The notes beneath the pieces were generated by a model. The model was not told where the DNA came from, made no database searches, and saw nothing but the letters and a program-made list of their open reading frames with translations. This document shows positions 1 through 64,000 of a stretch of 64,000 bases of DNA, in pieces. Numbering within the stretch: position 1 is the stretch's first letter; the number at the start of each line of letters is the position of its first letter. The position numbers were made by a program, and so were the translations under genes. Source of the DNA: Bifidobacterium catenulatum PV20-2 (GTDB lineage: Bacteria > Actinomycetota > Actinomycetes > Actinomycetales > Bifidobacteriaceae); assembly GCF_000800455.1 (NCBI RefSeq), contig NZ_CP007456.1:1736001-1800000 (forward strand). The letters run 5' to 3'.

Positions 1-856
1 TGTTGCCGGACGCCACGATCTGCCGGGCGCCCATCCATGCGATGAGCAGCATGGACACGTACACGCACAGCATCATGAGCGGATTGTTGAAGCTCATAAT
101 GCGTTCGGCTTTGGTGAAGTCCTTGAAAATGCGCTGCGAAATGCGGTTGAACTTTTCGGTTTCGTGGCTTTCGCGATTATAGGACTTGACCACGCGGATT
201 CCCTGCAGGTTCTCGTCGACCACGTTGTTGAGCTTGTCGTACGTGCGGAACACACGCTCGAACACCGGGTGCACCAGCACCACCAGGCCACACAAGCCGA
301 TGGCGAGCACCGGAATGCAGACGAGGAACACCAAAGAGATGGATGGGCTGATGCGGAAGGAGAAGATCCACGCCACAATCACCATGATCGGAGCGCGCAC
401 GCCCATGCGGATGATCATCGAATACGCGTTCTGCAGGTTGGTCACATCGGTGGTCAGTCGTGTGATGATCGAACCGGTGGAGAAACGGTCGATATTGGTG
501 AAGCTGTAGCCTTGTACCTTCTCGAACTGGTCGTGACGCAGATTCTTCGCGAATCCGGCACCTGCGATAGCCGAGAATTTTCCAGCCAAAAATCCGGATG
601 TCAGCGAAACTACCGAGCAAATCAGCAGAATCAAGCCGAATTTCAAAATCGCCGGCATGCTGCCACCGCTGATGCCCTCATCAATCAGCGATGCCATGAC
701 GGTCGGAATGAGTATTTCCAGCACGCTTTCCACGGCTACGAATGCCGGGGAAAGCAGACTGACTTTTTTGTATTCGCGTAGGGATTTGCCTAGTGTGCGA
801 ATGACATGCTGCTTTGGTTTCGGCGTTGCGGACGTCGTTACGTTTGCCGTTGCCAC
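1..856 (-). CDS. ABC exporter half-transporter, ATPase/permease (partial)
   Basis: This is the N-terminal membrane domain of an ABC exporter read leftwards and cut by the window edge, so the ATPase domain is not visible. The reading frame is open from 856 to base 1. It shows the usual exporter TM layout: a helix around LLSPAFVAVESVLEILIPTV, a second with GLILLICSVV, then the cytoplasmic segment TRLTTDVTNLQ, which is the conserved TRLTxD motif of ABC transmembrane domains, followed by further hydrophobic helices. A GTG start at 856 is preceded by AAGGAAAGGAC at good spacing; an ATG at 877 is an alternative. It lies 39 bases downstream of a MarR regulator on the same strand. Bifidobacteria commonly carry MarR-ABC-ABC drug exporter operons, so a second half-transporter is expected beyond the window. 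Confidence 0.85.
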   Translation of the reverse strand, partial: MATANVTTSATPKPKQHVIRTLGKSLREYKKVSLLSPAFVAVESVLEILIPTVMASLIDEGISGGSMPAILKFGLILLICSVVSLTSGFLAGKFSAIAGAGFAKNLRHDQFEKVQGYSFTNIDRFSTGSIITRLTTDVTNLQNAYSMIIRMGVRAPIMVIVAWIFSFRISPSISLVFLVCIPVLAIGLCGLVVLVHPVFERVFRTYDKLNNVVDENLQGIRVVKSYNRESHETEKFNRISQRIFKDFTKAERIMSFNNPLMMLCVYVSMLLIAWMGARQIVASGN

Positions 857-895
857 TACTTGTCCTTTCCTTCTCATACTTACTTATGACGTGTG

Positions 896-1648
896 CTACC
901 TGCGATTGCGCGCGATCGCCATTTCCTGCGATATCCGCAGTACGTGCGAGACGTACTCATCACGAGCATCGCGATTATTCGGAGCAGGGTCATCGCACGT
1001 TTTTTGCGGAACCTGCGATTCTTGCGGAACCTGCGATTTGCTTGCGTCTTGTTCCCGTATTTCCAAACTTGGGTATCGGCTTTCATCTCCGATCAAACCT
1101 GTTTTCACCAGATTCGTCTGCATGACGTCAAGCACGTGCATGAATTGGCGGATCTGATCGTCTTCAAGACCTTCCAGCAGGATTCGTTCCATGCTTTTCG
1201 CATTGTCGTGCAAGACTTCGGCGATATGCCTCGACTTGTCCGTCAACACGATTTTTTTCAGTCGTGCGTCGCGTTTCACCGGTTCGCGCGCGATCAGGCC
1301 TTTCTGCTCCATCAGCCCCAGCACCCGGCATGATGTAGATCGAGTCACGCCGAAGCGTTGCTCGATGTCTTGAGGAAAGATTTCCTCGTTGTCATGCCAT
1401 GCTAGATACACGATGATGTCAACGTTGCCGTTGCTGACGTCTTCCGCCGCTTCAGGGCGGGTGACGCGCAAATACCGGTTGACCACGTTGTGCAACGAGT
1501 GAATGGCCACGCTGGGGGGCTTTGCCAGGCCGCTTTCCCAGACTTCGAAGAGTCGCGAGCCAGTCGGTTCCTTGTATTGTTCGTCTGTCACTTCTGTCAC
1601 AGCATACACAGTAAACCGTTGCATATACGACTGTTGCACATGCAACAA
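896..1648 (-). CDS. MarR-family transcriptional regulator with long C-terminal tail
   Basis: This is a winged-helix regulator of the MarR type, expected to repress the ABC exporter just downstream and itself. The central part has the MarR HTH: an SxxDIEQRFGVTRSTSCRVL recognition region, then a wing with LIAREPVKRDARLKKIVLT, the conserved D-x-R-x-K-x(2)-LT signature. The last ~60 residues are a hydrophilic tail with a tandem QVPQES/QVPQKT repeat that is not part of a normal MarR protein of 140-170 residues. The start is uncertain: an ATG at 1648 overlaps a strong inverted repeat, and internal starts (ATG near 1624, GTG codons near 1591) would give a protein closer to family length. No clear Shine-Dalgarno decides it. 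Confidence 0.85.
   Translation of the reverse strand: MLHVQQSYMQRFTVYAVTEVTDEQYKEPTGSRLFEVWESGLAKPPSVAIHSLHNVVNRYLRVTRPEAAEDVSNGNVDIIVYLAWHDNEEIFPQDIEQRFGVTRSTSCRVLGLMEQKGLIAREPVKRDARLKKIVLTDKSRHIAEVLHDNAKSMERILLEGLEDDQIRQFMHVLDVMQTNLVKTGLIGDESRYPSLEIREQDASKSQVPQESQVPQKTCDDPAPNNRDARDEYVSHVLRISQEMAIARNRR
1632..1647. promoter_or_regulatory. Probable MarR operator
   Basis: TGTTGCA-CA-TGCAACA is a perfect 7-base inverted repeat with a 2-base centre, placed at the 5' end of the MarR gene. A related half site (GTTGCATATACGAC) lies directly to the left. Position and symmetry fit autoregulation by a dimeric MarR protein; this is inferred. Confidence 0.55.
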
Positions 1649-1729
1649 TCAGCGTGTCGCATGTATCCTTTTGCCTTGAAAATCGCCATAAAGTAACAGC
1701 CCCAGAGCAACGTTCCAACAACGCAAAGA

Positions 1730-1779
1730 CCGAGGAATCAGGTTCGTACCGGTTCAGAGCAACGAACCAGATTCCTCGG
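1730..1779 (-). terminator. Hairpin terminator after GH3 gene
   Basis: CCGAGGAATC-A-GGTTCG pairs with CGAACC-A-GATTCCTCGG around a loop of about 16 bases. The hairpin lies 25 bases after the stop of the GH3 gene read leftwards, and the minus-strand tail is GTCTTTG, moderately U-rich. Confidence 0.6.
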
Positions 1780-1803
1780 CCTTAAGCCTTGAATCCTGCG
1801 AAA

Positions 1804-4050
1804 CTACTTGGTGAGTTCAGCGTATTCGGCAAGCATGTATTCGAAGATCCGCTTGCCATCGGCACCCAGTAGCACCGACATGCTGTTGATCGGCATGGAG
1901 TCGAGGAACAGACGGGTCATGTCATTGTCGGGCATGATCGGCATGAGGCCGGCTTCACCTTCGGCACGCAGCTTCTCGAGCACCTTGGAGCCGAGCGGAT
2001 CCTTGCGCCATTCCATGAAGTTGGACCATTCGGTGAGCGGCTGGACCTTACCGTCGCCATCGAGCTCTACTACCGCGGAACCGGCGATGTCACGGCTGGA
2101 CGTGCCGACTTCGATGACGTATTCGCCGCTCTCCACATGCCAGTCGTTAAACTTCTCAGACCAGTAGGCGAAGGCGCGACCGTCGAGCTCGAAGGAGACT
2201 TCGGCGGATTCGCCGGCCTTGAGGAACACCTTCTTGAAGCCCTTGAGCTCGTGCTTCGGGCGGGCCACGTCGGCTTTGCCAGGAGCCACGTACACCTGCA
2301 CGGTTTCGGCGGCGTCAACGTTCGAGATGTTCTTGACCACTGCGCTGACGGACGCGGTGCAGGCACCAGTCTTGACGACCTTCACGTCGCTCACTTCGAA
2401 CGTGGCATAGCTCAAGCCGAAGCCGAACGGGTAGTCGACGGCCTTGTTGTAGGTGTCGTAGTAGCGGTAGCCCACAAACACGCCTTCGCCATAATCGACA
2501 TGCCCCTCTTCACCCGGCCAGTTGATGGTGCTCGGATCGTCGTTGATGTCGAAGGGAATGGTCTGCGCAAGCTTGCCGGACGGGCTCACCTTGCCGAACA
2601 GCACGTCGGCGAGCGCCGGACCTCCGGACTGGCCGAGCAGCCAGGATTCGAGGATGCCCTTGGCGTTCTTGGCCCATGGTGCCACGGTGACGACGGAGCC
2701 GTTGGAGAGCACGACCACAACGTTCTTGTTTTCGGCTGCGACGGCTTCGAGCAGTGCGATCTGCTTGGCCGGCATGTCGAGGGTCTCACGGTCGAAGCCT
2801 TCGGATTCAGCCTCTTCAGGGAGCCCTAGGAACATGAGCACCACGTCGGCACCCTTGGCAGCGTCGACGGCTTCGACTTCGAGTGCCGGATCGGCCGGTT
2901 CGAGGTCGAGGGTGAAGCCTGGGGCGAACTTGGCATCCACGCCGCGCTCGGTGAGAGTGTCGAGGAAGCTGGTCATCTTGGTTGGGGTGATATGCGAGGA
3001 GCCTCCGCCCTGGTAGCGCGGGGTACGTGCGAATTCGCCGATGACGGTGACCTTGGCATCGCCAGCAACTGGCAGAATGGCGTCATCGTTCTTGAGGAGC
3101 ACCATGGATTCGACGGCGGCCTGATGTGCGACTTCGTCGTGAGCTTCGATGTCGAAACGATAGTTTTCGACGCTCATGGCTGCGCGAGTCTTATTGACCA
3201 AGTCGATCATGCCTTGTGCCATGCGGTCGAGCTGTGCCGGCTGGATTCGGCCGTCCCGTGCGGCATAGACGATCTGGTCGTCGGTGTAGCTTGGCGGCAT
3301 TTCGAGGTTGAGGCCCGCGTTGAGGGAGGCCACGCGGTCATGGTCGGCACCCCAGTCACTCATGACGATGCCCTGGAAGCCCCATTCGTCGCGCAGCACG
3401 TCGGTGAGCAGCCAGTGATCCTGGGCGGCATGCACGCCGTTGATGCAGTTGTATGCGCACATGATGGTCCACGGCTGGGCTTCCTTGACGATGTGTTCGA
3501 ATGCCGGGAAGTAGATTTCGCGCAGCGCACGCTGGGAGATGTTGGCGCTGATGCGCAGACGGTCGGTCTCCTGGTTGTTGGCGGCGAAATGCTTGAGCGA
3601 AGTGCCCACGCCCTTGGACTGCACGCCTGCGACAATGCCAATGGCCTCATGGCCCGCCAGATACGGGTCTTCGGACCAGTATTCGAAGCAGCGGCCACCA
3701 AGCGGGTTGCGCTTGATGTTTACGCCGGGACCGAGGATTACGGCAACCTTCTCCTGAATGCATTCTTCGGCCATGGCTTCGCCGACCTGGTGGATGAGTT
3801 CCGGGTGCCACGAGCTGGACAGGCCCGCGGCCGGCGGAAAGCAGGTGGCAGGCACGGAGTTGTTCAGATCAACTTCGCCGGTGGTGGCCGAGTTGGACTT
3901 GCGCAGGCCGTGGGGTCCGTCGGTGATCATATAGCCGGGAATGCCCTTGGCTTCAACGCCCTGCAGATGCCAAGCGTCGCCGCCGGAAGTCAGGGATGCC
4001 TTCTCTTCAAGCGTCAGGTCATTGACGGAAGGATAGGTTTTTTCGCTCAT
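1804..4050 (-). CDS. GH3 beta-glucosidase
   Basis: This is a 748-residue family 3 glycoside hydrolase, expected to release beta-linked glucose from oligosaccharides or plant glucosides in the cytoplasm; no signal peptide is seen. The N-terminal TIM-barrel has MITDGPHGLR and ends with GIVMSDWGADHDR, where D232 is the expected nucleophile. The second domain carries LPEEAESEGFDRET, the E-x-EG-x-DR region that supplies the acid/base in BglB-type enzymes. A C-terminal fibronectin type III-like domain covers roughly 580-690 (VQVYVAPGK, GFKKVFL). The start has a good AAAGAGGAAC Shine-Dalgarno. It is divergent from a TetR gene, with three similar operator-like sites in the shared promoter region. Substrate linkage cannot be read from sequence. 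Confidence 0.93.
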   Translation of the reverse strand: MSEKTYPSVNDLTLEEKASLTSGGDAWHLQGVEAKGIPGYMITDGPHGLRKSNSATTGEVDLNNSVPATCFPPAAGLSSSWHPELIHQVGEAMAEECIQEKVAVILGPGVNIKRNPLGGRCFEYWSEDPYLAGHEAIGIVAGVQSKGVGTSLKHFAANNQETDRLRISANISQRALREIYFPAFEHIVKEAQPWTIMCAYNCINGVHAAQDHWLLTDVLRDEWGFQGIVMSDWGADHDRVASLNAGLNLEMPPSYTDDQIVYAARDGRIQPAQLDRMAQGMIDLVNKTRAAMSVENYRFDIEAHDEVAHQAAVESMVLLKNDDAILPVAGDAKVTVIGEFARTPRYQGGGSSHITPTKMTSFLDTLTERGVDAKFAPGFTLDLEPADPALEVEAVDAAKGADVVLMFLGLPEEAESEGFDRETLDMPAKQIALLEAVAAENKNVVVVLSNGSVVTVAPWAKNAKGILESWLLGQSGGPALADVLFGKVSPSGKLAQTIPFDINDDPSTINWPGEEGHVDYGEGVFVGYRYYDTYNKAVDYPFGFGLSYATFEVSDVKVVKTGACTASVSAVVKNISNVDAAETVQVYVAPGKADVARPKHELKGFKKVFLKAGESAEVSFELDGRAFAYWSEKFNDWHVESGEYVIEVGTSSRDIAGSAVVELDGDGKVQPLTEWSNFMEWRKDPLGSKVLEKLRAEGEAGLMPIMPDNDMTRLFLDSMPINSMSVLLGADGKRIFEYMLAEYAELTK

Positions 4051-4086
4051 GCGTTCCTCTTTCGCATCGTTCTTTTGAGTTCGTAT

Positions 4087-4206
4087 CGGTTAACCGGCTT
4101 GTGGAATCTCAACCCCGAAATCTTTACTAACCGGTCGGTAGGTACTTTATCAAAACAAACATCACAACACGCCAATCATCCTTGAAAAATCAGTTAACCG
4201 ACCGTA
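4087..4206. promoter_or_regulatory. Divergent promoter region with three TetR-like operator sites
   Basis: Three related elements lie between the GH3 and TetR genes: the 10-base palindrome CGGTTAACCG (4087-4096), CTAACCGGTCGGTAG (4128-4142) and GTTAACCGACCGTAA (4193-4207). The last two share the octamer ACCGACCG in opposite orientation. The arrangement suggests that the adjacent TetR controls both directions. The assignment is inferred. Confidence 0.5.
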
Positions 4207-4304
4207 AAGTAACTGCAGTATCTACAACTTGAGAGAAATGACGATTCATAAGCATTGCAGTGCACATGAATCGCCATTCATGGAAGGCAAGAGAGGGAAT
4301 CATC

Positions 4305-4883
4305 ATGGCCAACGAAGAAGTCGACCGAAGAGCAGAGATTCTCAATGCGGCCGTCGAACTGTTTGGAATGCTCGGCTATTACGGCACTTCCCTACAGAAA
4401 ATCGCCGACCGCGTAGGACTCACCAAGGCCGGCGTACTGCATTATGTCGGCAGTAAGGAAGGACTGCTCACAGCCGCGCTGGACGAAGTCTACGATTCCG
4501 AAACGGAAGACATTCTTACCGACATAGTGCGTGAGCCACGACCGCTGATCGCTGACATGTGGCGCAAAATCGTGGCTGTGAACGCACGCAGACCGCTTCA
4601 GGTGCACATGTTTTCCACATTAAGCGCTGAAGCGATCGACCCGAACCATCCTGCGCACGGGTATTTCGCCAAACGCGAGCTACGTAATGCCGATACGGCA
4701 CTCAACATTCGTTGGCGAGTGCCCGAAGGCGTTGATACGCGTCGGCTGCTTAATGCGGGATTCGCCATGATGGACGGCGTGCAGCTGCGTTGGCTGCGCA
4801 CGCCCGGCCAGGATCTGAACGCCATGTGGGCGGAATGCGAAGACGCCCTGTTCCCCCTGCCTATGTGGGAGGGCTACCGCTAA
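4305..4883 (+). CDS. TetR-family regulator of the GH3/glycerate kinase module
   Basis: This is a 192-residue TetR repressor. The N-terminal HTH reads RRAEILNAAVELFGMLGYYG followed by TSLQKIADRVGLTKAGVLHY, the classic TetR pattern. The C-terminal ligand and dimer domain ends with MDGVQLRWLRTP...LFPLPMWEGYR. This ending is shared with the TetR proteins at 20395 and 34086 and so marks a paralogous family in this window. The ATG at 4305 is preferred over 4260 because AGAGGGA precedes it at normal spacing. It is divergent from the GH3 gene and 55 bases upstream of a glycerate kinase, so it probably represses both until a glycoside or sugar acid ligand binds. The ligand is unknown. Confidence 0.9.
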   Translation: MANEEVDRRAEILNAAVELFGMLGYYGTSLQKIADRVGLTKAGVLHYVGSKEGLLTAALDEVYDSETEDILTDIVREPRPLIADMWRKIVAVNARRPLQVHMFSTLSAEAIDPNHPAHGYFAKRELRNADTALNIRWRVPEGVDTRRLLNAGFAMMDGVQLRWLRTPGQDLNAMWAECEDALFPLPMWEGYR

Positions 4884-4938
4884 GCCTCTGCCCCGGCACT
4901 GCATTAATGTATGGATGCAGACGTAAAAGGAGGAATGC

Positions 4939-6141
4939 ATGCGGATTTTGCTGGCACCGGACTCGTTCAAGGAGGCCGCTTCGGCTGAAGCAATCGCACA
5001 GGCGATGGCTCGCGGCATTAAGCGCGGCAATCCGCAGGCGGAATGCCGGCTCATGCCTCTTTCCGATGGTGGCGAAGGATTGACACAAGCCTTGGTTCAC
5101 GCCACCGCCGGCACGTTGCACAGTGTTGAGACAGTTGATGCGATCGGCCGCCCGATTACCGCTCAGTTTGGCTTTCTTGGCAATAATCATGCTTCTTGCA
5201 TTCTCCACACCGCCGTGATCGAGTTAGCTTCGGCAAGCGGACTTGAACGGGTCTCCCACACCGACCGCAATGCGTTGGCTGCTTCCACGTTCGGCACCGG
5301 CTTGCTGATTCGCGCTGCGATTGACGCTGGCGCGGATTGTATTGTGCTTGGTTTGGGCGGTAGCGCCACTACGGACGGTGGCACGGGATTGGCTCGCGCG
5401 CTTGGATTTCGTTTTCTTGATACTGCAGGTCATGATATTCCGCTTGGCGGCGGTTCTCTTGTTGATTTGGCGAGAATTGACGATTCGGAAGTTCCCGATT
5501 TCGTAAAAGCTGTTCCGATTGTTCTCGCCTGCGATGTCACCAATCCTTTGACCGGACCGGAAGGCGCCGCGCATGTGTTCGCTCCGCAAAAAGGCGCGAA
5601 CGCAGCACAGATCGAACTCCTCGATCAAGGACTTGCGAATCTCGCACACGCAATCACGCAATATAGCGGCCGCGATATCGAGCACACTCCCGGATCGGGC
5701 GCCGCGGGCGGTACCGGCGGCGGGATGCTCGGCCTGTTCAATACAACAGTGCGGCCGGGCATCGAACTTGTACTCGATCTTGCGCATGGTCGAGAAGCAT
5801 GTGCATGGGCAGACGTCATCATCACCGGCGAAGGTTCCATCGACAGTCAGACACCGTACGGCAAAGTGCCGAGTGGCATTGCGAAACTGGCGCAATCGCA
5901 AGGAAAACCGACTATTGCCATCGGAGGAACGGTAACCCGCGATCTGCACACCATCGAAGCACTCAACGAAGCCGGCATCGTCGCGACGTTCGGCATTGCG
6001 CCCGGACCGGCGGATCTTGCGACGTTGATCGCCAACACGGAACGCAATGTCGAGATTACGTGTGCCGCAATCGCCGGCACACTGCGCGTTGCTTCGGCTA
6101 CTGCAGTAACTGCAGCTACTCCACCTTGCGAATCAGCATGA
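4939..6141 (+). CDS. Glycerate kinase (GarK/GlxK family)
   Basis: This is a 400-residue glycerate kinase, expected to phosphorylate D-glycerate with ATP to 2- or 3-phosphoglycerate. Family signatures are LLAPDSFKEAASAEAIAQAM at the N-terminus, LSDGGEGLTQAL around 40, LGLGGSATTDGGTG around 137, LTGPEGAAHVFAPQKGA, and GSGAAGGTGGGMLG near 255. The start is fixed by AAAAGGAGG five bases upstream. It follows the TetR gene on the same strand and probably forms an operon with it. Its last 26 bases overlap the end of the convergent MFS gene, so the extreme C-terminus after about residue 390 may not be conserved. A kinase for glycerate in a glycoside locus suggests sugar-acid or glycerate-glycoside use, but that is inference. 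Confidence 0.92.
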   Translation: MRILLAPDSFKEAASAEAIAQAMARGIKRGNPQAECRLMPLSDGGEGLTQALVHATAGTLHSVETVDAIGRPITAQFGFLGNNHASCILHTAVIELASASGLERVSHTDRNALAASTFGTGLLIRAAIDAGADCIVLGLGGSATTDGGTGLARALGFRFLDTAGHDIPLGGGSLVDLARIDDSEVPDFVKAVPIVLACDVTNPLTGPEGAAHVFAPQKGANAAQIELLDQGLANLAHAITQYSGRDIEHTPGSGAAGGTGGGMLGLFNTTVRPGIELVLDLAHGREACAWADVIITGEGSIDSQTPYGKVPSGIAKLAQSQGKPTIAIGGTVTRDLHTIEALNEAGIVATFGIAPGPADLATLIANTERNVEITCAAIAGTLRVASATAVTAATPPCESA

Positions 6142-7420
6142 TAAACACCGCGCCCAGTAGCACCGCAACCACAGCGATCGGGAACAAAACCGCATAACCG
6201 CCAGTGGCAAGCACAATCGCGCCAACAACCACAGGGGCAAGCACCTGGCCAACGGTATTGGCGAGGTTCAGAATGCCCAAATCCTTGCCGGCTTCCCCTT
6301 GATTCGGCAGCACATCGACGTTCAACGCCTGATCGACAGCAATATAAATGCCATAGCCGGCACCGCCAATACCCGCGAATAGCATCATGCCCAAAGCATT
6401 CGGCATGAACCACGGAATAGCCACGCCAATCGCAATAATCACCGAACCAACCGCCACAATAATCTTGCGACGCTGCAAACGATCCGACAACGGACCAGAC
6501 ACCATAGACGTAACGATCAGCACAATCATGGAAATCACCGACATGGTGGAAATCGTCGCCGCGGAATCCTTCACGCTCAAACCGCAATATTTCTGCAGAA
6601 TATACAGCTGATATCCGGAAATCATGTTCCAACCCAAAATAAGCAACAGTCTGCCCATCAATGCCAGATAGAAATCGCGGCAATTCCTAGTAGGCGGAAT
6701 GAACGAACGCAGCAACCGCTTGACATCAAGCTTTGCCGTAGTTCCGAAAGACGTTGTAGAAGCCGAAGAACGTTCGCGCGGCCAAATCAGCACGGTCACA
6801 ATGCCGGTGACTGCGAACAGTGCCACACCGATTGTAAATCCGGCGCCCATGTTTTCGATGAATTTCGACCCAAGGAACGTTCCGGCCGACGATCCGACGA
6901 TCTGCGCGCCACCATAGAATGCGGAGAACGTACCGCGCACGTTTTCCGGAATACGGTCGGACAACACCGCTACGGCCGGCGCGATCATCATATTGACGCC
7001 GACCTGCACAATGCACCATCCGGCCACAATACCTACCAATTGCGCACTAGAGAATGCGAGTACATAGCCTGCAGCAGTAATGAAGCCGCCCGCCACAATC
7101 CATGGGGTACGCTTGCCGAAACGCGAGCGCGTAATGTCACTGAGCGCGCCGAAAATCACGTTGGCGAACAGTGCGAATACGCAGCCTATGGAATTCATGG
7201 TGCCGAGAATCACTTCCGGCACGCCTATGTTCAGTTCAGTGAATTGTTGCGGCAATAACACGGCTGATCCGGAGGTGCCTGCGACCATCCAAATCAGCGA
7301 GAAAAGCACGAAGCCGACGCCAAATCGCCATTTTTCGGCGGACGTCAGTTTGCGACCGCTGTCAGGTGCTATATCGCTCAATATTGCGGCGCTTGGCTCG
7401 TTTGATGCGTTTTCCGTCAT
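6116..7420 (-). CDS. MFS transporter, probable glycoside/oligosaccharide carrier
   Basis: This is a 434-residue, 12-helix Major Facilitator Superfamily protein. Between helices 2 and 3 it has GALSDITRSRFGKRTPWIVAG, the motif-A-like loop typical of sugar and GPH-like carriers, and a matching loop GPLSDRLQRRKI occurs between helices 8 and 9. It is close in layout to the MFS protein at 26143. The start at 7420 has AAAGGGGGA upstream. It is read in the same direction as the GH78 gene upstream (154-base gap), so import of the rhamnoside substrate or of the released aglycone or sugar is plausible. It overlaps the glycerate kinase gene tail to tail. The substrate is not readable. Confidence 0.88.
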   Translation of the reverse strand: MTENASNEPSAAILSDIAPDSGRKLTSAEKWRFGVGFVLFSLIWMVAGTSGSAVLLPQQFTELNIGVPEVILGTMNSIGCVFALFANVIFGALSDITRSRFGKRTPWIVAGGFITAAGYVLAFSSAQLVGIVAGWCIVQVGVNMMIAPAVAVLSDRIPENVRGTFSAFYGGAQIVGSSAGTFLGSKFIENMGAGFTIGVALFAVTGIVTVLIWPRERSSASTTSFGTTAKLDVKRLLRSFIPPTRNCRDFYLALMGRLLLILGWNMISGYQLYILQKYCGLSVKDSAATISTMSVISMIVLIVTSMVSGPLSDRLQRRKIIVAVGSVIIAIGVAIPWFMPNALGMMLFAGIGGAGYGIYIAVDQALNVDVLPNQGEAGKDLGILNLANTVGQVLAPVVVGAIVLATGGYAVLFPIAVVAVLLGAVFIMLIRKVE

Positions 7421-7473
7421 AATTCCCCCTTTGGAAGCATGTTTCTACATCTCCATTTGTGTTGAGAATGATG

Positions 7474-7486
7474 TTGAAATTTTCAA
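7474..7486. promoter_or_regulatory. Palindrome upstream of MFS gene
   Basis: TTGAAA-T-TTTCAA is a perfect inverted repeat about 55 bases upstream of the MFS start. Similar TGAAAT-containing elements occur before the GH78 gene and before the second MFS gene, so it may be an operator for the local LacI regulator. The link is weak. Confidence 0.35.
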
Positions 7487-7514
7487 TTATGAAATTAGTT
7501 TTCAGATGATTACG

Positions 7515-7552
7515 ATCCTGCCGAAGCCATAGCGTTTTTATTTCGGCAGGAT
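7515..7552 (-). terminator. Hairpin after GH78 gene
   Basis: ATCCTGCCGAA and TTCGGCAGGAT form an 11-base-pair stem around a 16-base loop, 22 bases beyond the GH78 stop. No U-run follows on the minus strand, so termination is likely but not certain. Confidence 0.5.
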
Positions 7553-7574
7553 TTGCGCATTGTGATTATTTCGA

Positions 7575-10247
7575 TCACAGCGCCATCTGCAGATGGTGCG
7601 TTCCTGCAGCGAGATCGACACGCTCATGATCGACGATATCCACGAATGCCGTAGTCCCGGCAGGTACCACAACCGTCAGATCAAGCACATTGTCATCGAC
7701 CTTCCACTGCACTCCCGCCTTGCCATACGGGGTGATGTGCGAGGTTTCAGCGTAGGTGAGCTCTCCCCCGACCGCCGGAGCTATACGGAATCGTTTCCAG
7801 CCGGGTTCAACGGCTTCGAGGCCACCGATGCGCGCGTGCATCCATTCGGCCACCGATCCGAGCGCGTAATGGTTGAACGAGGTCATGCCGCCGGGGTTCA
7901 ACGAACCATCGGCACGCATGGAATCCCAACGCTCCCATGTGGTGGTGGCTCCCATGGTCACTTGATACAACCAGCTTGGGCATTCGGTGGAGGTCAGCAA
8001 TGCATAGGCTTCGTCGCTATGGCCGGTCATGGTCAATGCGGGGAGTACGAATGGCGTGCCAGCAAAGCCAGTGCTTACCTTGCCGCCGGATTCACGCACG
8101 AGACAAGCGAGTCGATTCCCAGCCTTCACGCGGCGTACCGGTTCGCCATCAAGCAGTCCGAATGCGATGGCGAGCGCATAGGCGCACTGGGTGTCGGATG
8201 TCATGGTGCCGTCGAGGTTGGTGAAACGCTGCAGGAATCCGTCGACCACGCGATCACGCAAGGCCGCGAACCGCGCCTCATCATCGGTTTTGCCAAGAAT
8301 ATGCGCGATTTGTGTGCCTTGCATGCAGCTGCGCGCATAGAAGGCGGTGGCGACCAGTTCTTTTTCGGTCATGGCCTGCGTTGGATCTTCCGGAGGCGCG
8401 GTCGGATCAAGCCAATCGCCAAGCTGCCCAAGTGAATAGTTGGGCTTGCGATCCCACACGCCATCAGACGAAAGGTAACCAGCCACCTCATCAATCCAAT
8501 CGCGGATCAAATCGTAGGAGTCGTCGAGTACCTGCACGTCTCCGCTTTCCATATACAGCGTCCACGGCACTTCCACGGCCGAATCACCCCATGTGGAGAT
8601 AGCTTGCGGATGCGCCCATACGCCCAATGGCACGAATGGCACGTAGAACGGCACCGTTCCCCACTTGACCTGGTCGGCGCGCACATCCTTAAGCCAGCTT
8701 TTCAGGAACCCGTACACGTCATACAAGTAGGCTGCGGTGGATGCGAACAGGCAGATATCTCCCGTCCACCCCATGCGTTCGTCTCGTTGCGGGCAGTCGG
8801 TCGGAATAGACACGAAGTTGGAACGCATCGACCATACAGCATTCTCATGCAAACGATTGAGCAGCGGGTTCGAGGTGGTCAATTCGCCGGTGCGTTCCAT
8901 TACGGAATGGTAGACGTGACAGTCCATGTCTGCAACGGTCAATTCGCTCACAAATCCTTCGATTTGCACGTATCGGAAGCCATGCATTGCGAATCGCGGC
9001 TCCCACCACACATCGGTGCCATTGGAAGTATATACATCACACTGCTGGCCTCGGCGCAAGGTTCGTGTGGCGATGGAACCGTCCGGTTCCATCACTTCCA
9101 CATGCCTCAATGTTACGCTTTGCCCCGCTTTCAGATCACGCATGCGCAGGCGAATGCGCTGCGAACAGTTCTGACCAAAGTCAACCAGCCATATGCCACG
9201 GCCATCTTCCATGGTTCCAACGCGTTCGATGCTGACTGGCTCATGCGACTCATGGGCTCGAACCGGCGATGTTGCAGGGTTTTCGATGCGTGCCGGGTCA
9301 TACATCACTTCCGCAACCGGCTGCCATGAGCTATCGTCAAATCCCGGCTGCGACCATCCCGGCTGTTCCAGTCGAGCATCATATCGTTCGCCTTCGCATA
9401 GATCCGAGCAGACAATCGGTCCGAGCGAAGACTTCCACTGGCGGTCCCATGCGTTGGAATAGATGTTCTGCATGCTGCCGTCGGCGTATTCGACTTCAAG
9501 TTGTGCAAACACGGCGATGCGATCGCCGTAGAAGTTGACGTAGCCACCGTCAAAGCCGAGTCGGCCGCGGTACCATCCGTCTCCAAGCCAGAATCCCAAT
9601 GCGTTGGCACCGGACTGCAGTTCGTCGGTCACATCGTAGGTGAGGCATTCCACGCGCTGGTCGTAGTTGGTCCAGCCTGGCACAAGCGCGTCATTGCCTA
9701 CTTTGACGCCGTTGATTTCGGCTTCCACAAGGCCGAGTGCGCTCAGATACAGGCGTGCGCGCTTGGGTCGTTCCTTCAGTTCAACTTCGGTGCGCACCAA
9801 TGGCAGGTGACGATGGTCGGTTTCGGATTCGTTCCACGATGGTCCGACGAAATCGGCGACATGCTCATGTTCTTCCAAGAGTCCGACTTCGAAATGCAGA
9901 GTTGCGCTCGGTTTGCCCAATGGCTTATGGCTTGCCGAAACCGCCTGCATGGTGGCGAATACCTCTTCACGTGAGGCGAGCGGCGCAAATTGCCATGGGA
10001 TAAGCACGGACGTGTCGGTGGGCAGGTAGGTACGTTCTTCCACGCTCTGCCCACCGGGAACACGTCGGGTGACTTTGAGCAGAATCTGCGCATCGACGGG
10101 CAGCATGCCGGAGCAGACCCATGTCATGCGTGGGGTTGCCGTGTTGATGCCAAGCGCGTCTCCCGGGTAGTGTTCCACGGTGAAGCTGATGATGTCGAGA
10201 TCCGAATCCAGCGTACTGGGCACAATCTGCGAATCAGTAATGGCCAT
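7575..10247 (-). CDS. GH78 alpha-L-rhamnosidase
   Basis: This is an 890-residue family 78 enzyme, expected to remove terminal alpha-L-rhamnose from plant glycosides such as flavonoid rutinosides; no signal peptide is seen, so it is cytoplasmic. The beta-domains lie in the first ~440 residues (RLYLSALGLVEAEINGVKVG, LGFWLGDGWYRGRLGF). The (alpha/alpha)6 barrel starts near 450. The family hallmark DCPQRDERMGWTGD is at about 484-497 and contains the conserved acidic residues; YALGSVAEWMH near the end is also typical. The ATG at 10247 is preceded by AAAGGAGT. An upstream in-frame ATG at 10283 is disfavoured. It sits between two MFS genes, with a divergent LacI gene further on. Confidence 0.95.
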   Translation of the reverse strand: MAITDSQIVPSTLDSDLDIISFTVEHYPGDALGINTATPRMTWVCSGMLPVDAQILLKVTRRVPGGQSVEERTYLPTDTSVLIPWQFAPLASREEVFATMQAVSASHKPLGKPSATLHFEVGLLEEHEHVADFVGPSWNESETDHRHLPLVRTEVELKERPKRARLYLSALGLVEAEINGVKVGNDALVPGWTNYDQRVECLTYDVTDELQSGANALGFWLGDGWYRGRLGFDGGYVNFYGDRIAVFAQLEVEYADGSMQNIYSNAWDRQWKSSLGPIVCSDLCEGERYDARLEQPGWSQPGFDDSSWQPVAEVMYDPARIENPATSPVRAHESHEPVSIERVGTMEDGRGIWLVDFGQNCSQRIRLRMRDLKAGQSVTLRHVEVMEPDGSIATRTLRRGQQCDVYTSNGTDVWWEPRFAMHGFRYVQIEGFVSELTVADMDCHVYHSVMERTGELTTSNPLLNRLHENAVWSMRSNFVSIPTDCPQRDERMGWTGDICLFASTAAYLYDVYGFLKSWLKDVRADQVKWGTVPFYVPFVPLGVWAHPQAISTWGDSAVEVPWTLYMESGDVQVLDDSYDLIRDWIDEVAGYLSSDGVWDRKPNYSLGQLGDWLDPTAPPEDPTQAMTEKELVATAFYARSCMQGTQIAHILGKTDDEARFAALRDRVVDGFLQRFTNLDGTMTSDTQCAYALAIAFGLLDGEPVRRVKAGNRLACLVRESGGKVSTGFAGTPFVLPALTMTGHSDEAYALLTSTECPSWLYQVTMGATTTWERWDSMRADGSLNPGGMTSFNHYALGSVAEWMHARIGGLEAVEPGWKRFRIAPAVGGELTYAETSHITPYGKAGVQWKVDDNVLDLTVVVPAGTTAFVDIVDHERVDLAAGTHHLQMAL

Positions 10248-10441
10248 GATGACTCCTTTGTCTGCAAAAAGATAACGAATCACTTGTGTGTGATGGTGAG
10301 GAAACCAAAGTCCGAGCCACGTTGCAAGGAGAGAGATGAACGGCGACGATGGCTGGGACTTTGGTTGATAATCTCAAGTTATTGGATAGTTGAAATTGCG
10401 ATTGGCGATATTAAGTTTTTATGTGATTGTTGTTGTACTAA

Positions 10442-11740
10442 TCAGGCTGCAATCTTGCGCGCCTGACGCTCTTCATCGGTGCCGTACTTCTTCTGGGCAC
10501 GAATCATGATGGTACCGGCGACGCCTTCAATCACCACGATGCCGAAGAAGCACCACATGGTGGTCTGGATGGTTTCCGGAAGCACCAGAGCCGGGGTGAT
10601 GAGTGCGAACAGGCCGCAGCACAGGCGGGAGAAACCGTTGATGAAGCCCTGCACGGATGCACGGATCTCGATCGGGAAGGATTCCTGAGTCCACACCTTG
10701 TACAACGCCTCGCCTGCCAGCGGAGAGCCGAGGTTCATAAACGCGGTCGCACCTACGATGACCCACAGGTTCGTGCCACCCATGGCCATGGCGGCCATGG
10801 CGATCAGGGAGATGATGATGCCTGCGAAGAACGCCTTGTTGCGATACTTGCCACCTGCAATGGATGCGAACACGATGTTGATCACAAGGGTCACAAAGTT
10901 GAGAATGATGCCCAGACCAGTGGCCAGGGACTGGGTGGCGCCGGCTTTGGAGAACATGTAGGTTTGGAATTGCCCCCATGTGTTGGCTAGCAGGTTCCAA
11001 CCGACGTAGAAGATGACAATGGCGAGGCAGTAGGTGAGCAAGACCTTCTTGTCGGCACCGAACAGCACCTTGGTCACCGATACCTTGCCGCCTGCGGCAG
11101 CGGCCGGACGAGCCGCGTCACGGGCGTCGGCGGCTTCGTGGAAACGGCGGAAGGTCGGCGAAAGCAGACGCCACAGCCATGCGATGACTGCGAACACCGC
11201 GAGAATGGCGAACACCACACGGCCACCGGTCGCACCCGGCATGGCGGAGACGAGGAACGCACAGATGAAGGAGATGAACACGCCCACCTGCCAGAAGACC
11301 TGCGTGGTGGAGACGAGCTGTGCTGCGGTAGCGTCGTCCGGAGCGTCATGGGAGACGATGGTCATGGAGACCGGCAAATCGGCGCCGGACGCAAGACCCG
11401 CGATGATCAGGCCGATAAGCAGCATGGTGAAGTTAGGAGCGAACACGCAGATGGCAGCACCGATGGCGTAGAACAGGTTGATCCAGTTGAAGAACAGCAC
11501 GCGACCGATTTTGTCGGCTAAACGCCCGCCGAACAGCGAGCCGAATGCAATGGCGAAGGTCAGAATACCGGAAAGTAGGCCAACCTGCGTGGTATCAAGG
11601 CCAAGGCCCTCCTGCCAGACCACAATGGTTGCCGACAGTCCGACGATAATGCCGGACCCCAGCATCGATCCGATGCCTGCCGCGAAGGCAAGCGGCATGT
11701 ATTCGCCTAATCCCTTGCTCTTCTTAGTTGAAGTATTCAT
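10442..11740 (-). CDS. MFS sugar transporter (sugar-porter type)
   Basis: This is a 432-residue, 12-helix MFS protein with the sugar-porter motif GGRLADKIGRVLFFN between helices 2 and 3. A large cytoplasmic loop (FRRFHEAADARDAARPAAAA) lies between helices 6 and 7. It differs from the two GPH-like MFS proteins in this window. The start has AAGGAAAGGG upstream. It precedes the GH78 gene on the same strand (194-base gap) and is divergent from the LacI regulator at 12072, so rhamnoside or a similar plant glycoside is the likely substrate. This is inferred from context only. Confidence 0.88.
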   Translation of the reverse strand: MNTSTKKSKGLGEYMPLAFAAGIGSMLGSGIIVGLSATIVVWQEGLGLDTTQVGLLSGILTFAIAFGSLFGGRLADKIGRVLFFNWINLFYAIGAAICVFAPNFTMLLIGLIIAGLASGADLPVSMTIVSHDAPDDATAAQLVSTTQVFWQVGVFISFICAFLVSAMPGATGGRVVFAILAVFAVIAWLWRLLSPTFRRFHEAADARDAARPAAAAGGKVSVTKVLFGADKKVLLTYCLAIVIFYVGWNLLANTWGQFQTYMFSKAGATQSLATGLGIILNFVTLVINIVFASIAGGKYRNKAFFAGIIISLIAMAAMAMGGTNLWVIVGATAFMNLGSPLAGEALYKVWTQESFPIEIRASVQGFINGFSRLCCGLFALITPALVLPETIQTTMWCFFGIVVIEGVAGTIMIRAQKKYGTDEERQARKIAA

Positions 11741-12071
11741 CGCCCTTTCCTTACTTTTTCATACTTGCATGTGTTTTTCATACACATACACCCTTCTTTT
11801 TCAAATGGTTTTCACTGCGATTTCAAATCGTCAGGACTTCTCCTTTGATCTGCCCAACATTTGAAAATCACTGCGATTTCCATCTCTTCATCACAGAACA
11901 TCCCGCCGTCTTCAGCAGCACCTTCAGTGACGTCGTGATTGAAATAGTACATTCATTTTTAAAAATTTCAAAATCATAGTGCGTTTTTCAATATATGATT
12001 TCAAAGGAGAGCGCGTAGACTATCTGATATATCAATAGATAAGCGGCTTACGTACGAACAGGAGCAATCTC
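11741..12071. promoter_or_regulatory. Divergent promoter region with repeated LacI-operator candidates
   Basis: This 331-base gap has no gene. It holds a direct repeat TCACTGCGATTTC (11812-11824 and 11868-11880) and an inverted pair TTTTCAAATG (11797-11806) and CATTTGAAAA (11858-11867). Nearer LacI is a second inverted pair, AAATCATA (11971-11978) and TATGATTT (11994-12001). Related TGAAATTGCGATT lies at 10391-10403, upstream of the GH78 gene. These are plausible targets of the adjacent LacI protein. Confidence 0.45.
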
Positions 12072-13121
12072 ATGCCAGCATCAAAACGTGTGGGCGTTTC
12101 CGACATCGCCAAACATGCCGGCGTCTCCATCGGCACCGTATCCAACTATCTCAACTATCCGGAACGTGTATCAGACACGTTAAAAGAGAAAATCGGTATA
12201 AGCATCAAAGAACTGGGATACACCCCGCGCAGAAACACACCACTGCCCCAACAAGAGAATGCCGGCCCTCAGCTCATCGGATATATCATGACCGACATCG
12301 AACATTCCCTGTTCACTTTCATTCACGAAGGAGCGCAGGAAGTCTGTGAAGAAAACAACCTGCAGCTTATCGCATTGAACGCATCATCCGACGAGCAACG
12401 GCAAAGCGAACTGGTGAAAACACTTATCGACATGAACGTGTCCGGAATTCTGCTGAGCACCGTATCGGACTCCCCCGAAGATGTCGCAGCCGCCCGCGCG
12501 GCAAATATTCCCATCATTCTGCTCGACCACACCAATCCACGCCATGCCGACCAAGTGTGCTGCGTGCTCGAAAACAATATGGCGGCCGGTCAGATCGCGG
12601 CCGACGAACTCATTCGTATCGGATGCCGACGCGTTGCCTTCGCCGCGCACTCATTCGACTATGAATCAGTGCAGGATCGACAGATGGGCGTCGAGAAAAC
12701 CATCGCACGTGCGCATGGAAGCACGCAATTAGAACTCATCAATTCCAAAGGTCTGATGTTCGAAGACGGCTACCAGCTCGGTCTGGACCTCATCAACAGA
12801 ATGAAGCGTGACGGATTGGACGCCATTCCCGACGGCATCATCACCGCTTCGGACGCACTTGCTTCAGGTGTGATATCAGCCTTCCACGAGCATGAAGGGC
12901 CACGCATCCCAGAAGATATCTGCGTCATCGGCACGGAAGGGACGCGTTTGGACTCCAATTGCCCCATGCCACTGACCGTGGTGAGCGCCCCTAGCGTCGA
13001 CATGGGACGCAAGGCCATGACGCAAATGCTTGATTACGTAGACAATCCCGCCGCACACGTGCATAGCACCACGCTTATCGAGCCAACGCTGATTCGACGT
13101 GCATCCACGCGCGCCGAATAG
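12072..13121 (+). CDS. LacI-family transcriptional regulator
   Basis: This is a 349-residue LacI/GalR repressor. Residues 6-55 are the HTH and hinge (VSDIAKHAGVSIGTVSNYLN, then PERVSDTLKEKI and ELGYTPRRN). Residues 70-340 form the periplasmic-binding-protein-like sensor domain, starting LIGYIMTDIEHSLFTFIHEG and ending with TVVSAPSVDMGRKAM. The start follows AGGAGC at normal spacing. It is divergent from the MFS-GH78 genes with repeated elements between, so it most likely controls rhamnoside uptake and cleavage. The effector is unknown. Confidence 0.93.
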   Translation: MPASKRVGVSDIAKHAGVSIGTVSNYLNYPERVSDTLKEKIGISIKELGYTPRRNTPLPQQENAGPQLIGYIMTDIEHSLFTFIHEGAQEVCEENNLQLIALNASSDEQRQSELVKTLIDMNVSGILLSTVSDSPEDVAAARAANIPIILLDHTNPRHADQVCCVLENNMAAGQIAADELIRIGCRRVAFAAHSFDYESVQDRQMGVEKTIARAHGSTQLELINSKGLMFEDGYQLGLDLINRMKRDGLDAIPDGIITASDALASGVISAFHEHEGPRIPEDICVIGTEGTRLDSNCPMPLTVVSAPSVDMGRKAMTQMLDYVDNPAAHVHSTTLIEPTLIRRASTRAE

Positions 13122-13174
13122 CAGCCATATCAGCGTATACATCGCAATACATATACAAGGGTGAGTCCGCTCTA

Positions 13175-13440
13175 TCAAGCGAGCCCACTCTTGCTCAAGT
13201 GTTGCGTTATATTGCCTTGCCTATATCGTTTTTGATTAATGTTCACCGTGTTGATGAACTCTTCCGGATCGATGTGTTCGATATCAAGATCCTTAGCTGG
13301 ATTAGACGTGTCGAGATTATTGACGAGCACGTCGATTTTGCCTTTATTGGCAACCACGGCTTCCACAGCAGAAACGTAGGTCTCATCTTGTGAAGCGTCA
13401 TTGTAGACGAATCTCACTGTGCCCGGCAGGGTCAGACAAC
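13175..13440 (-). pseudogene. Remnant of a short-chain dehydrogenase/reductase gene
   Basis: The minus-strand frame contains a recognisable SDR middle segment: VRFVYNDASQDETY, then GKIDVLVNNLDTSNPAKDLD, then EEFINTVNIN. The IDVLVNN stretch is the SDR beta-4 NNAG region. The Rossmann glycine motif upstream and the Tyr-x3-Lys catalytic segment downstream are both missing. After VNIN the sequence departs from the family and ends. This is therefore a fragment of an SDR of about 250 residues with both ends lost. It is the only coding trace in the 13122-13633 gap. Confidence 0.65.
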
Positions 13441-13568
13441 CCTTCGATAATTGGTTGCGCAATTGTTTTCGCATCGAAATTATGTGATATTCGCATGCTG
13501 GCGCGGCTACAGTTTGCACCGGCACACATCGCACAAAGTGAAGTGAAAAACAACAGATAGCACGAAGT

Positions 13569-13609
13569 CCTCTGCAGTAAGTTGTCGCTCTCCCGACTTA
13601 CTGCAGAGG
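13569..13609. terminator. Hairpin between LacI/SDR remnant and GH3
   Basis: CCTCTGCAGTAAGT and ACTTACTGCAGAGG form a perfect 14-base-pair stem with a 13-base loop. The plus-strand tail TCTTTGTTTTATTTC is U-rich, and the hairpin lies 25 bases beyond the stop of the GH3 gene read from the right, so it may serve either direction. Confidence 0.6.
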
Positions 13610-13633
13610 TCTTTGTTTTATTTCGTTTCGCTT

Positions 13634-15976
13634 TTACGCGACGGTGAAGGTGGTGCGCTTCAAGTGTTCACGACGGCTGGAATGGCCGATAAGCACTTCA
13701 AATTCGCCCGGCTCAACAATTCGGTTAGCTTCAGAATCGACGATGGTGCAATCGGAAACCGGAATATCGAAGGCAACGGTCTTGCTCTCGCCCGGTTCTA
13801 GTTCCACACGCTGGAATGCCTTGAGTTCACGATCAGTCCAGCTGTAGGAGGTCACGATGTCGCCGATGTAGAGCTGCACTACTTCCGTGCCCTTGCGATC
13901 GCCCGTATTGGTGATGGTGATTTCAGCATGCACAGTATCGGTTTCAGCAAACGTTCCGGATTCCGGAACATTGGTGACGGTCGGCTCTCCGTATTCGAAC
14001 GTGGTGTAGCTCAGACCTTCGCCGAATGCGAATGCCGGATTCTGCGTGAGGTCGGCGTAACGGCTGCCGTGCTGGCCTCGAATCTGGTTGTAGTAGACCG
14101 GCAGCTGCCCTGCGTGACGCGGGAAGGTGATCGGCAGACGTCCGCTCGGCTCGGTTTCGCCGAGAATGATTTCGGCGATGGCCTGACCACCCTTCATGCC
14201 CGGGCTTGGAGCCCACAGCAGGGCCGAAGTGCCTTCGGCTGGAGTTTCGTCGACAATCACACCGTTGGTGCCGATCACGGATGCCGGCAGCACTTGCGGC
14301 TTGGAGCTGACGAGCACCACCACGAACGGCTTGCCGGTTTCGCGAGCCACGTTCGACAGCGCATCGATCAGTGCATTCTGGCCGCCGAGCAATTCGAGCG
14401 TGGCGGTGGAGCAGCCTTCACCAATGACTTGAATCACATCGCCCACCACGGCCACGATCAAGTCGCTTTTGCGTGCGTTTTCCACGGCTTCGTCAAGCAG
14501 CACGCGGTCAAGCTTGGCGGAAACGCCGATCTTCGGGCGAGGCTGGCCATCCGGATAGAACTCGCCTTCCGGATCGGGCACCAAATCCACGATGTTGGCA
14601 CCGCGAGAGTACACGACCTCGCAGTCTTTCGGAGCGAGCTGCTTGAAACCATCAAGCACGGTGGTGATCATTTCACGCGGGTGACCGTCAGGCATCCAGT
14701 TGATCTGGCCGGAGCTGCCGGCCCAGTCGCCCAGCTGGGTCTGGGCGTCGTCGGCAATCGGGCCAACGACCGCGATACGCTTCGCACCGGCCACGTTGAA
14801 CGGTAGTGAACCGTTGTTCTTCAGCAATGCCACGGCTTCGCGAGCCACTTCAAGGTTGAGCCGCTGATGCTCTTCGGAACCGATCACTGCATCGATACGC
14901 TTCTGGTCGGGCAAGCGTGGATCTTCGAACAGTCCAAGACGGAACTTCAGTGCGAGAATACGAGCCACGGCGGCATCGATCAACGATTCGTCAAGCAGAC
15001 CGGTCTTCACGGCTTCGATCGCACCCTCGTAGAACTTTGGCGTGGTCATCACCAAGTCGTTGCCGGACTTGACCGCGTCAGCGGCGGCCTGCACATAGTC
15101 CGGCTTAACCTTCTGCTCCCATACGGAACGGCCGACATTGTCCCAGTCGGTGATAAGCGTACCCCGATAGCCCCAAGCGCCACGCAATTTGTCGGAAAGC
15201 AGCCACTTGTTGAAGGTGACCGGTACGCCTTCGATGGATTCGTAGCCGAGCATGAAGGTGCCGCAGCCTTCCTTGGCCACGCGTTCAAACGGCGGCAGGA
15301 ACCAGGATTCCAGTTTGCGGTGACTCAGGTCAGCTTCGGAAGCGTCACGACCTCCCTGGGTTTCGGAATAGCCTGCGAAATGCTTGGCGCATGCGAGGAT
15401 CGCATCTTTGGCGAGCGGCTCGCCCGCCTTGGCTCCACCCTGATAGCCTTTGACGATGGACGATGCCATTTCGCCGATCAGGTACGGGTCCTCGCCAAAG
15501 GTTTCGCCCACGCGACCCCAACGGGTGTCTCGCGCGATGCACAGCACCGGGGAGAACGTCCAATGCACGCCGGTGGTTGACACTTCCTCGGCGGTGGCAC
15601 GGCCCGCGGCCTGCACTTTTTCGGAATCCCACGTGGTCGCCATGCCCAATTGTTCCGGGAAAATGGTGGCCCCCGGCCAGAAGGAATAGCCGTGAATGCA
15701 GTCGTCACCAATCACCAGCGGAATGCCGAGACGGGTTTTGACGTTCACCGTTTCCACGGCTTTCGGCAGATCGGATGGCGAGGTGTGCAGAATGGAACCG
15801 ACATGCTTGTTGACGATTAGATCGTCCAAATCGCCGCTTCGCGCGTCAAGCTGCATCATCTGTCCGACTTTTTCCTCAAGGGTCATACGACCAAGCAGAT
15901 CGGCGATGCGTTCCTCAGTGGGAAGTTCCGGATTCTTATAGGGCAGATTTACCGTATTTTCAGTGGTTTCGGCCAT
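13634..15976 (-). CDS. GH3 beta-glucosidase/beta-xylosidase-type enzyme
   Basis: This is a 780-residue family 3 enzyme, cytoplasmic, without signal peptide, and distinct from the GH3 at 1804. The barrel begins RMTLEEKVGQMMQLDAR. It has IGDDCIHGYSFWPGATIFPE, ACAKHFAGYSETQGGRD with the substrate-binding KH, and GTLITDWDNVG, where D277 is the expected nucleophile. The second domain follows (LLKNNGSLPFNVAGAKRIAV, VVGDVIQVIGEGCSTATLEL), and a C-terminal fibronectin-like domain carries EVVQLYIGDIVTSY. Exo-beta-1,4-glucosidases and barley-type exo-glucanases share this architecture. The start has GAGGAAAG upstream. A perfect palindrome 40 bases upstream (16016-16027) recurs before the MFS gene at 26143 and suggests common control. 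Confidence 0.93.
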   Translation of the reverse strand: MAETTENTVNLPYKNPELPTEERIADLLGRMTLEEKVGQMMQLDARSGDLDDLIVNKHVGSILHTSPSDLPKAVETVNVKTRLGIPLVIGDDCIHGYSFWPGATIFPEQLGMATTWDSEKVQAAGRATAEEVSTTGVHWTFSPVLCIARDTRWGRVGETFGEDPYLIGEMASSIVKGYQGGAKAGEPLAKDAILACAKHFAGYSETQGGRDASEADLSHRKLESWFLPPFERVAKEGCGTFMLGYESIEGVPVTFNKWLLSDKLRGAWGYRGTLITDWDNVGRSVWEQKVKPDYVQAAADAVKSGNDLVMTTPKFYEGAIEAVKTGLLDESLIDAAVARILALKFRLGLFEDPRLPDQKRIDAVIGSEEHQRLNLEVAREAVALLKNNGSLPFNVAGAKRIAVVGPIADDAQTQLGDWAGSSGQINWMPDGHPREMITTVLDGFKQLAPKDCEVVYSRGANIVDLVPDPEGEFYPDGQPRPKIGVSAKLDRVLLDEAVENARKSDLIVAVVGDVIQVIGEGCSTATLELLGGQNALIDALSNVARETGKPFVVVLVSSKPQVLPASVIGTNGVIVDETPAEGTSALLWAPSPGMKGGQAIAEIILGETEPSGRLPITFPRHAGQLPVYYNQIRGQHGSRYADLTQNPAFAFGEGLSYTTFEYGEPTVTNVPESGTFAETDTVHAEITITNTGDRKGTEVVQLYIGDIVTSYSWTDRELKAFQRVELEPGESKTVAFDIPVSDCTIVDSEANRIVEPGEFEVLIGHSSRREHLKRTTFTVA

Positions 15977-16015
15977 GGATTGCTCACTTTCCTCATTGAA
16001 GCGATTTCATTTAAT

Positions 16016-16027
16016 TACCAATTGGTA
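16016..16027. promoter_or_regulatory. Operator candidate TACCA-AT-TGGTA
   Basis: A perfect 12-base palindrome lies 40 bases upstream of the GH3 start. The same TACCA-N2-TGGTA arrangement occurs upstream of the MFS gene at 27556-27567, which implies a shared regulator, probably one of the TetR proteins. Confidence 0.55.
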
Positions 16028-16149
16028 GTTTAGTATATCATATACGCATCCGCAACTCGACATAACCCCATCAACGCAAAAGGCAAGAGACCATCAGCCC
16101 CTCGCCTTTTCGCACGCGCATGCAATGCAATCTCAACAAGTATCCAAAA

Positions 16150-16647
16150 TCAACGATACGCATCCCACAACGGAGATGGAAACAGCATGTTTTCTATCTG
16201 AGCCCACTCTTTGCACAAATCAACTTCAGGCTCGCGCAACCACCATAATTGCATGCCATCCATGATTTCCATGGACTTACGCACCACCGGACGCATACTC
16301 GACTTCCGCGAACCCAATTACGGAGGAATCAGCCAAGGATATCGCGAATAATTCTCCCAAATATCGTCCATACGAGCAGTGAATTCATCATGCAACGGAT
16401 GTTCGGGATTCAACGATTCCGCAGAAAGCACGGTAAACAACTGCACCATCATGCGGCGTCGCGAATTATGCCGCACCAAATAACGCAAGTATGCGGGAAA
16501 CAGCGGCGCGGTAGGATCACTGCCAGGCATACCGGATGCGAAGAAATCCTCAGCAGTCCCCGCCCACCCCGTAATGCGGATGCGACGATACTGCGCAACG
16601 AGGCGTTGCTGGCCGGTTGAGAGGGAACATACGAGATTCCCTAACAA
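16150..16647 (-). pseudogene. Degraded TetR-family regulator
   Basis: The minus-strand frame from about 16590 to 16150 matches the intact TetR at 20395 almost residue by residue: AEDFFASGMPGSDPTAPLFP, YLVRHNSRRRMMVQLFTVLS, WWLREPEVDLCKEW, LFPSPLWDAYR. A TAA stop replaces the glutamine codon after PWLIPP (near 16320), and the frame continues unchanged behind it. The whole N-terminal HTH is gone; upstream of the conserved part the sequence no longer resembles TetR. It is a paralogue remnant sitting just upstream of the GH3 gene it may once have controlled. Confidence 0.85.
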
Positions 16648-16846
16648 CTATCCTCAAACCCAGTGATAGCAAGACTTTCAGCGATTACTGGTTTGATTGC
16701 AGCACTCTATTTGTCACTCTAAGCGCCTATCAGGGCATCTGATTTACACATTTACTCTTTTTACTCTTCGCGGTTTTGAAAAGAGTAACAAAACGTTGGA
16801 ATTCCAACGTTCTTACTTACACTTTTACACTTTGCAGAGTTGTCTA

Positions 16847-17422
16847 TCATGTGCATTTTCTGTTCAAAAGCCTCAAACCTATTAACATATTGAACTTTGG
16901 AATCGACCACGATTCGTAGGCAGCGTGGTACCGCCTTTTCAGCTGTCGCAGCACCTCCGCCAGCTCGGTGTCATGGTGCAGCTGGACATACACGACCCCA
17001 GTGGCCGACGATGAATTCAGAGGCTCGGAGAAACAGGTGCCGACGGGCTCGAGATCGGCGGAGATGAAACCGTCGACCGATGAAAGCTCGTCGATCGTGC
17101 TGATGTCCACGAGTCTTCCGGTCTGGACGGGAAGATCGATATTGGCGACGATTCCCGGAATCGATTCCGATGCCTCGCAATCATATTCACAATTCAGCGA
17201 TGCCGCAGTGATGGGTCTGGAGGAATCCAGCTTCCTCGCGACGTCCAGTACCTCCGTCACATCCGCTATGTCATGCACGTAATGCAGATTCGCATCGTGC
17301 GGATACAGCGGAGTGTACTTACGTTCCGTGATAACGTCCACGCGGTCTCCAGGCACGAATTTGACCAAGTGACAGTAGGCGTCGGTTTTACCTGAATTGA
17401 GCAGAATCACATGTTCACTCAT
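16847..17422 (-). CDS. ATP-grasp-like protein lacking the catalytic core
   Basis: This 191-residue protein has an N-terminal half that looks like a pre-ATP-grasp domain: HVILLNSGKTDAYCHLVKF, then DRVDVITERKY, then VLDVARKLDSSRPITAASLN, parallel to the first ~100 residues of its neighbour at 17415. From about residue 101 it continues with DELSSVDGFISADLEPVGTC and SSSATGVVYVQLHHDTELAE, which resembles the C-terminal subdomain of ATP-grasp ligases. The nucleotide-binding core between them, usually 200 or more residues, is absent. The ATG at 17422 overlaps the ligase stop by 8 bases (ATGAGTGA) and has AAAGGA upstream, so the two are probably translationally coupled. It may be an in-frame deletion product or a non-catalytic partner. 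Confidence 0.65.
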   Translation of the reverse strand: MSEHVILLNSGKTDAYCHLVKFVPGDRVDVITERKYTPLYPHDANLHYVHDIADVTEVLDVARKLDSSRPITAASLNCEYDCEASESIPGIVANIDLPVQTGRLVDISTIDELSSVDGFISADLEPVGTCFSEPLNSSSATGVVYVQLHHDTELAEVLRQLKRRYHAAYESWSIPKFNMLIGLRLLNRKCT

Positions 17423-18602
17423 TGTCATTCCTTTCATACGCAACGTTTTCCACCAAGCCGAGCATACGTTCCCGCTCCCGCTCGTTTCCGCCCCGGACGA
17501 CCGCCCCACCGACATAGTCGGCCGCATCCGTGGGATTGTTCGGCTGTCCCGAATCCCATAGGTCCAACAGCCATCCGTCCGAGTCCAATGGCTTGCGGAG
17601 CCGGTTCCCGCCCGTTCTGACCAGCCATCCGGTCTTCTTGCCGTCGTCCACACTGGGAACGACCGACGCGGGAAGCCCCAACTCCAATCTCACGAACTGT
17701 TCGGAGATGTCGAAGCCGTACGCGGATTGGATTGATTGTTTGATGAGTCCACCGCCGACCCTCGCCGCGACCTCCCCGCATCGCGCGTGCCCCGAGGCGT
17801 CGTCTATGAATTCGAAATGCAGCACGTGGACGCCGCCGTCCTCGGGCAGCCCCTTCGCGAAACGTCCCACGAGATCGATGATTTCCAAGCGTTTCAGGGA
17901 GGCGTTGTCCAGCATCACGGATCCGTAGTTCTCCTCCTTAAACATGCATGGCTTATGAATGTAGCGGCTGACGGACGTGAACACCGGAATCCGGTCCTGG
18001 AGCAGCACATCCGCGTGATAGACATCTCCGGGCAGGTACTCCTCCACGAGGAGCATGTTCCCGTCGATCTCCTCACGGATGCCGCGATCCTGAAGCAGCC
18101 GGCCCACGTCATCAATGGTCTCCACGATGTGAACCCCGAACGCGCCGGCTCCATTGCGCGGCTTCACCACGGACGGCCCATGCTCTTCGACGAACGCTCC
18201 CAGGTCTTTCCCGGAACCGGCTAGGGCGAAGTCGGTGCTGGGAAGCGACGCCGCGGAGAACAACGACTTCATGCTGTACTTGTCACGAAATCCCTCCGCG
18301 AGAGGGAGCTTCATGCCCGGGACCGCGTACTGCGACCGGACGGCCGCCACCCGTTCCACATCGTCTTCGGAATTGCAGATGATGCGGTCGCATCCCGAAC
18401 AGGCGATGGACGACAAGGCCTTCCCGAACTCGTCGCTGTAGTATCGGTTCACCAGCACGAGATCGCAGTAGCCCTCATTCGCTTCAGCAGCCTTCGATCC
18501 CTTCTCGCTAACGAGGAACAGCCGGCAGCCCGGTATCAATTCCCTCACCCATTTGGCGTACTGCGAGCCGGACGACGGACGTTGGCATATGACTATCTTC
18601 AA
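17415..18602 (-). CDS. ATP-grasp ligase (amino-acid ligase-like)
   Basis: This is a 395-residue carboxylate-amine ligase of the ATP-grasp superfamily, which activates a carboxylate as acyl phosphate and joins it to an amine. The order is a pre-ATP-grasp domain (1-100), then the nucleotide-binding core with GPSVVKPRNGAGAFGVHIVE at about 160 and MLLVEEYLPGDVYHADVLLQ at about 195, and the Mg-binding segment HFEFIDD...GEVAARVGGGLI at about 270-295. The start is TTG at 18602, supported by GGGAGGAAT five bases upstream. It follows an MFS gene by 69 bases. Ligases of this size beside an exporter occur in dipeptide pathways such as bacilysin (BacD/BacE), but the substrates here cannot be read. Confidence 0.82.
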   Translation of the reverse strand: MKIVICQRPSSGSQYAKWVRELIPGCRLFLVSEKGSKAAEANEGYCDLVLVNRYYSDEFGKALSSIACSGCDRIICNSEDDVERVAAVRSQYAVPGMKLPLAEGFRDKYSMKSLFSAASLPSTDFALAGSGKDLGAFVEEHGPSVVKPRNGAGAFGVHIVETIDDVGRLLQDRGIREEIDGNMLLVEEYLPGDVYHADVLLQDRIPVFTSVSRYIHKPCMFKEENYGSVMLDNASLKRLEIIDLVGRFAKGLPEDGGVHVLHFEFIDDASGHARCGEVAARVGGGLIKQSIQSAYGFDISEQFVRLELGLPASVVPSVDDGKKTGWLVRTGGNRLRKPLDSDGWLLDLWDSGQPNNPTDAADYVGGAVVRGGNERERERMLGLVENVAYERNDNE

Positions 18603-18671
18603 GATTCCTCCCTTGCTGTTTGGATACGAGATCCGCAGAAGCCCCGCGGATCGAATCGCCGCTTTTGGCCG

Positions 18672-19886
18672 CTACTTCGAACGCGTGCGTACTGCCAGCC
18701 TTGCGATGGGCCCGTAGGACAGTCCCGTGAGCAGGAACACCATTGCCAGGACCAGCCATCCCGCCGGCGAATCGGCATGGGCGACGCCGGTCAGGATCAT
18801 CGGAGAGACCAGCGCCATGGTATCGGCCCCGGCATTCAGAACACCTTGGTATTCGCCGAGCAGATCATCGCTGGACATCTCGAAGCCGAAGGACCATGCC
18901 GACGCGGACTGCCACAGTTCGCCACAAAGATGCATCAACCCCGCCGCCACGAGCATGACGACGGACAACCACACCACCGCTTCCCTGGACAGCGCCAACA
19001 AAACACAGGCGGCGCAGAGCGACAAGCCGCTTCGCAATCCGGCCCGTCCCGCACCGCGAATCGAATCCGTTCCCCTGGCGAACCTCACCTGCAGCAGGAT
19101 GACGCCGACCGTGTTCACGAGAAGCAACGCGGATACCATGCCGTTCGGAATCGATTTGGCAGAGGCGATCCATATCGGCAGAGCGATGGTCAGGATCCCG
19201 TCATGAAGATAGAGGACGGCATTGGCCGCCGTCGCCAGCAGGAACGGCACATCCCTCACCGCGACGAGACCCATCCGGCCGTTCTTCCGGGAATGGGCGG
19301 ACGCGAATATCCCGCATTGGATGCCGCGTAGCATCAGCGCGGCGGCGAAATACGTGAGGACGTTGAACAGTATCAGGGCCACGAACACCGGACGCGTGCC
19401 GATGGTGAGCGGTATCGCAGACAGGACCGAGCCCATCGCGGTGCCGACGTTGGAGACCACGCGCAACATGGCCCTGTACGATACGCGGTTCTCCCCCTGC
19501 GAGATATGGGCGATGATGGGACCACGCGCCGCGGCGGCCCCTCGATCGGCCGTGGACACCACGGCCATGGTAATCCCCAGGCAGATGAAATTGTCCGTGA
19601 CGACATAGACGATCAAGCCCAATCCCTGCACGGCCAGAAGCGTGCGGTACATGGTCATCGCATCGACCTTGTCGGAGGCTCTTCCGAACAGCACGCTGCC
19701 CGCCAGACCGGCCACCGCGGAAAGCGTGAGGAACATGCTGAACAACGTCAACGGCATACCGAGGATCTGGGTGAAGTACAACGTGGACAACGCAAAGAAG
19801 ATGCCGCGACCAACGGAATTGATAAGCGTCGCCCGGGCGTATCGGCCTTCGTCGGCCTTCCCCCTCAAAACCGTCCAAATAGCCAT
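18672..19886 (-). CDS. MFS transporter, probable exporter of the ATP-grasp product
   Basis: This is a 404-residue MFS protein with about 12 membrane segments. It is not related in detail to the sugar carriers of this window; the motif-A position reads LFGRASDKVDAMTMYR, and overall it resembles drug-exporter-like MFS proteins. The ATG at 19886 is chosen because AAGGAGCG precedes it; an upstream in-frame ATG at 19925 lacks one. It is the first gene of a three-gene operon with the ATP-grasp ligase and the core-less ATP-grasp-like protein. Export of a small peptide-like product, with self-protection, is the simplest reading. Uptake of a substrate is the alternative. Confidence 0.8.
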   Translation of the reverse strand: MAIWTVLRGKADEGRYARATLINSVGRGIFFALSTLYFTQILGMPLTLFSMFLTLSAVAGLAGSVLFGRASDKVDAMTMYRTLLAVQGLGLIVYVVTDNFICLGITMAVVSTADRGAAAARGPIIAHISQGENRVSYRAMLRVVSNVGTAMGSVLSAIPLTIGTRPVFVALILFNVLTYFAAALMLRGIQCGIFASAHSRKNGRMGLVAVRDVPFLLATAANAVLYLHDGILTIALPIWIASAKSIPNGMVSALLLVNTVGVILLQVRFARGTDSIRGAGRAGLRSGLSLCAACVLLALSREAVVWLSVVMLVAAGLMHLCGELWQSASAWSFGFEMSSDDLLGEYQGVLNAGADTMALVSPMILTGVAHADSPAGWLVLAMVFLLTGLSYGPIARLAVRTRSK

Positions 19887-20346
19887 ATCCAACGCTCCTT
19901 CACCATGACCATGGCAATCCCCCAAATCGACATCCGCGTTTTACGACCTAGACTAACTGCCCCCCTACTAGTCATGTGGAATTATAGCACTTCTCGTAAA
20001 AGATATGTCACGCCTCGTCAGTCTTATCTCACAATCATCACTGGCACCATTCAATGGAGGGAACTCCAATCTGCGTATTGCATAAATCACGCACAAAACT
20101 TGCGTAGTTCGGCGGAAGACATCACCTCATCCTCAGACATCGGTCAAACCATGGCACTCTCCACGGAATACGCCGTGACCAGATGAACAGACAAGAAACC
20201 ACACGCAAACGAAAAGCAACCCGATATATGGGAAGTGCAGTAGCAGGTAGTCTGACTGCATCAAAATGGTCGACATCTCAGGAAAATAGCATGTTTCTTT
20301 CAGCAAACTTTTCAGACACTACCACAATAGAAGATAAGCAAAATGA
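19887..20346. promoter_or_regulatory. Gene-free region with promoter of the MFS/ATP-grasp operon
   Basis: No supported gene lies in this AT-rich gap. On the minus strand a perfect TATAAT (complement of 19981-19986) lies about 95 bases before the MFS start. GTGACA (complement of 20006-20011) sits 19 bases upstream of it as a weak -35. A 69-codon plus-strand frame at 20183-20392 has no ribosome-binding site or family signature and was not accepted. Confidence 0.45.
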
Positions 20347-20366
20347 GGGTGGCCGTCAGGTCACCC
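20347..20366 (-). terminator. Terminator after TetR gene
   Basis: GGGTGGCC and GGTCACCC form an 8-base-pair stem with loop GTCA. Read on the minus strand, it follows the TetR stop by 29 bases and is followed by TCATTTTGCTT. Confidence 0.6.
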
Positions 20367-20394
20367 CCGAATCGTATGCGGAACACACATAAAA

Positions 20395-21030
20395 TCAGCG
20401 GTATGCATCCCAGAGGGGCGCGGGAAACAGCAGATTCTCCATTTCGGACCATTCCTCGCACAAGTCCACTTCCGGTTCGCGCAGCCACCACAGCTGAATG
20501 CCATCCATGATTTCCATGGCTTTGCGCACCACCGGCCGCATGCTGCCGGCCCATGCACCCAATTGCGGCGGAACCACCCACGGGTATTTCGAGTATCGTT
20601 CCCAGATGTCCTCCATGCGTCCCATGAATTCGTCATGCAATGGATGATCCGGGTTCAGGGATTCCGCCGACAGCACGGTGAACAGCTGCACCATCATGCG
20701 CCGGCGCGAGTTGTGTTTCACCAGGTAGCGCAGATACGCGGGAAAATGCGGCGCGGACGGGTCGCTGCCCGGCGTGCCCGAAGAGAAGAAGTCCTCCGGC
20801 GTGCCGGTCTGCCCGTAATATTCGTCATATACCAGCGCCAGCATATTGTCTTTGTTGTCGACGTATCGCAGCACGCCTTGTTTGGAGATGCCGACCCTGT
20901 CGGCCACGTCCTGGATGGAAATGCCATTGAACCCACGCTCGCTGATCAGCTGAACCGCAGCATCCAGCACTTCCGCTCGACGCTCCTGCGGTGATTTTCG
21001 AATACGTTTCGAAGTCTCTTCCTCTGCCAT
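20395..21030 (-). CDS. TetR-family regulator
   Basis: This is a 211-residue TetR protein. The HTH reads RRAEVLDAAVQLISERGFNG followed by ISIQDVADRVGISKQGVLRY, after a basic RIRKSPQE leader that is shared with the TetR at 34086. The C-terminal domain contains FFSSGTPGSDPSAPHFPAYL and ends MDGIQLWWLREPEVDL...LFPAPLWDAYR. It is the intact paralogue of the broken gene at 16150. It lies 47 bases downstream of the GH5 gene on the same strand, so it is likely co-transcribed with it. No Shine-Dalgarno stands out before the ATG, so a leaderless or weakly translated message is possible. A candidate operator may lie at 21038-21057. Confidence 0.9.
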   Translation of the reverse strand: MAEEETSKRIRKSPQERRAEVLDAAVQLISERGFNGISIQDVADRVGISKQGVLRYVDNKDNMLALVYDEYYGQTGTPEDFFSSGTPGSDPSAPHFPAYLRYLVKHNSRRRMMVQLFTVLSAESLNPDHPLHDEFMGRMEDIWERYSKYPWVVPPQLGAWAGSMRPVVRKAMEIMDGIQLWWLREPEVDLCEEWSEMENLLFPAPLWDAYR

Positions 21031-21077
21031 GATTCCGAGTCTAATGCACCTTGTGTCGATTGCCGTTGATTGACTGC

Positions 21078-22277
21078 CTATGGCACGTCATCGTGAGAGG
21101 TATCCGCCCGAATCCATCCATGACGCCATACGCGAGTCAGATCCCACGCCTCAAGATTGCCGCCGTTGCGAGGATCCCGCGGCGGTTTCCCTTCGCCACT
21201 ACCCGGTTTCGCGGAGCGCGCAAGCTGGTAGCTCCAATAGATCTGCCCCGCCGACACGTCCCATGCCGCGCGTTGCAATCGTGACACTTGGCGGTATGCA
21301 GCCGATCGGTTTTGGCTGTGTAGGGCCCACTGATTCTCCACGCACCACTCGCCCACCAGCACGGGAATACGACGAGCCGCCAAACGGATGGCGATGCCAC
21401 TCGCGCCCACCAGCATCCGGTACAGCCATGGCAGTCGCCGCGATCGCAGGTACAGCCGGCATGCCGGTCCCGAAAACAGCGGATTCTCCATCGCGATGAG
21501 ATACTGATGGGTGTCGAGCATGACATTGCGCATGCCAGCACGACGAAACCAACCGCCCCAGCGGAGTAGTCGGAAACCGTCATGGAATACGATCACGGTT
21601 TCCGGACGTAGCACGGCGCGTAACCGGGCGTAAGCGTCGCGGTAGAAGCGCTTCAGAAACCGCAGTGAGACATACGTGCTACCGGAAGCCTCATGAGAGT
21701 CTTTCGCCGTGTTCGACGTGCTATGGAACACTGACCAGCTCACTGGTTCGTTGAGTACTTCGATGCTGTGCAGGGCCGGTTCGTCGCGGTATCGGCGAGC
21801 CAATCGCTCCAGCACGTTCAGCGTGTACTCCACCAAGTCCGTATTCTGCGCCCATTTGCACACACCCGTCAGACCGCCGTTGTCGAAACCGTTCTGCGAT
21901 TCGGGAACGGTATGCAGGTCAATCATAATCTTCAATCCCGTCTCCCGCGCCCAACGGAACGCGCGGTCGAGGTACGTGATGCAGCCCGGATGCCCGGGCC
22001 AGTCGCCGAAGATGAAATACGGTATGGGAATGCGTACGAGGTTGATTCCGTGACCGACGATAATACGGAAATCCTCCAGGGTGATGTAGGTTTCGCGGTG
22101 CCGGCGCAGTTCCTCGGCTAGATTCCGTTCGGACCAGAGGGATCCGTGCGTGCGGTGCATCCAGATTTCATCGTTTTCGGCGCTGCGGGTGAACGGTTTC
22201 GGATCCATCCATTTCTCCAGCACCAGCCAGTTGCCGAGGTTCACGCCGTCGATTCTCTCGTCGATGCCTAGCACCAT
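21078..22277 (-). CDS. GH5 beta-glucanase/beta-glucosidase-type enzyme
   Basis: This is a 399-residue GH5 (clan A) hydrolase without signal peptide. It begins GVNLGNWLVLEKWMDP, a start typical of exo-beta-1,3-glucanase-like GH5 proteins. RIPIPYFIFGDWPG and DLHTVPESQNGFDN follow. The acid/base is E177 in SIEVLNEPVS and the nucleophile E310 in VLVGEWC. It is a diverged paralogue of the GH5 at 24434. The start at 22277 is chosen for homology to that protein; the Shine-Dalgarno (AAGGGCGGTGAG) is modest, and the frame stays open further upstream to 22433. The C-terminal part is unusually arginine-rich. Action on short beta-glucosides is inferred. Confidence 0.9.
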   Translation of the reverse strand: MVLGIDERIDGVNLGNWLVLEKWMDPKPFTRSAENDEIWMHRTHGSLWSERNLAEELRRHRETYITLEDFRIIVGHGINLVRIPIPYFIFGDWPGHPGCITYLDRAFRWARETGLKIMIDLHTVPESQNGFDNGGLTGVCKWAQNTDLVEYTLNVLERLARRYRDEPALHSIEVLNEPVSWSVFHSTSNTAKDSHEASGSTYVSLRFLKRFYRDAYARLRAVLRPETVIVFHDGFRLLRWGGWFRRAGMRNVMLDTHQYLIAMENPLFSGPACRLYLRSRRLPWLYRMLVGASGIAIRLAARRIPVLVGEWCVENQWALHSQNRSAAYRQVSRLQRAAWDVSAGQIYWSYQLARSAKPGSGEGKPPRDPRNGGNLEAWDLTRVWRHGWIRADTSHDDVP

Positions 22278-22354
22278 GCGTCTCACCGCCCTTACGTTCG
22301 GGGGTTGCCCGACTTTTCGTTTCCACCCATCACAACCCATGGCAAAACTCAATC

Positions 22355-22400
22355 GGCCCAATGGGCCAAGGAACCGCGCGTCATTCGCAACGTTCCTTGG
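22355..22400. promoter_or_regulatory. Palindromes upstream of GH5
   Basis: GGCCCA-A-TGGGCC (22355-22367) is a perfect 13-base palindrome. Overlapping it, CCAAGGAAC (22366-22374) and GTTCCTTGG (22392-22400) form a 9-base inverted repeat. Both lie 78-125 bases before the GH5 start and could be operator sites. Confidence 0.4.
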
Positions 22401-22422
22401 TCCATTGTACGTGTGAGCCCCG

Positions 22423-22444
22423 CGAGCGGCCACGCGGCCGCTCG
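22423..22444 (-). terminator. GC-rich hairpin between GH43 and GH5
   Basis: CGAGCGGCC and GGCCGCTCG form a 9-base-pair stem with loop ACGC, 60 bases after the GH43 stop. No U-run follows. It may attenuate rather than end transcription. Confidence 0.45.
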
Positions 22445-22503
22445 GAATCGGATCATGGCCGGATCAGGGTCATTGAATGATCGTGGTGGCCGCCCGGGCG
22501 GGA

Positions 22504-24150
22504 TCAGTCGACGGGCTTCGTCTCATCCGCCTCGTAGTCGAAGAAGTCGAAGTCGGCAGTCTTCTCGTGCAGCGAAGCGTCGGTAACGGCAATACCAACC
22601 ATTGTGCCCGTGAATTCGCCAAACTTGCAGTACTCGTCAGAGAAGGTGGTAATGTCGAAATCCGGGCCAATCTTGGTCCATTCCTCGCCATCATAACCCC
22701 ACTCGAACCAAGTACGACGACCTTCGATATTCAAACGGAAATAGATCGGCTTGTCTTCTACAGCAACACGGGTGTCAAGCATTTCCGTCTTGTCGCCATT
22801 CTCAAGACGCACGATCGAAATCGCGCTGCCGCCAAGCGTCTGCGAATAATACTTGCGCAGGAAAATATTATTCATGTTGTCGTAGTAGATGGTCAAGCCA
22901 GCGCTGTGCTGGTAGACTTCCGGCTCGAACTCCATCTTGGTGGTCACCGTGGCATACACGCTCGTCAGCTTGCGAGTAAGCAAGCTCGTACGATTCAGCG
23001 AGGCAAGCGATTCCTCACCACGAATACGTAACCAGCCCGGGCGTTCCGTAGCATTCGCAAACGTACTCGGCATCTGACGCGGCGAGTAATACCAGTTACC
23101 CAGTTCCCCACTATCGAAATCGTCAAGGCCTGGGATTTCCGGCATCGACACATCTGGCAGATTCGGCTCCTCGACTTCAATCTTTGCCAGATTAGAACCA
23201 TCGGCCATACGCAACCAACCATCAGGCGTCCACTGCATCTTCTGAATGGCGGTTTCACGGCCAAGCGTACAACGCAATTCCGGCACGAACGGACGGCTGG
23301 TCAAATGCACCAAATAGGTTTCGCCATTCGGCAGGTCAACATACGAGCCATGCCCGGACTTCTGCAATACGGAATCCGGGTTGAAATAGCGCGGCTTCAA
23401 ATGATCGTCATCAGCACGCTCATTCGACTCCTTCGGCTGCGAAGTGACGAGCGGACCATTCGGATCCGGCTCATACGGACCCCACACATTACGGGAACGT
23501 CCCATGGTCACAGAATGGTTGTAGCCAGTGCCACCCTCAGCGCACATAATGTAATACCAGCCGTCACGCTTGGTCAGATGCGGAGCCTCAATGCAGCCAC
23601 GATCAGTAGCGCCACGCCAAATACGCTTCGGATAGCCAACCACATGCTTGGTTTCCGGATCATATTCCACGCAGCAGATCACACCCGGCTTCTCATAGCC
23701 TTCGCGGGTCTCCCACTCCAAGCTGACAATATACTTCTTACCATCATCGTCATGCAGAATGGACGCATCGAAACCGGAGGAAGTCAAATACACCGGCTCG
23801 CTCCACGGGCCTTCAATATTCTTCGACTTAATAAGATAATTATTCACATCGAAATAGCGCGCATTCATGGAATTCATAACACCATAAATCACGTAGAACA
23901 TGTCCTCTTCCTCACAATACGTGAGGCATGGAGCCCAAATGCCCTTAGCACTTGGCAGCTTGGTGAGGTTCGGATTCGTATCATCAGTAAGCACGTGGGT
24001 GAGCAACTCCCAATGCTTCATATCCTTCGAATGGTAAATCGGAATACCCGGGAACCATTCGAAAGTAGAGACGGCAACATAGTAGTCGTCGCCTTTACGG
24101 CAGATGGCCGGATCAGGATTGAAGCCTTTAAAAATAGGATTTTGCAGCAT
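22504..24150 (-). CDS. GH43 beta-xylosidase (GH43_11-like)
   Basis: This is a 548-residue family 43 enzyme of the XynB type, expected to cleave xylose from xylo-oligosaccharides in the cytoplasm. The five-blade propeller begins NPIFKGFNPDPAICRKGDDY with the catalytic base D13. The pKa-modulating D128 is in SSGFDASILHDDDG, and the acid E188 is in DRGCIEAPHL. A C-terminal beta-sandwich (about 350-540) contains SRQMP- and TIYYDNMN-like segments typical of this subfamily. The start has AAAGGAGAG. It is flanked by two GH5 genes on the same strand. Confidence 0.95.
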   Translation of the reverse strand: MLQNPIFKGFNPDPAICRKGDDYYVAVSTFEWFPGIPIYHSKDMKHWELLTHVLTDDTNPNLTKLPSAKGIWAPCLTYCEEEDMFYVIYGVMNSMNARYFDVNNYLIKSKNIEGPWSEPVYLTSSGFDASILHDDDGKKYIVSLEWETREGYEKPGVICCVEYDPETKHVVGYPKRIWRGATDRGCIEAPHLTKRDGWYYIMCAEGGTGYNHSVTMGRSRNVWGPYEPDPNGPLVTSQPKESNERADDDHLKPRYFNPDSVLQKSGHGSYVDLPNGETYLVHLTSRPFVPELRCTLGRETAIQKMQWTPDGWLRMADGSNLAKIEVEEPNLPDVSMPEIPGLDDFDSGELGNWYYSPRQMPSTFANATERPGWLRIRGEESLASLNRTSLLTRKLTSVYATVTTKMEFEPEVYQHSAGLTIYYDNMNNIFLRKYYSQTLGGSAISIVRLENGDKTEMLDTRVAVEDKPIYFRLNIEGRRTWFEWGYDGEEWTKIGPDFDITTFSDEYCKFGEFTGTMVGIAVTDASLHEKTADFDFFDYEADETKPVD

Positions 24151-24231
24151 TATCTCTCCTTTGATTTCTGCTTTTCTTTTTTCGTTTTTTACTTATTGCG
24201 ATTTTGCTTTAGTTATTGCGGCGCCCGCCGC

Positions 24232-24375
24232 TTACTGCAGTGTTGTTTGGTTACTGCAGTGTCCGCCGGAGTCTGCGATGCTCTATTGCTGACACGCTCC
24301 AAGGCCGCTCTGGCCAGTCTTTACGGTCTTCAACAGAGCATCGCAGACTCCGGCTCGTAACGCTTTTGCGTTACG
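24232..24375. repeat. Structured intergenic element between GH43 and GH5
   Basis: The element has three parts. TTACTGCAGTGT occurs twice in tandem (24232-24243, 24251-24262). A perfect 19-base inverted repeat (24266-24284 and 24335-24353, arms starting CCGGAGTCTGC) encloses a 50-base loop that contains GGCCGCTCTGGCC. Next to it is the 8-base-pair hairpin CGTAACGC-TTTT-GCGTTACG (24356-24375). It would lie in the leader of GH43 or the trailer of GH5. Confidence 0.7.
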
Positions 24376-24433
24376 TTGCGTTGCACTTACGTTGTGTTAC
24401 GCAAGTTGATGTTTTTAGTGAGTTTTTCCTTTT

Positions 24434-25648
24434 TTAAAGGATGGGAGGGAGGGGGAACCAGGATTGGGCTATGCAGCGGCCTAGGTCCCAAGCGTCCCAG
24501 CCGATCCAGCCAGGGGTGTTGACCGTGTCGGTGAGCAGCTTGTAGTTCCAGTAGTAGAAGCCGCTTCCGTTGCTCCATGCTTCAAGCTGCGACTTGGCGA
24601 CGCCTTGGTAGAGCGCACGCTTTTCTTCGGCACTGAGCGTTTCCGCCCGCGCACCTTCCTCGCCATTGAGCACGCTCTGGCCGCCGTGGGTGTCCACACC
24701 ACAGCCGACCGAGTTGAACAGGCACCACTCGCCCACAATCACCGGGAAGTATTCGCTCATTTCGGCGACCATCGGAGCGTACGTGTTGCGCACGAAATCG
24801 TCGTAGCCTTCCACGGTCTGCGGGCAACCCATCATTTCCGCGGCCATCAAGTACTGGTGGGTGTCGAGGATCACGTTTTCGAACTCTGACGCAATCTTGC
24901 CATCTGCGCCACGCATGAAGTCCTTCCACTGTTCGATATCGAATCCATCATGGAATACCACAGCCTTATCAGTCGGCAAAGCACCTTTGTCGACGTCGCG
25001 CAGGCGACGGTATGCGGTGATGTAGAAGTTCTTGAGCCAGTCGAATTCAATCGGACCGGTGCCTTCCGCAAGTTCGGCATCGACGGCCTTGTATCGTTCG
25101 GTCACGTTCATCATCGGCCAGGACGTGGTGGTGTTCGGCTCGTTGATGATTTCAATGCCCATCAGCGCTTCCCTATTGCCATAACGCTTGGCAAGACGCT
25201 CGAGCACACTAAGCACGAATTCAACCTCTTCCGGCAGTTGTGCCCACTTGCACACACCGGAAATACCGCCATTGTCGAAACCGTTCTGACTCATCGGAGC
25301 GGTATGCAGGTCGATAAGAATGGTCAGACCGTACTTTTCAGCCCAACTGAAGGCCTTGTCAAGCTCATCAATACAACCAATGAACGGTGCTCGATCGCCG
25401 AAAATAAAATACGGTACCGGAATTCGTACAGAATTCAATCCCCATGATTTAATGGTGGCGAAGTCACGTTCGCTGATGTATTCCGCACGATGCGTTTTGA
25501 TGCGCGCCTCGTACACGGCCGGATCGAGTTGCGTCGGCAGATAGTATTCGTCATCGGCAGTGGTTCCGTCGAACAATGCCGGGTTCATCCACTTTTCCAG
25601 AACCAGCCAGTTACCCAGGTTCACACCCTTGATGGAATTGAGATCCAT
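24434..25648 (-). CDS. GH5 beta-glucanase/beta-glucosidase-type enzyme
   Basis: This is a 404-residue GH5 hydrolase without signal peptide. It begins MDLNSIKGVNLGNWLVLEKW. The acid/base is E170 in GIEIINEPN and the nucleophile E307 in PVIVGEWC. HQYLMAAEMMG and FYYWNYKLL are also typical of the exo-glucanase-like GH5 group. The ATG at 25648 is preferred because AAAGGAGT lies just upstream; an in-frame ATG at 25675 would bury it. A repeated sequence upstream (25682-25706) recurs before the TetR gene at 27824, which is therefore its likely regulator. It is a paralogue of the GH5 at 21078. Confidence 0.93.
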   Translation of the reverse strand: MDLNSIKGVNLGNWLVLEKWMNPALFDGTTADDEYYLPTQLDPAVYEARIKTHRAEYISERDFATIKSWGLNSVRIPVPYFIFGDRAPFIGCIDELDKAFSWAEKYGLTILIDLHTAPMSQNGFDNGGISGVCKWAQLPEEVEFVLSVLERLAKRYGNREALMGIEIINEPNTTTSWPMMNVTERYKAVDAELAEGTGPIEFDWLKNFYITAYRRLRDVDKGALPTDKAVVFHDGFDIEQWKDFMRGADGKIASEFENVILDTHQYLMAAEMMGCPQTVEGYDDFVRNTYAPMVAEMSEYFPVIVGEWCLFNSVGCGVDTHGGQSVLNGEEGARAETLSAEEKRALYQGVAKSQLEAWSNGSGFYYWNYKLLTDTVNTPGWIGWDAWDLGRCIAQSWFPLPPIL

Positions 25649-25681
25649 ATGCACTCCTTTGTACGTTTTCACCATAGTTTC

Positions 25682-25706
25682 TATTACTTAGTAACTACTT
25701 AGTTAA
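25682..25706. promoter_or_regulatory. TetR operator candidate upstream of GH5
   Basis: This 25-base block contains ACTTAGTAACTACTTAGTTA. It differs by one base from the block at 27691-27715 upstream of the TetR gene at 27824. A shorter copy, ACTTAGTAA, sits at 27796-27804. Confidence 0.6.
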
Positions 25707-25926
25707 GTGATAATACATTTTTCTTCTCTGCGCAACTCGTAACGAAAAAGCGTTTGCCCACGGCGACCAGTAACCAATCACCACAGGCAAACGCCCTGCA
25801 ACACAACACCGGCTTGCGAAGGTGGCAGGAAGAGAAGGGAAAATCCACCACCCGGCATTCAACAAACCGTTGCCGCAACCAAGCCAACGCGTTACGCACA
25901 CATCCGCGTCAGCCGGCGACTCCCCA

Positions 25927-26043
25927 TCAGTCCAACACGAACGTGTTGAACGAACGCGGAGCAAGCGTCACCTTGATACCACGATCGGCATTGCAAGGAT
26001 CAGCAAATTCAAAACCCTCGGCATCGTCACAAATCCTTCGGAT
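25927..26043 (-). pseudogene. C-terminal remnant of a larger protein, possibly a glycosidase
   Basis: A minus-strand frame of about 38 codons reads DDAEGFEFADPCNADRGIKV followed by TLAPRSFNTFVLD and a stop. The terminal VTLAPRSFNTFVL has the look of the last beta-strand of a glycoside hydrolase accessory domain. An in-frame stop lies directly upstream and there is no start codon or ribosome-binding site. Nothing else coding is seen between 25710 and 26140. The family cannot be named with confidence. Confidence 0.4.
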
Positions 26044-26079
26044 TCATCAATTTGCAATTGTTCGCTTCCTTACGGAAAA

Positions 26080-26120
26080 CCCCGGACCCAATCGAGAAGG
26101 GGAAAACGATGGATCCGGGG
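26080..26120 (-). terminator. Terminator after MFS gene
   Basis: CCCCGGACCCAATCG pairs with CGATGGATCCGGGG, with one mismatch and one bulge. It lies 23 bases after the MFS stop. The minus-strand tail is GTTTTCC. Confidence 0.65.
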
Positions 26121-26142
26121 CAATCATTCAAGGAAGGATTAC

Positions 26143-27468
26143 TTACTTGACCTTCTTGATGGCCATGATGAAAAAGCAGCCGATGATGGCAAGGGCAATG
26201 GCGGTCGGGAAGGCGAAGTTGTAGCCGAGGCCCACCACGATGGTGGACATGATGACCGGGCCACACATCTGACCAAGGGTGGTACCCATGTTCAGAATGC
26301 CCAAATCCTTGCCAGCTTCTTCCTTGTTCGGCAGCACGTCGACGAGCAGAGCCTGATCGACTGCGGAGTAGACGGCGTAGCCGAGGCCAGCGATGCCCGC
26401 GAACAGATACATGCCCAGAGTGGACGGGATCAGCCACGGCATGGCGATACCGATAGCGAAGAGCACAGAAGCTACGACAACCGGGACCTTACGACGGCCG
26501 ATGATATCAGAAACCGGGCCGGAGATGAAGGAGCCGACCAGAGACATGACCATCATGATCATGGAGACGACGGACACGGTGACGGCTGATTCCTTAACGG
26601 ACTGGCCGATGTAGTTCTGGATGATGTAGAGCTGGTAGACGTTGATCATCTGGTAGCTCATGATCATGCAGAAACGGCCGGCGAAAGCCTTGTAGAAGTC
26701 GTGGGCGCCAGCGAACTTCGGCGGACGGAAGGATGCGAGGACGTCCTTGAAAGAGCCTTCTTCCTTTGTCAGGAAGTCAGCAGACTGTTCCTTCGGCAGA
26801 ATGATCACTGCAACGATACCGCCGAGAAACATGAGCACGCCTGCGACGGCGAAGCCGACAGTCAGGTTCTCGATGAAAAACGCACCGATCATGGTACCGA
26901 TCGGAGCACCGATGGTGGAGCCTGCACCATAGAAGGCTGACATGGTGCCACGGATGCCGGAAGGCACACGGTCAGACAGCACGGCGACCAGCGGGGCGAT
27001 CATGCAGTTGAGGCCGAACATGCAGGCGCAGTAGAAGATGGTGAGCATCACCGCGTTATGCGTGGTGCCGGTCAGGAACAGGGTGACGCCACCGAGCACC
27101 GCACCGAAAACGATCCACGGAGTACGACGACCGAACCTGGATCGGGAACGATCGGAGAAGTTGCCGAACATCAGGTTGGCAACCAGGGACGCCACTGCGG
27201 TGAACGCATTGACGATACCAACGAGAGCGTCCGGATCGGCGCCTTCGATGGTCTTGTAGTGCATCGGCAGCAGCACGGCGGAGACGATGCCGAGGCCCGA
27301 CATCCACAGCACGCCGAACAGCAGGAAGCCTGCGCCGAAACGAATGGTGTTGACCTTGCTCAGTGGCTTGCCGGTTTCAGGAGACAACTGCGGATCCTTG
27401 TCTGCAGCGGCGATATTGGCGTTATAACGCGCCAAACGTTCCTCTTTGCTTGCGATTGCTTCACTCAT
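26143..27468 (-). CDS. MFS transporter, probable beta-glycoside carrier
   Basis: This is a 441-residue, 12-helix MFS protein, similar in layout to the one at 6116. The loop after helix 2 reads NFSDRSRSRFGRRTPWIVFG and the matching loop after helix 8 GPVSDIIGRRKVPV. RFGAGFLLFGVLWMSGLGIV forms helix 1. The start has AGGAGAGGG. It is upstream of GH5-GH43-GH5 on the same strand and shares the TACCA-N2-TGGTA element with the GH3 gene at 13634. Uptake of the oligosaccharides cut by these enzymes is the likely role. Confidence 0.9.
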   Translation of the reverse strand: MSEAIASKEERLARYNANIAAADKDPQLSPETGKPLSKVNTIRFGAGFLLFGVLWMSGLGIVSAVLLPMHYKTIEGADPDALVGIVNAFTAVASLVANLMFGNFSDRSRSRFGRRTPWIVFGAVLGGVTLFLTGTTHNAVMLTIFYCACMFGLNCMIAPLVAVLSDRVPSGIRGTMSAFYGAGSTIGAPIGTMIGAFFIENLTVGFAVAGVLMFLGGIVAVIILPKEQSADFLTKEEGSFKDVLASFRPPKFAGAHDFYKAFAGRFCMIMSYQMINVYQLYIIQNYIGQSVKESAVTVSVVSMIMMVMSLVGSFISGPVSDIIGRRKVPVVVASVLFAIGIAMPWLIPSTLGMYLFAGIAGLGYAVYSAVDQALLVDVLPNKEEAGKDLGILNMGTTLGQMCGPVIMSTIVVGLGYNFAFPTAIALAIIGCFFIMAIKKVK

Positions 27469-27555
27469 GAAACCCTCTCCTTCGATTCATGTTTCAGTAG
27501 TGTTTTCTGTGATATTCCTGTTTTCCGATAGGGCTTCTCTGCCCAGTCAGCTAAC

Positions 27556-27567
27556 TACCACTTGGTA
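27556..27567. promoter_or_regulatory. Operator candidate TACCA-CT-TGGTA
   Basis: An inverted repeat lies 88 bases upstream of the MFS start. It is the second copy of the element found at 16016-16027 upstream of a GH3 gene. Confidence 0.5.
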
Positions 27568-27690
27568 AATAGCTGGTTTTCATCATAGATGCCCTTTCGA
27601 AAAAGCACAAGTCAGACGTGATTTCCCCGACGGCAGTGTCTTCCGAATGGCAATCCACAACGATTCGCCCCATGCAGCAACTTCAGTTTT

Positions 27691-27804
27691 TATTACTTAG
27701 TAACTGCTTAGTTAAAGCATATTACAATCTCTTGTATCTGTCATTTTCCGGCGTGTCCCAATGTTTCCATCACACTTCCTCTCCCCCTTCTTGTAACTTA
27801 GTAA
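27691..27804. promoter_or_regulatory. TetR operator candidates upstream of TetR (27824)
   Basis: Two copies of the ACTTAGTAA element lie here: a long form at 27691-27715, nearly identical to 25682-25706, and a short one at 27796-27804, seven bases before the Shine-Dalgarno. Autoregulation is likely. The rest of the 27469-27823 gap shows nothing else. Confidence 0.55.
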
Positions 27805-27823
27805 GCACAAGAAAGGAGAGCGC

Positions 27824-28450
27824 ATGCATCGCCGCACCGAAAGCAAACCCAAAAAACGAATGAGTGCAGAAGACCGTAAGAAAGCGATTCTCGAAACCAC
27901 GGTATCCTTCATCTCACAATTCGGTTTCTGGGGCTTCACCATTCGTGACGTGGCACAAGCTCAGAACATCACCGAAGCAGGCCTCCTTTACTACTTCAAA
28001 TCCAAAGAACAACTCCTTGAAGAAACCCTCAAATACGCCGATCGCACCAACCAGATCGCCATTGCAGAGCATCTTGGCGTCGACGGCGTGACCGGCGAAG
28101 TCCTGCAAGACGGCATCGCATACCATTGCGATCTTGGTCTTAAAGCCATCTCCACAGGCACCGTGGAAACCAACGCCATCCGCCCCGAAATGGTTCGTCT
28201 TTACACCCTGCTCGAAAGCGAGGCCTTAAGCAAAGACCATCCGGTGCACGAGTATTTCGAACAGCGCGAAATCAATCTGCTGAAGGAATACACGTTCGCA
28301 GCCGAGCGAGATGGCGTTGCCGATCCGGAACGCACCGCACTGCAGGTACTGTCCGCCATGGAAGGACTGCAATTGCGCTGGCTCAACGGATCACACGATG
28401 TCGATTTCGTTGGGGAATGGAAGGCCATGATCGACCTTCTCATTCCCTAA
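27824..28450 (+). CDS. TetR-family regulator
   Basis: This is a 208-residue TetR protein. The HTH region reads RKKAILETTVSFISQFGFWG followed by FTIRDVAQAQNITEAGLLYY. The C-terminal domain has LLESEALSKDHPVHEYFEQR and MEGLQLRWLNG, a diverged form of the ending shared by the other TetR proteins here. AAAGGAGAG fixes the ATG. It is transcribed away from the MFS gene and towards the convergent GH42 gene, whose stop lies 20 bases beyond. Repeated ACTTAGTAA sites before this gene and before the GH5 at 24434 point to those two as its targets. Confidence 0.92.
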   Translation: MHRRTESKPKKRMSAEDRKKAILETTVSFISQFGFWGFTIRDVAQAQNITEAGLLYYFKSKEQLLEETLKYADRTNQIAIAEHLGVDGVTGEVLQDGIAYHCDLGLKAISTGTVETNAIRPEMVRLYTLLESEALSKDHPVHEYFEQREINLLKEYTFAAERDGVADPERTALQVLSAMEGLQLRWLNGSHDVDFVGEWKAMIDLLIP

Positions 28451-28470
28451 TCGTTCTCTTTTCGCCGATT

Positions 28471-30597
28471 TCAGCCGGCGATCACCGCAACATTCCAGCG
28501 GCCGATCGTCAGCGGATCGCCCTGCTTGACAGCAGCACCTTCCTTCAGCGCGACTTCAGCAGTTGCAGCCTCATCGACGTTGCCGTCAGTGGCGATGGCA
28601 ACCGGGGCAACCACCACTTTACCTGCGACCGGGCTTGCAACAGTAACCTCATCAGCCGAATAGTTGAGCAAATAGGTCACGTTCTCGCCGCGAGCGTTTA
28701 CGCCCTGACGAACTGCAATCTGACCTGCGAGCGCGGTTCCGGCACCGGCGACACTGGCATGCTCCACAGCTTCGCGCATGACCGCACGAATGGAATCGGC
28801 GTTAAGCAGGGTGGCGACCCACTCGGCGTCGCCCTTGCCGAACGCGTGACGTGTGACTGCGGCGTAATCCTTCCAAGCGTAGTGACCGTAGGATGCGAGC
28901 ACCTCGGTATCGGCGTCGGCGTTCAGCAGTTCGATCAGCGCTTGGGCGTCAGTGGACGCGGTTTCGGCGAGCGCACCTGCGAATTCCACGGAAACATGAC
29001 CGTTCGGGCGGGTGAACTGGTTGTAGGTCATACCGAACACGTCGGTGAGATTGTGCGGAGCACGGTCGGACCACACGGTCACTTCATCGTCGGACACAAA
29101 GGAACGCATGGTGGAGACCAAGTGACCGCCGTTCTCAACGAACGCGCGCAGACGATCCGTGGTTTCTTGGGATGCGCAGTAGAGTGCCGGGGTCACGATC
29201 ATCTCGTACTTGGCGAGGCGTTCGGCCGGAGCGTCGGACGGCACGAAATCGCATTCGACGTTGAGCTCGAACAGCGCGTCATACACGTTGCGTACCACGT
29301 CGTTGTACTTGAGGTTGCCGCCGAACGGGAAGCCTGCTTCGATGAGGAACCAGTCGAGCGCGGTAAGCGACTCGTTGCTGACCATGATGGCCGCCTTGTT
29401 CTGCTTCTTCAGGTGAACGAGGCGCTCCCCCACTTCCGGCTTGCCGACTTCGTGTCCGAACACGCCTGCCTCGCGGTAGGTCGGGTTCGGTTCGAGGTCG
29501 TGACTCAGCAGACCCTTCCAGTAGGTTTCGAACGAATTGTGGATGGAATGCCAATGCCAGTATTCCACCATGTCAGCGCCGGAGGCCAAGTGCGAGTAGG
29601 CCTGCAGACGGAGCTGTCCCGGGAACGGAACCCAGCCATGCTGACCCTGCGCTTCGGTTTCGAGCACGAGGAAGTTCTTGCCGTCCTTGGTGGAACGGGT
29701 CATATCGCCGCCGAATGCGATTTCCTTACCGGTCAGATCGTCTTCGGTCGGGTGGTAGATGTCAACGCCGGTGATGTCCACTGCGGTTGCGGCCTTGAAG
29801 TGGTCGACGGCCGGCTGCACGCCGAAGGAATAGCCACGCCATTCGAAATCGAAATTGTGGGTGATGAACTGGTCGTCATGAGCGTATTCGCGCACAATAT
29901 CGGACTGCCACTGCAGGAAGGCACGCACCTGATCGCGACGGAACTTGTCGAATTCGCCGCCGAGGGACTCGTTAATCGTGGCGGTCACATCCGGGAAGTC
30001 CTCCCAGGAATTGATGCGGTTCGACCAGTAGTCAAGACCGAAGTGATGGTTCAGCTCGTTCAGATTGCCATCGAACTTCTCATACAGATACTTGATGAAC
30101 AGGCGCTGCATGTCGTTGGACACGGAATCGTAGTACTTGGTTTCGTTATCGACCTGGTAGCCGATCACTGCCGGATGGTCGGCAACGTGGGAGATCAGCT
30201 TGCGGATCACGCGTTCACCGTAGAAACGGTAGGTGGCATTGACGATGTCCATGATCTGGCGTGCGCCATACTTGCCTTCACCGTTCGGGGTGACTGCGAG
30301 CACGCTCGGGTCAAGCTTGACGAGCCAGCTCGGCACTGCGTAGGTCGGGGTGCCTACGATGACGTCGATGCCCGCGCGCTGTGCTGCGTCGAGTGCGCGG
30401 TCAACGTAAGTGAAGTCGAATACTCCCGGCTGCGGTTCGCAGGTACTCCACGTGGATTCGGCGATGCGAATGACGTTCAGTCCCGCTTCCTTCATCATCC
30501 TCATGTCTTCATCGACGCGGTCGATGCCTTTCATCATGAGGTACTCGTCGTAATATGCGGCACCGAAAAGAATGTGATCCGCCTCGTAACGACTCAT
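28471..30597 (-). CDS. GH42 beta-galactosidase
   Basis: This is a 708-residue GH42 enzyme, cytoplasmic, expected to hydrolyse beta-galactosides such as galacto-oligosaccharides. The TIM barrel begins ILFGAAYYDEYLMM. The acid/base E152 is in GYQVDNETKYY, and the nucleophile is probably E313 in FLVLETEAQGQHGW. A trimerisation, class I glutamine amidotransferase-like domain lies around 400-600, followed by a small beta-domain ending in GRWNVAVIAG. The start has GGAGGA. It converges on the TetR gene at 27824. Two inverted repeats upstream resemble one in front of the TetR gene at 34086, which may be its real regulator. Confidence 0.95.
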   Translation of the reverse strand: MSRYEADHILFGAAYYDEYLMMKGIDRVDEDMRMMKEAGLNVIRIAESTWSTCEPQPGVFDFTYVDRALDAAQRAGIDVIVGTPTYAVPSWLVKLDPSVLAVTPNGEGKYGARQIMDIVNATYRFYGERVIRKLISHVADHPAVIGYQVDNETKYYDSVSNDMQRLFIKYLYEKFDGNLNELNHHFGLDYWSNRINSWEDFPDVTATINESLGGEFDKFRRDQVRAFLQWQSDIVREYAHDDQFITHNFDFEWRGYSFGVQPAVDHFKAATAVDITGVDIYHPTEDDLTGKEIAFGGDMTRSTKDGKNFLVLETEAQGQHGWVPFPGQLRLQAYSHLASGADMVEYWHWHSIHNSFETYWKGLLSHDLEPNPTYREAGVFGHEVGKPEVGERLVHLKKQNKAAIMVSNESLTALDWFLIEAGFPFGGNLKYNDVVRNVYDALFELNVECDFVPSDAPAERLAKYEMIVTPALYCASQETTDRLRAFVENGGHLVSTMRSFVSDDEVTVWSDRAPHNLTDVFGMTYNQFTRPNGHVSVEFAGALAETASTDAQALIELLNADADTEVLASYGHYAWKDYAAVTRHAFGKGDAEWVATLLNADSIRAVMREAVEHASVAGAGTALAGQIAVRQGVNARGENVTYLLNYSADEVTVASPVAGKVVVAPVAIATDGNVDEAATAEVALKEGAAVKQGDPLTIGRWNVAVIAG

Positions 30598-30715
30598 GGA
30601 TCCTCCATCGTCTTCATTGACTTGTTACTGGTTACTACTTATTTCTGCTGTTTCTGCATCTAAAGCTGTTTTATATTGCCTGCGATATCTCCGGAACATA
30701 TCCTTAGAACATTCG

Positions 30716-30814
30716 TATCTAACAGCCATTAGATATAAGAAATCTAGATCTTCCCAATTTAGTTGTCAAGAACCGCATAATTTCAGGCGTGTCTTACCTA
30801 ACAACTATTAGATA
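30716..30814. promoter_or_regulatory. Paired operator candidates upstream of GH42
   Basis: TATCTAA-CAGCCA-TTAGATA (30716-30735) is a perfect 7-base inverted repeat with a 6-base centre. TACCTAA-CAACTA-TTAGATA (30795-30814) is a second copy with one mismatch, 79 bases away. A third form, TATCTAC-N6-TTAGACA, lies before the TetR gene at 34086. Confidence 0.55.
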
Positions 30815-30882
30815 AAACATTTCCTTAGTCGACAAATACCCAAATCAGCACCAACAAATGCGCCAAACACTTCATCGCTGCA

Positions 30883-32076
30883 TCATTGCTGCCCACCAGC
30901 AAATTTCAACACATCACCCGCCATTGCGACAGGGAAACAGGCATGAAAATGCCACGTATCCCCCTCGGAAGACGTTCGAACAAATCCTCCTACAGATTCA
31001 ATCCAACGCTTACGCAAAGCCAAACCCTTTTTCGACAACGGCTTATCAGGAAACAAACTTCGTAATGAAACATCATTCACCGAATCCACATGAACCCAAT
31101 TATCATCATGCACACCAACAGCAATGTAGTACGTGCCCTCAGGACTCCCATGCACGGCAATATTTGTATACAATTCATGAACTAAAGAAAGAATCTCTCG
31201 AACATAATTACCGTCAAGATTATTCAAATTATCTATCTCTATTTTCGTCTGCCCATGAAATCCAAGTTCTCGTAAAAAAGCATCCCCCTGTCCGCCGATA
31301 CCCCGTAATTCAGCAAGGTAAGCGTGTTCATCCTGTTTAGACTCTTGCCGATCGCTGCCATGCATCATGTCAACAACATCCCGCACCTCATGCAAGGTTT
31401 CAACAACAAGCGTTCGCAACTTTCTCATCTCATGTTTGTCGGACGGATTCTCAGCATCCAACATAAATCCATCCAGCACAATCGCCATATATGTCAAATT
31501 ACCTGCGATTGAATCATGAATTCGACCAGCCAACATATGTTCCCTACGCAAATATTCAATATGCTGGCTGAGCTTCTCATATTTCAGTTCATTTCGCCGA
31601 GCCTGATCAACAAATTCTTTCCACGCGAGTGATTTTCCAATAAAAAATGCGAAAAACATAACAAAAATCAGCATGACGTACTCGTTCAACGGCACACCGT
31701 CAGCATTAAACCGCCACATTCGAACCGTCGACACCGCCAACGGATACAGCACGCCCCACCACGATGTGATCCGCATTCCCACATATCCCAAAGCCAGCCA
31801 AGTCCCCCACAAAAGACTGGGTCCGCCATCATCAGGAATGAAACAGCATGCCACAAAAGTCAAAAGCACAATATTGCAGCACACACGGGGTCTCCATGGC
31901 ATCAATACAAGAGACAACACATGCACGCACACGAACAAAGTTGTCGCCGCACCTACGGGAGGGAATATCAACGTTTCCGCAACAGTCATGGCAACGCAAA
32001 CCACTATCAGCAAGTATTGAACATGATTAACGCACCACGACGCCAACGACTTCAGCTTGTCAGTTTTCACGCCCAT
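30883..32076 (-). CDS. Sensor histidine kinase (NarL/DesK type)
   Basis: This is a 397-residue membrane sensor. About five or six hydrophobic segments fill residues 18-150 (YLLIVVCVAMTVAETLIF, YVMLIFVMFFAFFIG). A dimerisation helix follows with the HisKA_3-type phosphoacceptor H187 in AGRIHDSIAGNL, then a degenerate ATPase domain with LVHELYTNIAVHG as N-box and a diverged G-box. The start overlaps the end of the response regulator gene by 17 bases, so the pair is co-translated. No large extracellular domain is seen, which suggests sensing within or near the membrane. The signal is unknown; a DsbA-like protein is encoded upstream on the same strand. Confidence 0.85.
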   Translation of the reverse strand: MGVKTDKLKSLASWCVNHVQYLLIVVCVAMTVAETLIFPPVGAATTLFVCVHVLSLVLMPWRPRVCCNIVLLTFVACCFIPDDGGPSLLWGTWLALGYVGMRITSWWGVLYPLAVSTVRMWRFNADGVPLNEYVMLIFVMFFAFFIGKSLAWKEFVDQARRNELKYEKLSQHIEYLRREHMLAGRIHDSIAGNLTYMAIVLDGFMLDAENPSDKHEMRKLRTLVVETLHEVRDVVDMMHGSDRQESKQDEHAYLAELRGIGGQGDAFLRELGFHGQTKIEIDNLNNLDGNYVREILSLVHELYTNIAVHGSPEGTYYIAVGVHDDNWVHVDSVNDVSLRSLFPDKPLSKKGLALRKRWIESVGGFVRTSSEGDTWHFHACFPVAMAGDVLKFAGGQQ

Positions 32077-32731
32077 CCATTTCCATCCATCGAATCACCG
32101 CCTGCGTTCTGTTCTTAGCGCCCAATTTCCTCATGACTCTTCGGACGTACGTTTTCACAGTAGGCTCCCCAATACCAAGCTTGGCACTAATTTCTTTTGA
32201 GGTGAAACACAAAACGCACAGCTGCATCACTTCCCTCTCCCGCTGCGAAAACGCCTCGCAAACACCCTCTTTCCACCCTTCATTCAGCAGTCTTTCATGT
32301 GACTCCTGCGCATTTTCAGAAGACACATATTCAGCATTCGGACGCCGACCGTTCGCAAGTTCACACAAAGTCTGGCAAAGGCCTCTCACATCCGCCTTGT
32401 CAACAAGGCAATCCGCTCCGTTTTCCAACGCGGACGCGCCGTAGCGTTCCAGAGAGAAAGCCGTCATGCCCACCAGCGCGATGCGAGCGGTTTCCACGCG
32501 AATACAGCGGCAAACATCACAACCACTCATCCCCTCCAAAGACATATCCACCAGTAACACATCAAGTTGCGTTTTTGGATCAAGACCCTTTCGTACCGCC
32601 GTCGCACCATCAGACGCAGTCCAGCACACATCCGCCAGCGGAAGAATCCGTTCGACCATCAGCTTCATGACGCCAAGCGTGAGTTTGTCATTATCCACGA
32701 TGCCGATTCGTATTCGCTTACCTACATACAT
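32060..32731 (-). CDS. LuxR/NarL-type response regulator
   Basis: This is a 223-residue response regulator. The receiver domain (1-120) has the acidic pair in IGIVDNDKL, the phosphoacceptor D62 in VLLVDMSLEG, and the conserved K in LVDKADV. The C-terminal LuxR HTH reads FSQREREVMQLCVL followed by TSKEISAKLGIGEPTVKTYV and RKLGAKNRTQAV. It is the partner of the histidine kinase, which overlaps it by 17 bases. The ATG at 32731 has only a weak Shine-Dalgarno. Targets are unknown. Neighbouring genes on the same strand are a DsbA-like protein and GH42. Confidence 0.92.
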   Translation of the reverse strand: MYVGKRIRIGIVDNDKLTLGVMKLMVERILPLADVCWTASDGATAVRKGLDPKTQLDVLLVDMSLEGMSGCDVCRCIRVETARIALVGMTAFSLERYGASALENGADCLVDKADVRGLCQTLCELANGRRPNAEYVSSENAQESHERLLNEGWKEGVCEAFSQREREVMQLCVLCFTSKEISAKLGIGEPTVKTYVRRVMRKLGAKNRTQAVIRWMEMDGREN

Positions 32732-32842
32732 GCATTCGCCTACCTACACACATTGCCGCCCGCATGCAAAGCATAATTCTTCAATATTTCACTCAGCCTG
32801 CTGCATCAACTCAATCAAACATCTCAACTCACGGTTGTAATT

Positions 32843-33649
32843 CTAATTCCTGATTGAGTTCCCGATTTCACTCTTTTTCGACGTTAATTCATGCACGAAA
32901 TCATTCGATAAATCATCAAGCGAAAGACCATCCATGGACCATATGTTGCCATCGATACGTATCAGAGGAGTTGCGAATCCTTCCTTGCCAACAGCAATCA
33001 AATCATCTCTCGTGATTGTGTAATTCGTAGCGTACGTCACCCATCGAACATACCGTCCATCAACACTCTTCTTCGCTATCGAGGAAGGCACACCGGCCTC
33101 TTTCGCCCATTGAATTATTTCTTTATCTGGAACTGGTGCGTAATTTACTTCTGATGGTTGATTGCTTTCATCATATATTTTCGCAATAAACTTGATAATA
33201 TGTTCGGGATCATGTTCCGAAATATAAGCAATAGCGCTCGACACTCTACTCGAGTAGGTGTCCGTCGATTTTCCATCCAAAAAGTTCAGAGGATGAATTT
33301 CTATTTTGATTTGCCCTTCTTCATACATTTTTTCGAGCGTATCGTTAAGAATTCGATCAACCTGCCCACATGCCGGGCACAAAGGATCCAAATAGATCTC
33401 CACCGTGGGAGCTTGCTCCTCTGAGCCTACGAAAGACGCCAAACCACCTTGCTTCGTGGCATTTGAAGGCTTACTTTCGACATTTTGCAACAAATCGTAA
33501 GCTCCGCCAACATCATCACGATGCTTTTCCACTGTCCCCTGGAGGAAAAACCCCACAAACGCAACAATAATTAGAGCTGCGATAATGCACGCAGTGATGA
33601 GCAACGCAAACCGCTGCTTCTTCTTATCTGACTTGGTTCTTTGGAACAT
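32843..33649 (-). CDS. Membrane-anchored DsbA-like thioredoxin-fold protein
   Basis: This is a 268-residue extracytoplasmic thiol oxidoreductase. A basic N-terminus (RTKSDKKKQR) is followed by one membrane helix at about 13-36. The thioredoxin fold has VEIYLDPLCPACGQVDRI, so the active site is C91-P-A-C94. The cis-proline loop is FATPLIRIDG, and the helical insert lies between. It probably forms or isomerises disulfides in exported proteins. No partner membrane oxidase is seen. It is 111 bases upstream of the two-component genes on the same strand, possibly co-transcribed. The ribosome-binding site is weak. Confidence 0.88.
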   Translation of the reverse strand: MFQRTKSDKKKQRFALLITACIIAALIIVAFVGFFLQGTVEKHRDDVGGAYDLLQNVESKPSNATKQGGLASFVGSEEQAPTVEIYLDPLCPACGQVDRILNDTLEKMYEEGQIKIEIHPLNFLDGKSTDTYSSRVSSAIAYISEHDPEHIIKFIAKIYDESNQPSEVNYAPVPDKEIIQWAKEAGVPSSIAKKSVDGRYVRWVTYATNYTITRDDLIAVGKEGFATPLIRIDGNIWSMDGLSLDDLSNDFVHELTSKKSEIGNSIRN

Positions 33650-33820
33650 ACAATGCCGATCTTCATACGCTACAGATTCCTACGGCACCATTATGTCCAT
33701 CCCCATTTCCCGACCGCCCATTCCATCACCTCTTGTCATCTTCAGATGACAGCACCACTACACCTGGCAGCCGTTCACGCTGCCTCAAACACGCTTCAAA
33801 CCCAACATTTCACCCATAAC

Positions 33821-33955
33821 TCGCTTATATATGGCAGAATCACGGATCCGACAGGAGACATCTCGACTATATATGGCAGACCTTCCCGGAACAAAGCCAG
33901 TTCAGGGGTATTAAAAGGCCTTTTCACCTACTTGACCCGCCATATATAGGCGAGA
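33821..33955. repeat. Three copies of a TCGCCTATATATGGCG element
   Basis: The 33650-34085 gap has no gene. It carries TCGCTTATATATGGCAG (33821), TCGACTATATATGGCAG (33863) and, inverted, CCGCCATATATAGGCGA (33937-33953). Each copy is a near-palindrome CGCC-TATATAT-GGCG. Between copies 2 and 3 lies the 12-base palindrome AAAAGGCCTTTT (33913-33924). These could be binding sites for a regulator of the DsbA/two-component genes. Confidence 0.6.
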
Positions 33956-34043
33956 TACAGGCCAATCAGGCTCTCACAACACCACCACACACGGCTCTAA
34001 AACTTCCAGTCAGAGGAGGAATCACCCCATTTATGCGCCTTTT

Positions 34044-34069
34044 AGCGTCCCTATTCTTCCAAGGACGCT
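34044..34069. other. Hairpin after TetR gene
   Basis: AGCGTCC and GGACGCT form a 7-base-pair stem, 17 bases beyond the TetR stop at 34086. No U-run is present in either direction, so a terminator role is uncertain. Confidence 0.35.
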
Positions 34070-34085
34070 GAGGGAGTCATGCGGC

Positions 34086-34715
34086 TTAGCGGTAGCCGTC
34101 CCAGATGGGCGAGGGGAAAATCATCTTTTCGAAGACAAGCCATTCGTCGTAGAAGTCAATGGGCGGCTGGCGGAGCCAACGCAACTGAATGCCGTCCATT
34201 GCCTCCAAACTTTGCCTCACGTATGCCCGCATATTCTCCCAACCACCAATTTCAGGCGGCAGCTTCCAAGTAAAACTCGAATAATGCTCCCACACGTATT
34301 TCGGTCGATTCTCGAAATAGTCATGCAACGGATGATCCTCGCTGAACGACTCGGTTTCCAACACCATGTATAGCTGCAACAAGCTGCGTCGGCTCGCATT
34401 GTAGCGAACCAAGAATCGCAAGTAGGCGGGGAATAGCATGCCTTCCGGATCACTGCCGGGTAGTCCCGACTTCGCAAAATCAGCAGGAGTACCCTCCTGA
34501 TCGTAATTGTCGGTGACCAACAGCGACAGCAACCGTTCCTTGTTGCCGATGTAATGCAGCAATCCAGGCTGGCTCATGCCAATCGCATCAGCAATATCTT
34601 TCAACGATGTACCGTAATACCCCTTTTCCCCGATAAGACGGCTCGCCGCAGCTATGATTTCCTTCTTACGTTCCTCAGGCGATTTCCGAACGCGCTTCTT
34701 CCCCTCATTACCCAT
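34086..34715 (-). CDS. TetR-family regulator
   Basis: This is a 209-residue TetR protein. A basic RVRKSPEERKK leader is followed by the HTH (EIIAAASRLIGEKGYYG, then TSLKDIADAIGMSQPGLLHY). The C-terminal domain contains DFAKSGLPGSDPEGMLFPAY and ends with MDGIQLRWLRQPPIDF...IFPSPIWDGYR, the ending shared with the TetR proteins at 4305 and 20395. An inverted repeat at 34730-34749, 15 bases before the ATG, suggests autoregulation. The same motif occurs twice upstream of the GH42 gene 4 kb away. No glycosidase is directly adjacent. The Shine-Dalgarno is weak. Confidence 0.92.
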   Translation of the reverse strand: MGNEGKKRVRKSPEERKKEIIAAASRLIGEKGYYGTSLKDIADAIGMSQPGLLHYIGNKERLLSLLVTDNYDQEGTPADFAKSGLPGSDPEGMLFPAYLRFLVRYNASRRSLLQLYMVLETESFSEDHPLHDYFENRPKYVWEHYSSFTWKLPPEIGGWENMRAYVRQSLEAMDGIQLRWLRQPPIDFYDEWLVFEKMIFPSPIWDGYR

Positions 34716-34729
34716 ACGGAACAGTGTAC

Positions 34730-34749
34730 TATCTACCGTTCATTAGACA
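34730..34749. promoter_or_regulatory. Operator candidate before TetR
   Basis: TATCTAC-CGTTCA-TTAGACA is an inverted repeat with a 6-base centre just upstream of the TetR start. It matches the pair at 30716 and 30795 in spacing and in most bases. Confidence 0.5.
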
Positions 34750-34895
34750 GGCGAAATCGTATCAAAACACAGCATTTCCAATCGCCACATAAAAACGAGC
34801 CGATCTTCAACAGACCAGCTCGAAATTACATTCAAAACCACTTCGAGATCACATTCAGTCAGCCTCAGCCAACCAAAAAAATTCAAAAAGCAGTT

Positions 34896-36167
34896 TTACT
34901 TCTGGAACACGTCAGGATGCTTTGGATCGCCGGGCTCGTCGGCAAGCACACCTTCGAGCCCTAAGAATTCCTGCCAGAATTCCAGCGAATTGCCATACGG
35001 AGCGGCCTGATGTCCACGCGCCTGCAGGTTCGCCTTCGCCTCAAGCACGTCTTCCTCGCGAATGCCATCGAAATACGATTCGAGACGCTCACGGTTCGTT
35101 GGATCATAGAACAGCGATCCGATGATTTCCGTCAGTCGTTCCGCACGCGCTATCGGCAGTGAATCCCAGTGACGGAATTCAATGAAGTTCTTCAGACGGA
35201 CATCATTGAAATGCGTGGAAATCACATGATTGATCTCATATGCGTTGAGTTCTCGATCAGGATACACGTCGTTAGCATTCTCATAGAATGCAGGATGATG
35301 CAGATCAGTTCCGGGAGTTTCCAACGCTTCCGGAGTGTGCGTCAGATCAGCGAACATCATCGGCGTGCTCAACACGTCAACCGCATAATCCTCCCAACCG
35401 AAGCGAGGGTCAAACAATCCCGGAATAACGTTCGTGCGCTGCAAATCCAAATAATCCCACATGCGTTGGCGCAGCAACGGATACGGGTTCTCCTGCCCCT
35501 CGAAATACGGGGTGTTACGGAAGAACCAGGCGAGAATCGGGCCGACCACCGTGCCCAAACGCAGTTTAGAAATCGCATCCTGTTCGGAAACATAGTCGAT
35601 GCTGACCTGCGTCGAAGCGGAGCAACGCATCATGCACGGACCGAACTGGCCGACGCGCCCCAAATACGCGGTCATCGCCTTGTAACGGTCCTTCGGATTG
35701 ACGGGAATGTCGGCATAGCCGGACTTCGGCTGATACCCGTAATTGACCAAGCGAAAGCCGAGATCGTCAAGCACAGGATCGACTTCGCGGCGGAACGCTC
35801 CGTAAATCGTGCGCAGATCTTCCGGCTTGTGCAGAATGCCCAGCGAGCATTCCAGCTGACCGCCCGGCTCAAGCGACACGGAAATACCTTCGCGGCCAAG
35901 GCCAACAAGCCTGCCGTTCTCCCAGTATTCCTTGCTTTCGTCGTAATACGGGCGAATACGGTTCAGTAACGCCTCGATGCCGTTCTCCTCGTAATAGTTC
36001 ACGGCGGTATCATCGCTGTTATGTACCGGCAGATGCTCGATTTCCACACCGAAACCGCCGGTTCCGCGTTCTTGGCAGCCTGATTCGAAGAACTTGACCA
36101 GACTTTCCACATGCTTCGGATTCGGCTCGGTAAGCAGGTGTGCATAAGAAATTCGTGGCGTTGTCAT
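34896..36167 (-). CDS. Glutamate-cysteine ligase, GCS2 family
   Basis: This 423-residue protein is of the GCS2/EgtA type, which forms gamma-glutamylcysteine from glutamate, cysteine and ATP. Family segments are GFGVEIEHLPVH near residue 30, REGISVSLEPGGQLECSLGI near 100 (the EPxxQxE substrate and metal motif), CMMRCSASTQVSIDY near 190, and LKNFIEFRHWDSLPIARA near 350. The ATG at 36167 is chosen because AGGA lies upstream and because this gives the family start; the frame is open to 36263. No glutathione synthetase lies nearby, so the product may be gamma-glutamylcysteine itself or another gamma-glutamyl compound. Confidence 0.85.
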   Translation of the reverse strand: MTTPRISYAHLLTEPNPKHVESLVKFFESGCQERGTGGFGVEIEHLPVHNSDDTAVNYYEENGIEALLNRIRPYYDESKEYWENGRLVGLGREGISVSLEPGGQLECSLGILHKPEDLRTIYGAFRREVDPVLDDLGFRLVNYGYQPKSGYADIPVNPKDRYKAMTAYLGRVGQFGPCMMRCSASTQVSIDYVSEQDAISKLRLGTVVGPILAWFFRNTPYFEGQENPYPLLRQRMWDYLDLQRTNVIPGLFDPRFGWEDYAVDVLSTPMMFADLTHTPEALETPGTDLHHPAFYENANDVYPDRELNAYEINHVISTHFNDVRLKNFIEFRHWDSLPIARAERLTEIIGSLFYDPTNRERLESYFDGIREEDVLEAKANLQARGHQAAPYGNSLEFWQEFLGLEGVLADEPGDPKHPDVFQK

Positions 36168-36378
36168 GTTGGCAATCCTATCGAAACTCATTGATGAGCA
36201 CGGCGCGATTGCTATACGAAAAACTGATAGCCAACTCTTGCGTATCCCGAATCGAATACACAATTTCGATTAAAACAGACATGCTCTGCAAAGACGACCA
36301 ATAATAATTAACAGCTGTCAATAAAGTCAGAAGCAATTACCACTATTTTGAAGAATTGTTTGTATACATCAAATGAAA

Positions 36379-36412
36379 ATACCGACGCTGAAGATGTTGT
36401 CAGCGTCGGTAT
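36379..36412 (-). terminator. Terminator after the dehydratase-like gene
   Basis: ATACCGACGCTGA and TCAGCGTCGGTAT form a perfect 13-base-pair stem with an 8-base loop. The minus-strand tail is TTTCATTTG. It lies 44 bases after the stop at 36457. Confidence 0.75.
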
Positions 36413-36456
36413 GTTAGTCAATTCCAGTCAGTGCTTATTGATTTATCCGCCTATGA

Positions 36457-39400
36457 TCAGGCGGATTTTTCGCTTTGCGCCGCTCCACCCTGTCGCGCGG
36501 CCTTGTGAGCCTTCTTGGCGGCTGCGATCATCAGTTTGATACGGTTGAGCTGGTTCGCTTCGGATGCGCCCGGATCGTAGTCGATGGACACGATGTTGGC
36601 TTCCGGATGCAGGCGGCGAATCTTGCCGAACATACCTCGGCCGGTCACGTGGTTCGGCAGGCAGGCGAACGGCTGCGCACAAATCACGTTCGGGCAACCG
36701 GATTCGATGAGTTCAAGGATTTCCGCAGTCAGCAGCCAGCCTTCGCCAGCCTGCACGCCCACGGAAGTGACCTCGTCGGCCTTCTTGACCAGTTCCGGCA
36801 TCGGCAGGTCCTGGGAGAACTTGCCGTGTGCCAAATCTATCGCCTTGCGTACGGGAGCGTTGTACAAGTCAAGCGCCTTGCGCATCAGCGCGTAGCCAAG
36901 CTTGTTGCCGCCCATGCCGAGGTAATGCTCGTTCCAGTCGGAAATGTACGGGCGGGTGGTCATGAATTCCATGATGCCCGGCACCACAGCCTCGCAATTC
37001 TGCGATTCGATCACGTCGACCACATGGTTGTTGGCGTCCGGCTGGTACTTAACGAGAATCTCGCCCACCACGCCGACGCGCACCTTGCGCGGTTCGTCCT
37101 TCAACGGCAGCGCGTCGAACGATTTGACGATTTCTTTGACGAGCGTCGAATATGGCAGGTATCCCTTGCCGATGAACTTACGTGCCGTCTTCGAGCGACC
37201 GTGGTTCTCGAGCGTTTCACGCACGATGGTGTTCCAAGTCTTGTACAGCTGATTCGCACTACCAGGCGTCACCTCATATGGGCGCACGCGGTACAGGCAT
37301 TTCATCAGCAGGTCGCCGATGATGAGCGCCTTGATGACGCGATGAATCAATGCCGGCGTCGCTTTGAAGCCCGGATTGTCTTCAATGCCTTGCGTGGAAA
37401 TGGCGATTACTGGAATTTGCGGATATCCGGCATCGATCAGCGCCTTGCGAATCAGGCCGAAATAGTTTGTGGCTCGGCACATGCCGCCGGTCTGTGTGAT
37501 GGCGAGCGCGGTGTGTTCCGGATCGTATTTGCCGTCCAAAATCGCGTCCACGAGCTGACCGATAACCATGATGGCCGGGTAGCAGGCGTCGTTGTTGACG
37601 TATTTCAGGCCGGTTTCCACGTTTTCGCGGCTGGCGTGTTCGAGAATGTCGAACTTGTAGCCGCCGGAGCGGATCACGGATTCCACTAGGGAGAAGTGGA
37701 TCGGGCTCATCTGCGGAGCCACGATGGTGTAGTCCTTCATGTCTTTGCCGAATGGCACGCGGTTGGCGTATTTCGACATGGTGGCGGAATTGTGCGCGGA
37801 CTTCTTCACTTCGCCGATGCCGTTTTCCGCGGCACGCTTGGATGCGGCTTTAACGGCTTCGGTGAGTTTCGGATTGGCTTTCATCACGGTATCAAGCATG
37901 ACTTGACGGCCCGGAGTCGGCGCTTCCGTTCCGGTCTTGCGGAATTCGCCACGCTTGGCACCGGCTTCGGCGGATTCAAGCTGGGCCTGCGCTTCGGCGA
38001 GCTGCGCCTGAGCCATTTCCAGCTTGGCTTTCGCTTCAGCCACAGCATCCGATTGCACCGGCTGATCCTGCTTGCCGGGCACGGCACCGGCCAGAGCGCG
38101 GCGATGGTTGCGTTCACGCTCTTCGACGGCTGCCTTGAGTGAGCGAAGGCGGATTTTCGCCGCGCCCAGATTGGAGACTTCGTCGATTTTCAGCATGGTG
38201 TACACGTCAGCCTTGTCGGCGAGGATTTCGCCCACCTGGTCGGTGGTGATTGCGTCAAGACCGCAGCCGAAGGAGTTGAGCTGCACGAGTTCGAGGCCGG
38301 GGTACGAAGCGACGAAATTGGCCGCCGCGTACAGACGGGAATGGTAGGCCCACTGGTTGGTGACGCGCAATGGCATTTTGGTGACCTTGCGGTCTTCCAC
38401 ATGGCGGAAGCCGTCTGTGTTCTTCTTACGTGGATCGTCTTCATCGGCGGCGAGGAATTCGCTCAGGTTGAGCTTCTCCCCCGGCTGCAGTTCGCAGATC
38501 GAATCTTCAGACAATACCACCATACCGAGCGAGCATATGGTTTCCGGAATGCCATGGTTGACTTCCGGATCGATATGGTACGGGCGGCCTGCGAGCACGA
38601 TGCCTCGGCAGTCGTGTTCCTTCATGTAGGCGAGTGCCTTGAGGCCTTCCATTTGCACGTCGTGCTTGAAGACTTCGTTTTCGGCATATGCCGCTTTGAC
38701 TGCGGTTTTGGCTTCTTCACGGGTCACGTTGGCCCAAGCGAATTCTTCGACGATACGGTCGACCATGAGTTCATGGTTGGCCATGTTGAAGTATGGACGC
38801 ATGTAACGGATGCCTTCTTCGCGCAGTTCGGGCATGTTCGCGCCGATGACCACGGGATAGTTGGCTACCACCGGGCAGTTGTAGTGGTTGTCGGTGTTGG
38901 GTACCAGGTTCTCTTCGTAGCTGACGCACGGGTAGAAGATGTTTTTCACACCCTTGTTCAGCAGCCATTTGATGTGTCCGTGCACAAGTTTGGCCGGATA
39001 GCAAATGTTTTCGGATGCGATGGATTCGATGCCCGTTTCGAACAGTTCGTGCGAGCTTCGTCCGGAAATCATCACTTTGAAGCCGAGCGAGGTGAGCAGT
39101 GTGAACCAGAACGGATAGTTCTCGTACATGTTGAGTACGCGCGGAATGCCGATTTCGCCGCGGGTTGCGTTCTTGTCGGTGAGTCTGCGGTAGGCGAAGC
39201 AACGCTTGTACTTGTAGTCGTAGAGGTTCGGACGATCGGAACGCTTCTTTTTCGCGTCTCCGCCTCGTTCGCAGCGGTTGCCGGTCACGTAACGGGATCC
39301 GTCTTGGAAGGTGGTGATGGTGAGCTTGCAGTGGTTTTGGCACAGTTTGCACACGTCTCGTTCGGAGGTCATCGACAGGTTGTCGAGTTCTTCGCCGCTC

Positions 39401-40473
39401 AAAATGTTCGATGCGGTATGGCGTACGTCTGCGATCACCGCTTCTTTGGTGTCGGTGGTATCGACGTCTTCATTTTCCGCTTCGTCGGCATAGTGCATGC
39501 GTGCGGTCAGTGCGGCACCGTATGCGCCCATGAGTCCTGCGATGTTCGGTCGGGTCACTTCACGTTCTGTGAGCAGTTCGAATGCGCGGAGCACAGCGTC
39601 GTTGAGGAATGTGCCGCCCTGCACTACCACGGTGTCGCCAAGTTCACCGGAATCACGCAGTTTGATTACCTTGTAGAGGGCGTTGCGCACTACGGAATAG
39701 CACAGGCCTGCGGCGATGTCTTCGATGGACGCGCCTTCCTTTTGCGCCTGCTTCACGGACGAGTTCATGAACACGGTGCATCGGGAGCCCAAATCGACCG
39801 GATGGGTGGAGTTGAGTGCCGCTTGGGTGAATTCCTGAATGGTCAGACCCATGGAAATGGCAAACGTTTGCAAGAACGATCCACAGCCGGACGAGCATGC
39901 TTCGTTCACTGCGATGGAGTCGATCACGCCATCGTTGATGGCGAGATATTTCATGTCTTGGCCGCCGATATCGATGACGGCGGTAACGCCCGGGCTTACC
40001 ATTTCGGCACCGCGATAGTGAGCCATGGTTTCCACTACACCTTCGTCAAGGTGCAGTCCGGTGGTGATGAGGCCTTCGCCGTAGCCGGTCGCACAGGATC
40101 GTGCGATCCATGCGCCTTCAGGTAGTTCGGCTTGGATTTTTTTAACGATTTGCACGGCTGCCGTCAACGGGCTGCCTTCGTTGGTCGCATAAGAGGACCA
40201 TACGATTTCTCGATCGTCGTTCACCAACGTCGCTTTGATGGTGGTGGAACCGGCGTCGATGCCCAGGAAGTGCGGTCCTTGGGCTCCTTCGAGCGTGCCT
40301 TGATGGATATGCTCGCGATGATGTCGTTCGTTGAATGCGGTACGATCCGCTTCGGTAGCGAACAGCGGAGGCATGGTCGGAGTGTTGGACGGCAGGTTTT
40401 CCAGTTCGTCCAGGCGCGCCAGAAGGTCGGCGCAGGTTCGTGCTTCGTAATGCTTAGTCAAGGTCGTCACCAT
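36457..40473 (-). CDS. Fused acyl-CoA dehydratase activase / 2-hydroxyacyl-CoA dehydratase-like protein
   Basis: This protein has about 1338 residues. Residues ~65-330 form a BadF/BcrA/HgdC-type ATPase: FLGIDAGSTTIKATLV (phosphate 1), VIDIGGQDMKYLAI (connect), and cysteines in NEACSSGCGSF and GSRCTVFMNSSV that would bind the bridging 4Fe-4S cluster. Next is a cysteine segment, CKLCQNHC...RCERGG. The rest is a DUF2229/2-hydroxyglutaryl-CoA dehydratase-like region with conserved cysteines (ENICYPAKL, FYPCVSYEENLVPN, NDACYPAIMV, TGGMCRATNY). A coiled, Ala/Gln-rich linker lies near 880-920. Such fusions are related to double-cubane-cluster ATP-driven reductases. The substrate is unknown. The start at 40473 overlaps the upstream activase gene by 20 bases. 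Confidence 0.85.
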   Translation of the reverse strand: MVTTLTKHYEARTCADLLARLDELENLPSNTPTMPPLFATEADRTAFNERHHREHIHQGTLEGAQGPHFLGIDAGSTTIKATLVNDDREIVWSSYATNEGSPLTAAVQIVKKIQAELPEGAWIARSCATGYGEGLITTGLHLDEGVVETMAHYRGAEMVSPGVTAVIDIGGQDMKYLAINDGVIDSIAVNEACSSGCGSFLQTFAISMGLTIQEFTQAALNSTHPVDLGSRCTVFMNSSVKQAQKEGASIEDIAAGLCYSVVRNALYKVIKLRDSGELGDTVVVQGGTFLNDAVLRAFELLTEREVTRPNIAGLMGAYGAALTARMHYADEAENEDVDTTDTKEAVIADVRHTASNILSGEELDNLSMTSERDVCKLCQNHCKLTITTFQDGSRYVTGNRCERGGDAKKKRSDRPNLYDYKYKRCFAYRRLTDKNATRGEIGIPRVLNMYENYPFWFTLLTSLGFKVMISGRSSHELFETGIESIASENICYPAKLVHGHIKWLLNKGVKNIFYPCVSYEENLVPNTDNHYNCPVVANYPVVIGANMPELREEGIRYMRPYFNMANHELMVDRIVEEFAWANVTREEAKTAVKAAYAENEVFKHDVQMEGLKALAYMKEHDCRGIVLAGRPYHIDPEVNHGIPETICSLGMVVLSEDSICELQPGEKLNLSEFLAADEDDPRKKNTDGFRHVEDRKVTKMPLRVTNQWAYHSRLYAAANFVASYPGLELVQLNSFGCGLDAITTDQVGEILADKADVYTMLKIDEVSNLGAAKIRLRSLKAAVEERERNHRRALAGAVPGKQDQPVQSDAVAEAKAKLEMAQAQLAEAQAQLESAEAGAKRGEFRKTGTEAPTPGRQVMLDTVMKANPKLTEAVKAASKRAAENGIGEVKKSAHNSATMSKYANRVPFGKDMKDYTIVAPQMSPIHFSLVESVIRSGGYKFDILEHASRENVETGLKYVNNDACYPAIMVIGQLVDAILDGKYDPEHTALAITQTGGMCRATNYFGLIRKALIDAGYPQIPVIAISTQGIEDNPGFKATPALIHRVIKALIIGDLLMKCLYRVRPYEVTPGSANQLYKTWNTIVRETLENHGRSKTARKFIGKGYLPYSTLVKEIVKSFDALPLKDEPRKVRVGVVGEILVKYQPDANNHVVDVIESQNCEAVVPGIMEFMTTRPYISDWNEHYLGMGGNKLGYALMRKALDLYNAPVRKAIDLAHGKFSQDLPMPELVKKADEVTSVGVQAGEGWLLTAEILELIESGCPNVICAQPFACLPNHVTGRGMFGKIRRLHPEANIVSIDYDPGASEANQLNRIKLMIAAAKKAHKAARQGGAAQSEKSA

Positions 40474-41311
40474 CCTGATCGGCCTGCAATGCGGCACCGT
40501 ATGCCACATACAGGTGAGCATCGGTCGGAACAATGAATTCGTCCACTTTGCCGTCGAGCGCCCGCTTGAACGCGGCTCGCAGCTCGGACATGAAGAACAA
40601 CGGACCACCTAGGAAGATCACGGTTCCGTGAATCGGGCGTCCGGAGGCAAGGCCTGCAATGGTTTGCGTGGCCACTGCGGTGAAGATCGATGCGGCCAGA
40701 TCCGGTTTGGCCGCGCCATCGTTGATAAGCGGCTGCAAATCGGTTTTGGCGAACACGCCGCAACGTGATGCGATCGGATACAGGGTTTCGTATTGCGCGG
40801 CCATTTCGTTCAGACCAGCGGCGTCGGTGTCGAGCAGTGTTGCCATCTGGTCGATAAATGCGCCGGTACCACCTGCGCAGGAACCGTTCATGCGCTGTTC
40901 CGGAGTCGGCTTGAGATAGGTGATTTTTGCGTCTTCACCACCAAGCTCGATGATCACGTCAGCCTGCGGATATTCCTTGTCAATGGCTTCGGTTTCGGCG
41001 ATGACCTCCTGAACGAAGGGCACGTCGAGGCTGTCTGCAAGAGCAAGACCGCCTGAACCGGTAATGGCCAGACGAATCGGCTCGTCGCCTCGGCCAAGCT
41101 TTTCCAATTCTTTGTGGATGTCGGCCAGTAGTCCGGCCACGGTGGCGCGCACATTCGCGTGGTGACGCCGATAATCGGAGAACAGCGCGTCCGCGAGCGC
41201 GTCGGACTGATCGAGCACCACCGCCTTCACAGTAGTGGAACCGATATCAAGACCTACACGCAACGGCTTTGTGCCGTGCGTTTCGGTCACGGCTTCTGCT
41301 GCTTCAACCAT
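40454..41311 (-). CDS. Acyl-CoA dehydratase activase (BadF/BcrA/HgdC ATPase)
   Basis: This is a 285-residue ATPase of the activator family that injects low-potential electrons from a 4Fe-4S cluster into a partner by ATP hydrolysis. It begins near RVGLDIGSTTVKAVVLDQ (phosphate motif 1). It has IIELGGEDAKITYL, the cluster cysteines in NGSCAGGTGAFID and ASRCGVFAKTDL, and GTVIFLGGPLFF. It is translated just before the larger protein with a 20-base overlap. In many anaerobes two activase domains and the dehydratase-like part are one polypeptide, so this appears to be the split-off first domain. Confidence 0.9.
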   Translation of the reverse strand: MVEAAEAVTETHGTKPLRVGLDIGSTTVKAVVLDQSDALADALFSDYRRHHANVRATVAGLLADIHKELEKLGRGDEPIRLAITGSGGLALADSLDVPFVQEVIAETEAIDKEYPQADVIIELGGEDAKITYLKPTPEQRMNGSCAGGTGAFIDQMATLLDTDAAGLNEMAAQYETLYPIASRCGVFAKTDLQPLINDGAAKPDLAASIFTAVATQTIAGLASGRPIHGTVIFLGGPLFFMSELRAAFKRALDGKVDEFIVPTDAHLYVAYGAALQADQDGDDLD

Positions 41312-41463
41312 GTATCAACCTCTATCGTTCTATCCGCCGGGCTGCGTTCCCATGGCAGGCATGGAAGCCCCTACCCCGGTTATCCAATCATGTAATCGTA
41401 GTCTGTGCCCACGCCTAAGCGCTTCGTGAATGCTCGCAATCAGCATAAAATGCAAGAAACAGC

Positions 41464-41506
41464 GCATAAATTAGACAACTAATCCAGTCAATGTGTCTAA
41501 TTATGC
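41464..41506. promoter_or_regulatory. Inverted repeat before activase operon
   Basis: GCATAAATTAGACA and TGTCTAATTATGC are inverted with one bulged A around a 16-base loop. The element lies between the nrdG stop and the activase start. On the minus strand it overlaps TTGACT-N17-TATGCG, so it may be an operator over a promoter rather than a terminator. Confidence 0.4.
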
Positions 41507-41559
41507 ATCCGGACACTCGACGAATGCCGAAATCGCAAACCCAGCCAAACATTTCCATG

Positions 41560-42273
41560 TCAAGATGCGCCGCCTTCCCCCGCAGAACGGTCTTTGCCAT
41601 ATATTTCGGGAATGAATCGTGTTTGATCATGCAATTTCGGCCAAATCACCACTTGTCCGCTTTCCAGTGATTTCGGCACGTCGATGATGCGTTGGTTGCT
41701 GCTTCCGCGGAATTGCAGCAGGGAATCACGTAATTCTTTGATATAACGGCCGTCCACTAGAATGTCGATCAGTTCGAGCAGTTCGCGCTTGTCGGGGCTT
41801 TCGCCTTCGCGCATGAGCTCTTCCCACGTATAGCCGGTCCAGCACCAAATGTCTTTGGCATTACCGAACCGTTCGCGGATTTTGCGCGCGAGGGGCAACA
41901 GCACGCCCGTATTGAGCAATGGTTCGCCTCCGAGGAAGGTGATGCCTTGCACATACGATTGGCTTAAGTCATCCATGATTTGCGCTTCGAGCTTGTCGTT
42001 ATATTCGTGGCCGGCTTGGAAATCCCAGATTGACGTGTTGTAGCATTCCTCGCAATGGAACGGGCAGCCGGACACGTACAGCGAGCATCGGATGCCTTCT
42101 CCATCGGTCATGAGGAACCGTTTGTAGTCGGCAATCATATTGCGGCTCATGCGATTGGTCCATTGCCCTGCTTTGGGATTGTTGGAACGAGTTGTGGGGA
42201 TGAAAGGCCCGCGATTGGTTTCGTCCGCTGCAAAGTCACGACGTTGAATTGCTGGATTCGCGCTGCTGATCAT
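41560..42273 (-). CDS. nrdG: Anaerobic ribonucleotide reductase activating protein
   Basis: This is a 237-residue radical SAM enzyme that generates the glycyl radical on NrdD. The CxxxCxxC cluster motif is C70-PFH-C74-EE-C77 in YVSGCPFHCEECYN. It also has FLGGEPLLNTGVLL and IWCWTGYTWEEL, typical of NrdG. The N-terminal 45 residues form an extra hydrophilic extension before MIADYKRFLM. The ATG at 42273 is chosen because AAGGGGC lies upstream; the frame is open to 42366. It follows nrdD with a hairpin between. Confidence 0.95.
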   Translation of the reverse strand: MISSANPAIQRRDFAADETNRGPFIPTTRSNNPKAGQWTNRMSRNMIADYKRFLMTDGEGIRCSLYVSGCPFHCEECYNTSIWDFQAGHEYNDKLEAQIMDDLSQSYVQGITFLGGEPLLNTGVLLPLARKIRERFGNAKDIWCWTGYTWEELMREGESPDKRELLELIDILVDGRYIKELRDSLLQFRGSSNQRIIDVPKSLESGQVVIWPKLHDQTRFIPEIYGKDRSAGEGGAS

Positions 42274-42344
42274 ACGTTGCCCCTTCACGTTTTGCCGTTG
42301 CGTCGCATTTTTGCGATTGCTGATTGCCTCATGATTGTCACAGA

Positions 42345-42376
42345 ATGAAAGAGGGTGGAAACCCACCCTCTTTCAT
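42345..42376 (-). terminator. Hairpin between nrdD and nrdG
   Basis: ATGAAAGAGGGTGG and CCACCCTCTTTCAT form a 14-base-pair stem with a 4-base loop, 31 bases after the nrdD stop. It would end or attenuate transcription before nrdG, setting less NrdG than NrdD. Confidence 0.7.
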
Positions 42377-42407
42377 ATTTCGTTTATGCTTGCTGCCGAT
42401 GCGGCTC

Positions 42408-44807
42408 TTACTTGGCTTCCTCGAACCATTCACGTTCGGAACCGTCGCCCAAGGTGACATGACCAGTTTCGCCGCTCATATGCTTGACGCGGTGCGCGAT
42501 CTCCTCGTGACGTCCGTGCACCATCGGGCGCTGCACCGGGTTGCCCAAGTAGCCGCAGGTGCGCTTGGTCACGTTGCAGTGGTCCGGGTCGGAGTTGCCG
42601 CACTCCGGGCACTTGAAACCTTCCTCAGTGGGCTCGAAGTCGCCTTGGAATCCGCAATCGTAGCAGCGGTCGATCGGCGTGTTCGTACCCAGGTAGCCGA
42701 TGCCGATGTTGTAGGCGTAATCCCACACCGCTTCGAGTGCCTTGGGGTTGGACTGCAGGCACGGGAACTCGCAGTAGTTGATGAAGCCGCCGGACGCGTA
42801 GTACGGGAAGTCCTTCTCGTAGTTGAGCTTTTCCATTGGGGTTGGCTGCAGCCAGACCGGATAGTGGAAGGAGTTGGTGTAGAAGTCGTGGTCGGTCACG
42901 CCTTCCACTTCGCCGAACTTCTCGTGGTCCATACGGTTGAAGCGGTCGGTGAGGGATTCGGCCGGCGTGGAGTACACGGAGTAGTGGTAGCCTTCCGCGT
43001 CGCTCCATTCCTTGCACAGCTCGTTCATGCGCTTGACGATGGACAGTGCGAACTCCTTGCCTTGCGGATCCCAGCCGTGATCGCGCATCCAGTTCTTGCC
43101 GTAGAACACGCTGGTCGCCTCATACAGGCCAATGTAGCCCAGGGAAACGGTGGCACGTTCGTTGCGGAACAGCTGGTCGACGCTGTCGTTGGCGCCGAGG
43201 CGACCGAAGGCTCCGAAACGGAACAGGGTCGGCGCATTGACCGGCGCGGCCTGCTTACAACGCATGATACGGAATTGCAATGCCTGATGAGCCACGGCCA
43301 TACGCTCGTCGAAGATCTTCCAGAAGCGATCCTTGTCGCCGTGGGATTCCAGTGCAATGCGCGGAACGTTCACGGTGACGACGCCAAGGTTCATGCGTCC
43401 GTCTTCCACGTCCTTGCCGGTCGCCGGATCAATCCAACCCTGCAAGAAGGAACGGCATCCCATCGGGGCTTTGAAGGAGCCGGTGATCTTCACGATGTTC
43501 TCGTAGAAGATCACGTCCGGATACATGCGCTTGGTGGCGCATTCGAGGGCGAGCTGCTTCAGATCGTAGTTCGGATCGCCCGGATCGGCGTTCACACCAT
43601 GCTTGATGGTGAACACGAGCTTCGGGAAAATGGCGGTGTGGTGTTCGGAACCGAGGCCGCGGATACGGTTCAGGAAGATGGCACGTTGAATCTCGCGGGC
43701 GAACCAGTCGGTGCCCAAACCGAAGCCAACGGTCACGAACGGGGTCTGGCCGTTCGACACACGATTGGAGTTGATCTGGTATTCCATGGTCTGCATGGCG
43801 TCGTAGATGGCCTTGCGGGTCTGGATCTTCGCCCACACCTCGCGCAGCTGCTGCAAACGACTGGCATCCTTGTTAAACGGCTCGTCCATCGGCAGGGCCG
43901 GACGGTCCTTTTCGAAATGCAGACGCTTCGGTTCGACATCCTTGGCCAAGCGTACCTGACGTTCGGCGATTTCAATCGGCAGATCGTCAGGCATGATCTC
44001 GTGGGCCTGCTCAAGGAATTTATCGTAATCTTTCCTGGCATATTCAACGAAGTGCTCATCGGCACGGTTGGCGGTCTGGCCGCCGTATTGGCTGGAAGCC
44101 ACGTCCTTCATGATCTGGGTAATCTGCGTGGCAGCGATAGAGATACTGTTCGGCGATCCCATCGGCGCGTTGCCGAGGGTGAAGCCGTTGGCGAGCATAT
44201 CCCAGTAGTTCGGCAGAGAGCAGTTGGATTGTGCGGTGAACGGCGAGTAGTCGGCGTCGTGGAAGTGGATGTCACCCTTCATATGGGCGTTGGAAACCGC
44301 GTCCGGCAGCATGGAGAAGGCGGACGCCTTGGACACCGCACCCGCCAGCAGATCGCGCTGGGTGGAGTAGACGTTGGAATCCTTGTTGGCGTTCTCGCGC
44401 ACCAGAGCCTCGTCACGGTTCACCAAACGCTTGACGGCTTCGTTGATGTCGGTGGCCTTGGCACGTTCGATGTCTTTGTTCAGACGGTAGTTGGTGTACG
44501 TGCGCGCCACATCGTACAGGTGGTCTTCAATCAGGCTGTGTTCAACGAGATTCTGGATGTCTTCGATCTTGGCGGGACCGTTGTAACGATCCTTGATTTC
44601 GGCTTCGACCTGATTGGCGATATCACGGATCAGCTGTTCCTCCTGCGGCCCGATCTTCTTATCAAGGTCGGCGAAGGCTGACTTCACCGCGCTGATGATG
44701 TTGATCGGATCGAAGTCGACCACACGACCGTCGCGCTTCTCAACGAGCACCTTACCGGTTCCCGTTTTAACGGTTGCGGAGACGGCATTCAGAGCCTGCG
44801 TTTCCAT
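42408..44807 (-). CDS. nrdD: Anaerobic (class III) ribonucleoside-triphosphate reductase
   Basis: This is a 799-residue class III ribonucleotide reductase that makes dNTPs without oxygen. An N-terminal ATP-cone is seen (VEKRDGRVVDFDPINIISAV). The barrel contains FHDADYSPFTAQSNC and the cysteine-bearing MGCRSFLQGW. The C-terminal zinc site has CYDC and CPEC. The glycyl radical is expected at G752 in VTKRTCGYLGNP. AAAGGATG precedes the start. Two NrdR-box-like sites lie upstream. nrdG follows. Confidence 0.97.
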   Translation of the reverse strand: METQALNAVSATVKTGTGKVLVEKRDGRVVDFDPINIISAVKSAFADLDKKIGPQEEQLIRDIANQVEAEIKDRYNGPAKIEDIQNLVEHSLIEDHLYDVARTYTNYRLNKDIERAKATDINEAVKRLVNRDEALVRENANKDSNVYSTQRDLLAGAVSKASAFSMLPDAVSNAHMKGDIHFHDADYSPFTAQSNCSLPNYWDMLANGFTLGNAPMGSPNSISIAATQITQIMKDVASSQYGGQTANRADEHFVEYARKDYDKFLEQAHEIMPDDLPIEIAERQVRLAKDVEPKRLHFEKDRPALPMDEPFNKDASRLQQLREVWAKIQTRKAIYDAMQTMEYQINSNRVSNGQTPFVTVGFGLGTDWFAREIQRAIFLNRIRGLGSEHHTAIFPKLVFTIKHGVNADPGDPNYDLKQLALECATKRMYPDVIFYENIVKITGSFKAPMGCRSFLQGWIDPATGKDVEDGRMNLGVVTVNVPRIALESHGDKDRFWKIFDERMAVAHQALQFRIMRCKQAAPVNAPTLFRFGAFGRLGANDSVDQLFRNERATVSLGYIGLYEATSVFYGKNWMRDHGWDPQGKEFALSIVKRMNELCKEWSDAEGYHYSVYSTPAESLTDRFNRMDHEKFGEVEGVTDHDFYTNSFHYPVWLQPTPMEKLNYEKDFPYYASGGFINYCEFPCLQSNPKALEAVWDYAYNIGIGYLGTNTPIDRCYDCGFQGDFEPTEEGFKCPECGNSDPDHCNVTKRTCGYLGNPVQRPMVHGRHEEIAHRVKHMSGETGHVTLGDGSEREWFEEAK

Positions 44808-44906
44808 TCATCATCCTTTCCGGGTCGGACCCCATCCGACCAGGTTTTCATGCTTTGTTTCGCATGCCATATGTTTTCTACGTCCATAGACTCTACGCCA
44901 TAGACA

Positions 44907-44954
44907 GCACTAAATGTAGTAGCGGCACGCCGACAGTAAGACTATATATTCCAT
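44907..44954. promoter_or_regulatory. Candidate NrdR box pair
   Basis: GCACTAAATGTAGTAG (44907-44922) and AGACTATATATTCCAT (44939-44954) resemble the NrdR consensus acaCwAtATaTwGtgt. They are spaced 32 bases, about three helical turns, as expected for cooperative NrdR binding. The first matches all core positions and the second all but one. No other feature was seen in the 44808-45131 gap. Confidence 0.5.
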
Positions 44955-45131
44955 TTTTGGCTTGATTCCGCCATTCCTTAACCTGTGTGACAAAGGTAAC
45001 GGTTTCGCCACGGAGTGTCGCCCGAGTGTCGATTTGACGCAGGCACCGAAGAGGGACTATACAAGGCGGGGTACCCTCACACGATTCGAACATGTGTTTC
45101 ATTTGTCCGCAAGATGATGGAGTCTTGAACT

Positions 45132-46412
45132 ATGACTTGGAACCAGGATTACACACCCCCGGCAGCGCAATCGAACAGCAAACCGCTGCCGCGACTGGCC
45201 GGCGAAACCACCGCTGACAACCCCTGGCCGGTAAGTCTGCTCAGCGAGAAATTCCACATGGCCGTTGAACGGTGGCCATCGGTTTGGGTGGCCGGGCAGA
45301 TCACACAGATCAACACCAGACGTCAGGGCAGTGCCTACATCACGTTGCGCGATGATTATCAGGACATTGCGTTGGAGGTCAACGGCTTCGGACAGTTCGC
45401 CGCAGCAGCCACTCCTTTCGTGCAGGGCGATCGTGTCATCATCCACGGCAAACCGAATCTGTGGATGAAACGCACCTCCCTGTCTTTACGCGGTGACGCC
45501 ATCATCGCCGCAGGCGCGGGCGGCAGCCTGAAAGCCATGATCGACGAATTACGCAAGAAGCTTAAAGGCGAAGGATTGTTCGACGCCGACCGCAAGCAGC
45601 CACTACCAGAGTTTCCGCATTGCATCGGTCTGATTTGCGCCCCGCAGGCCCGCGCGGAAGGCGATGTCATCACCAATGTGAGATTGCGTTGGCCTGTTGT
45701 CGATTTCAAAGTAACGCATGTGCATGTGCAGGGTGAGCAGTGCCCTTCCGACGTGATCAAGGCGATCGCGCAGATGGATGCCGATCCCGACGTCGATGTA
45801 ATCATTGTAGCCCGTGGCGGCGGCGCTTTCGAAGATCTGATCGGATTTTCCGACGAAGGTGTGGTGCGCGCCGCGGCAGCCTCCCATACGCCGTTGATTT
45901 CCGCGATCGGTCATGAGGATGATTGGACATTGCTTGATTTGGTCGCCGACTTGCGTGCATCCACGCCAACGGATGCGGCAAAGAAAGTCGTGCCAGACGT
46001 TCGTGAGCAGATGCAACTCATCAATGTGAACATCGAACGCATGCGCATGCGCATCGACGCCACCGTCAACAATGAAACAAGACTGATCGAAGGCTATGCG
46101 AACCGTCCAAGCCTTACACAGCCGCTCACCATGCTGGAACCGCATCAGCGTCTCATCGACGACGCAAGAACCCGCATGAGAATCGGCTTGACACGTATTC
46201 TTGACGACGCAAGTCTCACCATCGAAAAAGCGCACGCTTCACTGACCGCGCTTAGCCCACAATCCACCCTCAACCGAGGCTATGCGGTAGTGCAGGGAGC
46301 GGACGGCCATGTAATCGACGATGCGAACGCCGTGAACACCGGCGACCAACTCACCATGACATTGAAGCACGGCATGATCGTGTCCGAAGTCACCACCGTA
46401 ACGAAGGAGTAG
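45132..46412 (+). CDS. xseA: Exodeoxyribonuclease VII large subunit
   Basis: This 426-residue protein degrades single-stranded DNA bidirectionally together with XseB. The N-terminal OB fold reads VWVAGQITQINTRRQGSAYI. The catalytic domain follows, with IGLICAPQARAEGDVITNV, then VARGGGAFEDLIGFSDE, then LISAIGHEDDWTLLDLVADL and STPTDAAKKVVPD, all hallmarks of XseA. It ends with SPQSTLNRGYAVVQ. xseB begins two bases after its stop. Confidence 0.96.
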   Translation: MTWNQDYTPPAAQSNSKPLPRLAGETTADNPWPVSLLSEKFHMAVERWPSVWVAGQITQINTRRQGSAYITLRDDYQDIALEVNGFGQFAAAATPFVQGDRVIIHGKPNLWMKRTSLSLRGDAIIAAGAGGSLKAMIDELRKKLKGEGLFDADRKQPLPEFPHCIGLICAPQARAEGDVITNVRLRWPVVDFKVTHVHVQGEQCPSDVIKAIAQMDADPDVDVIIVARGGGAFEDLIGFSDEGVVRAAAASHTPLISAIGHEDDWTLLDLVADLRASTPTDAAKKVVPDVREQMQLINVNIERMRMRIDATVNNETRLIEGYANRPSLTQPLTMLEPHQRLIDDARTRMRIGLTRILDDASLTIEKAHASLTALSPQSTLNRGYAVVQGADGHVIDDANAVNTGDQLTMTLKHGMIVSEVTTVTKE

Positions 46413-46414
46413 CA

Positions 46415-46699
46415 ATGACCAACGAAACCACCCCCGCATCCAGCCTGACCGACAAGGAACGCGAAGCCATCGCACAAATGCCTTATGAAGAGGCTCGAGA
46501 TCAGCTCATTCAGGCCGTGCAGGCACTTGAAGCCGGCGGACTTAACCTTGACCAGTCCATGCGCCAGTGGGAGCTTGGCGAGGCTCTTGCCAAGCGCGCC
46601 CAAAGTTTGCTCAGCGAAGTACGCGACAAGCTTGACGCAGCACAGGCGGAACAGGCCACTGCGGCCAATACCGCTGGCACGCAAGACAATCTGGCCTGA
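46415..46699 (+). CDS. xseB: Exodeoxyribonuclease VII small subunit
   Basis: This is the 94-residue small subunit. The helical hairpin has MPYEEARDQLIQAVQALEAG, then LNLDQSMRQWELGEALAKRA, as in other XseB proteins. AAGGAG at the end of xseA serves as its ribosome-binding site, so the two are translationally linked. A hydrophilic tail of about 20 residues follows. Confidence 0.94.
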   Translation: MTNETTPASSLTDKEREAIAQMPYEEARDQLIQAVQALEAGGLNLDQSMRQWELGEALAKRAQSLLSEVRDKLDAAQAEQATAANTAGTQDNLA

Positions 46700-46724
46700 A
46701 AATACCGCCAATACATCGTTTTCC

Positions 46725-46774
46725 ATGACTGTGCGCCACACGTTTTTACAAGGCGTTATATGGCGTACAGTCAT
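46725..46774 (+). terminator. Hairpin after xseB
   Basis: ATGACTGTGCGCCA and TGGCGTACAGTCAT pair over 14 bases (one G-T) around a 22-base loop, 26 bases after xseB. The tail is not U-rich. Confidence 0.45.
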
Positions 46775-46843
46775 GCAGAAATTTCGGATTTCTTCATTTC
46801 GGCACCACACTCGTCCGGAATGTGTGTAGAATGAAGATTCGTT

Positions 46844-46916
46844 GCCTCAGTAGCTCAGTGGATAGAGCACTTCTCTCCTAAAGAAGGTGTCGTAGGTTCG
46901 ATTCCTATCTGGGGCA
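46844..46916 (+). tRNA. tRNA-Arg (CCT anticodon)
   Basis: This is a 73-base cloverleaf. The acceptor GCCTCAG pairs with CTGGGGC, the D-arm is AGCTCAGTGGATAGAGC, and the anticodon stem is CTTCT/AGAAG with loop CTCCTAA giving CCT. The T-arm contains GTAGGTTCGATTCCTAT. The discriminator is A and CCA is not encoded. Confidence 0.96.
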
Positions 46917-46967
46917 CTTTATTTTATGCGGATACGCAGCCGATACGTAGTTGTGCCGACACTCTTC

Positions 46968-48065
46968 TCACACGTCGAATTGCACGGTTGCCAGCAACGC
47001 CTTGTGATCACTTCCATCGATTTTCAACGATTTGACCCGACCGGCCAACATGCCGGAATCCAATACGATATGGTCAATGCCCGCGAATGTTGGCACATAA
47101 TCGATATTCGCAGGCCATGTGAACACCAATCCCCCAGCCGCCTGCTTGGCCGCATCCGTAAACCGCGCTCCCAAGAAATTACGGAACGGCGCATGATCGT
47201 CGGTCGCGTTGAAATCGCCCATGAACACGTACCTGCGAGACGTATCGTACCGGAGTCGACCAAGCTCATCCAATGAACGCTTCCACTGCTGCCAATATCC
47301 ATCGGTCGGAGACGTGGTATGTACCGAAACGAAACGGATCTGCGTCTGACCATCATTGAATGCAACCGTGGCTCCTGGCATGAACGACGCACTCGAATCA
47401 ACATCATCATCAGCTGGATCAACAAGCGGACTCGCCGACCACAAACCATTGCCATACACGCCGTCTGAACTTGCCACCTGCGCATACGGCAGCAAATCGC
47501 CAATACCAGCCTTGTTCAACTCGTCCACGAAAGCATCGGTCGTTTCTTGCAATGCCAGCACTTCCACACGCTCGCTACGCACCACATCAACGATTTCCTG
47601 CGCGTCGGCACGACCCTTAAACACATTGCATGTCATCAAACGAGCATAATCATCCTGCGTATTGGCGGACGCTCCCGAAACCGCTGCAATCGCGGCACGC
47701 GGAAGCTTCGTTTCATTGTAGAAAAACGGATACTGCCACCATACTTGCAACGCGATCGTCGCAATCGCCAGCAATACCGACATTGTTCGCTTCGAAACAA
47801 TGCCGCAAATCAGCGCAATCACCGCAAGAATCGCGAACCAAGGCACCAACGAAACGATAATGGGAACATATGGCCACGCCTGAATCTCAGCAGGCAGTAT
47901 GTGCGAAACAGTGCCCAGCAAAGCTGCAAGCGACAAAATGCCAGCCAGAAAACCGCATATGATATTGCGCACGCGATGCGACTTAGTTTTCTTCAACGTG
48001 CGAATAGGCTTAACAGCCTTCGCCTGCGCCGTACGCGGTTTCGTAGGCGTACCAGACCGTGCCAT
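46968..48065 (-). CDS. Membrane endonuclease/exonuclease/phosphatase-family protein
   Basis: This 365-residue protein has a basic N-terminus, three hydrophobic helices at about 35-55, 65-90 and 98-115, then an extracytoplasmic EEP domain. Catalytic motifs are present: LMTCNVFKGRAD, EVLALQETTD (metal-binding Glu), VFMGDFNATDDHAP and GSDHKALLATV with the terminal Asp-His. Relatives cleave phosphodiesters of nucleic acids or phospholipids. The ATG at 48065 has GGAGG upstream; the frame is open to 48095. It is convergent with the tRNA gene. The substrate is unknown. Confidence 0.88.
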   Translation of the reverse strand: MARSGTPTKPRTAQAKAVKPIRTLKKTKSHRVRNIICGFLAGILSLAALLGTVSHILPAEIQAWPYVPIIVSLVPWFAILAVIALICGIVSKRTMSVLLAIATIALQVWWQYPFFYNETKLPRAAIAAVSGASANTQDDYARLMTCNVFKGRADAQEIVDVVRSERVEVLALQETTDAFVDELNKAGIGDLLPYAQVASSDGVYGNGLWSASPLVDPADDDVDSSASFMPGATVAFNDGQTQIRFVSVHTTSPTDGYWQQWKRSLDELGRLRYDTSRRYVFMGDFNATDDHAPFRNFLGARFTDAAKQAAGGLVFTWPANIDYVPTFAGIDHIVLDSGMLAGRVKSLKIDGSDHKALLATVQFDV

Positions 48066-48379
48066 ACATCCTCCAACATGGGCATTGCGTTCCATCAGTC
48101 AATACATCAATCATCAAATCAGCCATCAAAACCGAGTTCATGACGAACGCCATCGGCAATAGTGCGGCTTCATAGTACCCCAACTTCCACATTCGCCGGC
48201 AAATAGTCGCAATCGTCTCCATAAATTTAACGAAAAACAATCGAAACACAAAAATCACCATATTGCCCCCAACCATTAAATGCTATTATGCTGGACGCAT
48301 AAGAAATCGTAACTAATAGGGGTACGACGCCTTACGCAAGAGCAATGGCTGCTCATGTATACCGAGAGGGAGCTATACC

Positions 48380-49054
48380 ATGCTGGAACTTGACCACGTG
48401 GGGTTTTCGTATGGAAAACGTCTGATTTTAGACAATGCGAGCGCGTTATTCGAAGAAGGTTCGACAACGGCAATAATGGGACCTTCCGGCTCAGGAAAGA
48501 CCACTTTGCTGCGTTTGATGGACGGTTCTTTACAACCAGACACTGGCTCCGTCACCATTGATGGCGCAAATGTCAATTCCATTGATCGAAAAAATCTTCT
48601 CGGATCTTTATGCATGCGCATATTTCAGGATTACAGGCTCATTCCATATCTTAACGTGCGAGAAAACATCATGTTGGCGTTTGAAGCGGCGCATAAGAAC
48701 CTCGGACAAACCAAGATTAAGGAAACTTCCCGCGCTGAAAACAACACAATCGATAACTTGCTTGAAGAAGTGCATTTAGCAGGCTATGCAAACCATTTGG
48801 CTGGCCAATTGTCAGGAGGAGAACAGCAACGTGTGGCCATCGCACGCGCGATCGCCATGAAACCACGTGTGATTCTCGCGGATGAACCCACCGGCGCGCT
48901 TGATGAGGAAAATACGCAGGCAATCGCAACATTGCTTTCAGATATTGCCCACAAAGAGCGATCCATTGTCATAATCGCAACGCATGACGCTACGGTCGCG
49001 CAGCACAGTGACCGCATTGTGCGCATTCAGGACCACAAGTTGGTGGAGCAATGA
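48380..49054 (+). CDS. ABC transporter ATP-binding protein (MacB/LolD type)
   Basis: This 224-residue ATPase shows Walker [13 protein letters not shown]-loop [12 protein letters not shown], signature [15 protein letters not shown], Walker [13 protein letters not shown] and the H-loop IIATHD. It belongs to the group that works with FtsX-type permeases. GGGAG precedes the start. Its stop overlaps the permease start as ATGA. Confidence 0.93.
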
Positions 49055-51423
49055 ATGGCATGCCTAACCACAGCACTGGAATCACGAGGCACGTTACCTC
49101 TGGATATTTGAGATTCCATCCGATGCTCACCATCTCACTCTTTGTGGTGGCATTATTGTCGGCGATGCTACCCGTGGTGGCCTTGAACAGCTTGGATCTA
49201 TACGTACAGGCCGCCAAAGAAGGCGCAGCAGGTCAATCCGGAGGGTACACATATCAAATTTCAGGAGGCAGCAACGATGTAGCCGAAGAACTCAGGCAAC
49301 AAGTCCAAAACGGTAAGGCCATCGGCGTCAAATCCACACAAGGATCAGTAGGCCTCACCTCCGCCAGCGGCTCTTCACGAAACACCATCGCAGACATAAC
49401 TTTCCTAACAGGCCCCTCACGATATGGCACGCTCATCGAAGGGCATCAGCCGTCGCAAAAAAACGAAATCTCCCTGTCTCGGACCGCAGCTGAACAAATT
49501 GACGCCCAGCTGGGAGATATAGTCACCGTGCAATGTGACGATTCCGCATTATCAAGCGACTATAAGCTCATTGGCATCACCGTCGATGCTGCGAACACCA
49601 ACACCGTGTACGCAACAGCAGTGTCTTCCAAAGACAATCTCCAAAACATACAAATGTGGCTCACCGACGATGACGCTACCGTAAATCAGGGAGAAGTCGC
49701 GAAAGAGAGCGCAACCAACAATGTCAATATCGGATACATCAAATCGACAATACGAAATGCCGAAGAAACGGTTCGTACTCGCGATCTGCCAGGATGCCAA
49801 TGGTACGGAATAGTTCTGTTCCTTTGCTTGTTGTGCGTACATATCGCAGTGATGACGGCATTCTTCCGAGCAAGTCAGTGTTCCGGAGATGCTGTGGTAG
49901 AAGCTCTGGTAGCTTGCGGATTCCCCCTCACCACCAGCAGATGGACAGTGTTCCGAGGATTGCTTATTTGCACAATACCCGGAGCCGCAATCGGCATCGC
50001 AGCCGGATATGCGGTATTCGGTCTTAGCTACAGGACCATAGGCAGCATATTCGCCCAATATTGGGAATGGCAACCATCAGTAACTTCCCTGCTGTCTGTC
50101 TTTTTTGTCGCAGCGATTTTGCTGTGCTCGCTATACTTGACATGGCTGGTTTTGTTCTTCCGCATATCCTTTAAGCATGACATCACAACCAGAAACGCAT
50201 TATGGTACATCATTCTCTCCTCGGCCGTTCTGATGTTTTCTTGTGTGGCGATAGAACGTTATCATGCAGCCGCATGGCCGTTTGGCGGATCAGTAGGCTC
50301 GGTCATGGGGGCTTGCGCTCTGGGGCCTATGCTCCTTTCACTGCCTTGGCTTTTCCGCACGCCAGCACAATGCAGTGCGGTAGAACGTACACGAAGTTTG
50401 TCTGCCCCAGTATGCGCATTGGCACTCTTATTGTTAGGTGCCAGCTCATTGTTTAGCGGGCAAATGATGATAGCGACAGGCAATTCGGATAATGGGCTGT
50501 TCATCGCCGATTATTTGACTCAGGATGACTTGAACTATCTTGCCGGCAAATATCCCGAGACTCTAGACAAAGCCATCGTGCTCACGGCACCGGATGAATC
50601 CCGGTATCTGGTCCGCGCCGCAACTTCCCATGCTTACGATTGCGTCACTCAACATGGTTCCGACGACGCGGATTGCTACTCAGATTCCGATAATGAAACC
50701 ACTGTCATGCTTGTTGATAGCAACTCATCTTTAGCTGGTAAAACCAACGACGTTCATATTGCCGAAGGCGGTAACACTGGTATCATTCTCATTGATCCAA
50801 CAACCCAAAAAATAACTCAGGCAGCACAAGTTCCCACCGAGGGCACCGATTCGCTGCTCAATGATTACACCATGCCTGGCGTGGTTCTTGGAATCGACTC
50901 ACCGCAGGCAAAGACGCTTGGACTTGCACCGAGCAACCGGCATACTCTCGTTATTACTGATTTCCCGTCAATTGCTTCCGGCGTTCGCGATTCGATTCGA
51001 TCCGACATCATTAACCGTTGTGGGTATGCATTCATTACCGAACACGACACCACCTCTTACCGCTCCTACGTGGCACGTGCCATTGCCATGCCGGCTTTGG
51101 CTACGATTATCAGCGGCCTGACATTCGCCGCATTGGCTATATCAACCCGTCAATCGCAGTCAGCGTTACGCTGGACTCTTCAAGAATTCGGTGCATCACG
51201 ATTCCAGCTCATGCGCTTGTTCAAACCTTTAGGAATAACCATGTCGCTGGGATCAACCATAGCCGTATTCTTGGGGTGGCTGGGCTCGCATCCTTGGATT
51301 GTTGCGCCCGCGAACGAATTCGGCACCACTGGCTGGTGGTGGCTCATACCGCTACCTGTCATTTTTGTTGAAACGGCATTGTTCTGTTGGTGGTTTTCCC
51401 TGCCTGAGCGCCGCCATCAGTGA
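49051..51423 (+). CDS. FtsX-like ABC permease
   Basis: This is a 790-residue membrane protein. One helix at about 27-47 is followed by an extracytoplasmic domain of roughly 200 residues. Helices around 250-275, 298-325, 345-375 and 382-400 follow, then more helices, a second outer segment, and three C-terminal helices, the double FtsX arrangement. It overlaps the ATPase gene by four bases. Such pairs export lipids or peptides or act as stress sensors with a kinase; no kinase is adjacent. A hydrophilic stretch around 530-560 is rich in Asp and Ser. Confidence 0.85.
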   Translation: MNGMPNHSTGITRHVTSGYLRFHPMLTISLFVVALLSAMLPVVALNSLDLYVQAAKEGAAGQSGGYTYQISGGSNDVAEELRQQVQNGKAIGVKSTQGSVGLTSASGSSRNTIADITFLTGPSRYGTLIEGHQPSQKNEISLSRTAAEQIDAQLGDIVTVQCDDSALSSDYKLIGITVDAANTNTVYATAVSSKDNLQNIQMWLTDDDATVNQGEVAKESATNNVNIGYIKSTIRNAEETVRTRDLPGCQWYGIVLFLCLLCVHIAVMTAFFRASQCSGDAVVEALVACGFPLTTSRWTVFRGLLICTIPGAAIGIAAGYAVFGLSYRTIGSIFAQYWEWQPSVTSLLSVFFVAAILLCSLYLTWLVLFFRISFKHDITTRNALWYIILSSAVLMFSCVAIERYHAAAWPFGGSVGSVMGACALGPMLLSLPWLFRTPAQCSAVERTRSLSAPVCALALLLLGASSLFSGQMMIATGNSDNGLFIADYLTQDDLNYLAGKYPETLDKAIVLTAPDESRYLVRAATSHAYDCVTQHGSDDADCYSDSDNETTVMLVDSNSSLAGKTNDVHIAEGGNTGIILIDPTTQKITQAAQVPTEGTDSLLNDYTMPGVVLGIDSPQAKTLGLAPSNRHTLVITDFPSIASGVRDSIRSDIINRCGYAFITEHDTTSYRSYVARAIAMPALATIISGLTFAALAISTRQSQSALRWTLQEFGASRFQLMRLFKPLGITMSLGSTIAVFLGWLGSHPWIVAPANEFGTTGWWWLIPLPVIFVETALFCWWFSLPERRHQ

Positions 51424-51475
51424 CCTTCGGATTCACATTCGCGCGTAATTGGACTTGCACGAATCGAATAATGAA

Positions 51476-51508
51476 AAATCCCGAGGAGCGGCGCTCGACT
51501 CGGGATTT
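51476..51508. terminator. Terminator shared by 5S rRNA and permease
   Basis: AAATCCCGAG and CTCGGGATTT form a 10-base-pair stem. The flanks are A-rich on the left and T/A-rich on the right, so it can act in both directions, ending the 5S transcript on the minus strand. Confidence 0.75.
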
Positions 51509-51519
51509 AAAAAAGTTTA

Positions 51520-51638
51520 AGTGCGGCGACATGCTACTCTCCCACACCCTCTCGAGTGCAGTACCATCGCCGTGCTAGGCCTTAGCTTCCGGGTTCGGAA
51601 TGGGACCGGGCGTCTCACCTAGGCTCTGATCACCGCAA
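51520..51638 (-). rRNA. rrf: 5S ribosomal RNA, solitary
   Basis: The minus strand reads TTGCGGTGATCAGAGCCTAG at the 5' end, then CCCATTCCGAACCCGGAAGC (conserved loop B/helix III), GCGATGGTACTGC and GGGTGTGGGAGAGTAGCATG, ending GTCGCCGCAC, all typical of actinobacterial 5S rRNA. No 23S sequence lies upstream (to the right) as it would in a complete rRNA operon. The 51639-52000 stretch contains no recognised gene. Confidence 0.92.
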
Positions 51639-52000
51639 GATGAAATAATACGCACACATGCCTCAATCACCAAATCACGGCGTGTCGCAACACGTTTGGC
51701 CACATCAGCCGCGCCGTGCTTTTAGCGCTTGCCTCAGGTTCAGGGCGAGCTCCGGAAGCCGCGTCAACGATGAGCATGTGTACAGTTATTCGAACCAATA
51801 TCAAGCACGCCGAGTCGCGTGGCATACGAATGCAAATCGACCATGATTCAACAGCATAGTTACCGAAGCATTTAACATGTTACGCGACATGCCATTGACA
51901 ACCTTCGCTTTTTTCTTTATCTCAAGTCAGGAAGAAAAGGGTGCTTACCCCTCTTATAGGGCGGAAACAACGATTGCAATCAACAGAAAAACATATACAA

Positions 52001-52042
52001 AAGACGGTTCCACACGATGTTTCCATCGCACGGAACCGTCTT
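52001..52042 (-). terminator. Terminator after aminotransferase
   Basis: AAGACGGTTCC and GGAACCGTCTT pair, with an inner CGATG/CATCG stem. The minus-strand tail TTGTATATGTTTTTC is U-rich. It lies 39 bases after the stop at 52081. Confidence 0.75.
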
Positions 52043-52080
52043 CACCGCAAAAACAACAGTCTCAACAAGCCATGCAGAAA

Positions 52081-53286
52081 TCAGCCGCGAAGCTTGCTAA
52101 CAAAATCGCCAAGCCGCTTCAAACCTTCACGCAACGCCTCGCGCGAGGCCGCATACGACAGTCGCACATGCGTGTCCGCGGTCGCCTCGCCGAAATCACG
52201 ACCAGGCGTCAATGCGATATGCGCTTCCTTCAACGCGCGCTCACAGAACGTCCACGCATCAAGACCAGTGCTGGAAATATTGAAATACGCATAGAACGCG
52301 CCATTCGGCTCGACTTCCAACGGCAAACCGATCTCAGCCAATCCGTCGACCACAATGCGACGACGCTCCAGCAACTCCTGACGGCGTTCCTCGCACACGG
52401 CCAACGTTTCCGGAGTGAAGCACGCGAGCGCCGCATGCTGGGTGGGTGTATGCGCGCACAGGAAGAAGTTGGTGGCGAGATCATCCATGGCTTCGAGCGC
52501 GTATTCAGGCACGACCATCCAGCCCAGTCGCCAGCCGGTCATGCCGAAGAACTTGGAGAAGCTGGAACATACGATGGCGTCCGGGTCGCAGGCGAGCACG
52601 GATTTCACGTCGGAACCGTCCGGTTCACGGTCGGCTAGGTCAAGGTAGGTTTCGTCGACGATGCGCCATGCGCCGCGTTCTTTCGCCAGGTCGCACACGG
52701 ATTTCAGAGTGTCGAAGGCGATGGTGGTACCGGTCGGGTTCGACGGCGAGGTGATCATCACCGCTTTGGTGCGATCCGACCAGTATTCGCGGCATAGTTC
52801 CGGTGTGAGATGGAATCGGGTGTCCGCGTTCGTCGGCGCGTCCACGACTTTGCCTCCGAACGCGCGGACCAGTTCGCGATTGCACGGGTACGACGGGTCG
52901 GCGATCAGCACTTCGTCACCCTCGTTCACCGTCAATGCGGCGGCAAGCAGCAGTGCCGTGGAACCTCCGGCCGTAATCGCGATACGTTTCGGATCGACGC
53001 TCACATGGTGGCGTTCTTTGTAGAAATCGGAAATCGCCTGACGTAATTCCGGCAAGCCCATTGCAGCGGTATATGGCAATGGACGGCCATCATACTGTTC
53101 GCGCATTGCATCACGTACTGCGGGCGGAGCGCCGAAATCCGGCTCCCCCAGGCTCAACTTGACCACATCGGTACCTGCGGCGATCATCTCGTCGGCCATC
53201 GCACCAAACACCATGGCACGGAACGGATTAGCAATCTGGGCGCGGTGCGACATCTGCGGCAGCGCGCTGTTCTCAGCATTTCCCAT
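52081..53286 (-). CDS. Class I/II pyridoxal-phosphate aminotransferase
   Basis: This 401-residue AspC/AlaT-like aminotransferase transfers an amino group between an amino acid and a 2-oxo acid. Motifs are KLSLGEPDFGAPPAVRDAM, PYTAAMGLPELRQAI, the PLP loop GGSTALLLAA, SPSNPTGTTI with the conserved Asn, and SSFSKFFGMTGWRLGW with the Schiff-base lysine. The C-terminal Arg is in HVRLSYAASRE. The ATG at 53286 is chosen for family length; the frame is open to 53340 and no strong Shine-Dalgarno is seen. The substrate is not readable. Confidence 0.92.
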   Translation of the reverse strand: MGNAENSALPQMSHRAQIANPFRAMVFGAMADEMIAAGTDVVKLSLGEPDFGAPPAVRDAMREQYDGRPLPYTAAMGLPELRQAISDFYKERHHVSVDPKRIAITAGGSTALLLAAALTVNEGDEVLIADPSYPCNRELVRAFGGKVVDAPTNADTRFHLTPELCREYWSDRTKAVMITSPSNPTGTTIAFDTLKSVCDLAKERGAWRIVDETYLDLADREPDGSDVKSVLACDPDAIVCSSFSKFFGMTGWRLGWMVVPEYALEAMDDLATNFFLCAHTPTQHAALACFTPETLAVCEERRQELLERRRIVVDGLAEIGLPLEVEPNGAFYAYFNISSTGLDAWTFCERALKEAHIALTPGRDFGEATADTHVRLSYAASREALREGLKRLGDFVSKLRG

Positions 53287-53416
53287 AGTTCGTTTGTATT
53301 CTTCAGACGCGACAAATCGCAAACACCGTCTCGCCGCCATTACGCTCGTTTTGAAAACAGAAAATCACATGTCACGCAAAGCTGGAACCACGAGCATCAT
53401 GCTCCAGCGGCAAGAA

Positions 53417-53890
53417 TCACGCTTCGACGATTTCGCAGTACAGTCTCTCCAACCGTTCCTCACGCACTTTTTTGGCGAGCTCGCATTCCCACACCACGAT
53501 CACTTTCCAGCCCATCGCTTCAAGTTCGGCATGCTGTCTGACGTCTCGTTCGTGGTTGCGCAGCAGTTTCGCACTCCAGAATTCCACATTCGATTTCGGT
53601 ACGCGTGTGGCTTTCGGACAGTTTTCATGCATATGCCAGAAACAGCCGTTGATGAACACCATCGTACGGTATTTCGGCAACACCACGTCGGGATGCCCCG
53701 GATACCGCTTGTCGTTTTTGCGGAATCGCAGGCCTTTCGAAAAAAGAAAACTGCGTACCATCATTTCGATGGATGTGTCTTTGCCTCGGATATGCGACAT
53801 GATGTAGCTTCTCGTACCACGCTCATATTTCTCTATTTTTGCGGATTTCCGAGGTTTTCCGGTCTTCTTAATTTGTTCCTGCGCTACCAC
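53417..53890 (-). CDS. vsr: Very-short-patch-repair (Vsr) endonuclease
   Basis: This 157-residue Vsr-type nuclease nicks 5' of T in T-G mismatches arising from deamination of 5-methylcytosine. Motifs are RSYIMSHIRGKDTSIEMMVR, HPDVVLPKYRTMVFINGCFW with the catalytic Asp and the following HMHENC zinc residues, and ELEAMGWKVIVVWECEL. The N-terminal 25 residues are basic. No cytosine methyltransferase or restriction gene lies beside it, which is unusual for Vsr. Confidence 0.93.
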   Translation of the reverse strand: MVAQEQIKKTGKPRKSAKIEKYERGTRSYIMSHIRGKDTSIEMMVRSFLFSKGLRFRKNDKRYPGHPDVVLPKYRTMVFINGCFWHMHENCPKATRVPKSNVEFWSAKLLRNHERDVRQHAELEAMGWKVIVVWECELAKKVREERLERLYCEIVEA

Positions 53891-54074
53891 AGCACACCAT
53901 TATGGCAAGATCCGGCAAAATACGGCAAATCAGAAAAGCATCCGGACGAACGCGTGCAAGTGCGATACGGATCAACGCGCGTTGCGATCACGCATGGCGT
54001 ACGCTGGAACTTGCAACGCAGCAATATAAATGAATCAACACTATTCAGACAGTTTACGAAAGATGGGGTTTAAT

Positions 54075-55079
54075 ATGGCTCGTATTCGTGTCGCGATTCT
54101 CGGCGCAGGCCGGATCGCACAACATATGGCTGACACGTTGGTGAAAATGGCCGCGGACAGCCGTTATGCGGATTTGGTTGAACCGTATGCCGTCGCCGCA
54201 CGAGATGCGGGGCGTGCGGCTGATTTCGCCGCGAAATACGGCTTTCCGGTTTCATATGGTTCATATGAGGAACTTGTGGCCGATCCGAACGTGGACTTGG
54301 TGTACATCGCTACGCCGCACAATCTGCATGCGGAACAGGCGATATTGTGCATGAAGGCCGGCAAGGGTGTGCTGGTGGAGAAAGCGTTCGGCGCGAATGC
54401 GGCACAGACTCGTGAGATGTTAGCCGTTGCAAAAGAAACCGGCATGCTGTGCGCGGAAGCGATTTGGACGCGATACATGCCGTCTCGCGCCATTATCGAT
54501 AAGATTCTCGCCTCCGGCGCGATTGGCGAAATACAGGCGATCGATGCGAACCTGTGTTACCCCACCACCGCGAAGGCACGAATCACTGATCCCGCGCTTG
54601 CCGGTGGCGCATTGTTGGATGTTGGCGTATATCCAATCAATTTCATCGACATGATCATGCATAATGCGCCGATCGTCCGCATTGAATCGTCGATGCGAGC
54701 GTACGAAACCGGTGTGGATGCGCATAATTCCATGACGTTCTATTACGAGAACGGTGTAATGGCGACCGCGCAAAGTTCGATTCTATGCCATAGCGACCGC
54801 ATGGGATCCGTGTGGGGAACCGATGGCTATATGGTGTGCCAGAACATTAATAATGTTGAGGCGATTGACGTGTATGACGGCAATCATACGATTGTTGCAC
54901 ATTACGATGTTCCCGCCCAGCTCACCGGCTATGAGTACGAGGTGGCGACCGCCGCACAGGCTGTAATCGACGGTCGCACCGAATGCGAGGAAATGCCCCA
55001 CGCCGACACCCTGCGCATTATGGAACTCATGGATTCGCTGCGCCGCGACTGGAACCTCACCTACCCCTTCGAACGTTGA
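54075..55079 (+). CDS. Gfo/Idh/MocA-family oxidoreductase
   Basis: This 334-residue NAD(P)-dependent oxidoreductase has a Rossmann fold that begins RVAILGAGRIAQHMA. VDLVYIATPHNLHAEQA and GKGVLVEKAFG carry the EKP-like motif, here EKA, followed by the substrate domain GGALLDVGVYPINFIDMI. Related enzymes act on sugars, inositol or dihydrodiols. The start at 54075 is chosen because the fold begins there; in-frame ATGs at 54030 and 54063 are alternatives. It is followed by a strong terminator and forms a single-gene unit. The substrate is unknown. Confidence 0.88.
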   Translation: MARIRVAILGAGRIAQHMADTLVKMAADSRYADLVEPYAVAARDAGRAADFAAKYGFPVSYGSYEELVADPNVDLVYIATPHNLHAEQAILCMKAGKGVLVEKAFGANAAQTREMLAVAKETGMLCAEAIWTRYMPSRAIIDKILASGAIGEIQAIDANLCYPTTAKARITDPALAGGALLDVGVYPINFIDMIMHNAPIVRIESSMRAYETGVDAHNSMTFYYENGVMATAQSSILCHSDRMGSVWGTDGYMVCQNINNVEAIDVYDGNHTIVAHYDVPAQLTGYEYEVATAAQAVIDGRTECEEMPHADTLRIMELMDSLRRDWNLTYPFER

Positions 55080-55093
55080 GCTCCAATATTAGT

Positions 55094-55139
55094 TTCAGCG
55101 TCGGCGAATTGCGATTCCGTTTAAGCAGCCGACGCTGAA
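55094..55139 (+). terminator. Terminator after Gfo/Idh gene
   Basis: TTCAGCGTCGGC and GCCGACGCTGAA form a 12-base-pair stem with a 22-base loop, 15 bases after the stop. The stem shares the core TCAGCGTCGG with the terminator at 36379-36412. Confidence 0.65.
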
Positions 55140-55193
55140 GCATTCATTGGCAGCACATATAATTTCTCCTTGCACTGGTTGAGAAGGAACATT

Positions 55194-57254
55194 ATGGGAT
55201 TGCTGAGCAAGTTCATGAACGCACTTATTGGAGAACCGTCTGTCCCCAAAACGGCGACTCAGCCCGCCCCCAGGCCTGCGCAGCAAAACGTTTCCGAGCC
55301 CACACAACAGCAGACGACGCAACGCAAGTCCACTGTACAATCACGTCAAACACAACAGCTTACGCAGCCATCCCAATCATCACAGTTGGCGCGATCGTCA
55401 TACCGCGCGCAAACACAAACCACAGCTCGCAATACTTCTGTCACAACGAATCGTTCGCGAGCGCAATCTCATGCCAATTCACAACCGGCGCAGAAGCTTA
55501 TGCCGCAACCGTTGCTTCCCGCCGATCAGATTGCGCGGGCGCGGAATATCATCGGTAAAATCGAAAAGCATGATTTAAGCGACGAGCAGATCAGCGCCAT
55601 CGCCGGAGCTGGTCACAATACGCTGGTGCTTGCAGGTGCGGGAACCGGCAAGACCACTACTATCATCGGCTATATCGCATGGTTGCTGAACACAGGAACA
55701 GCTACCCCCGAAGAGATTCTGGTGCTATCGTTCACCAAAGCTTCCGCCGACGAAATGTCGAGCCGCATCACGCAAAGCACCGGCAAAGTCATCCGCGCAT
55801 GCACATTCCATAGTCTCGGACTGGAAATTTGCCGTTCCTCCACTATTGCCAATCGTCCAATTATTGACGGGCACACGTCAAACAATGTGGTGCGTAACGC
55901 ATTTGAATACTTGCTTGAACACAATGTTTCCTATCGTCTTCTGGCATTTAAACTCATGTCGCAACAGTTGCTCGATAAATATTCCGCAACTGCACGACTT
56001 GAGAATTTCCAGTTACCAACAGACGATTACGCATTCAATCAATATCGTCAGAATCTTATCGACACCACACAAACCATTATCCAGCATATGCGGTCAAACA
56101 ATATTGACACTGCTGGAATGCAAGCTCTTAACGAACGTTATGGCGGTAAAAACATCGGCTGCAATCGTGAGATGCTGCAGCTCATAGAACCGCTTTATCA
56201 CGCTTATATGCAGAATTTCGCAACCAATAATGGTATTGATTTTCCGGGAATGATCGTCGATGCCATCAGTTGCGTCAATAATGGCTCGTACCGTCATCCA
56301 TATAAGTACGTGCTGATTGACGAATATCAGGACATGTCACGACCGCGTTATGAACTAATCCGCGCGCTTCGCTTGCAACATGATTTCTCACTATTCTGCG
56401 TTGGCGACGATTGGCAGTCGATTTATCGTTTCGCAGGCAGCGACATTCATCTCATTCTCGATTTCGACCGAATTTGGCACGACTGGGGTCCGACCCGCAT
56501 GTTCCAAATCACCACCACACGGCGCTTCCGACAAAGTCTCATCGACGCAAGCGGAGCATTCGTGATGCGTGACACCAATCTGTATGTCAAACACTTGCAT
56601 AATCCCAGCGATAAGAAGGATTACTCGCTGAAAGCACTTGGCGGGCATACTGAGGAAGAACGATTCAATGTAATTGTCGAGCAGTTGCGTAAACTGCCGA
56701 AAACCGCGTCCGTACTATTGCTTGGCCGGTATCGCAGCGACATCAACCTCATGATTCGTTGCGATCAAGACGGTCTGTTCTCCATTGACCAGAGCACTGG
56801 TAATATTCGTTTTCTTGAAAAACTGGATATGGATATTCGTTTCATGACCGCTCATGCTTCCAAAGGATTGCAACGCGATTTCGTATTTCTGCTGTGCTGT
56901 TCCGGCGGATTGAAAGGTTTCCCAAGCACGATTCCCGAAGAGCCGCTGCTTGGTCTGCTATTGCCGGAAGTGGAGAGATGCCCACATGCGGAGGAACGGC
57001 GACTGTTTTACGTGGCGATGACCCGATGCAAGAAGAAACTGTTCTTCATCGTGGATCAGACCCGTCCATCGCGATTCATGTACGAATTGCATAGCAAAAT
57101 CTGTCCGAACATTTTCCGAGGAGTCAAGCTTCCTCCGCAATGCCCGAATTGTGGCGAAGCTCTAAGCTTGCGGCGCAATCGCAACGATCCGAACCGCTCA
57201 TTCTACGGGTGCACCGGCTTCCCGAACTGCCGCTACACCCAACAAGCAAAATAA
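55194..57254 (+). CDS. UvrD/HelD-like superfamily I helicase with C-terminal zinc finger
   Basis: This is a 686-residue 3'-5' DNA helicase. After a short start, residues ~20-105 form a Gln/Thr/Ser-rich low-complexity segment. Helicase motifs are Walker A LAGAGTGKTTT (147-155), motif Ia VLSFTKASADEM, motif II YVLIDEYQDMSRPR, motif III CVGDDWQSIYRFAGSD, motif V TAHASKGLQRDFV and motif VI RLFYVAMTRCKKKL. The end is a topoisomerase-type C4 zinc finger, CPNC...FYGCTGFPNCRY. Helicase IV-like proteins share this layout. The ATG at 55194 has GAGAAGGAAC upstream. Confidence 0.92.
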   Translation: MGLLSKFMNALIGEPSVPKTATQPAPRPAQQNVSEPTQQQTTQRKSTVQSRQTQQLTQPSQSSQLARSSYRAQTQTTARNTSVTTNRSRAQSHANSQPAQKLMPQPLLPADQIARARNIIGKIEKHDLSDEQISAIAGAGHNTLVLAGAGTGKTTTIIGYIAWLLNTGTATPEEILVLSFTKASADEMSSRITQSTGKVIRACTFHSLGLEICRSSTIANRPIIDGHTSNNVVRNAFEYLLEHNVSYRLLAFKLMSQQLLDKYSATARLENFQLPTDDYAFNQYRQNLIDTTQTIIQHMRSNNIDTAGMQALNERYGGKNIGCNREMLQLIEPLYHAYMQNFATNNGIDFPGMIVDAISCVNNGSYRHPYKYVLIDEYQDMSRPRYELIRALRLQHDFSLFCVGDDWQSIYRFAGSDIHLILDFDRIWHDWGPTRMFQITTTRRFRQSLIDASGAFVMRDTNLYVKHLHNPSDKKDYSLKALGGHTEEERFNVIVEQLRKLPKTASVLLLGRYRSDINLMIRCDQDGLFSIDQSTGNIRFLEKLDMDIRFMTAHASKGLQRDFVFLLCCSGGLKGFPSTIPEEPLLGLLLPEVERCPHAEERRLFYVAMTRCKKKLFFIVDQTRPSRFMYELHSKICPNIFRGVKLPPQCPNCGEALSLRRNRNDPNRSFYGCTGFPNCRYTQQAK

Positions 57255-57365
57255 GCGTGACATACGTGATGTGAAAGTTTTCACTTCCAGAGATCATCTC
57301 CAGTTCTTCGCAAATGTCTGCACGCCCTATATTGTGTGCGTAACGCACGTTGCTTCATTGGTTGA

Positions 57366-57596
57366 GGTTACGGACTGAAGTATATCCCCTCCGGACAGGA
57401 CGGCGATTGCACCGCTGCCCTACTCCGCTTCATGGACCGGTTCAGCTTGGAAGCTTGTTGCGATCTCGTGGATTTCACCCGAACCAAGCCCTTGGGGTCC
57501 TGGTTCTTCCGGAAGGATTCCGCGAAATATCACAAAGCAGTGCTCTCCCATCGGCACGAGCATGCATTCATGCCAGTCTGGAAGGAACTCTACTGA
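57366..57596 (+). pseudogene. Unrecognised coding fragment
   Basis: A frame of 76 codons opens right after a TGA and reads YGLKYIPSGQDGDCTAALLR, then FMDRFSLEACCDLVDFTRTK, then WFFRKDSAKYHKAVLSHR, ending PVWKELY and a stop. Composition is protein-like, but the first ATG (57432) comes late and has no ribosome-binding site. It looks like the C-terminal remnant of a gene whose 5' part is lost. The family is not recognised. Nothing else is seen in 57255-57669. Confidence 0.35.
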
Positions 57597-57669
57597 TTTC
57601 TTGAGTCCCGCTTTGCGCGATGGACCTCCCGGCCTCACGATTCACTCGTTTCGTGGGGCCGGATTATTC

Positions 57670-57933
57670 CTATTCCTTGCTGTAGTGGCTTTTGGCGGAG
57701 AGAATAGTGATGCCGTCATCGTCGATTGTATAGACGAGCCTGTTTGCCGAGTCGATTCTACGTGACCATGCTCCTTGAAGAGCCCATTTGAGAGGTTCGG
57801 GTTTGCCGATGCCCTCGGCAGGCGAGCGCATGGCATCTTTTATCAGCAAGTTGATTCGTTTGAAGGTTTTCGGATCCTGCCTCTGCCAATACAGATAGTC
57901 ATCCCATGCGTCCTCGGTCCACGAGAGAATCAC
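57670..57933 (-). CDS. yoeB: YoeB-family toxin (ribosome-dependent mRNA endonuclease)
   Basis: This 87-residue RelE/YoeB toxin reads SWTEDAWDDYLYWQRQDPKT, then SRRIDSANRLVYTIDDD, then ILSAKSHY. These match YoeB, including the catalytic Arg and the C-terminal His-Tyr. The start codon is GTG, overlapping the antitoxin stop by one base (TAGTG), so translation is coupled. The toxin cleaves mRNA at the ribosomal A site when YefM is degraded. Confidence 0.95.
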   Translation of the reverse strand: MILSWTEDAWDDYLYWQRQDPKTFKRINLLIKDAMRSPAEGIGKPEPLKWALQGAWSRRIDSANRLVYTIDDDGITILSAKSHYSKE

Positions 57934-58202
57934 TATTCCCCCTCTTGCTCGATCAGGTCATGACGAATAGTCTGCCTTGACTTAACTTGAGCCAATCCCC
58001 TTTGCACCTTGTCCATAAGGTAAGGATTCTCATAGATATGCAGCGTCTCCATAAGGGAGTCGTAGTCACTAGCGCTCATTACGATGACATTGTCTTTCGG
58101 ATCTGAATTCGTAACGAGGATCGCGTCGGCATCCTCGTTTGCCTTCCTCATGTAGGACTTAAGTTCCTTACGAAAATTACTGTATGCGATTGCTGTAACC
58201 AT
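57933..58202 (-). CDS. yefM: YefM-family antitoxin
   Basis: This 89-residue antitoxin starts VTAIAYSNFRKELKSYM, has ILVTNSDPKDNVIVMSASDY, a Phd/YefM fold, and a C-terminal toxin-binding tail (SRQTIRHDLIEQ). The ATG at 58202 has AGGAGG upstream; the frame is open to 58229. It is the first gene of the toxin-antitoxin operon. The paired TGTAC elements just upstream are its operator. Confidence 0.94.
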   Translation of the reverse strand: MVTAIAYSNFRKELKSYMRKANEDADAILVTNSDPKDNVIVMSASDYDSLMETLHIYENPYLMDKVQRGLAQVKSRQTIRHDLIEQEGE

Positions 58203-58221
58203 TGCCCACGACCTCCTATGA

Positions 58222-58240
58222 TTGTACAAGATATTGTACC
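58222..58240. promoter_or_regulatory. YefM-YoeB operator
   Basis: TTGTACAA (58222-58229) and TGTACC (58235-58240) have centres 12 bases apart. In E. coli the YefM operator consists of two TGTACA-core palindromes with exactly 12-base centre spacing, so the match is strong. Confidence 0.75.
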
Positions 58241-58359
58241 ACTTTATTTGTCGTCGAAAAATTCACAATGCCAAGAAACCTCGTCACCTGTTATTTTGTT
58301 TCAATCTTTAGGCTTGGCGCAATCGCCCCCGTTGTATCCTGGATCTGATTTCCGACAAG

Positions 58360-59820
58360 AAAGGAAGCCATGATGCCACGTAAGATCATCAATGTTTTGG
58401 TAGTTCGAATCTCACCATTAACGCACTGAATTCCAATCGCGAATGGAACCTTAAGGTCGCCTCCACCAATCAAAGTGGTCTTGCACGACAGCTTGAAGAG
58501 GAAATTGATTCGCAAATCAGCGAATCCAAGCCGCTCACCGACGCTTGGCTTGCATTATACGAGGAAGATTTCAAGCAATACGCACCACCCCGCCAGCCGA
58601 ATCGCAGGCAGAGCAACGATTCCAACGCAGCCATCACCCCGAATGCCATGCAGGTCGAAGCGTTGATGAATCTTGTGCAACTGCGCAAACAGGGCGAAAG
58701 CCGTGCGATTATTATTTCGGCAATAGGCACCGGCAAAACGTATCTGTCCGCATTCGACGTGTGCCAATATAAGCCGAATCGCATGCTGCGCATCGCCCAG
58801 CAGGAGCAAATTCTCAAAAAAGCGCGGGAATCATATCAAAAAGTGCTTCGTTGCACCGATAATGAGCTTAGATTATTTTCCGGAACTAGTAAAAGAGCAT
58901 GATCGCAAATATGTGTTCGCCACCGTACAAACCATGTCTCGTCCGGAAGTTCTCACACAATTCAGCAAAGATGATTTCGATTATATTTTGATTGATGAAG
59001 TACATCACGCTGCCGTGGATTCATATAAGAGAATTATTGGCAATTATTGTCTGCGCTGTTCCCTTATGCCGATAAGAGTATTCAGCAGTGTGATTCTGCT
59101 TTTTCCACGTTAGGTTATTCGTATTTCACGAGTGCGAATCGTACTCGTTTCGGCAATACTTCCTTGGTTTACATGCATGAGGACGGATCATACGTTTTGA
59201 CTCCAGAATGCGAATCGATGCTCCAACATTCAACATTCCGCACGTTTTTCACGGACACTATCGAAGCTAGCTTGTTTAATGCTCTTTCACTGTCACGGGA
59301 GGCTCGCAAGCGTCGCATTACGCCAGATCATGGGTTCATATATGGCGAAAAATACAGTCTCGCTGACGTCATGCAGCTATGCGCATGGAAGGATGAGCAG
59401 ATTCCGCAGAATGTGGGCGGATATAAGCTTGACACCGATACTAATTCCTTGCCGATCTTCATTAAATACGAGGCAAGCCAGTATGGCGATCGTTTCCTGA
59501 ATCCCGAAGAAATTGAATGGTTCAGCAAGAATAATCGTTCTTTGCAATCTCCTGAATTCAAATGGATGCTTGACGGAACGGAACATACGTCAGAATGGAA
59601 AAACCGTCATTTTGTTCCCATTTTTATTCGACGCAAGGCCGAGGAAAAGGAGAAATCCTACTATTATGTCGGTTCCGCTATAGCTGTGGATGATTCGCAT
59701 GAATCAGTGAATATCGCAGATGACGGAACACAATCGAAGGTTGTGATTTCCACACTGAAACTCACGAAACCGGTTGACCCCGAACTCTACCGTCACCTCA
59801 CCGGCAACGCCGCGTTCTGA
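58360..59820 (+). pseudogene. Broken PLD-nuclease/DEAD-helicase/DUF3427 gene
   Basis: This is the remnant of a protein that is normally about 1000 residues. It begins inside the phospholipase-D-like domain (GSSNLTINALNSNREWNLKV), continues to the helicase Walker A region (RAIIISAIGTGKTYLSAF) and YVFATVQTMSRP...ILIDEVHHAAVDSYKRI (DEVH box). Then a large part of the helicase is missing, and it ends with the DUF3427 domain (RFGNTSLVYMHEDGSYVL, YYYVGSAIAVDD, PVDPELYRHLTG). A one-base insertion in the A-run at 58891-58894 shifts the frame between FSGTSK and EHDRKY. A second break and deletion lie near 59040. The N-terminus is lost next to the yefM promoter. Confidence 0.85.
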
Positions 59821-60299
59821 ATAACCGTCGGTGCGGCAGCTCTGTTTGTAGCCGCCGCACCAATCAATTAATTAATTAATCAGCGGTTTTCCAATAGGCG
59901 GCACAGCACATCGTCGATGTCCGCATTCAGGCAAATCGAACGGTGCGCAATCGTAGCGGGAACCGCCGCTTCGCCGAATTCACGCATGAGTATGTCACGG
60001 CATTGTGGCACGGCAATGAACACGGCCATTCTACTGGCATTATGGCACCGTATGCCACTCATTTCAAATCATGTTTCACACACTGTTTCACGTAACGTTC
60101 CGTTATATCTTTCCTATGACATCGAGAAAGGAACGTAGCACCGTCACAACAGCTATTTAAAAACGTCTGGATTTCGTGTGAAAAGAGCATGCGCAACAAC
60201 GGCAGCATGATATAGGCTGAATGAGGATATGTCTTGTTCCACGAAGCGTCATCGCCAACGCGGCACTTGTAAATCCATGTTTTTGAGGAAAGGCATGCA
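59821..60299. other. Gene-poor interval
   Basis: No supported gene is seen. ATTAATTAATTAAT at 59868-59881 and a hairpin-like pair around CGTTCC...GGAACG (60100-60135) are present. A 60-codon minus-strand frame ending at 59880 (tail DIDDVLCRLLENR) may be a relic, but it has no ribosome-binding site. Confidence 0.4.
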
Positions 60300-61601
60300 A
60301 TGAGCAACGAACACGGTAGGATCAACCGTCTGCAGGAAGTCGAAGATCTCACCGAGTACATCAACAATGGTTGGCTGCATTCCGGCGAATTCGACGGTCC
60401 CACGTTCCTATGGAACCATATGATCCGTGAAGCTAGTCAGGAAGACGCCGAAAACCGCAATAATGTGCCCGTAGCACAGCTTTCCGACGCGGACATGGTA
60501 ATCAGTATGCCCATGCAGTGGTATTTCGATTCCATTGCCGCCATGGTGCCCACAGCCGAACGCACCGATACCGGCGTGGAAATTCCAAGAATCGACATGC
60601 CGACTTTCCATCTTGATTCGCAAGCGCTCTCTGGAGTGGACGCGGTGGTCGGCAATGCCATCGTAAGCACACGTTGGCTGGATGCTGTCGGCAATCTCGC
60701 CAAGGCAGTGGAAATGACCGCGCGATTCGTTGGCAACGTCGCCGATCGAGACAATGAGGGCTTCGACTATTTGAAAGACCTGATTCAGACCGTGCGCGTG
60801 TACATGGACGCCGTGGCCTGCAATGCCGATCCCATGACCGGCGAACAGGCGCTGAATATCATCACACAGGTGGCTTGCAACGAGGATTTTCGTCTTAACG
60901 CCATGCAAATGGTTGAACTGCTTTCGTGCGGATTGTCGTTCGCACAGTGGGATGATACGCGCATGTTCGCTTACGATGCGTTGAATAAGGGCATTGCCAC
61001 GATGAGTGATTTCGCCTCGTCTGCTTCGACGTTGTCAAACTCGGCAGATGATTCCGACAGTCGCGACATGCAAACTGATTCGCAGCCTGTTGCGCAAGCG
61101 AAAACCAATTTGGGTTTGTTTGAAGACGCTGATTCCTTATCCGCAGAAGATTTGAATAATCTCGCGATGCTTGATCCTGCTTTGCTTTCAGAAAAGGAGA
61201 TCGCGCAGGCCGCGCAGAATCAGTTCGATCATGCCGTACAGTTTTTGCGGCATGACTTGCTGCGGATTAGTGGTGACATTGATGAGGCTGATCGTTTCCT
61301 GCGTGACAATCATACTTCCGAACCGCTCGCCGATGCGTATGCGGCACGTCTGATTGCTGCCGAACGTTGGCAGGATCTGCTCAATTTTGTCGATCTGGTA
61401 TTGCGAGACAAACCTAATCAGGTCACGATGATGTTCCCCGAAGAAGTGGTGCCCTACGAGTGGGAGACGATTCGCGAGGCCGCTTTGGAAGCACTAGGAC
61501 GCCGCGACGAATTGATTGCGATGTATCAGGGACGTTTAGATGACACATATGATCCCAACACCGCACTCAATCATCTGAAACTTCAGGCATGGCAAGACTA
61601 A
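60300..61601 (+). CDS. Hypothetical protein, soluble helical
   Basis: This is a 433-residue protein with no signal peptide or membrane helix. It is acidic and largely alpha-helical. The first part has MQWYFDSIAAMVPTAERTD and LDAVGNLAKAVEMTARFVGN. A Ser/Asp-rich linker near 240-265 is followed by a helical-repeat-like C-terminus (FLRHDLLRISGDIDEADRFL, AARLIAAERWQDLLNFVDLV, ALEALGRRDELIAMYQGRL) that recalls TPR units. AGGAAAGG precedes the start and a strong terminator follows, so it is a real single-gene unit. The function is not recognised. Confidence 0.8.
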   Translation: MSNEHGRINRLQEVEDLTEYINNGWLHSGEFDGPTFLWNHMIREASQEDAENRNNVPVAQLSDADMVISMPMQWYFDSIAAMVPTAERTDTGVEIPRIDMPTFHLDSQALSGVDAVVGNAIVSTRWLDAVGNLAKAVEMTARFVGNVADRDNEGFDYLKDLIQTVRVYMDAVACNADPMTGEQALNIITQVACNEDFRLNAMQMVELLSCGLSFAQWDDTRMFAYDALNKGIATMSDFASSASTLSNSADDSDSRDMQTDSQPVAQAKTNLGLFEDADSLSAEDLNNLAMLDPALLSEKEIAQAAQNQFDHAVQFLRHDLLRISGDIDEADRFLRDNHTSEPLADAYAARLIAAERWQDLLNFVDLVLRDKPNQVTMMFPEEVVPYEWETIREAALEALGRRDELIAMYQGRLDDTYDPNTALNHLKLQAWQD

Positions 61602-61652
61602 AAGCTAAGAGCCAACAAGGCTGAGAGATAAGGCAAAAACGTATCGCATCAA

Positions 61653-61700
61653 CAGGTGTGCGATTGTACTCCACGGCGACCGGACACAATCGCACACCTG
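61653..61700. terminator. Bidirectional terminator
   Basis: CAGGTGTGCGATTGT and ACAATCGCACACCTG form a perfect 15-base-pair stem with an 18-base loop. The plus-strand tail is CTTTTTCAT and the minus-strand tail contains CGTTTTTG. It separates two convergent genes. Confidence 0.85.
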
Positions 61701-61753
61701 CTTTTTCATATTGTCTCCAATATTGCTTCCACGCTACGTATTTCATATCGGAG

Positions 61754-64000
61754 TCAGTAGTGCGAGATACGCAGCGTGGCCAACTGGAACGGGGCGAGAT
61801 GAATATGGGCGCCTTGGGCAAGCATCGGTTCGCGGGATTCGAGACAAATCGGCAAATCCTCGGGCAATCCGTCGCCTTCCATAACGTCGGTTTCTCTTAT
61901 CAGGCCGTCACCAATCGATTCCGTCAGATGCAACATGGCTTCGGCATGGCCTCCCGCGGCCTCATACAGTCGTATTACAAGATCTCCCGAACCATCATCA
62001 GCCAATTTCACCCAATCGATGATTGGCATGCCAGACACGGTTTCCAAAGATACTAAAGGATCGAATACAGGAACATTGCCAATTATCGGCGCATTAAGCT
62101 CCGCTGCTGCGTGAAGGGTACGGGCCAGACTCGCGTCAAGTATGACGGACCATTGAAAATCATGCGGTCCGATATCCTCTTTTGGATCCGGAAACACCGG
62201 TGAGGATAGTAACGACAGTCGGAACATCGTACCGTTCACACGACCGGTAGATCCATTCGTGGCGATGGACGTCACATCGGAACCATATATGGAACCGTTG
62301 GCAATCGCTACGGAATAGCCCGGCTCGTTAAAACGTACAAAACGACGCGTGCAGCTTTCGTATTTCGCTTCGTCGGAAGGAGTGTTGCGATGTATCGGCC
62401 GCTCAATCAGACCATATTGGCAATCGTACTGCGCGATGGACGCAACAACAGACAACGGAAAACCGACTTTGAGGAAACGCTCCCGCTCGTGCCAGTCGAC
62501 GTGAGCGGCAAAATCAAGCTGTTTGGCTTCACTACGCAACGTTATCGTAGTGTCGATACGGCTCTGACCAAATTTGGTGCGCACAACCACATAGGCCTCA
62601 TCATCCCCTGTTTCCGTGGAAATGATGCAGCCACTCGCCAAAGTTTCATAACGAAGAAACGCATCGCGCTCAATCTCCCAAGCATCCCAAACGGACGGCT
62701 CGTCTTTCAGCAATTCGTAAGAGCCAAACCTCATGCCATCGGGGACGATCTCACGGCCAGCCTGAACATCCTTCAAAGATGAAACGGTGCCGTCAGGCTC
62801 GATGACGGTCTCGACAAGACCATTGGACAGGATGACACCTCCTGTAGCGGTATGGGTCAACGAAACTTGCGTACCAGCCACAGGTTCGGCGGGAACCGCT
62901 CTCCATGCGTTGCCATCGACCCGATATTCTGCGATTCGCGCACGTTCCAGCACAGGAGCGTCCGGTCTGGCGCAACGCAGTACCGCACATGCCGAATCAG
63001 CAATCATTTCAAGTCGTTTGATATCACGCGCATAATCCGTACGGGCTTCACGATGCACCCATGCGATTGCGGAACCGGGAAGGATGTCATGGAACTGGTT
63101 GAGCAGCAGCGTTTTCCAAATATCGTCAAGTTCGTCGGTTGGATACATGTAGGATGAGTCGGCAATGGCCGCGGCGGCGCACAAATACTCCACCGCCCGT
63201 AGCCACGTTTCCTCGTTACGACATCCGCGCTTCATCTCTTGCTGGGAGGTAAGCGTGCCTCGATGCAGCTCCAGATAAAGCTCACCATGCCATATTGGAC
63301 TTTCTTCACCTGCCTCGTCTACAATCTGCTTGCGTATCATATCGAAAAGTTCGTCAGGCCCACTGGTTTCGACTTTAGGTAAACCTTCAAGATCATGAAA
63401 GCGTTTCAGACGGCCCAGCATCTCACGCGTGGGACCGCCGCCGCCATCACCATAACCGAACAACATAAGGGCGCAATCGGAAAGATCCTTATCACGGAAA
63501 TTGTGTTCCGTATACATAAGTTCTTCCGCAGTTACACAAGCCGAATAAGTATCAGAAGGCGGAAAATGCGTAAGGATACGCGTACCGTCGATGCCCTCCC
63601 ATTGGAAGGAGTGGTGTGGAAACTTAGTAGTATCGTTCCATGAAATTTTCTGCGTAAGAAACCAGTCGTATCCGGCCCTTCGCGCGATCTGAGGCCATGC
63701 ACCCGTATAACCGAAACTATCTGGCAACCAGATGCCATGTGGCTCAGCTCCCAGATGTTCACGGAAATACCGTTTGCCATAGGCAATCTGGCGAATCAAC
63801 GATTCTCCGGCTGGGAGATTGCCATCAGACTCAACCCACATGCCGCCCACGGGAATGAACCGTCCCTGTTTAATACGTTGCAGCATGCGGGCGAATAGGT
63901 CCGGATGGTCCTGTTCAAGCCAGGCGTACTGTTGCGCCGAACTCATCGCGTATGTGAAATCAGGATACTTATCCATCAATGCGAGCACATTCGATACGGT
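61754..64000 (-). CDS. GH38 alpha-mannosidase (5' end outside window)
   Basis: This is the C-terminal ~748 residues of a GH38 alpha-mannosidase; the frame stays open to the window edge and the family is usually about 1000 residues. The catalytic domain contains FIPVGGMWVESDGNLPAGES and GIWLPDSFGYTGAWPQIARR with the expected nucleophile Asp, followed by FLTQKISWNDTTKFP. FGYGDGGGGPTREML and LLNQFHDILPGSAIAWVH are further GH38 hallmarks. The C-terminal beta-domains follow. It acts on alpha-mannosides of N-glycans or mannan in the cytoplasm. It is convergent with the hypothetical gene. Confidence 0.95.
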   Translation of the reverse strand, partial: TVSNVLALMDKYPDFTYAMSSAQQYAWLEQDHPDLFARMLQRIKQGRFIPVGGMWVESDGNLPAGESLIRQIAYGKRYFREHLGAEPHGIWLPDSFGYTGAWPQIARRAGYDWFLTQKISWNDTTKFPHHSFQWEGIDGTRILTHFPPSDTYSACVTAEELMYTEHNFRDKDLSDCALMLFGYGDGGGGPTREMLGRLKRFHDLEGLPKVETSGPDELFDMIRKQIVDEAGEESPIWHGELYLELHRGTLTSQQEMKRGCRNEETWLRAVEYLCAAAAIADSSYMYPTDELDDIWKTLLLNQFHDILPGSAIAWVHREARTDYARDIKRLEMIADSACAVLRCARPDAPVLERARIAEYRVDGNAWRAVPAEPVAGTQVSLTHTATGGVILSNGLVETVIEPDGTVSSLKDVQAGREIVPDGMRFGSYELLKDEPSVWDAWEIERDAFLRYETLASGCIISTETGDDEAYVVVRTKFGQSRIDTTITLRSEAKQLDFAAHVDWHERERFLKVGFPLSVVASIAQYDCQYGLIERPIHRNTPSDEAKYESCTRRFVRFNEPGYSVAIANGSIYGSDVTSIATNGSTGRVNGTMFRLSLLSSPVFPDPKEDIGPHDFQWSVILDASLARTLHAAAELNAPIIGNVPVFDPLVSLETVSGMPIIDWVKLADDGSGDLVIRLYEAAGGHAEAMLHLTESIGDGLIRETDVMEGDGLPEDLPICLESREPMLAQGAHIHLAPFQLATLRISHY

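Follow-up and report, generated by a model that had tools for sequence, protein, structure and literature searches.

Amino acid ligases encoded together with a major facilitator superfamily (MFS) protein are the closest described systems to the locus analysed here. In the available text of PMC3684760, such pairs are described for bacilysin (BacD and BacE) and for the Hil operon of Pantoea ananatis, in which a dipeptide is proposed to be made by the putative ligase HilD and exported by the MFS protein HilE. As far as that text goes, the Hil operon has a single ligase and also encodes a dehydrogenase and dioxygenases that provide a modified isoleucine, whereas the cassette described below has two ligases in its intact form. 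The same difference holds for bacilysin. The ligase BacD and the MFS exporter BacE have their counterparts in our locus, but none of the anticapsin-making genes lie inside the island. The best solved relative of both ligases of the cassette, by phmmer as well as by Foldseek, is RizA, an L-amino acid ligase of B. subtilis NBRC3134 (PDB 4WD3).

The window, i.e. the whole 64,000-nucleotide stretch of Bifidobacterium catenulatum PV20-2 DNA that was analysed, contains on its minus strand a row of three genes (16847–19886) in the order MFS gene, lig1, lig2 remnant. Judged from its sequence, this operon is an accessory three-gene cassette whose intact form would consist of an MFS protein and two predicted peptide ligases. 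The MFS gene (18672–19886, minus strand) has an ATG start and encodes 404 amino acids. lig1 (17415–18602, minus strand) encodes an ATP-grasp ligase of L-amino-acid-ligase type with 395 amino acids, and the lig2 remnant (16847–17422, minus strand) starts with ATG and runs for 191 amino acids. These positions, the gap of 69 bases and the 8-base overlap between successive genes are as given in the first-pass annotation. In the window the MFS gene and lig1 are intact, and lig2 is without its catalytic core. Directly downstream of the operon there is a terminator-like palindrome with a 10-pair stem and a T-rich tail (16790–16813, minus strand), from a terminator scan that overall was not above chance (3 found against 3.6 expected).

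The sequence AAGGGAGG stands immediately 5' of the TTG start codon of lig1, in agreement with the strong Shine-Dalgarno motif noted earlier, and the B. oedipodis ortholog also begins with TTG. Against the Pfam ATP-grasp models lig1 stays below all cut-offs (ATP-grasp_4 at 9.6e-5, 22.5 of 27 bits), but phmmer matches it to RizA at 7.1e-17. The LAL_C2 (PF18603) C-terminal domain has no match in lig1 at E up to 1. Since the C-terminal domains of RizA-type and BacD-type enzymes differ, we treated LAL_C2 as not defining for all L-amino acid ligases. The predicted structure of lig1 (pLDDT 90.4) has the three-domain ATP-grasp fold of the RizA/BacD type. Foldseek ranks RizA (4wd3) first, with an E value of 1.2e-28 and a TM score of 0.76, followed by BacD/YwfE, whose structures take the second to fourth places, and by BL00235; the fold by itself does not separate lig1-like ligases from PurK-type enzymes (TM about 0.70). 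In the alignment, lig1 keeps the catalytic positions E82, K151 and R285 of RizA and the glycines, among them G288. The tree places the lig1 clade separate from the RizA clade with a support of 100/100. Since RizA, BacD and BL00235 are the solved proteins closest to it in sequence or fold, lig1 was correctly described at the outset as an amino-acid-ligase-like ATP-grasp protein.

Intact alleles of lig2 are found in B. oedipodis, in a protein labelled B. longum and in metagenomes. They encode a full-length ligase of 403–404 amino acids within the RizA clade (support 96/98). One of them, P0020, matches RizA in phmmer at 1.1e-58 over residues 5–398, and the Foldseek comparison of intact lig2 with RizA gives 6.3e-41 and a TM score of 0.84. 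Intact lig2 is over the cut-off for Pfam ATP-grasp_4 and, like lig1, keeps the active-site positions in the alignment. Alignments to B. oedipodis and to P0011–P0024 reveal that the third open reading frame of the window consists of lig2 residues 1–73 joined to residues 306–403 (P0020 numbering). In other words, the first 73 and the last 98 residues remain after an in-frame deletion of 232 codons, and the loss of the stop codon used by relatives adds a 20-residue run-on. Of the 18 positions that are invariant in the family, 16 lie in the missing part. Pfam gives no ATP-grasp match for this reading frame; its only similarity, below threshold (E 0.013, 16.1 of 29.4 bits), is to LAL_C2, the domain found at the C-terminal end of L-amino acid ligases. 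The third gene had been described as an ATP-grasp-like partner; it is instead the remnant of a second ligase, and we reject it as a working enzyme because the ATP-grasp core with its catalytic residues is gone. At least four other lesions of lig2 exist besides the deletion in the window, and the damaged forms fall into the clusters P0011 (96 members), P0012 (5), P0013 (1), P0014 (2), P0015 (1) and P0016 (3).

The first gene does encode an MFS protein, as first proposed: it matches Pfam MFS_1 at 8.9e-12 with 45 bits, above the cut-off of 33.4. No exporter family in NCBIfam is matched over its cut-off, and the only resemblance, to a multidrug family (E 0.005), is below threshold. We consider the protein a likely exporter. 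Over 396 residues it shares 87% identity with its B. oedipodis counterpart. In the one pair compared, dN is 0.080 and dS 0.592 for the MFS gene, and the corresponding values for lig1 are 0.114 and 0.788; both genes look constrained. The PADLOC defence families contain no match for lig1, the MFS protein or P0020, and a defence system was rejected on this basis.

Several substrate-site positions are different from those of RizA. K83 is replaced by D or R, S84 by D in lig1, and D376 is not kept. The loop of the second-substrate pocket, formed in RizA by T81, E82, K83 and S84, reads SEDD in lig1 and SERS in lig2. Because of these differences an Arg-Xaa specificity cannot be assumed, and an arginine specificity like that of RizA is unsupported.

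A search for the same three genes in other bifidobacteria found the row MFS–lig1–lig2 complete and intact in B. oedipodis, at another genomic location, so the trio is conserved together in a relative. lig1 is present in 8 of 189 genomes of the family at a threshold of 1e-10. Either the cassette or a one-ligase cousin, here called cassette B, occurs in 8 of 112 genomes of the genus. Cassette B comprises a ligase of the lig1 clade and a different MFS gene. Compared with the window cassette, it has one ligase, 32–34% identical, and the opposite orientation, and its MFS protein is not detectably similar to that of the window by blastp (E 0.011). The frames of cassette B are intact in five genomes (G001, G019, G020, G028 and G060) and broken in G051. 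In G001, G019, G020 and G060 it occupies the same tetR site as the window cassette. Positions 42408–44807 of the window are 90% identical to G001 and 97% identical to G019, G020 and G060, and on account of the latter value we place the window near these three genomes. Lacto-N-biose phosphorylase (PF09508), used as a species marker, had no match, but all 14 control genomes were negative too, and the marker therefore carries no information. The cassette B ligase of G001 is presumably BAD_1200, a B. adolescentis ligase that was reportedly assayed by Arai and Kino in 2010. This ligase and the related cassettes in seven other genomes of the genus weaken the earlier claim that such a system would be new for bifidobacteria. 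This cassette is not described in the available portions of the open-licence literature on Bifidobacterium ATP-grasp or L-amino acid ligases, including PMC4431377.

The site of the cassette is a tetR gene split by the insertion, and G038 has the empty site with a whole tetR. The native 3' portion of the interrupted tetR lies stranded at 16148–16562 (minus strand) and today contains an early stop; compared in blocks of 50 bases, it is 88–98% identical to the undivided gene of G038. At 20395–21030 (minus strand) there is a full-length hybrid tetR, composed of the native start and a foreign remainder, in which TetR_N is over its cut-off. The hybrid is 96–98% identical to G038 down to about position 20880 and 68–82% identical from there on. 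A stretch of 91 bases (20225–20315) is also found after cassette B in one genome, G051, a hint that cassette B may once have stood at the window site. No other complete gene lies between the island edges in the window, and the flanks of the island consist of tetR and glycosidase genes. The first-pass annotation had drawn attention to the position of the operon in the middle of a glycan region, but this setting does not appear meaningful. We rejected a glycan link because the B. oedipodis cassette sits elsewhere and the window cassette was inserted in tetR. As the site is a split tetR that is still empty in one relative, the glycan surroundings are probably incidental.

Among 295 genomes searched, a lig1-type gene lies near a lig2-type gene in both of the two genomes that have lig1, which belong to a genus other than Bifidobacterium. 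The label "Streptomyces-type" for the genus of G387 derives from Streptomyces names among the close relatives of lig2. In G594, three MFS queries found no MFS gene. On a plasmid of Vibrio europaeus (L082, NZ_CP064859.1), three consecutive genes encode an ATP-grasp protein of the lig1 clade (support 99/98), an MFS protein and another ATP-grasp protein. Unlike in the window, the neighbours of this operon are annotated as racemase, aminotransferase, kinase and serine hydroxymethyltransferase genes.

We regard it as fairly probable that the accessory cassette makes and exports a very short peptide. As to the peptide-bond chemistry, we infer that each enzyme would spend ATP on turning a carboxylate into an acyl phosphate, to which the amino group of a further amino acid would then be coupled. 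With both ligases at work, the outcome would be either a tripeptide, built in two reactions, or two different dipeptides, and the MFS protein would pump the product out. Because the island holds no other complete gene, the ligases probably act on ordinary amino acids or on acids that are common in the cell. In the window strain only the lig1 product would still be possible, because lig2 is without its ATP-grasp core, and such a strain would resemble those sister genomes that have the one-ligase cassette B at the same site.

A different product is conceivable if the ligases couple amino acids with carboxylic acids that have no amino group, e.g. aromatic lactic acids, so that conjugates and not plain peptides would be exported. 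Bifidobacteria make aromatic lactic acids, the substrates of ATP-grasp carboxylate-amine ligases are widely varied, and the second-substrate loop of RizA is altered in different ways in lig1 and lig2. We nevertheless consider conjugates unlikely, as the solved proteins closest to these enzymes are amino acid ligases and the cassette supplies no such acids. The state of lig2, with its core deleted and its stop lost, raises the question of whether the cassette is a decaying relic in the window strain, in which lig1 and the MFS gene are also being lost and yield nothing useful. The system does seem to be often lost, because lig2 (in many relatives), lig1 (in P0005 and P0006) and cassette B (in G051) are broken. 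The relic reading is doubtful, however, given that in the window strain both lig1 and the MFS gene are intact and, in the single pair, appear to be under constraint, and that 294 member sequences make up the lig1 cluster P0001. In addition, one ligase and a pump seem to be a workable combination, because five genomes keep cassette B with intact frames.

It is very improbable that lig1 is a housekeeping ATP-grasp enzyme of the purine, biotin, D-Ala-D-Ala or carbamoyl phosphate type. Membership of a housekeeping family had been named beforehand in the first-pass annotation as a result that would speak against its proposal. All of the 14 NCBIfam families listed for lig1 stay below their cut-offs (best 52.4 of 625 bits), its distribution within the family is sparse, and RizA, BL00235 and BacD rank above the housekeeping enzymes by fold and, except for 4dim and 30vh, also by profile. 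On these grounds we rejected this identity, even though the fold is common to both groups, PurK structures appear from the sixth place onward in Foldseek and weak NCBIfam matches to such families do occur. Hardly credible is a role of the lig2 remnant as a small non-catalytic subunit. Three damaged forms (the P0011/P0013 junction, P0012 and P0016) keep the frame open across the gap, and the remnant pieces have a low dN/dS against B. oedipodis, but the list of damaged forms can show open frames only and recent loss equally predicts a low dN/dS. Moreover, the different deletions retain different parts, and the window remnant is without its stop.

If the cassette indeed makes and exports a very short peptide, gut bifidobacteria would hold an exchangeable, strain-variable pathway that is hidden by annotations such as "ATP-grasp protein", "MFS transporter" and "hypothetical protein". 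We suggest, as a speculation of rather low probability, that the tripeptide or dipeptide pair exported by the two-ligase form is built from ordinary amino acids and is a competition or signalling molecule among these bacteria, and that strains repeatedly delete lig2 or swap cargo at the split tetR site. The population would then be composed of makers of different products and perhaps of responding non-makers. Strains with the two-ligase cassette intact, with lig2 deleted, with cassette B or with the site empty form a natural set, through which the product may be accessible by comparative metabolomics. The lig1 clade, common to two Streptomyces-type genomes and a Vibrio plasmid, points to further clusters that may form peptides.

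On the minus strand, the gene order is an MFS gene (18672–19886, 404 aa), the ATP-grasp gene lig1 (17415–18602, 395 aa) and a third ORF (16847–17422, 191 aa). The three reading frames, 69-base gap, 8-base overlap, TTG start and Shine-Dalgarno sequence described in the first-pass annotation are all present in the window, and the TTG start is common to lig1 and its B. oedipodis ortholog. A perfect 20-base palindrome at 16792–16811, part of a terminator-like site, has no second copy in the window, even at up to three mismatches. The third gene had been read as an ATP-grasp-like partner, but it is instead the start of a second ligase, lig2, joined to its end. It aligns to both ends of the 404-aa ATP-grasp protein directly 3′ of lig1 at the B. 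oedipodis cassette locus (L012). In the numbering of the intact lig2 P0020, residues 1–73 and 306–403 are kept, 232 codons are lost in frame, and the stop of the relatives is lost, giving 20 extra residues. Of the 18 columns that are invariant across 37 aligned lig2-family rows, 16 fall within the missing part.

Intact lig2 alleles, taken from the best 120 of 203 matches, form clusters P0017 (62 members), P0018 (1), P0019 (3), P0020 (78), P0021 (1), P0022 (24), P0023 (5) and, at a greater distance, P0024 (1), these numbers being cluster sizes and not strain frequencies; the NCBI name of P0017 is "ATP-grasp domain-containing protein [Bifidobacterium longum]". Among proteins of 105–334 aa, the range searched for damaged forms, some share the junction of the window (P0011, 96 members; P0013, 1), some have other in-frame gaps (P0012, 5; P0016, 3) and some read as frameshifts (P0014, 2; P0015, 1), again as cluster sizes, with at least five distinct lesions. 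Between the window and B. oedipodis, dN and dS are 0.080 and 0.592 for the MFS gene (404 codons), 0.114 and 0.788 for lig1 (391 codons), and 0.158 and 1.295 (73 codons) and 0.145 and 1.395 (97 codons) for the lig2 pieces; in this one genome pair the values for the pieces fit a recent loss.

All Pfam ATP-grasp matches of lig1 lie under their cut-offs, and none of the 14 NCBIfam families listed reaches its own. Against solved structures, phmmer places 4wd3 on top (7.1e-17), a structure named as RizA in PMC6920838, followed by the L-amino acid ligase 30vh (0.0023), a purine enzyme (0.0066) and BacD (0.012–0.014). With a 17-row profile, 4wd3 scores 1.2e-83, ahead of BL00235, 4dim, 30vh and BacD; since this profile mixes in lig2-type and other ATP-grasp rows, the single-sequence search is the cleaner result. 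The AlphaFold2 model, built from the same mixed alignment (pLDDT 90.4), has its best Foldseek match in RizA (E 1.2e-28, TM 0.76), followed by YwfE/BacD and BL00235. The comparison with RizA and BacD that the first-pass annotation proposed places RizA on top by both methods, with BacD also matched. PurK structures rank below the ligases at a TM of about 0.70, so the fold alone does not decide the family. Lig1 keeps the positions equivalent to RizA E82, K151, R285 and G288. For intact lig2, P0020 matches RizA at 1.1e-58 over residues 5–398 by phmmer and at 1.3e-110 with its family profile, and its model (pLDDT 93.8) has RizA as top Foldseek match (6.3e-41, TM 0.84).

A lig1 match at 1e-3 occurs in 9 of 112 genus genomes, that of G083 being weak and partial, and at 1e-10 in 8 of 189 family genomes, within one of 16 genera. 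Among these eight, the window genome and G053 carry cassette A (MFS, lig1 and lig2, the last only as a remnant in the window). Its cousin, cassette B, is carried by G001, G019, G020, G028 and G060 and consists of a 412-aa MFS gene and one 395–410-aa ligase with 32–34% identity to lig1; blastp detects no similarity between the MFS proteins of the two cassettes (best E 0.011). In G051, away from the site of the window, the ligase and MFS gene of cassette B (L018 7471–10635) are each split over several frames, which on sequence is a decayed copy. In a 32-row tree, a single clade (100/100) comprises lig1, the ligases of cassette B and two ligases from the genus of G387, a Streptomyces-type genome; lig2 is placed with RizA (96/98). 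The lig1 clade persists (99/98) when five plasmid proteins are added, and then includes a Vibrio protein.

The lig1 of G387 has a match at 1e-40 in 2 of the 295 genomes of its genus, G387 itself and G594 (scoring up to six candidates in each genome), both with a lig2-type gene about 3 kb from lig1. The G387 cluster (L069 1230–10104) holds three ATP-grasp ligases, in a row of TetR, LAL_C2 ligase, MFS, lig1, putative N-monooxygenase ORF, APH-like protein and lig2; the ORF next to lig1 resembles lysine/ornithine N-monooxygenase by eye only. Three MFS queries found no MFS gene in G594. Across the class, 16 of 394 genomes, counting that of the window, have a lig2-type gene at 1e-20 (scoring up to four candidates in each genome); the loci of 7 of the other 15 were inspected. 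Among 72,556 plasmids, tblastn with lig1 matched 78 records, four with at least 80% coverage of lig1 and none above 60% identity. Neighborhoods were examined on two. The Vibrio europaeus plasmid (L082 5659–16056) carries a row of genes resembling an operon, in which the lig1-clade ligase is followed by an MFS gene and by another ATP-grasp gene with sub-threshold Pfam matches, amid amino-acid genes; the row also includes alanine racemase, a kinase, an aminotransferase and glyA, and looks like a small-peptide cluster. The Apilactobacillus kunkeei plasmid (L083 9001–15339) has three consecutive ATP-grasp genes, the first outside the lig1 clade in the tree with five plasmid proteins, and an MFS gene further on, adjoining a polyketide cluster (PMC9648514).

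The flanks of the island (left to 16438, right from 20225) are 94–97% identical to four genomes with cassette B at this site in opposite orientation (L014 7508–9973, L015 7403–9868, L016 7129–9594, L017 7059–9524). In G038, a relative without a lig1 match, the cargo-free site reads GH3, one whole tetR, GH5 and GH43. Judged by alignment, the island splits tetR (window 16148–16562 and 20395–21030; L079 2745–3380), leaving a full-length hybrid at one edge and, cut off at the opposite edge, the native 3′ part. The right tetR is 96–98% identical to G038 down to about 20880 and 68–82% beyond, and the left part is 88–98% identical over most of its length. Because G001 has the same right hybrid, there was probably a single insertion, with cargo exchanged afterwards; the left edges differ. 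A 91-base stretch (20225–20315) recurs after cassette B in one genome, G051, a hint that cassette B preceded cassette A at the site. No integrase gene was seen in the island. By eye, further TetR-like ORFs lie near other genes of the region (4260–4883, 27824–28450, 34086–34715), and an ORF at 34896–36263 has the look of a glutamate-cysteine ligase.

L-amino acid ligases form amide bonds via an acyl phosphate, and the second-substrate pocket loop of RizA comprises T81, E82, K83 and S84 (both from PMC9321006). Since the cassette provides two ligases and a pump, and the island holds no other complete gene, its product would be a short peptide, built from common amino acids and released from the cell. 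The loop equivalent is SERS in lig2 and SEDD in lig1, and therefore their second substrates probably differ; this favors, as we infer, sequential or distinct products over redundancy of the two ligases. In the window strain, one bond-forming step should survive the loss of lig2. Alternatively, the cassette may be decaying there rather than yielding a useful product, and the sequence does not separate the two. Like BacD/BacE and HilD/HilE (PMC3684760), the operon pairs a ligase with a likely MFS exporter, an already known kind of system; newer are the presence of two ligases, the repeated breaking of this arrangement and a split tetR at which cargo has been exchanged.
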